47,034 nt of DNA, taken from positions 1 to 47,034 of the forward strand of contig JAUSIP010000011.1 in the NCBI GenBank assembly GCA_030648005.1. The letters run 5' to 3'. The notes under the pieces were generated by a model. It worked only from the letters and a program-made list of their open reading frames with translations, did not search any database and was not told where the DNA came from. Each line of letters starts with the position of its first letter. Position 1 is the first letter of the stretch. Origin of the DNA: a bacterium (lineage in GTDB: Bacteria > Patescibacteriota > Minisyncoccia > Phycocordibacterales > UBA12445). This document shows, one piece after another, positions 1 to 47,034 of the stretch. The position numbers and the translations under genes are program-made.

Positions 1-1421
1 TTTAACTTTATATTTCCCTTTTTGTCTCTAGTCACAGAAACAATAGGATACCCCGGAGTCTTAGTCCACTTCTGCATTAACTTCCTCACCTGTTTACCCG
101 AAGTCTCTCCTCCTACGGCAATAGCCTCGTCAAAAGAATCCCACAAATGCTCTGTTGTTGCGTTACCGTATTTATATTTAGTCAGATATATATTCAGACC
201 CTTTCGGAAATCATTCTCCCCTATGTAGTCAGCCAACATCCTAATAATAGAAGCCCCTTTGCTATAACTAATAGCATCGAAGATCTCCCTGATCTCGCTT
301 GGGTGATTCACAGCCACTTCGACAGGATGAGTATTCTTGAGCGAGTCGAGCTCAAGTGCTCTATTCAAGTCTGAATATACAAACTGTGTCCAGATGTCCC
401 ACTCGGGGAAGAGGTGGTGTACAGCCAAATATTCTATCCAAGAGGCGAAGCCTTCGTTGAGCCATAAGTGAGTCCACCACTCCATCGTCACCAGGTTACC
501 AAACCACTGGTGAGCCAGCTCATGCGCGATCACCAGAGCCACTCGCTGTTTAGCGGACGCGGCAGAATGCTCTGGATCAACTAAGATTGCCGTCTCACGG
601 TAAGTAATAGCACCCCAATTCTCCATCGCACCTGCAGCAAAGTCAGGCACGGCAATAACATCCAGAAGAGGCATCGGATACGGTATGCCGAAATAGTCAT
701 TGTAATAAGAGAGCATCTTGGCTGTTGTATCGAGAGCGAACTGTGCCTGCGCTTTTTTGCCAAGCGTGACAAAAACTCTGACGATAGTGCCATCTGTTGT
801 TTTAGTTTCAATATACTCAAGCTCACCGACTATGTAAGCAACAAGGTATGTCGACATCTTCGGTGTCGGAACAAAAGAGACGAACTTGTAACCGGATTCA
901 TGCTCTTTAATATTTTCAATGTGCGTATTCGACACAACTTCATGCGTCTTTGGCACCAAAAAAGTCAGGTCGAAAATCGCTTTAGCTGACGGTTCATCAA
1001 TACACAAAAACGCACGCCTAGCATCAGTAGCCTCGAATTGTGTAGAAGCCATAAATTTGGTCTCGCTACCAACCAGATATTTGCTCCTATAAAAGCCGGC
1101 CATCTTGTCGTTGATCTCACCTGTGAATTTCAGGTTAAATTCTGCATCACCTTTCGGTATGGGCTTTGTAAAAGAAAAGATGACAGTTTCTTGACGAGGT
1201 TTATAAGAAATCTTAGGTTTATACTCCTGTCCACCAGCCAACAAAATAGCCTCGGTAACCTTCAGATCTACTCCGTGCAAAGCTACTTCCCGAACCACCT
1301 TATCAATTTTTAAATAAATAGTTTCCTCGCACCTAAAGGTAAACTTCTCCATATCAGGATGGATCATCAATCTGTATCGCTCCGGCCTCACATGTGCCGA
1401 TAAAGTCATGGACTTTTTCAT
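1..1421 (-). CDS. M1 family aminopeptidase, N-terminal and catalytic part (runs off window start)
   Basis: Reverse-strand translation from ATG at 1421 contains GAMENWGAITYRE and HELAHQWFGNLVTMEWW (M1 exopeptidase and zinc motifs). Confidence 0.93.
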   Translation of the reverse strand, partial: MKKSMTLSAHVRPERYRLMIHPDMEKFTFRCEETIYLKIDKVVREVALHGVDLKVTEAILLAGGQEYKPKISYKPRQETVIFSFTKPIPKGDAEFNLKFTGEINDKMAGFYRSKYLVGSETKFMASTQFEATDARRAFLCIDEPSAKAIFDLTFLVPKTHEVVSNTHIENIKEHESGYKFVSFVPTPKMSTYLVAYIVGELEYIETKTTDGTIVRVFVTLGKKAQAQFALDTTAKMLSYYNDYFGIPYPMPLLDVIAVPDFAAGAMENWGAITYRETAILVDPEHSAASAKQRVALVIAHELAHQWFGNLVTMEWWTHLWLNEGFASWIEYLAVHHLFPEWDIWTQFVYSDLNRALELDSLKNTHPVEVAVNHPSEIREIFDAISYSKGASIIRMLADYIGENDFRKGLNIYLTKYKYGNATTEHLWDSFDEAIAVGGETSGKQVRKLMQKWTKTPGYPIVSVTRDKKGNIKL

Positions 1422-1446
1422 AATTTTAAGATAGTATATCAGAATT

Positions 1447-2019
1447 ATGTTGGAATACAACGAAATAACAGTCAGGAAATATATCATTTTCGAAGGTGAG
1501 CCGTATGAGGTTCTTGCTTCGCACGTATTCAGAAAGCAACAGCGAAAGCCGGTCAATGCTACCAAGCTCCGGGGTATGATCAACGGCAGAATAGTTGAAT
1601 ATTCCTTCCATCAGAACGAGAAGGTTGAAGAAGCGGACATCACCAAGAAAGATATAAAGTACATGTATAACAGCCGTGAAGAGTATTGGTTCTCTGAAGA
1701 GCATGACCCATCTAAACGTTTCAAACTTGAAGCAGATTTGCTCGGCAATCAGGTTAAATATCTCAAACCCAACTCTCTTGTTGAGGCTATGGTCTTCGGA
1801 GATGAGATAGTCGGAATAAAACTACCTATCAAGGTAGAGCTCAAGGTTACAGAGGCTGCTCCTGGCATCAAAGGCGACACAGCCAAGGGCGGGATGAAAA
1901 TGGTAACTCTCGAGACAGGCGCCAACGTTAACGCTCCGCTCTTCATCAACGAAGGCGACGTCCTCCGCATCAACACAGAAACCGGCGACTATGTGGATAG
2001 AGTGGATAGTAGGAAATAG
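1447..2019 (+). CDS. efp: Elongation factor P
   Basis: 190 aa EF-P-like protein: KOW-like N-terminus, ...GIKLPIKVELKVTEAAPGIKGDTA..., C-terminal INTETGDYVDRV. Confidence 0.93.
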   Translation: MLEYNEITVRKYIIFEGEPYEVLASHVFRKQQRKPVNATKLRGMINGRIVEYSFHQNEKVEEADITKKDIKYMYNSREEYWFSEEHDPSKRFKLEADLLGNQVKYLKPNSLVEAMVFGDEIVGIKLPIKVELKVTEAAPGIKGDTAKGGMKMVTLETGANVNAPLFINEGDVLRINTETGDYVDRVDSRK

Positions 2020-2025
2020 CAACAA

Positions 2026-2063
2026 AAAAAACACCTCCAGAAACTCCGGAAGTGTTTTTTTTA
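2026..2063. terminator. Bidirectional rho-independent terminator between efp and rpsR
   Basis: Inverted repeat aacacctccagaaactccggaagtgtt flanked by A-run and T-run. Confidence 0.75.
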
Positions 2064-2066
2064 TTC

Positions 2067-2273
2067 TTAACGAGAAACGAATGGAACAAGAGCTAAGTGT
2101 CTAGCCCTCTTGATAGCCGTAGCAAGCTTCTTCTGATGAAGTGAGCAGATGCCAGTCTTACCACTCTTAATGATAGAAGAGTGCTGGTTTATAAATCTCT
2201 TTATTGTGTCTGTATCCTTGTAATCAATATGCTTGAATCCATTCGTACAGAAATAACATTGTTTGTTAATCAT
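2067..2273 (-). CDS. rpsR: 30S ribosomal protein bS18
   Basis: 68 aa; CYFC..., YKDTDTIKRFINQHSSI, TGICSLHQKKLATAIKRARHLALVPFV. Confidence 0.93.
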   Translation of the reverse strand: MINKQCYFCTNGFKHIDYKDTDTIKRFINQHSSIIKSGKTGICSLHQKKLATAIKRARHLALVPFVSR

Positions 2274-2284
2274 ATATTTTTTAT

Positions 2285-2740
2285 TTAAAATGGTATATCG
2301 TCTGGATTGATCTCTTCACTTGGATAATCAATTGAATCAGCCTCACCAGGGCCAGCTCCACCTGCGACCTCCTGCGTACCACCCGGAGCGAAAGATTGAC
2401 CCGGCCCGCCTGCGCCCTTAGGACCAAACTGCACTCTATCAGCGACGATCTCCGTCTTATACTTCTTGACTCCATCTGCACCTGCCCAGCTCCTTGTCTG
2501 AATCCTACCCTCAACAAGCACTGACTGCCCCTTCTTTAAGTACTGACTAGAAGTCTCAGCCTGTCGGCCAAAAACTACAACATTGTGATACTCAGTTGTC
2601 TCCTGCTTAGCGCCGGCCTTATCTTTCCAAACTCTATTAGTCGCAACACCGATTGTGACAACCTTCGCTCCGGATGGCATAGCCCTGCTTTCAGGATCTC
2701 GAGTCAAATTGCCTATGATGATTGCTTTGTTTAAATACAT
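2285..2740 (-). CDS. ssb: Single-stranded DNA-binding protein
   Basis: OB-fold SSB start MYLNKAIIIGNLTRDPE and acidic tail ending DDIPF. Confidence 0.95.
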   Translation of the reverse strand: MYLNKAIIIGNLTRDPESRAMPSGAKVVTIGVATNRVWKDKAGAKQETTEYHNVVVFGRQAETSSQYLKKGQSVLVEGRIQTRSWAGADGVKKYKTEIVADRVQFGPKGAGGPGQSFAPGGTQEVAGGAGPGEADSIDYPSEEINPDDIPF

Positions 2741-2749
2741 TACTATATT

Positions 2750-3241
2750 TTACGCTACAACCTTGCTTACGTCTAGTAGTTGATCGATTTCTTTGTCGAG
2801 CTCAACGTCAGACATGATAACCTTCTTGTCTAGATCAACCACCTCAGACTTGGACTTGGCAGGTACTCCTGTTCGTGGAACTCTTGGGACTTCCTTGACT
2901 GTCTTGATCATTAAGAAGCGCAAAATCTTGTCATTTTTATCCAAAGATTCATTGACAGCTAATACCGCCTCGGCTGTTGCCTGGAACCTCATAGAACCGA
3001 AGTAGGCGTCCTCAAACCTGGCCTTCTTACTAGCCATACCTCGCTGTTTGATCTCATAGCTAAGCTTCCTCATCTTGGGCTGTTCCTCTGAAACGATAAA
3101 ACCGCCTGTATTTTCAATGTAAGAACGGACGGTATTGACCTCATCGGCCACCTTGTCTTCAGGAATAAGAGGGATCAGAAGGTAACCAACCTCATATAGC
3201 TTCTTTGTTGTATCATTTTCCATGTCGAAACATCCTAACAA
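2750..3241 (-). CDS. rpsF: 30S ribosomal protein bS6 (start may be 3223)
   Basis: YEVGYLLIP...RKLSYEIKQRGMASKKARFEDAYFGS; rpsF-ssb-rpsR order. Confidence 0.88.
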   Translation of the reverse strand: MLGCFDMENDTTKKLYEVGYLLIPLIPEDKVADEVNTVRSYIENTGGFIVSEEQPKMRKLSYEIKQRGMASKKARFEDAYFGSMRFQATAEAVLAVNESLDKNDKILRFLMIKTVKEVPRVPRTGVPAKSKSEVVDLDKKVIMSDVELDKEIDQLLDVSKVVA

Positions 3242-3262
3242 AAACGGCCTATAAATGCAACA

Positions 3263-3535
3263 TCAGATCATCCTCTTGAACTTTTTATAAACCTCGCCGT
3301 CATTTCTCTTGCCGATTAATGCAACATAAACAGTTGTAGAGGAGAAACGATAAATTATCCTATATTCGCTTATATCAGCTCTGTAGTGACCCTTGTATCC
3401 ATGGAGCAGACTCGCATCTGATGGTTGTGGATCATCAGCCAATTTAAAAACCTTTTCCACCACCTGTCTTCGCTGTTTGTACGGAAGTTTTGTAATATAT
3501 TTCTCCGAAACTCTAGAGAGATCAATCTCCCTCAT
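3263..3535 (-). CDS. RelE/ParE-type toxin
   Basis: 90 aa; LPYKQRRQVVEKVFKLADDPQPSDASLLHGYKGHYRADISEYRIIYRF...IGKRNDGEVYKKF typical of RelE. Confidence 0.85.
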   Translation of the reverse strand: MREIDLSRVSEKYITKLPYKQRRQVVEKVFKLADDPQPSDASLLHGYKGHYRADISEYRIIYRFSSTTVYVALIGKRNDGEVYKKFKRMI

Positions 3536-3782
3536 ATAAAGATTTTTTCAAAAAGGCTGCGCTTTTAGCAGTTCCTATATAACCTTTTTTTTCTGCTTTA
3601 GTGGCTAGCTTGCCCCAATAAGCGTCTCGCCTTATATTAAACTCATCGTATTCTTCAGCTGAAATCATCACAGCTACTCGCCGGCCATTCTTCTCCACGG
3701 CCACAGGCGAACGTCTCGCTTCATCCAAGAACCGTCCGAAATTATTTTTAGCCTCTTTGGCGCTAAAAGTTGTATTTATCAT
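3522..3782 (-). CDS. Phd/YefM-type antitoxin
   Basis: FSAKEAKNNFGRFLDEARRSPVAVEKNGRRVAVMISAEEYDE; overlaps both the toxin and the RT gene. Confidence 0.87.
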   Translation of the reverse strand: MINTTFSAKEAKNNFGRFLDEARRSPVAVEKNGRRVAVMISAEEYDEFNIRRDAYWGKLATKAEKKGYIGTAKSAAFLKKSLYEGD

Positions 3783-4804
3783 ATAGTAGCTATTATAGCC
3801 ATAGTGTCTACTATGTCAAACCTCTGTAATCTTTTTTGTAAAATCTTCCCGTTACCATGGCTTAAAAGTCCTAAATAAGATTGAACGACTTCCGGCTTAC
3901 CATTTTTGTCTTTAATATTTATAAACATCCTATTCCTTGTAGTCGTCCGTAAAACTCTATGATCGGGAAAATGCACCCAGCCGAGAAAATCTATCCCCGA
4001 AGATAAAGTTTTAATTGAAACCTTATCCGGATGCAATTCCAATTTAAGTTCCGTCGATAAAAACTCTTTAATCTTTAAAAGTATGGCCTCAAGTGACTTT
4101 TTATTTTGAGAAAGAATAACAAAATCGTCGGCATAGCGAATGTAATACTCGGCCTTCAGTTGGTGCTTCATAAACTGATCAAATTTATTCATGTATATAT
4201 TCACAAAAAGTTGCGATGTAAGATTCCCAAGCGGCAAGCCAACACCGTCTCTATTTGTCGAATTAAAACTACCCATTACATTTTCCAGCAACCACATTAT
4301 TTTCTCATCATGAATATGTGCTTTTAAAATACTCATTAAGACCGCATGGTCTATATTCGCAAAGAACTTCCGTATATCACACTTCAGAACATAGCAAGTC
4401 TTTCTATTATTCTGACCCACTATGCGATAAAATTTTCGAAATCTATCTATGGCTTTAAATGTCGCCTTTCTTAACCGGCAGGAATATGAGTCCGATATAA
4501 ATGTCTTATCGAAGAAAGGATATAATTGTCTGTAGATAGCATGATGCAAAAGCCTATCTCGAACAGTAGCTTTATGAATACTCCTTGGTTTGGGATCAGA
4601 GATATTAAATGCTTGATAACCTCCGTGCTTATAGCTATGATTGGCTAGTTCTTGATGAAGCAAAAAAATATTATCCATTAGACGACTGGAAAATATCAGA
4701 ACATCTCTTTTGGTCTTTTTATCAGCAGAAAATTTCCTCCAGGCTCCTAGTAAATTTTCTACACTAATAATATCTTCAAATTTATGTCCGAACTGAAGTT
4801 TCAT
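3779..4804 (-). CDS. DGR reverse transcriptase 1
   Basis: RT motifs GVGLPLGNLTSQLFVNIYMNKFD, YIRYADDFVIL, LHPDKVSIKTLSSGIDFLGWVHFPDHRVLR. Confidence 0.96.
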   Translation of the reverse strand: MKLQFGHKFEDIISVENLLGAWRKFSADKKTKRDVLIFSSRLMDNIFLLHQELANHSYKHGGYQAFNISDPKPRSIHKATVRDRLLHHAIYRQLYPFFDKTFISDSYSCRLRKATFKAIDRFRKFYRIVGQNNRKTCYVLKCDIRKFFANIDHAVLMSILKAHIHDEKIMWLLENVMGSFNSTNRDGVGLPLGNLTSQLFVNIYMNKFDQFMKHQLKAEYYIRYADDFVILSQNKKSLEAILLKIKEFLSTELKLELHPDKVSIKTLSSGIDFLGWVHFPDHRVLRTTTRNRMFINIKDKNGKPEVVQSYLGLLSHGNGKILQKRLQRFDIVDTMAIIATI

Positions 4805-4838
4805 AAAAATACTCTTAGTAAGACCCCCCCCCCAACAG

Positions 4839-5192
4839 ATTTTACCTCTTAATCAGAAGCTGCTCTCAGTATACAAGCTGTGGCACCGTATACTAGAAGA
4901 TTTTCCGAAGAAATCTAAATATTCCTTGGGCAGCAAAATTGATCTTCTTTTTATAGAAGTTTTAGAAGCGATGTACACCGCAAGCTATCTGAGCAAAAAA
5001 GAGAAAATACCCTTTCTTCAAAGGGCGATCAACAAACTCGATACTCTCAAATTTTTCTTGCAAGTAGCATGGGAAGTTGATTCTCTTGATGAAACCAAAT
5101 TTATGTCGCTATTTGAGCCATTGTATAACATAGGCCAGCTGTTAGGCGGTTGGAGAAATAAAATGATAAAAGAAAACTCTCCCACAAAGTAG
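4839..5192 (+). CDS. DGR accessory protein, bAvd/four-helix-bundle family (start codon uncertain; track shows TTG at 4926)
   Basis: Frame is open upstream of the track start: ILPLNQKLLSVYKLWHRILEDFPKKSKYSLGSKIDLLFIEVLEA...LLGGWRNKM, a typical bAvd pattern. Confidence 0.82.
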   Translation: MLPLNQKLLSVYKLWHRILEDFPKKSKYSLGSKIDLLFIEVLEAMYTASYLSKKEKIPFLQRAINKLDTLKFFLQVAWEVDSLDETKFMSLFEPLYNIGQLLGGWRNKMIKENSPTK

Positions 5193-5211
5193 GAGAGAAA
5201 GAAGAGAATTT

Positions 5212-5339
5212 CGGGAACCGAGGAGCCGGTCATTCGCATTCCAGTCGTTGTCGAGGTAGTTGAGATTCAGCACCCACCGCTTGCCGTTCCAGTTGAGGAT
5301 CGGGACGTAGTGGTTGCGAGTGTCGCGGTTCACCCAGAT
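5212..5339 (-). repeat. DGR1 template repeat (TR1)
   Basis: Direct repeat of 5786..5913 (offset 574). 17 of 18 mismatches in 5212..5338 are at T on + strand (A in sense). Confidence 0.96.
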
Positions 5340-5638
5340 AGAACAAGGCATCATCCATTACACCACCCATCGAGTGCCAACGAAAACAATCTAATCCTCT
5401 CCAGGCTGAATCTTATTTGGGATCTAAAATCCGCCAATGCCTTGCACCAAGTATCTTCATTTTTTAATTTACCCGATTCACTTTGTGAATTTAGGGTGAA
5501 GTTTCTGCATACACCACTCTATCTGAAGTTCATCTTCCGATGCGCCGCAGATATTCCCGATGTATGGATACTGGATTCGGTAGCGGGAAGTTTGTCTAAC
5601 TGAAGTCAAACACGCCGCCCGCATATTCACCTACTACC
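5212..5638 (-). ncRNA. Putative DGR1 template RNA: conserved leader plus TR1 (3' end unknown)
   Basis: Noncoding block shared with DGR2; starts just downstream of a TTGACG-16-TAAACT promoter; contains conserved hairpin ATTCAC-ttt-GTGAAT. Confidence 0.62.
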
Positions 5639-5645
5639 GTTGTCC

Positions 5646-5673
5646 AGTTTATCATCGCGTCTCCCTTCGTCAA
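5646..5673 (-). promoter_or_regulatory. Predicted sigma70 promoter for DGR1 template RNA
   Basis: Minus strand TTGACG (5673..5668), 16-nt spacer, TAAACT (5651..5646); matches the position of the DGR2 promoter. Confidence 0.5.
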
Positions 5674-5689
5674 AATTATGTGAAAAAGC

Positions 5690-5721
5690 AAAAAGAAAAA
5701 CCCTCCAGACTTGCTGGAGGG
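5690..5721 (-). terminator. Rho-independent terminator downstream of variable protein 1
   Basis: Minus strand CCCTCCAGCAAGTCTGGAGGG then TTTTTCTTTTTG. Confidence 0.75.
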
Positions 5722-5778
5722 TCGCGCGATTAAGGGTCAAAGGATCAGTTATGTTCTAAGTATCAGAGTACCTCAGGG

Positions 5779-6333
5779 CTAGTTGCGGGAACCGAGGAGC
5801 CGGTCATCCGCACTCCAGCCGTAGCCGAGGCCGCTGAGACCCAGCACCCACCGCAAGCCGTCCCAGCTGAGGACCGGGACGCAGTGGTGGCGAGAGTCGC
5901 GGTTCACCCAGACGGTACCGGGGAAGACCAGGTAGAAGTCGCGGAGAGCCTTGGAGGCTTCCTTGCCTTCGGCGCTGTTGAGGAACTTCAGCACGATCTG
6001 CGCATCTCGCTGGCCGCGGTTGGCTTTCAGCTTGAGTGCCCGTTCGCGCATCTTGTCGCCGTCGATCGAGGTTTCCTTACCTTCGAGGAAGGAGAGTGCT
6101 TCGAACTCAGCATCGCCAGTCAGAGGCTCGACATCTTCGTTAAGATCGTAGCCTTCCTTGCGGAAGTCACGTTCGAAGATAGAGCCCATGTTCACCTTGA
6201 AGGTGGGGCTGGTGGAGATCTTCTCCAGTTCCGTCAGCACTCCCACCAAAAGCTTGTCGACTTCGGCGGACTTGCCGGCCTTCTGCAGGGTTTCGACGCG
6301 GGCGGTGATGGCGGACAGATGTTCAGTGCTCAT
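5779..6333 (-). CDS. DGR1 variable protein (C-terminal VR domain)
   Basis: 184 aa, RBS AAGGAG; ...RDFYLVFPGTVWVNRDSRHHCVPVLSWDGLRWVLGLSGLGYGWSADDRLLGSRN; C-terminus encoded by VR1. Confidence 0.93.
   Translation of the reverse strand: MSTEHLSAITARVETLQKAGKSAEVDKLLVGVLTELEKISTSPTFKVNMGSIFERDFRKEGYDLNEDVEPLTGDAEFEALSFLEGKETSIDGDKMRERALKLKANRGQRDAQIVLKFLNSAEGKEASKALRDFYLVFPGTVWVNRDSRHHCVPVLSWDGLRWVLGLSGLGYGWSADDRLLGSRN
5786..5913 (-). repeat. DGR1 variable repeat (VR1)
   Basis: Near-identical to TR1 except at TR sense adenines; invariant 3' end GACCGGCTCCTCGGTTCCCG (candidate IMH). Confidence 0.96.
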
Positions 6334-6419
6334 AACTTACGCTCCTTCCACACAAGACTACCTTGTGTGTTGGTTGTTTGTACTTAGAACTCAAAGTGCT
6401 GGGACTTAATTCCTAGTAT

Positions 6420-6449
6420 ATTGTAGCGCCATTATATGCCTTTTGTCAA
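6420..6449 (-). promoter_or_regulatory. Predicted sigma70 promoter of variable protein 1
   Basis: Minus strand TTGACA (6449..6444), 18-nt spacer, TACAAT (6425..6420). Confidence 0.6.
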
Positions 6450-6486
6450 TAGGTTGGCCGTAAAACCTTACTACTAAAGGCTTTTT

Positions 6487-7362
6487 TCAGATATTGAATA
6501 CCCTCCTCGCGTTGGCCAACAAAACAGCGGCGGCTTCGGATTCCAGTAGGCCCTTAATCTCGGCGATGCGTTTAGCGACATAGCGGACATTGGCCGGTTC
6601 GTTGCGTTCTCCACGGTGAGGTACAGGGGTGATGTACGGACAGTCAGTCTCCGTCAGGATCATGTCGAGCGGGGTGAATTTGATCAGCTCTTCATAGTCG
6701 GCCATCCCAGGCTTCTTACTTTTAGGAAAAGTTACAGCTCCGGTAAATGAGAGGGTGAAGCCGTAGTCAAGAAAGGCACGGGCGTCTTCTGTGCCACCAG
6801 CAAAAAAGTGTACATCTCCCCTTACCTTCGTGTTCATCTCTTTCAAAATATACAGTGCATCTTGATATGCGTTCGCTCCTCCTTCGGGCGAGTTCCTAAT
6901 GTGGAGCATCAGTGGCTTGCCAAGTTCATCGGCCAGTCTTATATGCTCCCTGAAAACTTTCTTCTGTCTTTCTACTGTATCTGATTCTAATCTGTAATAA
7001 TCCAGCCCACACTCACCCACTCCGACAACCTTCGGATCCTGGCCCAGTTTCTTATACGCTTCATAATCAAACTCCTCTCCGCGCGAGGTGAAAGCTACAC
7101 CCTCTTCGCCGAGCTCCTGCGTGTCGTGATAGGACTTGGATGTATGGATTGGATGCAAACCCACTGTTGCAAACACACCAGATGATACACTGTTGGCTAA
7201 TTTAACCGCGCTTACCGAAGTGTCATACTGCGTGCCGACATTGATCATCCAGACTCCGGCATCTTGTGCGCGCTTCAAAACCTCCGCACGATCGGCATCA
7301 AATGCAGTGAAGTGCAGATGGGAATGTATGTCGATATATTTTGGATTCATTGTTTTGGTCAA
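6487..7362 (-). CDS. tatD: TatD family deoxyribonuclease
   Basis: YIDIHSHLHF, VGLHPIH, VGVGECGLDYYR, LHIRNSPEGG, LTETDCPYITPVPHRGERNEPANV. Confidence 0.92.
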   Translation of the reverse strand: MTKTMNPKYIDIHSHLHFTAFDADRAEVLKRAQDAGVWMINVGTQYDTSVSAVKLANSVSSGVFATVGLHPIHTSKSYHDTQELGEEGVAFTSRGEEFDYEAYKKLGQDPKVVGVGECGLDYYRLESDTVERQKKVFREHIRLADELGKPLMLHIRNSPEGGANAYQDALYILKEMNTKVRGDVHFFAGGTEDARAFLDYGFTLSFTGAVTFPKSKKPGMADYEELIKFTPLDMILTETDCPYITPVPHRGERNEPANVRYVAKRIAEIKGLLESEAAAVLLANARRVFNI

Positions 7363-7527
7363 ATTTTTATAAAATAAAAGAATCAGAGCATCGCTCGACC
7401 GCTCGTCTTCTTCCTGCGGAAGACTCGCTTGTCCTCAAAACTTTTTCCTCGGCCCGGCTCGGAACCAAGCAAAAGTTTCTGCGGCCGTCTTCGCTCACGC
7501 TCTAATTCTTTTATTTTCAAAAATTTC
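7361..7527. repeat. Element of about 165 bp bounded by long inverted repeats
   Basis: aaatttttataaaataaaagaatcagagc at left; aaatttttgaaaataaaagaattagagc as reverse complement at right. Confidence 0.65.
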
Positions 7528-7531
7528 TCTT

Positions 7532-8962
7532 CTACTCCTTCCTCAAGAATAACGGCGCAGGCATCTTATTAGCCTTGATGGCTTCCAAGATATTCTCCGA
7601 TGTCTCCGGCATGAATGGTGTGAGCATTTTTGCTATGGATATAAGATGTTTCAAAAGTTCCTCTACCATCTTCCTGGCCATCTCCGGATCAGTCTTAAAT
7701 ACCAAGAAAGGTTTCTTCTCTTGTATCTCCACATCTACCTCGGCGATGACTTCCCAGATGTAATCCATCGTAGCCTTAAATTCATAATTTCTAATCAACT
7801 TGTCATATCCGGGCGGCATATCTCTTTTTTCATCTAAAAAATCTAAGACCGGCGACTTTTCAAAATAACTTTCTGACATCTTTAATATCCTACTTGTTAA
7901 GTTCCCTAGACCATTAGCCAAACCTGAATTGTACGCTTCTTTAAATCTCTCTTCAGTAAAGTCGCCATCTTCAAAAGGCGTGACCTCGCGGGTCAGGAAG
8001 TAACGCAAGGCTTCGGTGCCATACTTCTCCACCATCTCGAACGGATTTATCACATTACCCAAACTCTTACTCATCTTCTTCCCGCCTGAAGTGATGAAGC
8101 CATGGATAACGATCTGCTTGGACGGCTCCAGGCTGGCCGACATAAGCATCGCCTGCCACATCGCCGATTGCTGACGAAGATTATCTTTACCGGCAAATTG
8201 TACAACAGGCCAAAAAGAGTTGAACTTCGGGAGGTCATCAGGCCAGCCTATAGCGGAAATATAATTCACCAACGCATCAAACCAAACATACATTACCTGT
8301 GTCAAATCACCGGGTACCGGCACGCCCCAAGGCATCTTGGATGCGAGTCGCGATATCGAGAAGTCTTCGAGCCCTGTCTCTACAAACTTCTTGATCTCAT
8401 GGAAACGACTCTCCGGTATAACAAAATCCGGACGCGCAGTATATAGCGCAAGCAGACGATCCTGATATTTAGAAAATCTGAAAAAATAATTCTCTTCTTC
8501 CCTAATTTCAAGCTCCATGTTCGGATGTATGGGGCACTTACCTTCAACCAGCTCGGAATCGGTCTTCTCCAGCTCACATCCGACACAATATTTGATCTTG
8601 TAATTCTTCTTATAGATATCACCATTCTTCTCGCAAATCTTCCAAAATTCTTGTGCTGCCACAACATGATGTTCATCAGTAGTTCTAATGAAATTATTAT
8701 AGGTTAAGTTCAAAGTATCCTTCAGCTTGTCGAACTTCTTGGCCCACATATCGGTATAAGCCTGAGGATCCATATTGGCATCGATCGCCTTCTCATAGAT
8801 CTTCTGCCCATGCTCATCAGTGCCAAAATTAAAAAAAACTTCATACCCCTGGGACCTGTAATATCTGGCAATAACGTCAGCCTGAATGATCTCCAGGGCG
8901 AAGCCGACGTGCGGATCAGCATTAACATATGGCAATGTTGTTGTTAAATAAAATTTAGACAT
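7532..8962 (-). CDS. metG: Methionyl-tRNA synthetase
   Basis: FYLTTTLPYVNADPHVGFALE, HIGH-like region, GKKMSKSLGNVI KMSKS motif. Confidence 0.96.
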   Translation of the reverse strand: MSKFYLTTTLPYVNADPHVGFALEIIQADVIARYYRSQGYEVFFNFGTDEHGQKIYEKAIDANMDPQAYTDMWAKKFDKLKDTLNLTYNNFIRTTDEHHVVAAQEFWKICEKNGDIYKKNYKIKYCVGCELEKTDSELVEGKCPIHPNMELEIREEENYFFRFSKYQDRLLALYTARPDFVIPESRFHEIKKFVETGLEDFSISRLASKMPWGVPVPGDLTQVMYVWFDALVNYISAIGWPDDLPKFNSFWPVVQFAGKDNLRQQSAMWQAMLMSASLEPSKQIVIHGFITSGGKKMSKSLGNVINPFEMVEKYGTEALRYFLTREVTPFEDGDFTEERFKEAYNSGLANGLGNLTSRILKMSESYFEKSPVLDFLDEKRDMPPGYDKLIRNYEFKATMDYIWEVIAEVDVEIQEKKPFLVFKTDPEMARKMVEELLKHLISIAKMLTPFMPETSENILEAIKANKMPAPLFLRKE

Positions 8963-8970
8963 TTGTTAAA

Positions 8971-10047
8971 TTAACTTTGTTCTTTAGTACTAAAAACTCG
9001 CTTATGTTGCTCAAGATCGCTTACAAGTTCCATTAAAACAGCGGCGCCAGGGACTGATAATATCGCTCCCCAGAATCCTGCGATCTTTAACCCCACTATA
9101 ATACCAATCACAACAAGGAGTGGTGGGACACCCGTCACCTTCCTTACAACTAAGGGATAGATCAAGTGATTCTCAAACTGCTGAATAATCACATAAAATC
9201 CAAAAGTCATAAGTCCTAATGTTGCTCCTCCCTGAGAGAAAGCGACAACAATACCCGGGGCAGCAGCAAGGATTGGACCGAAAACTGGAATGATCTCAAA
9301 CACGCTGGCAAAAATAGCCAGAGCCAGAGCATATTTGACCCCCAATATGGAGAGGCCAAGATAGACGAAGACTCCAATCAGCAACCCAAGTAGAATCTGC
9401 CCCTGCATCCAATAACCGATCTTGCGCTGAGATCTACCCCAAAGATCAATAATATATTTCTCATACTTAACGTGACTAACTAATCTAAGGAAATTCTCGA
9501 TCCCCTTCTCTTGAACAGACAAATAGAAAGATACAACCACCATCAATAAGAAACTTATCACTCCGCCAAAAAAATATTTGGCTGTTTGAACCACGCCATC
9601 TACGGCTCCACCAGCCGCGCTTCCAATCGTAGGCAGAAAATCGTTAAGAGAGAAACTGTTAGCCACGCCATCCTTGAATCTGTCTAGAATAGCGGCCGGA
9701 CCGGGTGACATGTAATCATCGAAACTAACAGACTTTATATATTGAGGAATAGTGCTCACAAGCTTGAAGAAGTCATCGAATACCAGAGGGAAAAACCAGA
9801 TCATCAGACCGAGCAACAAAGATATGGAAGTTATGTAGATAATGATAACTGACGGGACACGCGGTATCTTCCAACTCATAAGCCAGCCGGTCATCGGCTC
9901 TATAGCGGAAGCTATTACGACTGAAGTCAGGACTATTAGTACAATATCCCGAAGATAATAGAGCGCAAAAGAGAGTGCTAGCAAACAGATCGTCTTCGCT
10001 ATCGTGCTGGCGGTTATTGAAATAGTTAGATTATCAGCCTCTTTCAC
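8971..10047 (-). CDS. AI-2E/PerM family membrane transporter
   Basis: Multi-TM; FEIIPVFGPILAAAPGIVVAF ... QQFENHLIYPLVVRKVTGVPPLLVVIGI. Confidence 0.9.
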   Translation of the reverse strand: MKEADNLTISITASTIAKTICLLALSFALYYLRDIVLIVLTSVVIASAIEPMTGWLMSWKIPRVPSVIIIYITSISLLLGLMIWFFPLVFDDFFKLVSTIPQYIKSVSFDDYMSPGPAAILDRFKDGVANSFSLNDFLPTIGSAAGGAVDGVVQTAKYFFGGVISFLLMVVVSFYLSVQEKGIENFLRLVSHVKYEKYIIDLWGRSQRKIGYWMQGQILLGLLIGVFVYLGLSILGVKYALALAIFASVFEIIPVFGPILAAAPGIVVAFSQGGATLGLMTFGFYVIIQQFENHLIYPLVVRKVTGVPPLLVVIGIIVGLKIAGFWGAILSVPGAAVLMELVSDLEQHKRVFSTKEQS

Positions 10048-10059
10048 AACCCAATTCTA

Positions 10060-11328
10060 CTACAAATGTAAAATTTTAACAAAATCGTCTTCTTTGTCGA
10101 ATGGGCCGATAAGCGCTAGATTAAGTGATTTACTCTTAAACACCAGACTAGCCTCCTTCTTTATATCTTTCGCTGTAACTTTCTGGATCTTCTTGGCAAG
10201 CTCCATCGGATCATCGATCGGCTTCTTGAGAACCTCCTGTCCGCCATAATAGTTTGCGACTGCATCGGATGTCTCAAGCCCCAATGCTATACTACCGATC
10301 ATTGAATCCTTAAACATCTGAAGTTCTTTGTCGTCAATATGAACATCTCGGATCTTCTTGCACTCATCCAAAATCGCGCTGATAACATCATGTACTCGAC
10401 TGTTGTCGACGCCGACAGATATCGCCAGATATCCATGATCAGTGAAGGTATCATTCTCCGCCCGCACGTAATAAGCCGCGCCCATCTGCTCTCTGATCCT
10501 CTGGAAAAGTCTCGAACTCATACTGCCTCCGAGCGCGTGAGCTATAAGCTCCAGTGTATGGTTCCTCTTGTCATAAGTATCGTGAGTACGGACAGCCAGC
10601 ACTAAGTGCGTCTGGTCGGACTTCTTGTGACGCACCAGAACTCTCGGCTCGCTCTGCTTCTCTTTGGTTTTAATTTTGCCAAACTTCTTACCTGCAATCA
10701 CATTCTTAAATTTGGCCTCGATCTGTTTAAAAATATTCTTCTCATCATACTTACCGGCTACAACTACTGTAGTTGCAGAGGCCACATAATGCTCCCCGCG
10801 ATATTTGAGAAAATCTGCCCTGTTTAAAATCTTTATCGTCTCCTTATCTCCGGCAATACTCCAGCCAGCTGGCTGATCCCCGTAGAGCAATTCAATAACA
10901 AGATCCTGAACCTTCCTCTGTGGCAGGTCTTCATACATATTGATCTCCTCGATAACCACACCCTTCTCCTTCTCGATCTCACCTTCGTTGAAAAGCGGAT
11001 TCTGATAAAGGTCGGCGACTATATCAAGAGCCTTATCGAAGTGGGGCGAAGAAACTTTAGCATAGTATCCGGTGTACTCATGACCAGTGAAAGCATTGTA
11101 TTGGGCGCCAAGAGAATCGAGCGCCGTCGATATGTCGATCGCCTTCAGTCTTGTAGCTGTACCCTTGAAACACATATGCTCCAAGAAGTGCGACAAGCCA
11201 TTGATCTTCTTCGTCTCATATTTGGAACCTGCTTCAACTAAAACTAATATTGTGGCGGCTAAACTATCTTTATTGGGCACAGAAATTATCCTTAGCCCGT
11301 TCTTTAAAACTTTCTTTTTATAATGCAT
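10060..11328 (-). CDS. M16 family zinc metallopeptidase (track start 11355; MHYKKKVLKNGLRI more likely)
   Basis: GLSHFLEHMCFKGT (HxxEH) and M16 C-terminal domain. Confidence 0.92.
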   Translation of the reverse strand: MHYKKKVLKNGLRIISVPNKDSLAATILVLVEAGSKYETKKINGLSHFLEHMCFKGTATRLKAIDISTALDSLGAQYNAFTGHEYTGYYAKVSSPHFDKALDIVADLYQNPLFNEGEIEKEKGVVIEEINMYEDLPQRKVQDLVIELLYGDQPAGWSIAGDKETIKILNRADFLKYRGEHYVASATTVVVAGKYDEKNIFKQIEAKFKNVIAGKKFGKIKTKEKQSEPRVLVRHKKSDQTHLVLAVRTHDTYDKRNHTLELIAHALGGSMSSRLFQRIREQMGAAYYVRAENDTFTDHGYLAISVGVDNSRVHDVISAILDECKKIRDVHIDDKELQMFKDSMIGSIALGLETSDAVANYYGGQEVLKKPIDDPMELAKKIQKVTAKDIKKEASLVFKSKSLNLALIGPFDKEDDFVKILHL

Positions 11329-11415
11329 GGCCAATATACTACCACATATCTGCAACCAATGTCAGGTTTGCTTTTCACGCTATTCTGTGTTAGAAATAGA
11401 CTAGAAGGAGGATAT

Positions 11416-11655
11416 ATGTCCAAAAAACGGAATGGGAAGAAGAGGGGCAAGAAGAAGCCGGAGATTATCGATCTGGAATTGCCACTGCAAGAGATTGTCC
11501 CAGACAATAATAAAGAGAAGCAACGCCAGCACGACGAAGAGGCAGCCATCAGAGATAGGTTACTGAACGACCCGAATGCTATCCAGGATATAGAAGAAGG
11601 AAAGAAGAAGCCTAGCAAAACTAACAAGACCCGCAAATCAAGAAGTATTAACTAA
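11416..11655 (+). CDS. Small lysine-rich hypothetical protein
   Basis: RBS gaaggagg then ATG at 11416; MSKKRNGKKRGKKKPEIIDLELP... Confidence 0.6.
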   Translation: MSKKRNGKKRGKKKPEIIDLELPLQEIVPDNNKEKQRQHDEEAAIRDRLLNDPNAIQDIEEGKKKPSKTNKTRKSRSIN

Positions 11656-11691
11656 TGAAGGGGCACCGATGACTGAAGTCCCCACTCACCC

Positions 11692-11722
11692 CACCCGCCA
11701 CCTGGCGGGTTTTTCTTATTTT
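11692..11722 (+). terminator. Rho-independent terminator
   Basis: acccgccacctggcgggtttttc. Confidence 0.75.
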
Positions 11723-11783
11723 TGCCAAAAAATCTCGCGCAATAAAAAAAAAGACCCGCATGGAGATTGCGGGCTGTTAGAAT

Positions 11784-12419
11784 TTAGCTGAAGACGATAA
11801 ACCTGTAGTCGGCATGGAAGTCCAGACTCCACCAATAGATGAAGAGGTAGTAACGCGAACCAACCTTGGCGAAATGCATCAAGTGGTTGAACCCACGCGC
11901 CCTCGACAACACCTTAAGCAACGTTGCAGGAAACTTGCACCAGGTCTCCGGATACTTTTCCAAAAATTCGCAGATCTCTCCGACCTCCGGCCTCTTGCCA
12001 AGTGAAACTATGTCGTTAACTGTATTCGAGGTCTGACTGGTGCGTACCAACTTTCCCCGACGATTTAACGTGCCTTCATTTTTCTGAAGAAAACGTGCCG
12101 ACACCTGCTCACGCTCACGCTCAAACCAAATGCAATAATTCATCGCTATCGTATCCATAAGAGAGCCAGCATACCGAACTAAAACTTCGACCTCATCAGT
12201 CTTCAATCTCAGGTCTGTATACTCCTGCTCTCCCTTGCCAATACCATTACCATCGCGACCATCAAGCACGTCCTCCAAGAAACCAGCCTCAATAACTGCG
12301 GCGAAACGATCATCACAATCATCTATGCCTTCAGCACGCACATCATGGAGCTTCTTCTGTTTGACCCGTACCATAAGCTGATTCACCCGATCGAGAGTTG
12401 CAGCGTAAGTACTACTCAT
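11784..12419 (-). CDS. Hypothetical protein (start 12419 preferred over 12428)
   Basis: 212 aa ORF with AAGGAGG 9 nt upstream of MSSTYAATLDRV; no family recognised. Confidence 0.7.
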   Translation of the reverse strand: MSSTYAATLDRVNQLMVRVKQKKLHDVRAEGIDDCDDRFAAVIEAGFLEDVLDGRDGNGIGKGEQEYTDLRLKTDEVEVLVRYAGSLMDTIAMNYCIWFEREREQVSARFLQKNEGTLNRRGKLVRTSQTSNTVNDIVSLGKRPEVGEICEFLEKYPETWCKFPATLLKVLSRARGFNHLMHFAKVGSRYYLFIYWWSLDFHADYRFIVFS

Positions 12420-12491
12420 TAGCAACATCCTCCTTGTTAAAGATCTGTAAAAAGACTAGCACTTATTAGACCGAGAGTCAACAGTGGGTTG

Positions 12492-13865
12492 CTATATTTT
12501 AGATTTTAAGAAAGACAGCAATTCTAAAATTTTAATTCTCTCCTGCTGGCCTGTGTCTCTGTCACGCAAAGTCACGGTATCATTTTCTAAAGTATCGAAG
12601 TCAATAGTAATACAAAAAGGCGTACCGATCTCATCCTGCCTTCGGTATCGCTTGCCGATATTGCCGTTGTCGTCGAACATCACAGCACCGAGCTCACTCT
12701 TTAACATTCCGTAAACTTCACGAGCCTTAGCTACTAATTCTGGTTTGTTTTTCAGAAGCGGAAAGACAGCAGCCTTGACTGGTGCCACCTGTGGTTTAAA
12801 TTTAAGATAAGCGCGAGTCTCCTCCCCCATTATATCTTCAGTATAAGCATCACAGAGAACGGCCAGAAAAGTACGGTCAACCCCTACTGCCGGCTCGATA
12901 ACATGCGGGGTGAACTTTATCTTCGCCTCTTCATCCAGATATTCAAGAGCCACAGTGCTTGATTCACTATGTTTCTTCAGATCATAATCAGTCCTGTAGG
13001 CCAGCCCATAAAGCTCCTTCTGTCCGAAAGGATAATCAAACTCTAAATCAACTGTTTTTTTTGAATAAAAAGAACGCTCCTCTTCACTGTGCTCATGCTC
13101 ATGTATATGGCTGTCATCGAGGCCAAGAGTTTTTGTAAGAAAATCTTTGATTCGGACTAGCCAACTACCAAACTGCTCCTCCCACTCTTCCGGCCTTATG
13201 AAATACTCGATCTCCATCTGCTCAAACTCACGGAGCCTGAAGATAAAATCGCGCGGAGTGATCTCGTTGCGGAAGGCCTTACCGATCTGAGCCATACCAA
13301 AAGGTAATTTAGGGTGAAAACTGTCTACAACGTTTTTGAAATTCACGAACATACCCTGCGCTGTCTCAGGACGGAGGTAGACAGTAGCGGAAGAATCCCC
13401 GCTCGCCCCTGCCTGAGTGGCGAACATCATATTGAACTGCCTGACATCGCCGAGTTGATTCTTATCCGGGCTCTTCAGCTTATGCGCCTTGATCTCGGCA
13501 CCCATTTGGGTAACTGTCATTCCCTTAGGATCTATACCATTCTCCTCCAACAGATGATCAGCCCTGTATCGCTTATTGGTTTTCAAATCTTCCACCATCG
13601 GATCGGCAAATGTCGCCACATGGCCAGTCGCTTCCCAAACTTTTGAATTCATCAGGATCGCCGCATCTATACCATACATATCTTCGCGCGATTCGACAAA
13701 AGTTTTCCACCAGAGATCCTTAATATTTTTCTTAAGCGTCACTCCGAGCGGACCATAGTCCCATGTGCCAGCAAGACCGCCGTAGACCTCCGAACCCTGA
13801 TAGATAAAACCACGTCTCTTACAAAGCGAAACTATCTTCTCCATCAAATCTTGTTTGTGTTCCAT
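12492..13865 (-). CDS. glyS: Glycyl-tRNA synthetase, class II
   Basis: RRGFIYQGSEVYGGLAGTWDYGPLGVTLKKNIKDLWW; YLRPETAQGMFVNFKN; FRNEITPRDFIFRLREFEQMEIEYF. Confidence 0.95.
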   Translation of the reverse strand: MEHKQDLMEKIVSLCKRRGFIYQGSEVYGGLAGTWDYGPLGVTLKKNIKDLWWKTFVESREDMYGIDAAILMNSKVWEATGHVATFADPMVEDLKTNKRYRADHLLEENGIDPKGMTVTQMGAEIKAHKLKSPDKNQLGDVRQFNMMFATQAGASGDSSATVYLRPETAQGMFVNFKNVVDSFHPKLPFGMAQIGKAFRNEITPRDFIFRLREFEQMEIEYFIRPEEWEEQFGSWLVRIKDFLTKTLGLDDSHIHEHEHSEEERSFYSKKTVDLEFDYPFGQKELYGLAYRTDYDLKKHSESSTVALEYLDEEAKIKFTPHVIEPAVGVDRTFLAVLCDAYTEDIMGEETRAYLKFKPQVAPVKAAVFPLLKNKPELVAKAREVYGMLKSELGAVMFDDNGNIGKRYRRQDEIGTPFCITIDFDTLENDTVTLRDRDTGQQERIKILELLSFLKSKI

Positions 13866-13870
13866 ATTTT

Positions 13871-15811
13871 TTATTTTATAACAGGCTGATCTTCTCCTGG
13901 ACGCACCCCTGAATCAGTGGTTAACTGTATATTCAATTCTCGTCTAACACTAGAAGTGTCAACACCGGTAAATGTATCAGCACCCGATATCGAGGCGTTG
14001 GCGACTAGCGTCGGATATTGCCCGATCTGACCGATAGATGGCAGGAAGGCCACTTGGAAGGCCACTTCACGGGCTGGAGTTAATATCCCGCTACCAGCCG
14101 ATACATCGCCTACACTCCAGACAACCTCTCCGCCAAGTGGATTATACACAATATTCTCACCCGCCGGTGACACACTGCCTACATAACGAACATAAGGAGG
14201 TAGAGCCGCCTTTACAATAACGCCATTGACGTTGTTGGAAGAGTTAACCACAGACCACATGACGGTGTAAGTGGTCTCTCTATCAGCTTGAGGCGGAAGA
14301 GTACCAGTGTTTTTAAAAGGGCCAACATAATATACCGCACGAGCAGTCAATTGCAAATCTGATGAGAGCTTGATCTTCCTCTTGATGACATTCTCGATCA
14401 CTGATCCGGACCCACTCCCTTCGCCAAATCTATTACCCCGGAAAGTAACCTCGAGATCTAACTGCGGATTTTCTAGTATAGTTCTTCTTCCAGAAATAAG
14501 AGGTAAAAATGAGAACGAGAAAGTCTGATTGCCGTCTGCGCCAGGCTCTATTGATTTAGGAAAGTCGCCATTGACCTGGTTCCAGACAATAACTCCATCC
14601 GATGAACGGAAGAAACCATTGCCGGCAGAAACCGTTGACTTATTCAATACCTCGCCATTTATCTTCACAGATATCTCGCCATTCAGGATCTTAACTGGCA
14701 GATTATTTGTCCAGCCGATATTTCCACGAACAGTATCATTAGCGTTTACAATATAATCATCGATACCGGAGTTACCATTTAATGCTATGTTGATACCGAT
14801 AAAAGGCTTCTTAACAACTAACGACTTCAAAGAAGAACCGTAGATTAATGTAACTCTGTTGTCGTCTTTGCTTTCCCTGGTTCCTGCTGAGGCTCTGAAG
14901 GTCTTAATTTCTGCATCCTGTCCCTGCATAGATCCGCGCAACTTAATAGTACGTTCCCCACGTGCAAGGAGATCTCCCAATACCCAGAAATTCTCGCCGT
15001 ACGCCGGAGACGGAGAAGCGTCCTTAAAGATAAATCCTGATGGATAAGCGATTTCCAGGATCACATCTTTTAAAACCTCACTTGAATTGGAGCTAACCTT
15101 GACACTGAGATCCATCTCCTTGTCGGCGTTTATATCTGAAGGCAGTTCTAAAAACAAAGACAACGGCGAGGAACTGATGAAAGTTTTATAACTTTTTCGC
15201 TTGACGAAAGTGGCATTTGAACCCTCTGTCCTGTACTCGAGAGTGACCTTGATCTCCTGCTCGCTATTCTCTTCACCAAACAGAACTGAATTGACGGTCT
15301 CATTGATCACACTATTATTCTCTATCTCTCCGAGATCTTTGATATATCTATTCGGAACAACACTATCGCTCTTAGGAGGTTTAGCACCCTCCGGGTATTC
15401 AACTATAAGCTGCGCGAATTTAAGCGAGATATTATTCTTATTACTTATGAGGATTTGCAAACCGAATTCATCTCCACCCTTAACGGAGACAGGACCAGAG
15501 AGAGAGACATCAATATTGTCATTGGAGACAATATTCGAACCACCAAGAAGAAGATATGTGGAGATTCCAAGCGCGCTTAAGAAAAAAATAGAGGAGGCAA
15601 TCAGAAGGGTTCTTAGAATCGGAGTTTGAACATCTTTAGATTTTTTCATATCTCTTATGGTTGAAATATCTGCCGTATCTTCAAAGGAACTCTTAACATC
15701 CTCTTGAGAAAGCGGGCGCAAATCCGCACGCTCCTTCTCCGGATTTACCGGCCTTGTGTTATAAAGCCTCTTCTCCAGCCTATTAATACTGTCTTCTTGA
15801 TTACCGTTCAT
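13871..15811 (-). CDS. Membrane-anchored surface protein with extracellular beta-rich repeats
   Basis: 646 aa; one TM near residue 70 (LLIASSIFFLSALGISTYLLLG), then long extracellular region with DUF11-like segments. Confidence 0.75.
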   Translation of the reverse strand: MNGNQEDSINRLEKRLYNTRPVNPEKERADLRPLSQEDVKSSFEDTADISTIRDMKKSKDVQTPILRTLLIASSIFFLSALGISTYLLLGGSNIVSNDNIDVSLSGPVSVKGGDEFGLQILISNKNNISLKFAQLIVEYPEGAKPPKSDSVVPNRYIKDLGEIENNSVINETVNSVLFGEENSEQEIKVTLEYRTEGSNATFVKRKSYKTFISSSPLSLFLELPSDINADKEMDLSVKVSSNSSEVLKDVILEIAYPSGFIFKDASPSPAYGENFWVLGDLLARGERTIKLRGSMQGQDAEIKTFRASAGTRESKDDNRVTLIYGSSLKSLVVKKPFIGINIALNGNSGIDDYIVNANDTVRGNIGWTNNLPVKILNGEISVKINGEVLNKSTVSAGNGFFRSSDGVIVWNQVNGDFPKSIEPGADGNQTFSFSFLPLISGRRTILENPQLDLEVTFRGNRFGEGSGSGSVIENVIKRKIKLSSDLQLTARAVYYVGPFKNTGTLPPQADRETTYTVMWSVVNSSNNVNGVIVKAALPPYVRYVGSVSPAGENIVYNPLGGEVVWSVGDVSAGSGILTPAREVAFQVAFLPSIGQIGQYPTLVANASISGADTFTGVDTSSVRRELNIQLTTDSGVRPGEDQPVIK

Positions 15812-16800
15812 TCATCTCTTATTATAACACAAGAAACCAACTTCTTCCCATTTCCATGCCCCAACAGCCCTAAGTAAGATTGAACAACTTCAAGCCTTCC
15901 ACTTTTCTCTCTAATATTTCTAAACATCCTCTTTTTTGTTGTTGTCCGCAAAACTCTATGATCCGGAAAGTGAACCCAGCCCAGAAAGTCTATCCCGGAA
16001 AACAGAGTTGCAATAGAAACTTTGTTCGGATGCAGTTCTAGCCTAAGTTCAGTAAGTAAAAACTCTTTAACTTTAATTAAAACTTCTTCAATCCACTTTC
16101 TATCTTGCGAAAGAATAACAAAGTCATCAGCATAGCGAATATAATACTCGGCCTTAACTTTATGCTTCATAAAATGATCGAATTTATTCATATAAATATT
16201 CACAAAAAGCTGGGAAGTAAGATTGCCAAGTGGTAAGCCAACACCATCTCTTGTAGAATAAAAACTACCAATGATTCGAGAGATGAGCCATGTTATATCT
16301 TCATCCGGTATATAGTTCTTAAAAATATTAGTTAAAATATTTTGATCTATTGAAGCGAAAAATTTTCTAATGTCACATTTTAAAACCCAGAGAGTTTTAG
16401 TGTGATTCGTCGAAGCTCTTTGGGCAAAAGAACGAAATCTATCTACGGCTTTAAGTGCTCCCTTCCTTAATCTGCATGAGTAAGAATCGGGTATAAACGT
16501 CTTATTGAAAAAAGGATAAAGTTGTCTATAGATTGCATGATGAAGAAGTCTGTCTCTCACGTTAGCCTTATGAATATTCCTTGGCTTAGGATCAGAAATA
16601 TCAAAGGCCTCATAGGGAGAGTGTTTGTAAATTTTCGTCTTGAACTCTCGATGTAATGCTAATATGTTAGACATTAAATTCCTCTCAAACTCCTGCACAT
16701 CTTTTCTAGATCTTTTATTGTTTCTAAACTCCTTCCATGCTTGCAATAAATTATCCAAAGAGATAATATCCGAATAAGTATGAATAAATTTAATTCCCAT
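15808..16800 (-). CDS. DGR reverse transcriptase 2
   Basis: Close paralogue of RT1: GVGLPLGNLTSQLFVNIYMNKFDHFMKHKVKAEYYIRYADDFVILSQ; FLGWVHFPDHRVLRTTTKKRMF. Confidence 0.96.
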   Translation of the reverse strand: MGIKFIHTYSDIISLDNLLQAWKEFRNNKRSRKDVQEFERNLMSNILALHREFKTKIYKHSPYEAFDISDPKPRNIHKANVRDRLLHHAIYRQLYPFFNKTFIPDSYSCRLRKGALKAVDRFRSFAQRASTNHTKTLWVLKCDIRKFFASIDQNILTNIFKNYIPDEDITWLISRIIGSFYSTRDGVGLPLGNLTSQLFVNIYMNKFDHFMKHKVKAEYYIRYADDFVILSQDRKWIEEVLIKVKEFLLTELRLELHPNKVSIATLFSGIDFLGWVHFPDHRVLRTTTKKRMFRNIREKSGRLEVVQSYLGLLGHGNGKKLVSCVIIRDE

Positions 16801-16826
16801 AATTTAAAACAGGTAACCCCCCCCGA

Positions 16827-17210
16827 CAGATTTTACCCTTGTTGCAGAATGTTAAGAGTTGTTATCTAGTATGGTATGAATATTATCAGATACTACCCAA
16901 ACTTCACAGGCATTCCCTGGGCCAAAGGATTGATACTCTCTTCGTGGAAGTTATAGAAGCAATAGCCATTGCCGGCTTTTTGTCTCCAGAGGATAAACAA
17001 CCTTGGATTAGGGTAGCTATCAGAAAAGTAGAGACCTTAAAAATACTGCTCATAATCCTGTGGGAAACTAAGTCACTAGACGACAAAAAATTTATTGCCC
17101 TATCAGTACCAATGGATGAGATTGGCAGATTGCTCGGCGGATGGAATGGGCAAGTTATGAAAGCCCTACAAAAAATTCAGCACAAACAAAACTCCCCCAA
17201 CAAAAGTTAG
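16827..17210 (+). CDS. DGR accessory protein, bAvd family (start uncertain; track TTG at 16839)
   Basis: QILPLLQNVKSCYLVWYEYYQILPKLHRHSLGQRIDTLFVEVIEAI...DEIGRLLGGWNGQ. Confidence 0.87.
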   Translation, partial: QILPLLQNVKSCYLVWYEYYQILPKLHRHSLGQRIDTLFVEVIEAIAIAGFLSPEDKQPWIRVAIRKVETLKILLIILWETKSLDDKKFIALSVPMDEIGRLLGGWNGQVMKALQKIQHKQNSPNKS

Positions 17211-17229
17211 AGGAGAAATGAAGAGATTA

Positions 17230-17355
17230 GCGAGCACAGCGGCAAGGTTGGAATCGTTCCGGTCGTTGTCGAGGTGGTTGTAGTTCCGGTTCCAACTACC
17301 ATCGTCGTTCCGATAAAGGACGAGGGAGTAGCGGTTGCCGTTGGCGTTGCACAGA
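17230..17355 (-). repeat. DGR2 template repeat (TR2)
   Basis: Direct repeat of 17839..17964 (offset 609); all 15 mismatches are at T on + strand (A in sense). Confidence 0.97.
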
Positions 17356-17628
17356 TCTATATAGAATGCCTTCCATGCCACCACCCATCGAGTGCCAACT
17401 CGTTCCGTCAAATCCTCTCCAGGTTGAATCGTATTCGGCATCTTAAATGCCCTAGCAAACTATACCAAGTATCTTCATTTTTTAATTTACCCGATTCACA
17501 TTGTGAATTTAGGGTGAAGTTTCTACATACACCACTCTATCCGCAACCGTAATCACGGACACTCTCAATGTATGGATACTGGATTCGGTAGCGAGAAACC
17601 GTGGTCTCTCACATACTCACCTACTACC
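17230..17628 (-). ncRNA. Putative DGR2 template RNA: conserved leader plus TR2 (3' end unknown)
   Basis: Leader matches DGR1 leader in several long blocks; promoter TTGACT-17-TAATAT immediately upstream. Confidence 0.65.
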
Positions 17629-17635
17629 ATTTTGT

Positions 17636-17664
17636 ATATTAGTCCCGATTTTGATCTAAGTCAA
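17636..17664 (-). promoter_or_regulatory. Predicted sigma70 promoter for DGR2 template RNA
   Basis: Minus strand TTGACT (17664..17659), 17-nt spacer, TAATAT (17641..17636). Confidence 0.6.
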
Positions 17665-17707
17665 AACTGGGATCCTCGATTCGATAAATCGAATCGGGAC
17701 AAAATAT

Positions 17708-17742
17708 ATTTAAAAAAGAAAAGCCCTGCATTTCTGCAGAGC
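17708..17742 (-). terminator. Rho-independent terminator downstream of variable protein 2
   Basis: Minus strand GCTCTGCAGAAATGCAGGGC then TTTTCTTTTTT. Confidence 0.7.
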
Positions 17743-17831
17743 CGTCCCCAATGGGACTTTGTGGAAAAATTACGGGCGGAAGGACTAAGGTCACAGGATC
17801 TAAGGAGATCTCAGTGCCTTAGTCCAAAGAA

Positions 17832-18530
17832 CTACTTGGCGAGCACAGCGGCAAGGTGGGAATCGTACCGGCCGTAGGCGAGGTGGTCGTAGTACCGGCC
17901 CCAACTACCAACGTCGCTCCGATAAAGGACGAGGGAGTAGCGGATGCCGCGGGCGCTGCACAGAGGCTGCCCAAGGAACTCCATCCAGGTGACACCGGTG
18001 GTGTCGTGGAGGAAGCGGAGGGCCTTCTGACCCTCTTCTTCGTAGAGACTCTGGCCGATCTGAGGATCGAGGGCAGTGTCGCCGGCGGTCTTGATGGCCT
18101 CCATGCGGTTCTCGCCAGAGATCACGGACCCGTCGGGAATGTAGGGCTTGAAACGAATGGTGGCGAGATCGATCTCAGTGAGAGCCATGGACCGATCATC
18201 CTGCTCGATCATGCCCTTGAGACCCTTGCCATCCTTCGGACCTTTCCAGAAGCTGGCGCCGGTGCCGAGAAGGGAGACGGGGTCGAAGGGAGTGAAGCGG
18301 TTGATGTGGAAGATGTTGGAAGTGGCCTTGGCGACGGTCGGAGCGACGGTCTCCAAAATCGAGTTGAAGTTTCCCAGAAGCCCAGGATTCTCCGAGAGCT
18401 TCTCCATGAACTTGTCCAGATCGACACCGGCCTTCTTGCAGGCATCGTAGAACAGAAGAAGCGAATCGCAGTCGATATCGATCTTCAAGAACTTATCCAG
18501 ATCAGTCAGTGCTTCCCTGAGATTCCCCAT
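17832..18530 (-). CDS. DGR2 variable protein (C-terminal VR domain)
   Basis: 232 aa, RBS AAGGAGG; C-terminus LCSARGIRYSLVLYRSDVGSWGRYYDHLAYGRYDSHLAAVLAK is encoded by VR2. Confidence 0.93.
   Translation of the reverse strand: MGNLREALTDLDKFLKIDIDCDSLLLFYDACKKAGVDLDKFMEKLSENPGLLGNFNSILETVAPTVAKATSNIFHINRFTPFDPVSLLGTGASFWKGPKDGKGLKGMIEQDDRSMALTEIDLATIRFKPYIPDGSVISGENRMEAIKTAGDTALDPQIGQSLYEEEGQKALRFLHDTTGVTWMEFLGQPLCSARGIRYSLVLYRSDVGSWGRYYDHLAYGRYDSHLAAVLAK
17839..17964 (-). repeat. DGR2 variable repeat (VR2)
   Basis: Copy of TR2 with substitutions only at TR sense adenines; invariant 3' end CTTGCCGCTGTGCTCGC (candidate IMH). Confidence 0.97.
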
Positions 18531-18623
18531 GGTGGTCCTCCTTTCGCATACCTGCTTTCGCAGTTGCGAGATGTGGTGTGTTTGATGCTTAGAACGTCAA
18601 TGGGCTAGAGTCCTTACCTTGTT

Positions 18624-18651
18624 AGTATACACCAATCAATGGGTTTGTCAA
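18624..18651 (-). promoter_or_regulatory. Predicted sigma70 promoter of variable protein 2
   Basis: Minus strand TTGACA (18651..18646), 16-nt spacer, TATACT (18629..18624). Confidence 0.7.
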
Positions 18652-18712
18652 TAGCAGGGCTACAAAAGCCTTGTTTTACAAGGTTTTTATCTAAACTCAA
18701 ATAACCCGACCT

Positions 18713-19300
18713 TCATAGATGGCTATGGGCGAGGGAATTGTTGATCTGCTTTAAGAGGAGTGATCGTTTGGTATTATCGAGCGAAAGCTGGCTGGTGTCC
18801 CAATCAGAAAAGTCAGTGAGGTGATTCAACTCGCCATCGCGTCCGACATAACCGAGCTTATGCAAAATACGAAATACCAAAATGATCTCTAACGAAGATA
18901 GTGCCTCTTTAGAAAGTTCATGCTCGGCCATGAATTTAACAGCACAGCTAACCTCTTCAAATATATCCGCATCTTTCTCTTCCCCTTTTATAAGACGCTT
19001 AAGTAGGGAGAAGATCCGACACATCAAACGATATTTATTTTTATCTGCATAGATGGAATTAAAATCATCCACCTTCTCCGCTCCGACAACACGCCAGAAC
19101 TGCTTGCCCTTAACAAGTGATATCTTACCAAAAGAGTAATCTTGCAAGCCATAGCGAAGCTTGGAATTTATTTTTCGTACACCTTGAGCCATACCGCGAA
19201 CAAGCCCGAGTTCAGAAGTAAAGATGTCCAAAAACCGGTTGGCCTCGCCGACATTGATACTGCCAAGGATCCAGCCGTTGGTTTGATAGATGTGGTACAT
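18713..19300 (-). CDS. recO: DNA repair protein RecO
   Basis: N-terminal OB-fold pattern GWILGSINVGEANRFLDIFTSELGLVRGMAQGVRKINSKLRYGLQDYS. Confidence 0.78.
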   Translation of the reverse strand: MYHIYQTNGWILGSINVGEANRFLDIFTSELGLVRGMAQGVRKINSKLRYGLQDYSFGKISLVKGKQFWRVVGAEKVDDFNSIYADKNKYRLMCRIFSLLKRLIKGEEKDADIFEEVSCAVKFMAEHELSKEALSSLEIILVFRILHKLGYVGRDGELNHLTDFSDWDTSQLSLDNTKRSLLLKQINNSLAHSHL

Positions 19301-19302
19301 TT

Positions 19303-22300
19303 TTACACCGACAGAGTAATTCTCAAAACCATCTCCCCTATCTTAACCTCTTCGCCCTGGCCGGACAGGCCGTCATTCTCTGCCTCTTTAACAGAACTTA
19401 CTCCCACGATCCTCTGCAGATCAGGAGTAAATTTATTTATGAAATTTTTAACATCATCTCCGCCGGAGTATGTTAGCACTACTTTCTGTTCCGGCTGAAG
19501 ACCCATCTTCTTCCTCATATCCTGCAAGTGGCGTGTCAGATCGCGGAAACTTCCCTCTTCTTTAAGCTCGGGAGTTAAATTAATATCCAACCAGATCTCT
19601 GTCTCCATCTTCTCATCGAAGCCAACCTCTTTTACATTTACCTCATCTTTTATAAGTTCTAACAACTCTATTCTCCCCTTCAACTTTCCACTTTTAACTT
19701 TCAACTCTTTCAGTGGCTGTCTGACAGCTAAACCAAGCTTCTTCCTCTCATCTAAAGCCAGAGACACGACCTGTCTTACAACATTCATCTCTTCAAAAAG
19801 TTTACTATTGTCTTCTACTTCGACTGAAGCCGGCCAGGACTGCATATGAACGCTCGCTTTGCCGTCGCGGGCAACCTTCTGGTATATATCTTCAGCGATG
19901 AAAGGGGTAAACGGCGCTATTATTTTAGAAAGTTCGATAAGTATGTGGCGAGTAGTTCCAAACGCACTGTTCTTCTCTGCTACATCTTCAGACTTGAATC
20001 TGTCTCTTGAACGGCGCACATACCAAGTCGATAGATCATCCACGAAATCCATTATCGGCCTAGATGCTCGGTCAAGCTCATAACTGTCCAAATGTTCCTC
20101 CACCTCTCGTTTCAAGCTACTGAGTCTTACCCTGATCCATTTATCGAGGATATTCTCACCGCCTTTCTTATCTGCCGGAACCTCACCGGCATAGAGTTCA
20201 TAGAAAGAGACGACATTTTGCAATCTCAAAATTAACTTCTTGTAGATCTCATCAACACCCTTCTCTGAAAATCTTAGATCTTCAGACTTCATCAAAGACG
20301 TGGAGAGCAAGTAAAAGCGCAAGGCATCAGCACCATATTTGCCGAGCAGAAGCCACGGATCCGGAAAGTTGCCCTTGGACTTCGACATCTTAGAACCGTC
20401 CTCAGCCAAGATCGTACCGGTCGTTACAATATTTTTATAAGGTATGTTATCAAAAAGGACTCCGGATACTACCAAGCAATAATAAAACCAGGTTCTTGTC
20501 TGTGCGATATACTCAGCCACGAAGTCACCGGGGAAATGCGTCTTAAACCAATCTTTATTTTCAAAAGGATAGTGATTAGCAGCAAAGGGCATCGCAGCCG
20601 ACTCAAACCAGCAGTCTATGACCTCGCTCGTTCTCTTGTATTTGCCTCCACAATCGCAATCGTATGTCACCTCATCGATATAAGGCTTATGGAAATCGAG
20701 CTCAAAGTTCTTGTTGTGGGGTAGAGGTGAGAAATCAAGTTGATGTACTTCGGCATTATTGAGGTAGTGAAGATGATTATAACTCCCATGAAATTTATCA
20801 GCACCCTTTGCAGTCGCCCTAGCCTCAAGAGCTTCATCTGCAACGACATCTTCAGGTCTCATTCCCATAGCCACCGCTTGCATAAGCCAGACAGGATCAC
20901 CGTGCGAAACTATTAGAATATTCTTATTCTTATACTTCTCCTCAAGCGAGTATAGAAAAGAACCGACACGATGCTTCACATCAGAAAGAGACTCCCCGCC
21001 TTCCGGCTGAACATGAAAACGTTCGAGCTGATTCTTAAAATGGCTGTGATACTTCTCGATCGTCTCATTGTTGTAAACGCCAAAATTCAGCTCGCGTATT
21101 CTTTCATCATATACAATCTTATCCTTGTCATAACCGATAGTGTCTGCGACTATCTCTGCTGTGTCACGAGCTCTTATGAAATCTGAAGCGATGATCAAGT
21201 CGAAATTCTGACCCTTTAGAGATTCTGCAGACAACTGAACATTAGCTCTGCCTTCGTCCGTCAAACCATGGCCATTTAAGTCCCAGGTGACAGTGCCTTC
21301 GATATTTGCAACAGTCTGCCCGTGACGCATTATATGATATCTATTTGCGGGCTTGCGGCGCTTCTTTATGTCCTCGAGCGAACCTAGTACTTCGGTCTTC
21401 TTGCACATACTGCAGCGCCAGATCGGCAGTGGCGATGCCCAGTAGCGGTTGCGGGAGATGTTCCAGTCCGGCGCGCCTTCCAATATATTCTTGAATCTGC
21501 CATCCTTAAGGTGGTCTGGAATCCAGTTCATCTTCTGGTTGAGTTCCAACAAGCGAGGTTTTATATCCTGTATCTTTATGAACCAAGCCGACACTGCGTT
21601 GTAAATCAAAGCTGTATCACATCGCCAACAGTGCGGATAAGGGTGGGTATTATTCTCTCGCAAAAATAAAAGTTTGCGAGATTCCAAATCGTCTTTGATC
21701 GCCTTCTCTGCCTTCTTGAAATACTGGCCACGTATGAATTCCGGAGCATCAGTGTTGAAGTGTCCGGCCTGATCAAGTAGAGGCGCTTGTGCGATATCAT
21801 ACTTAATGCCCAAGTTATAATCGTCCTCACCATACATCACGGCTGTGTGCACAACACCAGTACCATCAGTCGCAGTAACGAAGTCGGCCGGCAGAACCAC
21901 CCAAGCCTTCTTGTTGGAATCCTTGATCTTATCAATCTGATAGAGTGGTTCATATTCGATACCAACAAGATCTTTGCCTGAAAATTCTTTATCTAAAGCA
22001 ACCCCACCTCCAACTTTTTCTACTCTGTCCTTGGCGACAATTAAACTACTCTCATCTTTTTTAACAACCAGATATTTCATCTCCGGATTTACCGCCAACG
22101 CGACGTTAGCCGGAAGAGTCCATGGAGTTGTCGTCCAAGCCAAGATATATGTGTCAGTAGGGAAATTGTGTTTCTCTGGACTCTTAACTTTAAATTTTAT
22201 ATATACTGCCTCTTCAGTAACATCTTTATAAGAATTATCCATCGCCACTTCAGCCTTAGACACCGGAGTCTCACAACGAGGACAGTAGAGCAGAACCTTG

Positions 22301-22848
22301 TTGCCTTCGTACAGGCGGCCCTTGTCGTCTATCTGCTTGAGAGCCCACCAGACGGACTCAATATATGAATTATCCATCGTCTTATAAGCGCCGTCGAAGT
22401 TCACCCATCTACCAATCCTATCTACTGTCTTCTTCCACTCACCTACATAATCCAAAACCTTACTCCGAGCCGTCTCATTAAAAACATCAACACCAATCCT
22501 CTCGATCTCACCCTTATTTTTTAGGCCAAGCTGTTTCTCCACTATCGTCTCAACAGGCAAACCATGGCAGTCCCAACCCCACCGGCGCTCAACGTGGAAA
22601 CCCTTCATCGTCTGATAGCGAGGTATTGTATCTTTTATCGCAGAGGCCAAGATGTGGCCGTAGTGAGGCAGACCGGTCGCAAAGGGCGGACCATCGTAAA
22701 AAATATACTCGCCCTTCGGTGAATCTTTTTTTAACGTCTTCTCGAAAGTTTTATCCTCCTGCCAGAATTTCAGGATCCTCTCCTCCCTCTCATTAGCTGT
22801 CTCCGGCTTATCCTGCGAAGCTTTAGCGAAGTAGGGCTTGTTTTCCAT
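19303..22848 (-). CDS. ileS: Isoleucyl-tRNA synthetase with inserted histidine-phosphatase domain
   Basis: GPPFATGLPHYGHILASAIKD; DGSKMSKSKGNFPDP; internal YHIMRHGQTVANIEGT...ILIVSHGDPV. Confidence 0.95.
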   Translation of the reverse strand: MENKPYFAKASQDKPETANEREERILKFWQEDKTFEKTLKKDSPKGEYIFYDGPPFATGLPHYGHILASAIKDTIPRYQTMKGFHVERRWGWDCHGLPVETIVEKQLGLKNKGEIERIGVDVFNETARSKVLDYVGEWKKTVDRIGRWVNFDGAYKTMDNSYIESVWWALKQIDDKGRLYEGNKVLLYCPRCETPVSKAEVAMDNSYKDVTEEAVYIKFKVKSPEKHNFPTDTYILAWTTTPWTLPANVALAVNPEMKYLVVKKDESSLIVAKDRVEKVGGGVALDKEFSGKDLVGIEYEPLYQIDKIKDSNKKAWVVLPADFVTATDGTGVVHTAVMYGEDDYNLGIKYDIAQAPLLDQAGHFNTDAPEFIRGQYFKKAEKAIKDDLESRKLLFLRENNTHPYPHCWRCDTALIYNAVSAWFIKIQDIKPRLLELNQKMNWIPDHLKDGRFKNILEGAPDWNISRNRYWASPLPIWRCSMCKKTEVLGSLEDIKKRRKPANRYHIMRHGQTVANIEGTVTWDLNGHGLTDEGRANVQLSAESLKGQNFDLIIASDFIRARDTAEIVADTIGYDKDKIVYDERIRELNFGVYNNETIEKYHSHFKNQLERFHVQPEGGESLSDVKHRVGSFLYSLEEKYKNKNILIVSHGDPVWLMQAVAMGMRPEDVVADEALEARATAKGADKFHGSYNHLHYLNNAEVHQLDFSPLPHNKNFELDFHKPYIDEVTYDCDCGGKYKRTSEVIDCWFESAAMPFAANHYPFENKDWFKTHFPGDFVAEYIAQTRTWFYYCLVVSGVLFDNIPYKNIVTTGTILAEDGSKMSKSKGNFPDPWLLLGKYGADALRFYLLSTSLMKSEDLRFSEKGVDEIYKKLILRLQNVVSFYELYAGEVPADKKGGENILDKWIRVRLSSLKREVEEHLDSYELDRASRPIMDFVDDLSTWYVRRSRDRFKSEDVAEKNSAFGTTRHILIELSKIIAPFTPFIAEDIYQKVARDGKASVHMQSWPASVEVEDNSKLFEEMNVVRQVVSLALDERKKLGLAVRQPLKELKVKSGKLKGRIELLELIKDEVNVKEVGFDEKMETEIWLDINLTPELKEEGSFRDLTRHLQDMRKKMGLQPEQKVVLTYSGGDDVKNFINKFTPDLQRIVGVSSVKEAENDGLSGQGEEVKIGEMVLRITLSV

Positions 22849-22881
22849 ATTTATAAAATTAGCATAAAGTTCTATACATGA

Positions 22882-23574
22882 CTACTTCAATATCTTACTG
22901 ACCCTTTTCCAAACCATCTCAGCAACTTCTTCACGGCTCAAAATTTTACCATCGACATAGCACTCGATGAGTGGATATTTAAACTTCTTACTGATCTCAA
23001 GGTAGACAGCCTCCGCAGCCTTAAGATGTCCCAGATCAGCTTCGTGCATGTCGAGTTTCTTTTTATCAATATATGCTCGGTGGCCCTTCTTACCTACAAG
23101 ATCTTGTGCGACTTCTGCGGGCATATGAAGGATCAAATTCAAGTCTGGCTTGGGAATCTTGAAGAGACCAAACTCAAGATCGGTGAGCCATTTATAAAAC
23201 TTATTGCGTTCTGCCCTGGAAGCAATCTTGCCACCTTGGTGTCCCATATTGGCAGTGACATAGCGATTCGAGACAACAATCAAACCATTCTTAATGTTCT
23301 CGCGAATCCTGAATCCGGCAGCAAAACGATCGCAGGCGTAGAAGATAGACGGGACATGGGGTCCGAGCTCTTTAGCAGTACCATAGACTCCGTTCAAGTA
23401 CTCCTCCACAAGTCCGGCTGACTTCTGTCCGTACTGTGGAAAGTCTTCAACCGCTACTTCATGACCTGCATTACGCAAATTCTCAACCAGAAGATCGGTC
23501 TGCGTCTTCTTACCTGAACCGTCTGTACCGTCTATCACTATGAACTTACCCGGTTTCATTTTATCTCCTTTCAT
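22882..23574 (-). CDS. tmk: Thymidylate kinase-like protein
   Basis: FIVIDGTDGSGKKTQTDLLVENL P-loop; DRFAAGFRIRENIKNGLIVVSNRYVTANMGHQG. Confidence 0.88.
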   Translation of the reverse strand: MKGDKMKPGKFIVIDGTDGSGKKTQTDLLVENLRNAGHEVAVEDFPQYGQKSAGLVEEYLNGVYGTAKELGPHVPSIFYACDRFAAGFRIRENIKNGLIVVSNRYVTANMGHQGGKIASRAERNKFYKWLTDLEFGLFKIPKPDLNLILHMPAEVAQDLVGKKGHRAYIDKKKLDMHEADLGHLKAAEAVYLEISKKFKYPLIECYVDGKILSREEVAEMVWKRVSKILK

Positions 23575-24055
23575 ACATCACGAAGTTATAATCAAACTCA
23601 TTCTTGTCATCATGTTGGTAATGTACTCTATTAATTTCCTTCCAGATTTTATCATAAATGGCGGGGAAAAACACATCCGCCTCCGGGACCTCGGCCAGAA
23701 CCTCAGTCATATATATTCTGTCAGCCAGATTTATCGACTCTCTGAAAATCTCTCCCCCACCGATTATAAATATCTCCTCGCCTCCATCATTAATGCTTGC
23801 CAAACCGATCGCCTCCTTAAGACTCGCAACCCGAAATGTTCGAAGACCGACTTCGAACATTTTCCTAGTAACGATAATGTTAGTTCTGTTGGGTAAAGCT
23901 CGGCCGATAGATTCGAAAGTTTTTCTGCCCATTATTATCGGGTGACCATATGTAATCCGTTTGAAGCGAGCCAAATCAGCCGGCAAGTACCACGGGAGTT
24001 CACCTCGCTTGCCAATTGCTCTATTCTTATCCATAGCCACAATTAGTGAGATCAT
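23561..24055 (-). CDS. folA: Dihydrofolate reductase
   Basis: ISLIVAMDKNRAIGKRGELPWYLPADLARFKRITYGHPIIMGRKTFESIGRALPNRTNIIVTR. Confidence 0.95.
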   Translation of the reverse strand: MISLIVAMDKNRAIGKRGELPWYLPADLARFKRITYGHPIIMGRKTFESIGRALPNRTNIIVTRKMFEVGLRTFRVASLKEAIGLASINDGGEEIFIIGGGEIFRESINLADRIYMTEVLAEVPEADVFFPAIYDKIWKEINRVHYQHDDKNEFDYNFVMYERR

Positions 24056-24705
24056 AGCCCCAGAGTAAACTTATCTTTCAACTTTTTTATATCGCCCTTG
24101 AAGATCAGATTGATCTCAGTTGATGACTTCTCCTTCAGGAACCCCTTAACGACATCCATATTGTTGTATCGCCCATGATAACGATTCTTCTTTAGTTCAG
24201 AAAGCGGGCCAGATAACTCTTCGAAGACCAGCTGACAGAAGCGTTCGCCGGGGTAGACTCTGATCGTCTGACTCTTGGTATTGTTCCTGACTGGTATGAT
24301 TAGGTGCCCTTCATAGCCAGCATCAATAATACCGGTGAGGTCGACGGAGAGTCCGCGCCTGTTGACCGACGAGCGAGGATAAAGAACCGCCATGATGTTC
24401 TTCGGTAATTTAATGGATTCAAAAGTTGAGAAGATGACATACTCGCCAGGAAGAATATCAAACCTCTGCCCCTGCTCGAGCTCAACGATATCAAAATTGC
24501 TTTTACCCTTATTGTCGAGATAATCGATGTTGATCGCCTCGCGCCCCTTCTTGGTAACATGCCAAAACTTCGGCACCATGAAGGTGAAACCGAGACGTAA
24601 GTCGACAGAATGAGAGCCGAGCTGAAATTTATCCAGCGCCGGAGAAAAAATTAACTCCTTCTTCTGAATTTTCTCGTATATCTGACTTTTGCCTAATACT
24701 GACAT
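24052..24705 (-). CDS. dcd: dCTP deaminase
   Basis: LGSHSVDLRLG; YPRSSVNRRGLSVDLTGIIDAGYEGHLIIPVRN. Confidence 0.92.
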   Translation of the reverse strand: MSVLGKSQIYEKIQKKELIFSPALDKFQLGSHSVDLRLGFTFMVPKFWHVTKKGREAINIDYLDNKGKSNFDIVELEQGQRFDILPGEYVIFSTFESIKLPKNIMAVLYPRSSVNRRGLSVDLTGIIDAGYEGHLIIPVRNNTKSQTIRVYPGERFCQLVFEELSGPLSELKKNRYHGRYNNMDVVKGFLKEKSSTEINLIFKGDIKKLKDKFTLGL

Positions 24706-24723
24706 AATTTTTTATTAAAACTT

Positions 24724-25560
24724 TTATAGTACGATCTCAAGACCCTTAATAGACTTGCCGGGCTTATATTGGCTTTTAAGATCTTCGCATATCTCTTCCA
24801 CCAGACCCTGATCGGCCTTCTCCGCCCGCTCAAAACTATCTTTCGGCAAATGAAGTTCGATCTTCTGGTGTTCATCTCCTCTCGACACAAGCTCCTTCAT
24901 AGCATGATAGTGGGTATCATAAACATGAGCATTAGAAATAGTATGCGTATAAACTCCGGGAGTAACCCCGAGCTTCTGCGCCAGTACACATTGGAGAAGT
25001 GCAAATCCGCCCACATCATGAGGAACGCCGAGTATCATGTCATTGGAACGAACCATATTATGCAAATTCAATCTACCGCCCATTATATTAACGGTAAAAG
25101 TATATGGGCATGGAACATTTTTCTTAGCCACGCCTCCAAGTCCGTCACTAGCAGGATCCCAAGTTACGACAACTCCCTGTCTTGAGCTCGGATCTTTAGA
25201 CAAGAGATCTATTAAACCCGCTAGTTGATCGCGTCCGAAGTGCCTCCTCCATCTGTGTCCATATGCAACCGTCACCACTCCGCCGGGATTAGTGAAGTCA
25301 TCCCAAATATTAGTAAACTGATTTAGGAAATCATCCGGCCGGCGTCCGCCCAAGATAAACCACACCTGTTCTGCCACAAAAAGTTTTATCGGAATTCTGC
25401 GAAGAGTAAGTAGTGGAAATCCGTCACGTTCGATGTCGACAGAGAAAGATAGCCCAGGAAGAGCCGTCGTCTCATGTCCCGTGCGTTTGTTCACCTCTCT
25501 GATACCTTCAGAGGAGATTCGCTTCATCATGTCCTGATATATCTGGTCAAATACAGCCAT
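24724..25560 (-). CDS. thyA: Thymidylate synthase (track start 25764; MAVFDQIYQDMM at 25560 more likely)
   Basis: RTGHETTALPGLSFSVDIERDGFPLLTLRRIP; NMILGVPHDVGGFALLQ-type motif; NAHVYDTHYHAMKEL. Confidence 0.92.
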   Translation of the reverse strand: MAVFDQIYQDMMKRISSEGIREVNKRTGHETTALPGLSFSVDIERDGFPLLTLRRIPIKLFVAEQVWFILGGRRPDDFLNQFTNIWDDFTNPGGVVTVAYGHRWRRHFGRDQLAGLIDLLSKDPSSRQGVVVTWDPASDGLGGVAKKNVPCPYTFTVNIMGGRLNLHNMVRSNDMILGVPHDVGGFALLQCVLAQKLGVTPGVYTHTISNAHVYDTHYHAMKELVSRGDEHQKIELHLPKDSFERAEKADQGLVEEICEDLKSQYKPGKSIKGLEIVL

Positions 25561-25567
25561 CTTATAT

Positions 25568-26077
25568 ATGATTATAGCAATTATGAATGTAAAACAAATC
25601 GAGTACCCATACATGCCACAAAACCGAGTTTTTGTATACGTTTCGGCTGATAATCCCTTTATGATTGAGGCTAGGAATTTTGCCGAAACAAACTCGCTGG
25701 ATAAGATTATGCCAAACGCTAGTGTCTTAGTTAAGGACGGGAAGATAATCGGCGCGGCCGCCAATGGCAGCGACTATCATGAGAAGAATATATGCCAGCG
25801 TGTCGTTCTGAAATCACCCACTGGCCAAGACTACGAACTCTGCGAAGGATGTCATCCCAAAAATCACTCTGAAGGAAAACTGATGCGACTAGCCGAAACT
25901 GAAGGCATAGATACTAACGACACTGACGTTTATCTCTGGGGCCACTGGTGGTGCTGCGAACCATGCTGGAACGAAATGTTAAAGGCCAACATAGGTAATG
26001 TCTACCTCCTCGAAAACAGCGAAATCCTCTTCAACAAAAACCACCCCGACAATATTGTGGGGCGGCAGTTTGCTTAA
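25568..26077 (+). CDS. Cytidine/deoxycytidylate deaminase-like protein
   Basis: KNHSEGKLMRLAE (HxE) and GHWWCCEPCWNEM zinc-ligand motifs; sits next to the thymidylate operon. Confidence 0.7.
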   Translation: MIIAIMNVKQIEYPYMPQNRVFVYVSADNPFMIEARNFAETNSLDKIMPNASVLVKDGKIIGAAANGSDYHEKNICQRVVLKSPTGQDYELCEGCHPKNHSEGKLMRLAETEGIDTNDTDVYLWGHWWCCEPCWNEMLKANIGNVYLLENSEILFNKNHPDNIVGRQFA

Positions 26078-26092
26078 TTATTTATTAGTGAT

Positions 26093-26518
26093 TTAGATCA
26101 CTTCAATCCCCATCGAACGTGCTGTGCCGGCGATAGTGTTCATCGCAGCCTCTACAGAAGCGGCTGTGAGATCCTTCATCTTCTTCTCTGCTATCTCACG
26201 GAGCTGTGCCTTAGTAACCTTGCCAACCTTCTTCTTAGTATTAGTGCCGGAACCCTTCTCAACTCCAGCGAACTTGATCAGGAGGTTAGAAGCGGGAGGA
26301 GTCTTCAATATAAAATCGAAAGACCTGTTGTCGTATACAGAGATCTCAACAGGGATTATGTCCCCTCTCATCTCTGCTGTGGCGGCATTGAACTTGGTGA
26401 TAAACTCACCAATATTCACACCCGCCTGACCCAAAGCAGGACCAACCGGTGGCGTAGGTGTGGCCTTGCCAGCCGGTATCTGAAGCTTTATTTTCTTTAC
26501 TACTTTTTTCTCTGCCAT
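26093..26518 (-). CDS. rplK: 50S ribosomal protein uL11
   Basis: [37 protein letters not shown]. Confidence 0.96.
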
Positions 26519-26543
26519 ATATTTAGGTAAACTACATCAAATA

Positions 26544-27089
26544 TTAAACTTTTGCAACCTGTAAGAAGTCGAGCTCTACAGGAGTCTCTCTGCCGAACAT
26601 CGAAACTAGAACCTTAACCTTACCTCTCTCCTGGTCTATCTCCGACACCTTACCTTCAAAATCCTTAAATGGACCATCCGCAACCTTAACCAGATCACCT
26701 ATCAGCAAGTCGATCTTATGCGCCGGTGTCGCGGAGCCCATCCTCTTGAAGAGCATCTCGATCTCGCTCTTATCCAAAGGTACAGGCCGAACTCCAGCAC
26801 CAACGAATCCTGTGACACGAGGAGTGTTTCGCACAACATACCAAGAATCATCGGTTACGATCATATCAACAAGAACGTAGCCAGGATAAATCTTCTCCTC
26901 TACAGTCACACGCTTACCGCCCTTGATCTTAACCTTCTTCTCTACAGGCAAAACAACAGCGAAGATCTTCTCCTCCATACCCAATGATTCAATACGCTGT
27001 TTAAGGTTTCTTAAAACGGCATTCTCATAGCCGGCATAAGTATGAACGGCGTACCAATTTCTCTCTAATTGTGTGTCTTGTTTTGACAT
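26544..27089 (-). CDS. nusG: Transcription antitermination protein NusG
   Basis: WYAVHTYAGYENAVLRNLKQRIES...VEEKIYPGYVLVDMIVTDDSWYVVRNTPRVTGFVG; KOW domain. Confidence 0.96.
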   Translation of the reverse strand: MSKQDTQLERNWYAVHTYAGYENAVLRNLKQRIESLGMEEKIFAVVLPVEKKVKIKGGKRVTVEEKIYPGYVLVDMIVTDDSWYVVRNTPRVTGFVGAGVRPVPLDKSEIEMLFKRMGSATPAHKIDLLIGDLVKVADGPFKDFEGKVSEIDQERGKVKVLVSMFGRETPVELDFLQVAKV

Positions 27090-27107
27090 ATTTTTCAGTC
27101 CTTTATT

Positions 27108-27293
27108 TTAGCCCTTCAAAATAAACTTCTCCAATAGATAAACGAAAAATCCGTCAAAAACTGACAAGAAGAGCGCCGTGACAACGGATATGCCCATAAC
27201 TATAAGTGTATAGTTTATAGTTTGGGCTCTTGATGGCCAGCTAACATGCTTCAACTCGCCTTTTGTTTCGTTCATATAATCTTGAAATGCCAT
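27108..27293 (-). CDS. secE: Preprotein translocase SecE subunit
   Basis: MAFQDYMNETKGELKHVSWPSRAQTINYTLIVMGISVVTALFLSVFDGFF; directly upstream of nusG. Confidence 0.88.
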   Translation of the reverse strand: MAFQDYMNETKGELKHVSWPSRAQTINYTLIVMGISVVTALFLSVFDGFFVYLLEKFILKG

Positions 27294-27464
27294 ATTTGCT
27301 ATATTATCGCAATATCTCCTTAAAGTCCACACTGCCACAAATTATGCGCCAAATGTGAAAGTCCTAATAAAAAACGCCCCAAGGCGTATCTATAAGCTAT
27401 ATACTACTTATGTGGCGACAAATGTCAACCACAGATGCGGCAAAAAGAAGATTCAACCTCTACG

Positions 27465-28319
27465 TTAAGGTTGAACCTTCTTTTTGAACTCTAAGAATGT
27501 CTCCTGATCCCAAGAGAAACCGGCTGAACCTTTGTGTCCTCCACCGCCATACTTCTCCGCCAGCTTGGACACATCCACGGTGCCATCTGAACGTAAACTT
27601 ACAATGACTCTATTGCCTCGGCGAGACCAGACAATAGCGATTGGTGGCATTTTTTTATACAAAAACTCAGCTAAGAAAGATGTGTAGATCGGAGAATTGA
27701 CCATATAGCATTTGTGCCCTTCAAACTCTACCACCTCGGCATAACCCGCGATCTTCTTGATTACGTCATCCTTCTTCTTCAATAAGATCTTACCCTCAGC
27801 AACATATTTCTTCAGACCGGCAGGAGTATCCATCTCCTTAACCATCTTGTCCCAAACTTTGTAATCGAGCGGGTACAAAGTCGTTATCTCTGCAATCTCG
27901 GAAGTGTGCGGCAATTTAAATTTCCAGATATCTATATCTTCAACATTTTTAAAGAGACGCGGGAGTTTTTTGTCAGGGTGGAAATAATGCCAAGCCAAGA
28001 CAGCACCGGAATGCTCTATGTCCATGACACCGCCGGCCAGCTTCACTGCGGGGATATTGCTGACATGATGGTCTATTATCGTAAGTGACTTAACCTTCGG
28101 TAGGATCTCCTCAACTATCGGCAAAGGATAACTATAATCAATAGTGTAAACATGTTTGCCGTATATTAGATCAGGCGGAGGGGTGTTGTGATAGACACCA
28201 AGATATGTAGCTTTATTACCAAACTTCTTCCATGCCGCATAACTGCCGGCGAAACCGTCCGGACATTCAGCGTGGTAGAGTACTATTGTATCGGTCTCCC
28301 TATCTCCCTCTTTCTTCAT
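27465..28319 (-). CDS. DHH-family phosphoesterase
   Basis: LYHAECPDGFAGSYAAWKKFG, IIDHHVSN, YGGGGHKGSAGFSW. Confidence 0.85.
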   Translation of the reverse strand: MKKEGDRETDTIVLYHAECPDGFAGSYAAWKKFGNKATYLGVYHNTPPPDLIYGKHVYTIDYSYPLPIVEEILPKVKSLTIIDHHVSNIPAVKLAGGVMDIEHSGAVLAWHYFHPDKKLPRLFKNVEDIDIWKFKLPHTSEIAEITTLYPLDYKVWDKMVKEMDTPAGLKKYVAEGKILLKKKDDVIKKIAGYAEVVEFEGHKCYMVNSPIYTSFLAEFLYKKMPPIAIVWSRRGNRVIVSLRSDGTVDVSKLAEKYGGGGHKGSAGFSWDQETFLEFKKKVQP

Positions 28320-28395
28320 TCCACACAGGATAGCACAAGCATACCAGAGGGCAAGTCATAGATTATAAAACACCCCTTCTACAAGGGGCATTCGG

Positions 28396-29013
28396 CTAAT
28401 CAACACGCATAAGGAGATAGTGATCACTATAATAGTTATCAGAGAGATCATGGAGATGAACAGTCTTCTCTTTTACTAGCTTGCCATCCTGCTCCTTAAT
28501 ACTGAATCTAACGATCGGAGAGTAGTACAAGCTAAGCCACGAAGAGAGAGCTGATGCCTTCTTAATGACAGTCCCAAATGCAGCGATAGTACCGCCGTAT
28601 TCTAAACCAAGATCTTTAAAGCAACAAACTTGCCCCACAGCAACAGCCTCAGAGAAGCTCGCCAACTTCCATGAGAAGATCCTTGAGATCACCCTGATAG
28701 TGTAAATAGAAACGCCACCTGAACCATTATGAAAAGAGACTAGCTTGTACCTGCCACAGTGGGGAGGTTTATTCTTCTCAGATACTTTCCCTTTAACCAT
28801 ATCCTTGTCAACAAAGCGAAAATCGGGTGATTCGGCAAGCGATTCAATAGGAATATCAGCAATCTGAACCGGTTCGACAATATCAACACACTTCATCCTG
28901 CGGGCTGTGTTATACAGATAGATGCCGTATCTAAGAGCCTTCTCGATCGTCATTTGGGCGGCGAGTGTCTTCAGAAAATTCAGAATATGTTTCCACAGAT
29001 CCGCTTTTCTCAT
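28396..29013 (-). CDS. Hypothetical protein
   Basis: 205 aa ORF with RBS-like aaggagg upstream; no family recognised. Confidence 0.65.
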   Translation of the reverse strand: MRKADLWKHILNFLKTLAAQMTIEKALRYGIYLYNTARRMKCVDIVEPVQIADIPIESLAESPDFRFVDKDMVKGKVSEKNKPPHCGRYKLVSFHNGSGGVSIYTIRVISRIFSWKLASFSEAVAVGQVCCFKDLGLEYGGTIAAFGTVIKKASALSSWLSLYYSPIVRFSIKEQDGKLVKEKTVHLHDLSDNYYSDHYLLMRVD

Positions 29014-29108
29014 TTACCTCCTCCTTGGAAGTTTCATCTCAAAGAGCCTTTAAACCGTTTTGTTCTAAATTCAGAATTACACGAGTAAAAAACTAAGTCA
29101 AACCCTTA

Positions 29109-29897
29109 TTATTTATCTCGCAGAGCTGTATCCACCATAACTTTCAAAGATTCATAAGGCAGTGCGCCATCTATCGGATACTTCTTGCCTGTAGCAGAGA
29201 TGATCACAGAATAAGGAGTACCCCGTCCGCCAGCCGAAGACGCATCATCTACATCCATCTGTACCTTCGCGGCATATCGTCCACTTGAAAGACATGTCTG
29301 AAACTTTGTCTTATCTAACTTCACAAACTCTGCAATCTTCGGCAGTTCTGCTGAGTCAAGCTGGTTATTGGAAGGGGTGACTTCCATCAATCTATCGAGA
29401 TATGCCCAAAACTTATCATTGCCGCCCAGCTCATTAGCACACTCAAGAGCTTCTGACTCCTTGCGAGCTTTCGAGTGTAGGGCATCGAGCGGGAAGTGGC
29501 GATAAACCCAAGCAACTTTATTGTTCTTACTATAGCTGTCCATTACCTGATTCATTGTGGAGTGGAATCTTTTACAGAAAGGGCATTCCGTATCGGAGTA
29601 AACCACGAACTTAACGGTAGAGTCCAAAGAACCACGGATATGGTCTTCGTTACTTACCGGCCGGAGTTTAATGTCAGTCGGCTTGATCGGCTCTACACCG
29701 CTTAGCGGGGCATTATTATCCGAACCACCATTGACCTCATACTGCAAGCCTCCGCCAGCCGGCGAAGTAGCACCTTTTGTTGCAACTATCGAGACGGCAA
29801 TAATAATACCGGCAATAATAATCGCCACTGGAACTGATAATTCTGTTTTTGTCTTACTACTTTCTTCATTCATAATCTTTTTAATTAAAATTAACAA
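29109..29897 (-). CDS. DsbA/thioredoxin-fold thiol-disulfide oxidoreductase, membrane-anchored (start may be 29870)
   Basis: TM segment then VYSDTECPFCKRFHSTMNQVM (CPFC), GRGTPYSVI. Confidence 0.88.
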   Translation of the reverse strand: MLILIKKIMNEESSKTKTELSVPVAIIIAGIIIAVSIVATKGATSPAGGGLQYEVNGGSDNNAPLSGVEPIKPTDIKLRPVSNEDHIRGSLDSTVKFVVYSDTECPFCKRFHSTMNQVMDSYSKNNKVAWVYRHFPLDALHSKARKESEALECANELGGNDKFWAYLDRLMEVTPSNNQLDSAELPKIAEFVKLDKTKFQTCLSSGRYAAKVQMDVDDASSAGGRGTPYSVIISATGKKYPIDGALPYESLKVMVDTALRDK

Positions 29898-29967
29898 TCA
29901 TATTATAGCAGAAAAATAAAAAGATCCGCCATCTAGCGGATCTTTTTATTTAAACTAACTTATTTTA

Positions 29968-30888
29968 TTACTTGAGAGCCTTGAGCGCAGCTTGCAACTC
30001 AGCGATCTTTAGCAACAAAGTATTGATCAAAGCTAGAGTAGCAGGAGATGATGCCGGAGCAGAAGCTGAAGCAGTTCCTCCATATATCTCATTGAACTTA
30101 GCTCTAGTCTTAGGTCCAAAATTACCGTAACCAACATCACTCTTGCCAGCTACGCCATACTTCTCCTGGAATCTTTGCACCGCGCGCTTGGTAGCCGGGC
30201 CAAACAGTCCTGTCTTAAGCCCCTCAGGATAGACAGACTTATCGCCAGAGAAAGCTTCTTGCACTCTCTTCACGTCATCACTCCTCTCTCCAAGTTTGAT
30301 CTGCCTACTGATCATGACAGCAACTGCTTTGTTTGTTCCTGGAGTTGATGGCACGACTGGAGCTGTTCCGACTGCTGACGGTGTAGGAAGTGTGACTGTA
30401 GCCACAGGTGCAGGTGTTGGGGCAGGCGAAGGTGATGCCGAAGCTCCTCCTCCACCACCTGATCCAGCTCCACCTGAACTTCCAGTACCGCCACTAGTAC
30501 CTGAGCCTGTACAAGTGTTAGTTGTTGGGGTTACGGTGATCTGAAGACCAGTAGCGCCGGAAGTTGGGTTGGTGATTGTATAAGTGCTGTCATTGGCATT
30601 ACAAGTCAATGCTGTGTTCAACTGATTAGCTCCTGCCGGCTGACTGAAGCTCATTGTTCTCTTGGCGGCGGACACGATTGTGATAGTAGAGTTGTTTGAG
30701 ACTGTGAAGACAACACTAGTGCCATCTGTAACGACACTATCTGGATTGTTAACTCCGGAGGTGGTCAAGCTTACTCCGCTAGCCACAAGGATCAGTCCTG
30801 AACCCAGACTTACCTCTTGGACAGCGAACGCCGATGCCGGAAGTAGTAGGGACAGAAGGATCGACAGTTTAATTAAGTAATTTTTCAT
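29968..30888 (-). CDS. Secreted peptidoglycan-binding-domain protein
   Basis: Signal peptide; LGERSDDVKRVQEAFSGDKSVYPEGLKTGLFGPATKRAVQRFQEKYGV. Confidence 0.85.
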   Translation of the reverse strand: MKNYLIKLSILLSLLLPASAFAVQEVSLGSGLILVASGVSLTTSGVNNPDSVVTDGTSVVFTVSNNSTITIVSAAKRTMSFSQPAGANQLNTALTCNANDSTYTITNPTSGATGLQITVTPTTNTCTGSGTSGGTGSSGGAGSGGGGGASASPSPAPTPAPVATVTLPTPSAVGTAPVVPSTPGTNKAVAVMISRQIKLGERSDDVKRVQEAFSGDKSVYPEGLKTGLFGPATKRAVQRFQEKYGVAGKSDVGYGNFGPKTRAKFNEIYGGTASASAPASSPATLALINTLLLKIAELQAALKALK

Positions 30889-30912
30889 AATAGATTTAAT
30901 TAATTGTTAAAT

Positions 30913-31749
30913 CTATCGGATGCCGAAGAATTGCAAACTTAATGGAGTTGTTGATAGAGTTGTGCCATTAATTATTCCTGTGTTAGCAAACTGAACAGCA
31001 ATGTTTGTAGCAGAAGTTGAAGAAGCGGCTAAGATTACGAAGTTTGCGGGGAGAGAGGTCGTAGCCTGGACAAATATTCTATGAGTTGTCTCAAGTACAC
31101 CACCAGAGACATTGGCTGTACAAGCTAAACTAGGAGCCGAGGTAGTAGCGGCAACGGTCTGACTAGCTGCTATTGTACAGAAGCCATGGATCATATTAGC
31201 TATAGGAGTACCTGCATTTGCACCACCCACAGTAACAGTACCTGTTGCAATCAAGTTAGCCATAGTTGATGTGCCAGAGATCAGTTCGTTGCCCTGTACT
31301 GACAGGAGTGCGCCTGGAGTTGATGATCCGACACCAACACTTCCGGTAGATGTAATTGTTGTTGTACCTGTGCCTCCAGCATAGAATGCAGTATGTACAG
31401 ACAGGAGTGATGTAGTTGCGCCACCGTTCAAAGTAGCTAAGCCAGTCAGAGTTGAAGCACCAGTGAGTGTAGAAGCCCCAGTAACAGTCAGTGTACCCTG
31501 CATAGATACATTACCCGCGTTAGTTGTCGTAGCCATGCCGTTAACTACAATACTGTTAGATGCAGACAAAGCTGTCGTTGAAGCACCGCCACTTAAGGTA
31601 GCTAAGCCAGTAACGGCAAGAGTGCCACCTGTATCAATATTGCTATTAATCGTTGTCGAGGCCGAAGCGACGGTGACAACCATCATGGTCGTCAAGATAC
31701 TTGCGATTGTGGTCGATAGAAAACTATCTCGTTTGAAAAACTTTTTCAT
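30913..31749 (-). CDS. Secreted Thr/Ser/Ala-rich repetitive protein
   Basis: N-terminal hydrophobic segment; degenerate repeats TLTVTGASTLTGASTLTGLATLNGGATT. Confidence 0.7.
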   Translation of the reverse strand: MKKFFKRDSFLSTTIASILTTMMVVTVASASTTINSNIDTGGTLAVTGLATLSGGASTTALSASNSIVVNGMATTTNAGNVSMQGTLTVTGASTLTGASTLTGLATLNGGATTSLLSVHTAFYAGGTGTTTITSTGSVGVGSSTPGALLSVQGNELISGTSTMANLIATGTVTVGGANAGTPIANMIHGFCTIAASQTVAATTSAPSLACTANVSGGVLETTHRIFVQATTSLPANFVILAASSTSATNIAVQFANTGIINGTTLSTTPLSLQFFGIR

Positions 31750-31946
31750 ATTAACTAATTTCTTAATAATAACTTCTAATAAACAATAGTAACCTTTTTA
31801 GTATACCAGCGATTATATAGTATGCAAAAAGGATTGTGGATAACATGTTCATATGATAGGGTAAAAAACGGAACACGAACGCTGTTCCTTGAATTTTCAA
31901 AGGCTCCGCTCCGCCAGTTGGCGGATGGCGGAAGGAGATGTGTGAG

Positions 31947-33365
31947 ATGAACGACTGCCTGCGAGTGAATGCCACTAAAGGCCACAACTTCTGCTCTACA
32001 AGAAGTAGCAAACGATCCGCTTTGGCCCTGGTTACTATCGCCTCTCTGATTTTCACTATCTATTTGGCCGACAGGCTCTGGAGCGCTCCTGCTCATACCT
32101 ATCTGGTTAAGCTCAATAGTCAACCGCTCTTTGGTGTCAACCACAACAAAGTCTGCCTGCCTCTTTTTGACGATCTGATAGCGAAGAACAGTGCCCATGT
32201 TGAGGATATGTATCCCAACAACAACGAAGGTGAGCTCGGCAAGTGGGTCACTGTGACATCCAAAGAGGATATCACTTCGGAACTCACCGCTGATACCTAT
32301 GATGTCGCTGTTGTTGAAGATGGTTCTACTGTTGTCAGGATTCCAGAATTGGGTAACTATATCCGCCCGAATGATAACGTAAGAAATGACAAGACATGGG
32401 GCCTTCGTCTCCCGAAGATTAAGGAAGGGCGCGACATCCTAGTACCGCTTCGGAAGGTCGTAGTCGCCGTAGTCGATACCGGTATTGATATCAAGCATCC
32501 GGCGCTTAAGGACAGCCTCGTCAAGGGGCGGAACTTCGCTGGTGGAGACCCTGAAGACGTCAGTAACCGCAACAAGAACGAGTCACATTCAACACATGTC
32601 TCTGGTACAATCATCGCCAAGCCTGGTGCAGACGGATTCTACGGCATTGCCTATGGTTACGCCGTAGTCATGCCGGTACGAGTGCTTGATGAAAGCGGTT
32701 CGGGGACATGGGAGAGCGTCTCACGCGGGATCATCTATGCGACAGATACTGGCGCGAATGTCATCAATATGAGTCTTGGCGGAGGCTATTCCGAAGCAAT
32801 GCGCGATGCCTGCAAATATGCTAAAGGCAAGGGTGTAGTCATCGTATGTGCCAAGGGTAACTCCGGCAACGACAGACCTCAATATCCAGGATCATTCCCG
32901 GAAGTTATCGGGGTAAATGCGACGGCGCTCAAGACCGACGGTAACGAAGAAAGAGCCATCTTCTCAAGTTACGGCGAGAATTCCACCTGTTCCGCCCCTG
33001 GACACTTCATCTACTCTACTCTGCCAGGCGGCAAATACGGCTTCTACTCCGGCACCTCTATGGCTTGCCCCCATGCAGCAGGCTGTAGTGCCTTGATCCT
33101 CTGCCAAGAGAAGCTTACTCCCGATCAGATCAAATCAATCATGCAGACCCGCGGCGACACTCTCCAGACCGACAAACCGATCGGCCTTCGGATTAATCTC
33201 CCGAAATTCTTAAAAAATAAAGACGCCCGTGTCGACTTGAGAAAGCCAGAATACAGACGAGACCACAACTGGCGATATAATAGAAACACCAGCGAATGGT
33301 ATACCTATCGCGACACCCATCATTATAATAGTGCGCAACGAAGAATCTTTCAGCCTCTGCCCTAA
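31947..33365 (+). CDS. S8 (subtilisin-like) serine protease
   Basis: VAVVDTGIDIKHP, NESHSTHVSGTI, SGTSMACPHAAGCSAL; RBS aaggag 9 nt upstream of ATG 31947. Confidence 0.92.
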   Translation: MNDCLRVNATKGHNFCSTRSSKRSALALVTIASLIFTIYLADRLWSAPAHTYLVKLNSQPLFGVNHNKVCLPLFDDLIAKNSAHVEDMYPNNNEGELGKWVTVTSKEDITSELTADTYDVAVVEDGSTVVRIPELGNYIRPNDNVRNDKTWGLRLPKIKEGRDILVPLRKVVVAVVDTGIDIKHPALKDSLVKGRNFAGGDPEDVSNRNKNESHSTHVSGTIIAKPGADGFYGIAYGYAVVMPVRVLDESGSGTWESVSRGIIYATDTGANVINMSLGGGYSEAMRDACKYAKGKGVVIVCAKGNSGNDRPQYPGSFPEVIGVNATALKTDGNEERAIFSSYGENSTCSAPGHFIYSTLPGGKYGFYSGTSMACPHAAGCSALILCQEKLTPDQIKSIMQTRGDTLQTDKPIGLRINLPKFLKNKDARVDLRKPEYRRDHNWRYNRNTSEWYTYRDTHHYNSAQRRIFQPLP

Positions 33366-33415
33366 ACTAAAGCTAATGTTCAATCCCCCGCATTCAGGGG
33401 GATTTTTTTATTTAT

Positions 33416-33748
33416 CTAAAAAAATAGATGAAGAACAGTATTCACAACACACATTACAATACTGAAAAGTATGGCTGATTTCAAACTATCAACCTTAAAG
33501 CCAGGCACTATCCCGGAGACGATCAGGATCAGAATACCGTTTATAACAAAAGTGAAGAGTCCGAGAGTTAGAAGGGTTATAGGAAAAGCCAAGAGAGAGA
33601 TAATAGGTTTAATAAAGATATTCACTAATCCCAAAACAATAGCGGTAAAGAGAGCGCTCGAAAAACCAGCGACATGAACCCCAGGCAAGATATATGCTGA
33701 TAAAATGACCACTACACTACTAATTAAAAGGTTGTATAACATATTCAC
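33416..33748 (-). CDS. Phage holin family / four-TM membrane protein
   Basis: Four hydrophobic helices; VVILSAYILPGVHVAGF...LGLVNIFIKPIISLLAFPITLLTLGLFTFVINGIL. Confidence 0.82.
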   Translation of the reverse strand: MNMLYNLLISSVVVILSAYILPGVHVAGFSSALFTAIVLGLVNIFIKPIISLLAFPITLLTLGLFTFVINGILILIVSGIVPGFKVDSLKSAILFSIVMCVVNTVLHLFF

Positions 33749-33780
33749 ATTGTACTACTTAGAGGTTGAACCTCCAAGTG

Positions 33781-33809
33781 GAATGTTCGAAGACCGACTT
33801 CGAACATTC
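33781..33809. repeat. 12-bp-arm palindrome immediately after glmS stop
   Basis: gaatgttcgaag accga cttcgaacattc; same core as 23834..23862 in folA. Confidence 0.85.
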
Positions 33810-35654
33810 TTATTCGACAGTTACGGATTTGGCCAAGTTGCGGGGTTTATCGACATTGAGTCCGCGAAGGACAGCAAAGTAGTAGGCGAAGAATTGTAGA
33901 GGTATGACGGAGAGGATCGGCGAGAGCATTTCGAGCGTCTTCGGCACATAAAACACATCATCAGCGAGCTTCGCCAGTTCTTCGTCCCCTTCCGTCCCAA
34001 TAGCTAACACCGGCCCACGACGAGCCTTGATCTCCTGAATATTCGAGATCATCTTCTCATAGACACTATCACGCAGGGCCACAGCCACTGTCGGGAAGTT
34101 CTCATCTATCATCGCGATCGGACCATGCTTCATCTCCCCCGCTCCGCACCCTTCAGCATGGACGTAAGATATCTCTTTAAGCTTTAACGCCCCCTCAAAT
34201 GCTATTGCATAGTTGTATTTCCTGCCCAGATACAGAAAATCCTCGAATTTATTATATTTCTCTGCTATTTTTTTTATATTCGCTAAATTACCTGAATCTA
34301 AGATCTTTTTTATCTTCTCCGGTAGGTCAAGCAACTCCTCCGCAATCTTCTTGCCCGTCACCAGCGACATCTGCCTCTGCCTACCCATATATAGAGTAAA
34401 GAGTGCCAATGCAGTGAGCTGGGAGATGAAAGCCTTAGTCGAAGCCACACCTATCTCCGGACCGGCATGGTTATACACTCCGGCGTCCGTATCGCGAGCA
34501 ATGGTCGAGCCGACGGTATTTACAATACCAATTGTCAGCGCCCCCTTTCTCTTACCTTCACGTATCGCCTCGAGCGTATCAGCCGTCTCCCCCGACTGTG
34601 ATATAGCCAGAATCGCCGTCCCCTCATCTATAACCGGCTTCCTGTATCTGAATTCTGAACCGACCTCCACCTCGACAGGTATACCCGCATACTCCTCAAG
34701 CATATATTCGCCGACAAGACCGGAATAGTAAGCCGTACCGCAACCGACTATTATGATCCTTTTGATCTGTCGCAAACGATCCTTCACCGACTCCAGACCA
34801 CCGAGCTTGGCCATGCCGTCTTCTACCAGCAATCTGCCTCGCAAGGTGTTCTTCACCACCTCCGGAGCTTCCATCATCTCCTTCATCATGAAGTGATCGT
34901 ATCCGCCCTTCTGCACCTCCTCCACGCTCCACTCTATCTGATCCGGCTCTCTATTAACCTGCACGTTATCAAGATTAAAGATAGTGTGACTATCGGGCGT
35001 AATTATTGCCATCTCGCCGTCGTTCATATATATGACGTTCTTCGTATGTCTCAATATCGGTGTCGGATCGGAAGCGATAAAGTTCTCTCCGTCTCCCAAG
35101 CCGATGACCAGGGGCGAACCCATCCGTGCGGCGAAGATCTTCTCCGGCTCTTTGTCGTACATGATAGCCAAGCCATATGTGCCCCGAAGCTCTTTTAATG
35201 TCTGATTTATGGCCTGTTCTATTTTTAACCTCTTCAATTTATCTACGATCAGATGCGCCACGACTTCAGAATCAGTTTCAGACGCAAATTTATAACCCTT
35301 AGTCTGCAAGGCCTGCTTCAACTCTTTATAATTCTCAATTATTCCGTTGTGCACGATCCAAACTTTACCAGACTCATCGCTGTGTGGGTGAGCATTAGCT
35401 TTCGACGGCACACCATGAGTCGCCCAACGGGTGTGCGAGATGCCTGCAGTACCTGAATACGCGTCAGTAATCTTACTTGCAAGGTTATTAACCGGCCCAA
35501 CAGCCTTGACCAACTTACTTGGAAGCTTAGCTTCCAAGTTTCCAGACAAGAAGATCCCGGCCGAATCGTATCCCCGATATTCAAGTGCCCTCAAGCCATC
35601 GATCAAGATCGGCGCCGCGTTTCTTTTCCCCGTATAAGCTACTATTCCACACAT
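33810..35654 (-). CDS. glmS: Glutamine--fructose-6-phosphate aminotransferase
   Basis: MCGIVAYTGKRNAAPILIDGLRALEYRGYDSAGI; SIS domains; C-terminal NLAKSVTVE. Confidence 0.96.
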   Translation of the reverse strand: MCGIVAYTGKRNAAPILIDGLRALEYRGYDSAGIFLSGNLEAKLPSKLVKAVGPVNNLASKITDAYSGTAGISHTRWATHGVPSKANAHPHSDESGKVWIVHNGIIENYKELKQALQTKGYKFASETDSEVVAHLIVDKLKRLKIEQAINQTLKELRGTYGLAIMYDKEPEKIFAARMGSPLVIGLGDGENFIASDPTPILRHTKNVIYMNDGEMAIITPDSHTIFNLDNVQVNREPDQIEWSVEEVQKGGYDHFMMKEMMEAPEVVKNTLRGRLLVEDGMAKLGGLESVKDRLRQIKRIIIVGCGTAYYSGLVGEYMLEEYAGIPVEVEVGSEFRYRKPVIDEGTAILAISQSGETADTLEAIREGKRKGALTIGIVNTVGSTIARDTDAGVYNHAGPEIGVASTKAFISQLTALALFTLYMGRQRQMSLVTGKKIAEELLDLPEKIKKILDSGNLANIKKIAEKYNKFEDFLYLGRKYNYAIAFEGALKLKEISYVHAEGCGAGEMKHGPIAMIDENFPTVAVALRDSVYEKMISNIQEIKARRGPVLAIGTEGDEELAKLADDVFYVPKTLEMLSPILSVIPLQFFAYYFAVLRGLNVDKPRNLAKSVTVE

Positions 35655-35739
35655 ACAAACTATAACAGGTACATTATTAAAAGGTGACCTGTGTTATTAT
35701 ATATCTATTATCAATAAATATTATTAATTAATTTATAAA

Positions 35740-36552
35740 ATGAATATAAAAAAGGTAGCATTGGGAGGAGTGCTAATAGCCTCGCTCATAACACCGGCGT
35801 TTAGTGCCTTAGCCGCACCCTTACCATCGGTTCGCGGAGGATCTTTGCCTGTGTCGCCGGCGGTTCGTGGTGGATCACTTCCTGTTTCTCCAGCTCTTCC
35901 ACCATCTCCAGCAGTTAGGGGTGAAGCCTTACCTGTTTCTCCTGCTCTTCCACCGTCTCCTGCAGTTCGCGGTGGATCTCTACCTGTATCGCCGGCTGTT
36001 CGTGGCGGATCTCTACCTGTTTCCCCGGCTGTTCGCGGAGGATCATTACCAGCACAACCTGCACTCCGCGGCAATGTTGTGGTTCCTGCACCAACCCCAT
36101 GTAAAAGCTCTTTTGTTCTAGGGAGATTTTCCCCATGTCCTCCAACGACCAACACACCTTCCACAGGCACCAATAATACCATTCCCAACAACAATAATAA
36201 CAATAGAATTATCCCGCTACCTGCACGAGGAAGAACACCACCACCCCCTTCACAAAGAACAGTACCTCCTTCAACCAATACTCAAGGAGGTATTCCTGGA
36301 CGAGGAACACCACCAACAATCAACACTCGAGGACAGATCATCCCTATACCTGGTAATGGGGTTATACCAGGGCCTGAAAGAACCGTTGCACCTGGACCAG
36401 ATAGAACTGTTGCACCAGGCCCAGACAGAACTACAGCTCCTGGCCCTGAGAGAACCAGACAGCCTGGCTCCAGTCTTCCTATTGGCTCCAACTTTGCCGC
36501 AGTATTAGTGAATACCCTACTGAGTCCTTTCAGGTGGCTAATGGGCAAATAA
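35740..36552 (+). CDS. Secreted Pro-rich repeat protein, surface family member 1
   Basis: Signal peptide MNIKKVALGGVLIASLITPAFSALA; VRGGSLPVSPA repeats; C-tail SLPIGSNFAAVLVNTLLSPFRWLMGK. Confidence 0.8.
   Translation: MNIKKVALGGVLIASLITPAFSALAAPLPSVRGGSLPVSPAVRGGSLPVSPALPPSPAVRGEALPVSPALPPSPAVRGGSLPVSPAVRGGSLPVSPAVRGGSLPAQPALRGNVVVPAPTPCKSSFVLGRFSPCPPTTNTPSTGTNNTIPNNNNNNRIIPLPARGRTPPPPSQRTVPPSTNTQGGIPGRGTPPTINTRGQIIPIPGNGVIPGPERTVAPGPDRTVAPGPDRTTAPGPERTRQPGSSLPIGSNFAAVLVNTLLSPFRWLMGK
35830..36060 (+). repeat. In-gene tandem repeats encoding (P)AVRGGSLPVSP
   Basis: Repeated gttcg(c/t)gg(a/t)ggatc(t/a)(c/t)t(a/t)cctgt units. Confidence 0.85.
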
Positions 36553-36649
36553 CTATTAACTAAGCAGTTGAACGCAGGGCGCCCGATGATATCGGGCGTT
36601 TTGTGTTATTATATAATTATTAATAAAATATTATTAGTTAATTAATAAA

Positions 36650-38149
36650 ATGAATATAAAAAATAAGTTATTAATTGGGGGATTGATGACTTCAATGGTC
36701 CTTCCGGCGTTAAGTGCCCTGGCGGCACCAGCTCCAAGACCGCGTACTGTACCTGTTAGTAGCAGAACTACCGCACCGTCGGTTAATGTTCTAGATTGCA
36801 AAAAGGCTAATCCTCCAATTGGTTGTCCTGGGTATGTGGCCCCAAAAACTCCCATCATTGTACCTCCAAAAACTCCCATCATTGTACCCCCGAAGATTCC
36901 TGGTTCTGGTGCAGTAACGCCTATCACCACAACACCCGTACCAACCAAGGGGGGAATTACAATAGACACAGATGTAACCAATCGTTACTGTGCTTATAAA
37001 ACTGATGTAAATATAGAAAAAGAAAGAAATGCCGATGAAAATGAACTAAAATTCCAACTCAAATCGGAAGTAGAAAAAATAAAAAAAATCCATCTGGCTG
37101 AACATAGTGCAGCCCCGAACCAGAGGCTCAGAGATCTCATCATCGACGATATGGATTTAGCCATTAGTAGGGTTGACGCAAAATACTACGGACTCATTTC
37201 ACAAATACACAGAGAAGCTGATAAACAAATAGATGCCCTGAGTGGTGGCCCTTCTACTTGTCCGCCTGCCACGACCATTACCCCACCAGTAATTCTAGAG
37301 GTAGAATCATTTTTGGGTTCTGGGGCCTATGTAGTTATTAAAGGAAAAACCGTAGGGTTTCCTAGTGACAATAAATTTGCACTCACCTACGGTGATCAGA
37401 TTGTTGTACCCATAGACGGTAGTAAGATAGTGGTAAGTTTTCCTAACGGGGCTATCATAGCTCTTTATCCAGGAAGCAAACTTACAGTGGGAGAATCAAA
37501 ATTCTTAACTGCTGGTCCAGTAGGCATTAATTTATTTCTCAATGCAGGAAAGATAAAAATAACAGACACAGTAGTTACCTCAGATAAGAGACAGTTAAAC
37601 ATCTTTACTACAAATGCTACAGTAGAAAACGTACACACAAGATACATTGTCACCTATGATGAGAGTAAGGGCCAGACCTATGTAGCTGTACAAGATGGAT
37701 TAGTCAAAGTGACACCAGCAGGTAATAAGAGTAAGAATGGTCCGATAAATGTCAATGAAAATCAGGAAGTAATTGTGATGACAAATGGCGACTACGCCAG
37801 CGCAACCAACGTTGTAGCTATATCTGAATATACAAAAAAATCCTTTGACTTTGATGAGTCTACCCCGACTCCATCCCCGGTTACAGCCCCATGTCATACT
37901 TTCGCTCGTGGCCGACTTATGGTTGTCCCATGCTCTAAAAAAAACAAGCCTTCTCCTGGTCAGGGTATACAGGGTAAACAAGGTATCCAAGGAGTACAGG
38001 GTGAGCAAGGCGTTCAAGGTATTCAAGGACCGCCTGGCAGTCCCGCTCCTGCCCCAGGCAAATTAAACAGCCTTCCTATCGGCCAGAACTTCGCTGCGGT
38101 GCTGATAGATACTCTGACCAGCCCTTTCAAGTGGCTGTTTGGGAAGTAA
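36650..38149 (+). CDS. Secreted protein, surface family member 2 (FecR-like domain plus collagen-like GXY region)
   Basis: Signal peptide MNIKNKLLIGGLMTSMVLPALSALA; FecR-like beta region; GIQGKQGIQGVQGEQGVQGIQGPPG; C-tail SLPIGQNFAAVLIDTLTSPFKWLFGK. Confidence 0.8.
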   Translation: MNIKNKLLIGGLMTSMVLPALSALAAPAPRPRTVPVSSRTTAPSVNVLDCKKANPPIGCPGYVAPKTPIIVPPKTPIIVPPKIPGSGAVTPITTTPVPTKGGITIDTDVTNRYCAYKTDVNIEKERNADENELKFQLKSEVEKIKKIHLAEHSAAPNQRLRDLIIDDMDLAISRVDAKYYGLISQIHREADKQIDALSGGPSTCPPATTITPPVILEVESFLGSGAYVVIKGKTVGFPSDNKFALTYGDQIVVPIDGSKIVVSFPNGAIIALYPGSKLTVGESKFLTAGPVGINLFLNAGKIKITDTVVTSDKRQLNIFTTNATVENVHTRYIVTYDESKGQTYVAVQDGLVKVTPAGNKSKNGPINVNENQEVIVMTNGDYASATNVVAISEYTKKSFDFDESTPTPSPVTAPCHTFARGRLMVVPCSKKNKPSPGQGIQGKQGIQGVQGEQGVQGIQGPPGSPAPAPGKLNSLPIGQNFAAVLIDTLTSPFKWLFGK

Positions 38150-38171
38150 AGGTAGCAAAAGTTCTAAACAT

Positions 38172-38201
38172 AAAACACCCCGCAATTTGCGGGGTGTTTT
38201 A
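38172..38201. terminator. Rho-independent terminator
   Basis: aaacaccccgcaatttgcggggtgtttt. Confidence 0.85.
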
Positions 38202-38246
38202 TGTTATTATATAGATATTAATAAATATTATTAGTTAATTAATAAA

Positions 38247-39506
38247 ATGAATATAAAAAATAAGTTATTAATTGGGGGATTAATGACTTCAATGGTCCTG
38301 CCGGTATCTGGTGCCTTAGCAGCTCCTTTACCGCCGAGACCTCGCGTTACTGTACCTCCTCCTGTGATCAGACCCGCAACGCCAACATGTGTTCCGAGAC
38401 CATTCCACCCAGAAGATTGCGGGCCAACGAAACCACCGGTTGTGATCCCAAAAACTCCCATCATTGTACCTCCTCCAACTCCTAGTCCTGTAACACCCGT
38501 CACCCCACCACCGGCACCAACCGCAAGTCCCATTACACTAGCCACAAATATAACCAACCGTTACTGTCCCTATAAAACCGCTACAGAGATAAAAAAATAT
38601 AAAGATGCTGATTGGGTGATTCTAAGTGCGCTGCGTGAAGCAGAGAAAAAAAAGGCAACCGATATCCATGATGAACAATACAAACAGATCCCGAACGGGA
38701 GCAACGGTATACCTCGAAAAGACAAGATATATAAAGAATGGCAAGAGGCTATCATAAAAATTAATAAAAAGTACGACCCACCAATTCAAGCCGTATTAGC
38801 AGAAGCTACTAAACGCACAGAAGAATTAAAGAGTGGCATATCTACCTGTCCTTATGTAGCCCCCCCGATAAAACACACCTATATAGGGGATATGCGTAAA
38901 AATATAAAGCACGCAACTCAATCAGAGTGTTCATCTCCGATCAAAATAGCAGATGTGATTATAAAAAATAGTAGTGAAGACGGCCAGAAAGACCAGGAGA
39001 CTTTTAACTTCGATCTCTTAGAGGGAGATTCGATTAGTATTCCCGCGGGATACTCTGCGGTGATCTATTATCGCGACGGAACAAACCGCATACTACCAAG
39101 GACATCCGGAACTGGCGCGAAACTTGAGTGTCCGGATACTAGAGATCGAATAAATCGAAAGCTGGAGGATGTTGTCAATAATCTGGAATCAGACCGGAAA
39201 TCAGAGAAGGCCAAGCGAACCAATGCCTACAATATAGCATATGGCAAGTACCGAAACGGGTTCCTTGATAGAAGTGGGGCTATCAGAGCCAAACTAAAAG
39301 AAGACTTTGATAAGGATATTAAGAAAATCAATGATGATTACGACGAACGTATCAGAAAAAATACGGCGGAGACAAATGTGCAAATTCAGTCGCTTCCTAA
39401 AAAAGATCTCCCTGATGCACCACGATTAAAACTAAACAGCCTGCCCTCCAATTCGAATCCTGCAGCCATACTAAGCGGAATGTTAAACTGGCTCTTAGGC
39501 AAATAG
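38247..39506 (+). CDS. Secreted protein, surface family member 3
   Basis: Signal peptide near-identical to member 2; NITNRYCPYKT domain; C-tail LNSLPSNSNPAAILSGMLNWLLGK. Confidence 0.8.
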   Translation: MNIKNKLLIGGLMTSMVLPVSGALAAPLPPRPRVTVPPPVIRPATPTCVPRPFHPEDCGPTKPPVVIPKTPIIVPPPTPSPVTPVTPPPAPTASPITLATNITNRYCPYKTATEIKKYKDADWVILSALREAEKKKATDIHDEQYKQIPNGSNGIPRKDKIYKEWQEAIIKINKKYDPPIQAVLAEATKRTEELKSGISTCPYVAPPIKHTYIGDMRKNIKHATQSECSSPIKIADVIIKNSSEDGQKDQETFNFDLLEGDSISIPAGYSAVIYYRDGTNRILPRTSGTGAKLECPDTRDRINRKLEDVVNNLESDRKSEKAKRTNAYNIAYGKYRNGFLDRSGAIRAKLKEDFDKDIKKINDDYDERIRKNTAETNVQIQSLPKKDLPDAPRLKLNSLPSNSNPAAILSGMLNWLLGK

Positions 39507-39607
39507 CTACAATTTAATCCATCTGTAACAAAACGTCCGAGTTTAACTCGGGCGTTTTGTGTTATTATATATGCATTAGTAAAAAAAATTATTATTAAGT
39601 TAACAAA

Positions 39608-41272
39608 ATGAATCTTAAAAAAATATTGATCGGCGGGCTATTGGCTTCCATAATCCTGCCGTTATCTACTGCCTTGGCGTTAACGCCGTTACCGACTTTC
39701 GGCCCGGCCGTTAATCTCAGGATAAATGATTCAACCGGCCAGGTTGCTATCTTCCCCGGAGATTCCGTCACTCTTTCTTGGTCGCCCTCAGGGACTGGTG
39801 GTGGCTGTACCGCTTCGGGAGGCTGGTCGGGAGCAAAGTCCATATCTGCCGGGTCCGAAAAATTAGAGAACATCACGGAACCAAAAACCTTTACCCTTAC
39901 TTGCGTAGGCGCAGCCGGAACAGTAAGCAATTCAGTGTCAGTGGTAATGGCTTCTAATGTGTCTAAGCCGGAAATCTTTTCCATACAGAGTGGCGACAAG
40001 ACATTGCATATTACTTGGACTAAGGTAAAAGGAGTGGATGGCTACTATATATATCGTTCTAACACCTCAGTCTTCACGCATTCAATTAACAATAAAGTTA
40101 AGGACTTCAAGGATCTCGAGGATATCAATGATCCTAGAACAACAGGGAGGCTAACCTACACTGACAACGACAATGGAGTTGGTTTACGAAACTTAGGGGT
40201 TTACTGCTACAAAATATCTGCTTACGTAGATTTAGGTAATCAACGGTTTGCTGAATCACCGGTTCAGTCACTCGGACAATGTAGTGTACCGAAATCGACA
40301 ACTCCACCCGTAGTCCCAGTAAATCCGCCACCACCCCCTCTTCTCCCTCAATGCGTAACAGAAGGAAATGGACTTAATCCTAATGGTATAGCAAAATGTT
40401 GCCCCGGACTTACTCGTACTCAAGGAAACGGAGCGGCCACTTGTGAAAAACCCAGATCTAGCCCACCAGTAAATCCCATTACTCCTACTACTGTTGTTCC
40501 GGCAGTTCGTGGAGGATTCATACCACCACGACCAGTGCCACGCGGTAATGCAGTAGTTCCTGCACGAACTCCATGCCAAAGCTCTTTCGTTCTTGGCCGA
40601 TTTACTCGATGTCCTGGTGCCAAGCCCATACCTAATTTCGTACCACTGCCTTTTGCTAGCTGTCTGCCCGCATATAACATCGCTCAAAATGACAAAGTTT
40701 TTGTAGAGCAGCAATTGAGCGGGCTCAAGGTAACTTGCAAGGACAACAAACTGATTGACGGCACAGTAAGACCGATCGCTTTCTTCCGTCCATATTGTGG
40801 GGGCGCGGCTCCGAGTCCGGCAATTCTAGCGCAAGAGAAACTCAGACTTGAGAACCTTAGGGCACAAAATACCGTCATTGTCATAAACTGCAACCTTTCT
40901 GATCTTCTTAATCCATCTGTTAATCTACCTCCACCACCAGCTCAAAATCCGGCTCTTTCTCCTGCTGATGTCATTATTGAAAATACCAGAAAATGTGCGG
41001 CGGATGTCATGAACAAATATTACCAGCCGGCAGATGTGAAGAAAAATAAAATTACCAACAAACAGATGGAATTAGGTGCTGAAGAAATTTGTATGGCTAG
41101 CTGTACCTCTCAACGAGATTTAACTGGTGAATTCTTCAGTCGTGGGCACTGCACGCAAATAATCGACCGACGAGTGCAGGAGATACTTGGAGCAAGAACA
41201 TCCAGCCTGCCTTCCAGCTCCAATCCGGCAGCCATATTAGGCGGAATGTTAAACTGGCTCTTAGGTAGATAG
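39608..41272 (+). CDS. Secreted protein, surface family member 4 (Ig/FN3-like N-terminal regions)
   Basis: MNLKKILIGGLLASIILPLSTALA; VRGG...RGNAVVPARTPCQSSFVLGRFTRCPG; C-tail SSLPSSSNPAAILGGMLNWLLGR. Confidence 0.8.
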   Translation: MNLKKILIGGLLASIILPLSTALALTPLPTFGPAVNLRINDSTGQVAIFPGDSVTLSWSPSGTGGGCTASGGWSGAKSISAGSEKLENITEPKTFTLTCVGAAGTVSNSVSVVMASNVSKPEIFSIQSGDKTLHITWTKVKGVDGYYIYRSNTSVFTHSINNKVKDFKDLEDINDPRTTGRLTYTDNDNGVGLRNLGVYCYKISAYVDLGNQRFAESPVQSLGQCSVPKSTTPPVVPVNPPPPPLLPQCVTEGNGLNPNGIAKCCPGLTRTQGNGAATCEKPRSSPPVNPITPTTVVPAVRGGFIPPRPVPRGNAVVPARTPCQSSFVLGRFTRCPGAKPIPNFVPLPFASCLPAYNIAQNDKVFVEQQLSGLKVTCKDNKLIDGTVRPIAFFRPYCGGAAPSPAILAQEKLRLENLRAQNTVIVINCNLSDLLNPSVNLPPPPAQNPALSPADVIIENTRKCAADVMNKYYQPADVKKNKITNKQMELGAEEICMASCTSQRDLTGEFFSRGHCTQIIDRRVQEILGARTSSLPSSSNPAAILGGMLNWLLGR

Positions 41273-41297
41273 ATCATAAATCTTAGGTATAGAATAT

Positions 41298-41327
41298 AAA
41301 AACACCCCAATACGGGGTGTTTTTATA
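41298..41327. terminator. Bidirectional rho-independent terminator
   Basis: aaaaacaccccaatacggggtgttttta between convergent genes. Confidence 0.85.
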
Positions 41328-41329
41328 TC

Positions 41330-42631
41330 TTAGAACGCGGAAAGGACAGAGGCTAGATTGCTTGAACTATCGAAGGCATTGGCGATTCCAGAACACCCTT
41401 TCCCTGCCAAGAAGCGTATCTCGCAAGCGGTCATAGGGCGGTTGTAGAGCCTGATCTCATCGAGTGTACCAGCCCCCTTAGGTTGGCCAGGTACATTATC
41501 AAGTCCGAAATACAGATCCTCATCACTAGTAGAGTTATTGCGTGGGATCGTTACTGTTGTTGATGTCATCAGCACTCCATCAAGATAAATATTCGCGACA
41601 GTGCCATTATAGGTCACAGCATAGTGATGCCAGTCGGTGATGTTGTCAGGTGTGACTGTCCCAACAACGAAAGGCACTTGCGTAAGATTAGTATCGTCAA
41701 AAATAGTAAATTTCACATCCTTAGTACCCTTAACAGGCCCAATACTATAGCCGGAACGATCGCGTAAAGAGACGAACCAACTAGAATCGTTCCATCCGCT
41801 AGTGAAGGCCGGGGCTGACTTAGCCCAAAGCGCAAGAGTGAAGTTATTCGGATAGAAAGTCCTGTTATTGGCAGCTACGCAATAAGCATCTGTGCCGTTC
41901 AAGCCAAGCGCCGTACCGAGCCTACCATCAGCGTTGGTGTTCGCACCGCCCTTGGTATCGCAACTATTACCCCCTCTGTCAAACGACCAATATCCGAGTG
42001 AGCCGAAGTTAATGTCTGAGGAACCAACTTCATTAGATAGTGGCGCAGGAGCAGGTGTCGGACTTGGTGCCGGAACAGGCAATATTGGCAGAATAGGCGC
42101 CGACGTCGGTACAACAGAAACTATCGAGGAGCTCACAGTAAAGCTGTTGCTAGTGCCCAATGTTTTACCATCTTTATTCTTTGCAACAACAACGTAATTC
42201 TTGCTAATAATCAAATTATCCGCAACCTGCCAGCTGAAACTATTAGCCGTAAGCTCATTTGAGAGACTTCCCAGTGCCTTGCCGTCGGCCTCCATACTGA
42301 AGCTGACCGGCGAAGAACTATCTGAAGGAACGCGCTTAAAAGAGATATTCACAAGCGAACCCTTAGACAAAGGTGTTGTGATCATATCGAAGCTAACTGA
42401 TGTTGTACGCGACGCAAGTGCTGTCAAATCCGCCTGAAGAAGTTTTATGATCAACTGATACAGTGAATCAAGCGCACTCCGTAGACTTGAGTTGCTAGTC
42501 AGTAGACTTCCGGCTGAACTCTCTATCTGCCTGGCTTGACCTAAAAGCCTAACAGTACCAGCATAGTCAGCGAAACTAAGCACCGGCACAAATAATAAAA
42601 ACAGAGCTATAAATTTAAAATATTTTTTCAT
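41330..42631 (-). CDS. Secreted LamG/concanavalin-like domain protein
   Basis: Signal peptide; GYWSFDRGGNSC...ALGLNGTDAYC...FTLALWAKS...DWHHYAVTYNGTVANIYLDGVL...LDEIRLYNRPMT. Confidence 0.85.
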   Translation of the reverse strand: MKKYFKFIALFLLFVPVLSFADYAGTVRLLGQARQIESSAGSLLTSNSSLRSALDSLYQLIIKLLQADLTALASRTTSVSFDMITTPLSKGSLVNISFKRVPSDSSSPVSFSMEADGKALGSLSNELTANSFSWQVADNLIISKNYVVVAKNKDGKTLGTSNSFTVSSSIVSVVPTSAPILPILPVPAPSPTPAPAPLSNEVGSSDINFGSLGYWSFDRGGNSCDTKGGANTNADGRLGTALGLNGTDAYCVAANNRTFYPNNFTLALWAKSAPAFTSGWNDSSWFVSLRDRSGYSIGPVKGTKDVKFTIFDDTNLTQVPFVVGTVTPDNITDWHHYAVTYNGTVANIYLDGVLMTSTTVTIPRNNSTSDEDLYFGLDNVPGQPKGAGTLDEIRLYNRPMTACEIRFLAGKGCSGIANAFDSSSNLASVLSAF

Positions 42632-42641
42632 AACACCTATA

Positions 42642-43034
42642 TTATAGCCCGCCCTTATCTAAATTCAAACAAACTGAGTTCAAGCAATACCGCTTACCAG
42701 TTGAGGTTGGACCATCGTCGAAGAGATGCCCGAGATGTGATCCGCACTTGGTGCAGACTACCTCTGTTCGCTTCATACCGTAAGCATTATCTTCCACCAT
42801 CTTCACCGCACCCGGCAAAGCCTCATCGAAAGATGGCCAACCGGTGCCGGAGTCGAACTTCGCAGTCGAAGGGAAGAGTGGATTGCCACAAGCGACACAC
42901 TTATACATCCCACTCGACTTCTCATGTATATACTTGCCTGTGCCCGGAGCCTCTGTCCCCTTCTGTCGCAAAACTTCGTACTGCTCCGGAGTTAATTTGG
43001 CCTTCCAATCTTCTTCTGTAATCTCTTTTTCCAT
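42642..43034 (-). CDS. msrB: Peptide-methionine (R)-S-oxide reductase
   Basis: LTPEQYEVLRQKGTEAPGTGKY...GMYKCVACGNPLF...SGTGWPSF...CTKCGSHLGHLFDDGP...RYCLNSVCL. Confidence 0.95.
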   Translation of the reverse strand: MEKEITEEDWKAKLTPEQYEVLRQKGTEAPGTGKYIHEKSSGMYKCVACGNPLFPSTAKFDSGTGWPSFDEALPGAVKMVEDNAYGMKRTEVVCTKCGSHLGHLFDDGPTSTGKRYCLNSVCLNLDKGGL

Positions 43035-43101
43035 ATCATCAATTCTAAACCAATAAATGCAAAATAAAAAGCCCCGACGTTACGGGGCATCTGCCTATTT
43101 T

Positions 43102-43674
43102 CTAATATCCATCATCGCGACTGAACTCTACTTTGAATTTCTCAAGGCGCTCAATTTGGTTAAACGCATTATCAACATACTTCCATGCAAGAGTTGCAAG
43201 GATCTTCTCAGTCGCATCACACTGACAGACTTTGTCCCTGACATAGTGGTCAATGAGCCACACAACCTCTTCTGACTTCAGTTTACGCTTCAATAACTTC
43301 TCAGCGAGATTGTCATCGTTACAGATCCAAAGCCAACCGTTCTTAAGTGCTTCATGAACAATCCTTTCAGTCATTCCACTAGAAACGCCGAGCTCTGTTA
43401 CTCTTATAGCTGCACCGAGAGCTTCTTTGTTGCTAAAAAATCTCTTCTTACTTTTTTGGAAAATTTCCAAAAACCTACCGGCCACAGAATCGAGAACACC
43501 TTGGGACAGTTTAACTTTCTTAAGCAAGACTATGACTGCAGTCAAACAACTCATACCCTCTTCTGTGGGTATGGAAGTTTTAGATGAAACAAAAGTATCA
43601 ATCAAGACCGACAGCACCGAACAAATAACCTCATCTTCTTGAGTCTTCGACAGCATATGTCCTCCCTGTCTCAA
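43102..43674 (-). CDS. Hypothetical protein
   Basis: 190 aa ORF; alpha-helical composition; no family recognised. Confidence 0.6.
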   Translation of the reverse strand: MRQGGHMLSKTQEDEVICSVLSVLIDTFVSSKTSIPTEEGMSCLTAVIVLLKKVKLSQGVLDSVAGRFLEIFQKSKKRFFSNKEALGAAIRVTELGVSSGMTERIVHEALKNGWLWICNDDNLAEKLLKRKLKSEEVVWLIDHYVRDKVCQCDATEKILATLAWKYVDNAFNQIERLEKFKVEFSRDDGY

Positions 43675-43726
43675 TGTAACTTCCGATTACAGATATTAGA
43701 CTAAGATCATTAAAAAGTCTATTGCT

Positions 43727-44734
43727 TCAATACTGTTTTTTTATGTCTTCGAAGGCCAACTCTGAGATGTGACTTATTGTTGACTTCAATTTATCGACAT
43801 CTCCACCCAAAGCCATGACGCATAGAAGATAAGGATGTCCCGGATAGTAGACTACACCGCAATCGCTCAACTCTACGCCTAAAATGTGATCATCCTCATA
43901 CACTCCGCGCTCGCCGTATTTATGTGCGATACTTATACTCTTATCGGCAACACCCGCCACCATTCCGTCCTCGAAGGTTGTTTGTGACAATAACTTCAAC
44001 GCTCTTTCAGAAAACTCTCGATCAAGATAAGTGCTGTTGAATAAAACTCTGAAAAATAGGGAGTAAGTCTTCAGATTCATCGTATACTGATTGGTCTGAG
44101 GAAGAGTTATACCAAGATCTCCGAAAACTTCTTTAATATATCGCGGATTAATACTATCCAGAAGCAGATAAAGCGCTTCATTGTCTGATTCAATGATCAT
44201 AGATCTAATAAGTTCGTCGATCGTATAATATCTGTTAGGCAGAAGCAGTGTTGTTTTAGGCTGGCGAGGCTTCATGCCCCCCTGCTCCGGACCTTTATAG
44301 TAGAGTTTTTTAGAGAGGATGTCCGGATTGGCTTCAGCTTCTTTAAAATATGCGATCATAACCGGAACTTTCAGAAGACTACCAGGCAAGAAAGACATAT
44401 CTTCATTAAGTCCCAGCCAATGCCCGGTCATCGGATCGCGGAAGTAAACCGAAATAGTTTTAACATCGCCATTCGAAATAGAGTCGTTAGTGAAACTCTT
44501 GATCTTCTTCTGCAGGCTTTCGAACTCGACAAAATTCTTCTTCTCCGAATAATCCAAACCCAGCAGTGGGTTTATAAATTCGAAATTCGAGTCTTTGACC
44601 CTAAGCGGTCTTGGGCCTTCATTAGATCGATCTGTCCAGAAGGCACCAAGCCGGTATCCCACAAAGAGGCTGAAAAGTGCCGTGATTAAGAAGGCAGTAG
44701 GTAGTTTAAAGATTTTAGAATAAAAATATTGCAT
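43727..44734 (-). CDS. Class A beta-lactamase-like serine hydrolase, membrane-anchored
   Basis: N-terminal TM; FLPGSLLKVPVMIAYFKEAE (SxxK), later ESDNEALYLLLD (SDN-like). Confidence 0.8.
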   Translation of the reverse strand: MQYFYSKIFKLPTAFLITALFSLFVGYRLGAFWTDRSNEGPRPLRVKDSNFEFINPLLGLDYSEKKNFVEFESLQKKIKSFTNDSISNGDVKTISVYFRDPMTGHWLGLNEDMSFLPGSLLKVPVMIAYFKEAEANPDILSKKLYYKGPEQGGMKPRQPKTTLLLPNRYYTIDELIRSMIIESDNEALYLLLDSINPRYIKEVFGDLGITLPQTNQYTMNLKTYSLFFRVLFNSTYLDREFSERALKLLSQTTFEDGMVAGVADKSISIAHKYGERGVYEDDHILGVELSDCGVVYYPGHPYLLCVMALGGDVDKLKSTISHISELAFEDIKKQY

Positions 44735-44847
44735 CTTACTTCCTATATTGCCATAAAATATAATTTAGGTATATACTCGGCGGAGATTCTTTGATAACTA
44801 CCCGCCTTCGCTGAAGCTTCGGCGAGGCAAAGAAGGGGGGCCGATAA

Positions 44848-45561
44848 ATGAAAATAAATGGGGTGTTCCAATCATTTCAAGGCGAGGGTAAGTCTGTCGG
44901 CATACCATCTGTGTTTCTTCGGCTTTATGGTTGTAATCTGCGTTGTAGCTGGTGCGATACTCCGGAGACATGGAACGAAGAGGGCACAAAATACGAACAT
45001 CCAAAAAAACACAAGAAGATAGATGAGTGCCACTTGCAATCAATAGTAGAGATCGCAAAGAAGCTTAATTGTTATGATGTTAGAAATCTGGTCATCACAG
45101 GTGGTGAACCGCTGATCCAACAGAAAGAGCTTATCGAACTGATGCTAATTCTGAAGAAAGAAGGCTGGCGTTTCGAAGTCGAAACCAACGGCACCCTTCT
45201 GCCCACCAACGCCTTCTTAGATCTCATCGATCAGATCAACTGCTCACCTAAACTTTCAAACGCCGGTCCGGATAATCCTCTATATAGAAGGATAGTACCG
45301 GAAGCCCTTGAAAGGCTGACTGCAAGTCCTAAGACCAACTTCAAATTCGTAATCGAAGGATTCAAAGACATGGAGGAGATCTTCCCTATAATCAATCGTT
45401 ACCAGATCGATAAGTCTCGAGTCTACATCATGCCTGAAGGAAGCACGAGACAGGCACAGCTGACGAGACGAGAAACTATCCGTGCGATAGCCCGAGAATA
45501 CCAAGTCAATTACACTGACCGACTACATATTCTCATGTATGACGACAAGAGGGGGGTTTGA
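44848..45561 (+). CDS. queE: 7-carboxy-7-deazaguanine synthase-like radical SAM protein
   Basis: GVFQSFQGEGKSVGIPSVFLRLYGCNLRCSWCDTPETW; NLVITGGEPLIQ. Confidence 0.88.
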   Translation: MKINGVFQSFQGEGKSVGIPSVFLRLYGCNLRCSWCDTPETWNEEGTKYEHPKKHKKIDECHLQSIVEIAKKLNCYDVRNLVITGGEPLIQQKELIELMLILKKEGWRFEVETNGTLLPTNAFLDLIDQINCSPKLSNAGPDNPLYRRIVPEALERLTASPKTNFKFVIEGFKDMEEIFPIINRYQIDKSRVYIMPEGSTRQAQLTRRETIRAIAREYQVNYTDRLHILMYDDKRGV

Positions 45562-45562
45562 G

Positions 45563-45838
45563 ATGAGCAAAGATAAGGTCCTGGAGGCTATCAGCACCTA
45601 CCGGAACTATTTTGAAGGAAATAAGATTGAGAAAAAGAGTTTCCCGCATGACCAGCACTATCCCACCAGACGACAGATCATGATGCATTGCCATACTATG
45701 CTAGATAAGATGGAAGCCTTCATCCAAGAAGGCAAAATGGAAAAAACTTTTCGATGGCTTGGCTTCATCCAAGGTTGCCTCTGGTCAGAGAGTATCCACA
45801 ATCTCGAAGAGCTCAAAGATCACAACAGAACGAAATAA
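45563..45838 (+). CDS. Hypothetical protein coupled to queE
   Basis: ATG at 45563 directly follows the queE stop; MSKDKVLEAISTYRNYFEGNKIEKKSFPHDQHYPTRRQIMMHCHTML. Confidence 0.7.
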   Translation: MSKDKVLEAISTYRNYFEGNKIEKKSFPHDQHYPTRRQIMMHCHTMLDKMEAFIQEGKMEKTFRWLGFIQGCLWSESIHNLEELKDHNRTK

Positions 45839-45844
45839 ACACAC

Positions 45845-45872
45845 CCGCTCCGACCATCGGAGCGGTTTTTTA
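45845..45872 (+). terminator. Rho-independent terminator
   Basis: ccgctccgaccatcggagcggttttttata. Confidence 0.8.
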
Positions 45873-45936
45873 TAAAAAAAAGACCCCCTTGTGGGAGGGG
45901 GGGGTATACTAGATATATTAACTTCTAAGACTGGCC

Positions 45937-46596
45937 TTAGACCGGTTTTTCTCTCTTAGGTCGAGAGGGGAAAAGGGAGTCAGTGATTCCGGGATACTTC
46001 TCTTCGAGCGACTTACGCATGACTAGTCGTGCACGATGCATCCTACCCTTCAAGACCATGGGCGTAATACCGAGGATTACAGAAGTCTGCTCGTAAGACC
46101 TCCCCTGAATAGCGACGAGATCAATCGCCCTTCTGTAGTTTGGCGGAAGACTATCAATCTCCTTCTTAACCACATCGACGACGAACCGGTTCTCAATATC
46201 CTTATACATATCCAACGCCGGCACAGTCGGCTGAGAAAACCATTTATAATGCTTGGGGTCCGATCGCCGAATCACACGATTGTTGTACTGTATAGAGATG
46301 TTCATGCTGATCCTATAGAGCCATGTGTAGAAAATTGACCTGCCCTGGAACTTTCTTATGTTCTTGTACGCCTCAAGAAATGTCTCTTGAACGATCTCAT
46401 CCGCATCTTCAGAATTGCCCACCAAGCGAAACACCAATGACAATAGCCTACGTCTGTATGCAATGTAGATTGCCTCAAATGCGCTTCTATCTCCATTCTG
46501 GACTTTCCTTACATGCTCCGCATATGGATCCTGAATTGGCATATCGGCCTCCTTGTCAATGATCGAAGGAATTTTTACCGTAGTATATAATAGCAA
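45937..46596 (-). CDS. RNA polymerase sigma factor, ECF/sigma-70 family (start may be ~46539)
   Basis: LVFRLVGNSEDADEIVQETFLEAYKNIRKFQGRSIFYTWLYRISMN; SYEQTSVILGITPMVLKGRMHRARLVMRK. Confidence 0.92.
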   Translation of the reverse strand: MLLYTTVKIPSIIDKEADMPIQDPYAEHVRKVQNGDRSAFEAIYIAYRRRLLSLVFRLVGNSEDADEIVQETFLEAYKNIRKFQGRSIFYTWLYRISMNISIQYNNRVIRRSDPKHYKWFSQPTVPALDMYKDIENRFVVDVVKKEIDSLPPNYRRAIDLVAIQGRSYEQTSVILGITPMVLKGRMHRARLVMRKSLEEKYPGITDSLFPSRPKREKPV

Positions 46597-46624
46597 ATAA
46601 TATGGTAGGAGTCAAGCTAACGGG

Positions 46625-47034
46625 CTATTTTCTAAACAAACCCTTTATGGCAGTAAGGAGTTGTCCGAGAAGGGAGTCAGGAGACCGATTATAAGATGTG
46701 ACACAGGCTGTTCCATTCCAATACTGACCTGTGGTGCATGAACTATAGGGAGAACCGGAACCACTAGAAGAGTTTGGCATTTGGCAATAGTTTGAAGAGG
46801 AGCTCCATGTACCACCCGCTTGCGCACAACCAGTCGCAGGATCCATTGAGTACCCGGAGTCACTTGAGGATGTTACGCAAGCAGAGCCATTCCAGTACTG
46901 ACTTCCAGTACATGATGATCCCGATGTGCCAGTATATGTGCTGCTCGGCATATTACAGTAGTTAGAAGAGGAATTCCACGAACCACCTGCGCTTGCACAC
47001 TCAGACGAAGAACCAGAACTCCCGCCACTCCAAC
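46625..47034 (-). CDS. Cys-rich tandem-repeat secreted protein, C-terminal part (runs off window end)
   Basis: Frame open to window end; repeated CA.AGG.W....NYC.MP...SCT..QYWNG.ACVTS; C-tail DSLLGQLLTAIKGLFRK. Confidence 0.75.
   Translation of the reverse strand, partial: WSGGSSGSSSECASAGGSWNSSSNYCNMPSSTYTGTSGSSCTGSQYWNGSACVTSSSDSGYSMDPATGCAQAGGTWSSSSNYCQMPNSSSGSGSPYSSCTTGQYWNGTACVTSYNRSPDSLLGQLLTAIKGLFRK

Follow-up and report, generated by a model that had tools for sequence, protein, structure and literature searches.

A conserved leader 5' of the TR in Patescibacteria DGRs is predicted to fold and to pair with the TR 3' flank within a dedicated template RNA

To our knowledge, the mechanism of DGRs is known almost only from one phage system, in which the template is followed on its 3' side by the folded RNA. 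In BPP-1, recruitment of bRT-Avd and priming of cDNA from an internal adenine have both been reported for the spacer (PMC12875486), and BPP-1 requires an inverted repeat right after the VR (PMC3240598). The ncRNA of retrons has a structured 5' part, a template in the 3' part, a long-range a1/a2 helix and 2'-5' priming (PMC8989520). Clade 2 of a published DGR survey consists of cellular, Patescibacteria-restricted DGRs (PMC8144416). The loci described here fit that clade by organism names alone, and in a text search of the survey avd, antisense and noncoding RNA all went unmentioned.

The window, the whole 47,034-nt stretch of DNA analysed here, is part of a 757-kb Patescibacteria assembly and encodes two DGRs, both on the minus strand. 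Read in TR sense, each consists of a target gene with the VR at its 3' end, a leader, the TR and the RT, and a bAvd gene is located between TR and RT on the opposite strand. In DGR1 the target gene (5779..6333, minus strand) carries the VR at 5783-5912 and is followed by the TR (5209..5338, minus), the bAvd ORF (4824..5192, plus, antisense to TR and RT) and the RT (3779..4804, minus). The corresponding features of DGR2 are the target gene (17832..18530, minus) with the VR at 17836-17964, the TR (17227..17355, minus), the bAvd ORF (16839..17210, plus, again antisense to TR and RT) and the RT (15808..16800, minus). TR/VR mismatches fall at TR adenines (18 of 19 in DGR1, 15 of 16 in DGR2), which identifies the minus strand as the TR sense. 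The DGR1 RT matches Pfam PF00078; its nearest solved structure is 8ub7 (3.9e-44), a protein of 328 aa, the length of BPP-1 brt. The bAvd ORFs match PF22296 with 42.4 bits in DGR1 (1.1e-10), over the cut-off of 40, and with 38.9 bits in DGR2 (1.3e-9), slightly under it. By RT, bAvd and adenine TR/VR differences the two cassettes are DGRs, and mutagenic retrohoming is predicted from the sequence pattern.

Several other features of these cassettes were recorded. The RT and the antisense bAvd diverge over a very short gap (4805-4823 in DGR1, 16801-16838 in DGR2) that contains a run of about 10 C in DGR1 and 8 C in DGR2. None of ATG, GTG or TTG stands where the bAvd frame should start, which leaves room for slippage or an atypical start. 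A Phd/YefM antitoxin and ParE-like toxin pair (3263-3782) lies immediately downstream of the DGR1 RT. Shortly past the DGR2 VR there is an inverted repeat (GGACTAAGG...CCTTAGTCC, 17770-17832) like the BPP-1 VR-side hairpin.

An earlier note on this DNA had pointed out long blocks common to the leaders of both DGRs, and the observation is confirmed. Three blocks are shared: 78 nt at 97% identity (5446-5523 and 17464-17541), 77 nt at 81% (5354-5430 and 17372-17448) and 40 nt at 88% (5550-5589 and 17558-17597). All exceed the neighboring RT coding DNA, which is 77-79% identical between DGR1 and DGR2. A DNA search of the whole assembly found these two leader copies only. The note was also right that the block lies 5' of the TR in TR sense, unlike the BPP-1 spacer, given the sense set by the TR adenines, and that the copies share no plausible ORF. 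A coding role was rejected, as 0 frames are open end to end in the window copies and few are among 58 leaders (window included).

The same layout, target gene with VR, leader, TR, terminator, antisense bAvd and RT, was identified in more than 100 Patescibacteria DGR loci. The RT is present in 116 of the 299 genomes of the order, and named RT matches come from Parcubacteria-type Patescibacteria, for example Moranbacteria, Azambacteria, Yanofskybacteria and Giovannonibacteria. We assembled 120 distinct leaders from loci that have a TR/VR pair; throughout this set TR and RT are read in one direction, with the leader 5' of the TR, and every bAvd gene that could be detected is on the opposite strand. 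A model of the TR-proximal leader domain (domain II) matches 96/299 genomes of the order, and a model of the 5' domain (domain I) matches 71/293 genomes sampled class-wide and 40/294 sampled phylum-wide. Among the matches listed, the domain II model lies upstream of 91 of 106 RTs at a median distance of 621 nt, with no upstream match for the other 15. The earlier note had proposed searching related CPR DGRs for the block, and it was found there. Viral contigs were scanned for relatives of the RT and none was confirmed. Close RT relatives also occur in records titled Spirochaetia and Planctomycetota (L105, L157), possibly misbinned contigs.

Comparison of the leaders argues that the leader is a structured RNA of two domains. 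Inserted hairpins weakened the consensus when 62 whole leaders were placed in a single MAFFT alignment, and subsets of uniform length were used instead. Domain I (42 sequences, window excluded) has 31 pairs, 26 of them with double changes, and 98.3% of cells paired; for domain II (39 sequences, window excluded) the values are 24 pairs, 19 with double changes, and 94.2%. Together, 45/55 pairs show double changes. On five measures, 0/500 shuffles match the observed values. These shuffle controls leave sequence relatedness in; slid registers, which remove it, pair only 30-52% of cells. The leader helices contain 359 G-U cells and 34 A-C cells, and therefore the functional strand would be the TR-sense RNA.

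Models trained without the window recover both of its copies. In DGR1, domain I (5480..5638, minus; model R2, 88.4 bits) begins with GGUAGUAGG and comprises a 5' stem-loop and a second stem-loop, and domain II (5334..5453, minus; model R1, 73.4 bits) has a match that extends about 5 nt into the TR. In DGR2, domain I occupies 17498..17628 (minus; R2, 115 bits) and domain II 17352..17471 (minus; R1, 84.0 bits), the latter again including a few nt of the TR. Both hairpins of domain I are capped by a GAYYAMGGUU-like loop. Domain II is made up of P6, a long stem reaching to the TR start, the hairpin P7 and the stem P8. Two further pairings were considered and rejected: GGUAG:CUACC in the 5' stem, where the alignment favors AGGY:RCC and an outer GG:CC, and a GAAUAC/GUAUUC pseudoknot in domain II, which by eye is without covariation.

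The suggestion that the block is a structured DGR RNA was thus right in kind, supported by compensatory changes and by the window-free models, and the interpretation as a whole is partly supported. The hairpin cited as its sign (ACCC/GGGT plus ATTCAC/GTGAAT) is present in both window copies. Relatives have no hairpin there or unrelated inserted ones, and it is therefore not part of the conserved core. Segment comparison places it in a variable module between domain I and the a1 segment described below (approximately 5466..5496 in DGR1, minus strand), as an insertion specific to its lineage; covariation is seen in other helices.

The most telling pairing appears to be one between the leader and the TR 3' flank, which lies beyond the stretch covered by the note. 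A leader segment with the consensus AAAUGAAGA, which we call a1, lies immediately 5' of a near-invariant UACUUGGU, and the TR 3' flank contains a2, with the consensus UCUUCAUUU. In DGR1, a1 (AAATGAAGA, 5454..5462, minus) is followed by TACTTGGT (5446..5453, minus), a candidate priming region with A at its second position, and forms 7/9 pairs with a2 in the TR 3' flank (TCTTCTTTC, 5197..5205, minus). In DGR2, a1 (AAATGAAGA, 17472..17480, minus) and a2 (TCTTCATTT, 17216..17224, minus) form 9/9 pairs, and TACTTGGT is at 17464..17471 (minus).

When the TR flanks of 94 distinct sequences were aligned independently of the leader, one register paired 688/846 cells, versus 596 +/- 8 with permuted partners; other registers paired 47-58% of cells. 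Double-change cells number 86 versus 30 +/- 5 on permutation (67 sequences). The own-partner score is 7.09 versus 6.05 +/- 0.10, and 0/5000 permutations score as high. Among the pairings seen are AAAUAAAAA:UUUUUAUUU, GAAGC:GCUUC, GAAGU:ACUUC and CGAAGA:UCUUCG. Comparative evidence from these 94 loci thus indicates that a1 pairs with a2 across the TR in a fixed register. There is no G-U excess in this helix (28 G-U and 43 A-C, 15 of the latter at the outermost pair), and for about 18 of 92 loci the automatic a2 search chose a site 11-38 nt off. One locus (L174) has G in place of the candidate priming A. We consider the a1:a2 helix new and the most informative feature of these loci, although an earlier description is possible, literature coverage on DGR RNA being limited.

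The borders of TR/VR homology adjoin both helices. Homology ends 3 nt (mode) before a2 and starts a median of 2 nt past the 3' strand of P6, and on this ground a1:a2 and P6 are taken to bound the template. A retrohoming stretch confined between two helices is what would be expected if the RT starts at a1:a2 and stops at P6, which is our main functional inference.

Signals flanking the leader and the TR suggest how the RNA is made. Immediately upstream of the leader block in both window copies is a sigma-70-like promoter: TTGACG - 16 nt - TAAACT with a TG before the -10 in DGR1 (5646..5673, minus) and TTGACT - 17 nt - TAATAT in DGR2 (17636..17664, minus). A -10-like hexamer ends 6-9 nt 5' of the first leader GG in 56/56 homologous leaders, and the frequency of such hexamers at other distances in the same leaders is 4-25%. 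Intrinsic terminators occur directly after TR/a2 in DGR1 (5177..5197, minus) and at 17192..17215 (minus) in DGR2. A terminator was found within 70 nt past the TR in 77% of 118 loci, compared with 3% of control stretches taken within the RT gene and 4% of shuffled sequences; it is typically about 15-30 nt past the TR and, in most loci, only a few nt 3' of a2. The predicted unit therefore reads promoter, leader, TR and, immediately 3' of the TR, terminator. Because the promoter and terminator signals are conserved, leader and TR are probably transcribed as one RNA, and the leader block would be the 5' structured part of a dedicated, self-contained DGR template RNA. Its predicted length from GGUAGUAGG to the terminator is about 440-465 nt (464 nt in DGR1, 441 nt in DGR2). 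The leader does occupy the interval first proposed for it (5360-5638), which proves too short: the DGR1 leader, 5'-GGUAGUAGG..., runs from about 5640 to 5339 on the minus strand, and the unit continues via the TR to the terminator at 5197-5177.

Taken as a whole, these data are probably best explained by a dedicated template RNA with a folded leader, a1:a2 closure and leader-primed cDNA. The RNA would start at GGUAGUAGG from its own promoter, fold into two domains and run through the TR to the terminator. Pairing of a1 (AAAUGAAGA) with a2 (UCUUCAUUU) would close it into a loop and place UACUUGGU beside the template 3' end, and the long helix P6 would border the template 5' end. The folded leader may then recruit RT-bAvd and prime cDNA synthesis, which would begin where TR and a2 meet. 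Our best guess for the primer is the 2'-OH of the A two nt past a1, by analogy with the priming adenine of the BPP-1 spacer, which we take to be A56. The RT would copy the TR with adenine errors and halt at P6, and the cDNA would retrohome to the VR. Comparison among loci supplies the fold, the a1:a2 helix, the bounding helices and the promoter and terminator signals; the remaining steps we infer.

The leader could instead serve RT-bAvd as a docking or stability element only, with cDNA primed elsewhere, for example by the terminator hairpin through its 3' end, or by nicked target DNA. The position of the terminator, so near a2 in most loci, would put a 3'-end primer close by, and conservation of the leader extends well past the pairing segment. 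We nevertheless consider such a role unlikely, since it leaves unexplained why the leader strand just preceding UACUUGGU and the TR 3' flank covary, and do so in a single register, and why TR/VR homology stops 3 nt before the a1:a2 helix. A role as a cis-regulator of TR RNA transcription (riboswitch, attenuator or RNA thermometer) would suit a leader that sits between promoter and template, and pairing of the local ACTTC arm with a1 could form a switch. That local helix was rejected: its covariation with a1 is at chance level (z = 1.4 vs 10.5 for a2). No terminator-like site occurs from leader to TR in either window copy, a search of the region against Rfam 15 gave chance-level matches only, none over the gathering threshold, and the TR boundaries fit the two helices. 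Regulation of this kind is thus very improbable.

Two further explanations merit hardly any credence. The two DGRs are paralogous within one genome, and the similarity of their leaders might stem only from a neutral spacer that was duplicated recently or underwent gene conversion; yet the same fold recurs with compensatory changes in loci of many families, the leader block is more conserved than the RT coding DNA, and the covariation already contradicts neutrality of this kind. The position of the block between VR and TR, and the requirement of BPP-1 for an inverted repeat after the VR (PMC3240598), might also suggest an element that acts as DNA, a cruciform or a VR-side recognition hairpin. 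The leader helices contain far more G-U than A-C, a bias that RNA pairing predicts and DNA pairing does not, and the block adjoins the TR, with the promoter intervening between it and the VR, so we give this reading next to no weight.

Variant loci bear on how the leader is associated with the other components. In three loci (L180, 3215-3447; L185, 3016-3229; L190, 3346-3557) a leader-TR-VR cassette has neither RT nor bAvd in its vicinity; of these, L180 retains a canonical a2 and a terminator. Since some cassettes keep this arrangement with no nearby RT, the leader goes with the TR, not with RT/bAvd. Either an RT acts on these cassettes in trans or they are stranded. In genome G030, whose assembly is rated 100% complete, no relative of the window RT was found. 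A second, more distant RT clade occurs in the same order (L069, L070, L073-L075, L077, L078, L199-L218). Its leader has its own ACUGCUUGC motif and a stem ending at the TR start, and pairings that follow the same logic in other letters were seen by eye (GAAACU:AGUUUC, ACACU:AGUGU, AGAAAUU:AAUUUCU). In this clade GC follows the paired segment, unlike the candidate A position of the main clade.

A large lineage of uncultured bacteria thus appears to use an order of folded RNA and template opposite to that of the phage system. The parts predicted here form a full set open to in vitro tests: both folded domains, the helix that would close the RNA, an adenine that may prime cDNA, and precisely defined template borders. 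For annotation, the covariance model finds cassettes even where there is no RT. A self-contained template RNA would be useful for comparing DGR and retron initiation, and a separate RNA unit could possibly be used in tools for targeted diversification.

Like BPP-1, the Patescibacteria systems have a DGR-type RT, an Avd-family partner, adenine-specific TR/VR differences and a structured RNA that adjoins the TR. BPP-1 has its structured part 3' of the TR, as a spacer of 144 nt that separates TR and brt, whereas in Patescibacteria it is the leader 5' of the TR; avd in BPP-1 is in sense and 5' of the TR, whereas bAvd is antisense, between TR and RT. In the window and its relatives we found neither a structured 3' spacer nor a sense avd directly 5' of the TR. 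Past the TR there is only the terminator and then antisense bAvd, where BPP-1 has its structured spacer. Within the BPP-1 spacer, a segment shortly 5' of A56 (nt 48-54) could form a helix with TR nt 123-129, which leaves one nt before A56, the same spacing as in a1-U-A. This helix is a suggestive parallel of a1:a2, with about 6% of shuffles doing as well (P = 0.056).

The resemblance to retrons lies in the order, structured part and then template, and in part in a covarying helix analogous to a1/a2, but retron a1 is at the RNA 5' end, and the Patescibacteria a1 is internal, between the two leader domains. We lean toward a permuted template RNA in which the recruiting and priming domain precedes the template, a1:a2 brings that domain to the template 3' end, and priming is from a 2'-OH as in retrons. 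If so, retron and DGR initiation would be united in one scheme, and the template RNA would be a portable unit, transcribed separately. The components differ from those of retrons, with a DGR RT and bAvd in place of a retron RT and effector (the RT is closest to the DGR-sized 8ub7), and the TR is a template that diversifies a VR. By these sequence characters the Patescibacteria system is a DGR and not a retron, and its cassette RNA looks like a rearranged version of the BPP-1 machine.

Follow-up and report, generated by a model that had tools for sequence, protein, structure and literature searches.

Despite decades of work on aminoacyl-tRNA synthetases, a second, conserved active site is part of the isoleucyl-tRNA synthetase (IleRS) used by an entire class of bacteria. 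Why does this enzyme contain a histidine phosphatase, and what might the phosphatase do there? Here we examine the question for an ileS gene of a member of the family UBA12445 (Patescibacteriota; Minisyncoccia; Phycocordibacterales). The window, i.e. the whole stretch of DNA that was analysed, comprises 47,034 nt of contig JAUSIP010000011.1 (assembly GCA_030648005.1). An initial annotation, made from the sequence alone, had placed a histidine phosphatase of the PGAM/RHG type inside the IleRS and had proposed that it may be active in cis, in proofreading or in the hydrolysis of alarmones or nucleotides.

The synthetase and the position of the insert

The ileS gene (19303..22848, minus strand) is an uninterrupted open reading frame that encodes a type-2-like IleRS of 1181 aa. 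The protein scored 830 bits against the ileS equivalog TIGR00392 (cut-off 621), and its Pfam domains follow in the order tRNA-synt_1, His_Phos_1 (aa 506-667) and the remaining synthetase with Anticodon_1. The class I HIGH motif reads HYGH in the translation (aa 62-65; 22653..22664, minus), and the KMSKS motif is located at aa 820-824 (20377..20391, minus), with K820 and K823 invariant in the alignment. The CP1 editing domain is present; T239-T241 and D343 were invariant among 44 aligned sequences. The AlphaFold model of the whole protein had a pLDDT of 88.7 and a pTM of 0.82, and its best structural match in a Foldseek search was the IleRS2 of Priestia megaterium (8c8v, E 1.2e-88). Both sequence and fold are closest to 8c8u/8c8v, and the last part of the sequence is free of cysteine, as in type 2 enzymes. 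The catalytic core, the CP1 editing and anticodon-binding domains and the Cys-free C-terminal part are shared with IleRS2 of P. megaterium (8c8u/8c8v) and Thermus thermophilus (1ile), but the protein differs from the P. megaterium enzyme by about 216 added residues, with a full phosphatase, between chain positions 477 and 483.

The alignment to 8c8u stops at aa 497 of the query (chain position 477) and resumes at aa 714 (483), so that the approximately 216 residues were added at a single point. This stretch, which is not found in ordinary IleRS, spans aa ~498-713 (20710..21357, minus), and the frames of insert-less relatives are continuous. The coordinates first given for the domain (20740-21345) were nearly right, with the end a little short of this span. 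In P. megaterium IleRS2, residue 513 marks the start of the second half of the core (HUP; PMC10485003), which places the insertion about 30 residues ahead of this half. Cysteine pairs on either side, read from the sequence, form the two halves of a split zinc-knuckle-like site, C479-x2-C482 (21403..21414, minus) and C731-x-C733 (20650..20658, minus), and the insert is thereby enclosed in a C-x2-C ... C-x-C loop close to the catalytic core, as originally described. Judging from the cysteine pattern, binding of a metal (zinc) at these four residues is putative; in four loci (L006, L007, L021, L027) the cysteines are absent on both sides of the insert. A search for internal promoters and terminators within the insert yielded one weak match each, within chance expectation.

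Another IleRS family with an extra enzyme domain, ileS_w_GNAT (NF040702), carries an acetyltransferase instead, and the window protein falls outside it (320 bits, cut-off 1999). The ileS gene of the window looks recombinant: its N-terminal part is nearest to L020, L042 and L089, the phosphatase part to L003 (same family, 55%) and the C-terminal part to L018 (same genus), with a breakpoint near the insert. A gene that by eye is RecO-like follows ileS at 18713..19300, as it does in several relatives.

Fold and active site of the phosphatase

The phosphatase core (aa 506-667; 20848..21333, minus) matched PF00300 (His_Phos_1) with 120 bits (E 1.3e-34), against a curated cut-off of 21.7 bits. When the insert was modelled alone (20668..21345) with AF2, the excised domain had a pLDDT of 93 and a pTM of 0.89, and Foldseek returned the phosphoserine phosphatase PspA first (4ij6, E 1e-13), which identifies a PGAM-like fold. 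Further matches were glucosyl-3-phosphoglycerate phosphatase, the riboflavin-pathway HFP 9mmh, CobC and PhoE; PspA and the other top matches are small-molecule phosphatases. Among the 60 solved chains listed for the profile of the insert, there was no synthetase. The insert has the same fold and the same RHG, R, E and H residues as histidine phosphatases of branch 1 (PspA 4ij5, PhoE 1h2e, CobC 6nru, GpgP 4pz9), but its identity to the best structural matches is only about 22-28%, it sits inside a synthetase, and RHGEA rather than RHGET is common.

The catalytic RH(G) is represented by R508-H509 (21322..21327, minus), which is invariant in three alignments and in essentially all IleRS inserts. 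The second phosphate-binding arginine, R559 (21172..21174, minus), and the second catalytic histidine, H649 (20902..20904, minus), are invariant in the alignments, and the active-site acid E586 (21091..21093, minus) is E in 116 and D in 5 of 121 single IleRS domains. In an alignment of 30 order relatives, the corresponding positions R7, H8, R58, E85 and H148 were all invariant. In the set of approximately 120 single-insert IleRS domains, where some genomes are represented by two rows, the five sites varied only by the five E to D replacements, apart from gaps at contig ends. The mean column identity of the insert alignments was 42-48%; the retention of the catalytic sites at this level of divergence therefore indicates clear purifying selection on the catalytic residues. 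The motifs RHG, SDFIRARDTAE and SHGD are intact, as quoted in the initial annotation, and the domain is not degenerate in its homologues. From these conserved motifs, we conclude that the insert is likely a catalytically competent histidine phosphatase, in our reading a non-mutase one; to this extent, the proposal of an active phosphatase stands.

Distribution

The phosphatase was found in an IleRS-type frame in 55 of 60 order relatives, the source genome included; it is missing in G025, G032, G041, G056 and G057. A survey of the phylum with an ileS profile, and not the insert, as the query found the break in IleRS at one and the same model position in every one of the 10 class members and, among the 133 remaining genomes, in 13; one additional genome (G381) has the phosphatase elsewhere in IleRS. 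The best 80 loci with the insert in the genome collection include records titled Yonathbacteria, Nomurabacteria, Taylorbacteria and Kaiserbacteria, among others. Two loci titled Spirochaetia/Spirochaetales (L055, L061) carry a Patescibacteria-type IleRS insert and are probably mis-binned contigs. Chance and assembly error, the latter considered from the outset, are ruled out by the homologues, over 100 in number and from independent genomes, which include the order relatives and the named records.

IleRS with a continuous frame and no insert also occurs within the class, and some of these lineages have no adjacent phosphatase either; the domain is therefore dispensable and not essential to IleRS. 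In the source genome and in many others of the class (e.g. G000, G061, G065, G080, G082, G105), the insert is the only PF00300 domain, and several order relatives keep it despite other histidine phosphatases in the genome.

Both the enzyme and the domain are known; we regard their combination, in which the second active site is conserved, as new. Searches of the literature, with subscription papers and preprints outside their scope, found no description of a histidine phosphatase inside IleRS. We know of no discussion of this architecture, although automatic Pfam annotation makes it visible in databases.

Free-standing copies and the number of captures

In ten genomes, the phosphatase is encoded by a separate gene immediately upstream of an ileS that lacks the insert; most of these genes abut or overlap the ileS. 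The usual order is argS-phosphatase-ileS, with argS seen upstream in eight of the ten loci. Nine of these free copies score 137-197 bits against the profile of the insert, and the remaining copy (L102) gave two partial matches (78 and 96 bits). In the careful tree, the sampled free copies fall within the clade of IleRS inserts (97/99), and one inserted copy (L062) groups with two free copies (99/97); the inserted and adjacent states have therefore interchanged. For a further free copy of this group (L155), the DNA retrieved around it contains no ileS. In two genomes (G021:C33:7050-7982 and G015:C14:3410-4321), short RelA/SpoT-like frames (~155 aa) adjoin a free histidine phosphatase, and at one locus (L210, G114) genes that by eye encode an RBBP9-like hydrolase and a MazG-like pyrophosphohydrolase lie directly downstream of an insert-less ileS.

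An approximately unbiased (AU) test on the first set of sequences rejected a single clade of all synthetase-linked phosphatases; in this set, free copies that nest within the IleRS clade were treated as not belonging to it. After their removal, a single clade was not rejected (p 0.723 with the quick tree, p 0.118 with the careful tree). The starred branches of the tree suggest that histidine phosphatases may have been captured independently by valyl-tRNA synthetase (ValRS) and as second domains of IleRS; since the AU test does not reject a single origin (p 0.118), repeated capture is suggested rather than proven. An estimate of how often the insert was gained or lost, based on the tree of the IleRS body, was set aside because the ileS of the window is recombinant.

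Histidine phosphatases and other domains in IleRS and ValRS

Nine genomes encode ValRS with one or two histidine phosphatases, in eight cases directly at the homologous site, between WGxxxPVW and DTWFSS. IleRS with more than one phosphatase, either two in tandem, as in family f200, or three, as in L121:1167-5882 (G547), was found in L120, L121, L124, L160-L166, L169 and L170, with the catalytic residues conserved in all. Other enzyme domains are found in the same hosts: a NUDIX domain with intact box occupies the phosphatase site of one ValRS (L232:471-3119, G477), and another, also with intact NUDIX box, lies in CP1 of an IleRS without the insert (L220:3193-6780, G083). One ValRS chain (L128:327-4157, G535) combines a HAD domain (in CP1), an RBBP9-like serine hydrolase and a histidine phosphatase, and in the IleRS of G381 (L122:1638-5990), a GNAT domain follows the DxWFESG motif and the phosphatase follows KMSKS. 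In a further ValRS (L231:494-3172, G448), an insert of ~150 aa at the same site gave no Pfam match and resembles the ASCH type by eye.

In a survey driven by PF00300, the listed frames of more than 800 aa were all IleRS or ValRS, as far as classified. The fusions of 437-552 aa that were read (G397 left out) are of other kinds, of the dPGM type; in this phylum, such fusions involve a DedA/VTT membrane protein (L224, L225, L226, L230), a 2-hydroxyacid dehydrogenase (L227) and pyruvate kinase (L229). The GAD domain of bacterial AspRS (PMC3532385) likewise interrupts the catalytic core of a synthetase as an additional domain, but both domain and synthetase are unrelated to those of the IleRS case.

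Possible functions

In the explanation that we favour, tentatively and with somewhat less than even confidence, the insert would be a phosphatase tethered to the branched-chain synthetases that removes a phosphorylated by-product or inhibitor in cis, most likely as a house-cleaning activity that is held at the synthetase by covalent insertion or operon coupling. A phosphomonoester would bind to R508 and R559 in the RHG pocket, H509 would take up the phosphate with the assistance of E586 or H649, and water would then hydrolyse phospho-H509 and free the phosphate; the phosphatase would take no part in aminoacyl transfer itself. Candidate targets are AMP as a product, a nucleotide formed in a side reaction, or an inhibitor of the branched-chain synthetases that carries a phosphate. 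Because IleRS consumes ATP and releases AMP in both charging and editing (PMC9023258), AMP or a derivative is one candidate substrate, although this is a guess. If the phosphatase serves charging, model bacteria would have to deal by other means with some phosphorylated by-product or inhibitor of IleRS and ValRS, or a new control of charging would be involved. The proofreading role that had been proposed fares worse, as editing of amino acids is not phosphomonoesterase chemistry and the CP1 editing domain of the enzyme is normal, key residues included.

The strongest competitor, which we regard as nearly as likely, is that a general metabolic or salvage phosphatase, unrelated to charging, has hitch-hiked in a permissive loop within a protein that is essential and well expressed; it would then clearly exemplify how enzymes can be stored within essential proteins when genomes are streamlined. 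It is consistent with the insert being the only PF00300 domain in many genomes of the class, with the metabolic phosphatases as closest solved relatives, with the unrelated GNAT, serine hydrolase, NUDIX and HAD domains within IleRS and ValRS, and with the fusions of histidine phosphatases in this phylum in which the partner is a DedA-type protein, a 2-hydroxyacid dehydrogenase or pyruvate kinase. Against a stored enzyme speak the restriction of the large hosts to IleRS and ValRS (among the frames listed, as far as classified), the ten cases in which the separate domain directly adjoins ileS, and the relatives that retain the insert alongside other histidine phosphatases. We favour a local duty at the synthetases slightly over a stored general phosphatase because of the specificity for these hosts, the adjacency in operons and the further phosphohydrolases that the hosts contain; the GNAT and serine hydrolase domains also fit a merely permissive site and count against a local duty. 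The wider proposal that phosphohydrolases of unrelated superfamilies (mostly histidine phosphatases, with few NUDIX and HAD domains) were repeatedly captured by IleRS and ValRS, several of them at the same core-side site, for house-cleaning in cis distinct from amino-acid editing, is on balance rather unlikely.

It is improbable that the domain removes 3'-phosphates from damaged tRNA termini near the acceptor stem and thereby permits charging. The location of the insert about 30 residues ahead of the second half of the catalytic core would suit such end repair, and fusions of RNase H with histidine phosphatases are known (NCBIfam NF005567; 87.6 bits here, below the cut-off), but no RNA-binding feature was found, the best matches of the insert act on small molecules, and the repair would be needed for all tRNAs, whereas the domain was seen in IleRS and ValRS only. 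Hardly more credible, and if anything a little less so, is a regulatory protein phosphatase that acts on the synthetase or a partner: some branch 1 histidine phosphatases, e.g. SixA, do act on phosphoproteins, but neither a kinase partner nor a conserved phospho-site was identified.

Synthetases stand at the root of amino-acid starvation signalling, and NUDIX domains occur in related hosts, both of which would fit the hydrolysis of alarmones or other nucleotide second messengers, the other role initially proposed. We nevertheless consider this role very improbable, as the insert is found without RelA/SpoT in at least 12 order relatives (G008, G011, G012, G014, G017, G022, G027, G033, G039, G049, G052, G059) and RelA/SpoT is kept in four genomes without the IleRS insert.

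A glycolytic phosphoglycerate mutase moonlighting in IleRS is excluded for the source genome: the domain belongs to the PGAM superfamily and its best NCBIfam match there is dPGM_arch, but the score of 91.5 bits is far under the cut-off of 225, the source genome (97% complete) has no match to Enolase_C or iPGM_N, and the RR[SAT][WY] stretch that is absent from the insert is present in the dPGM-type fusions of the phylum.
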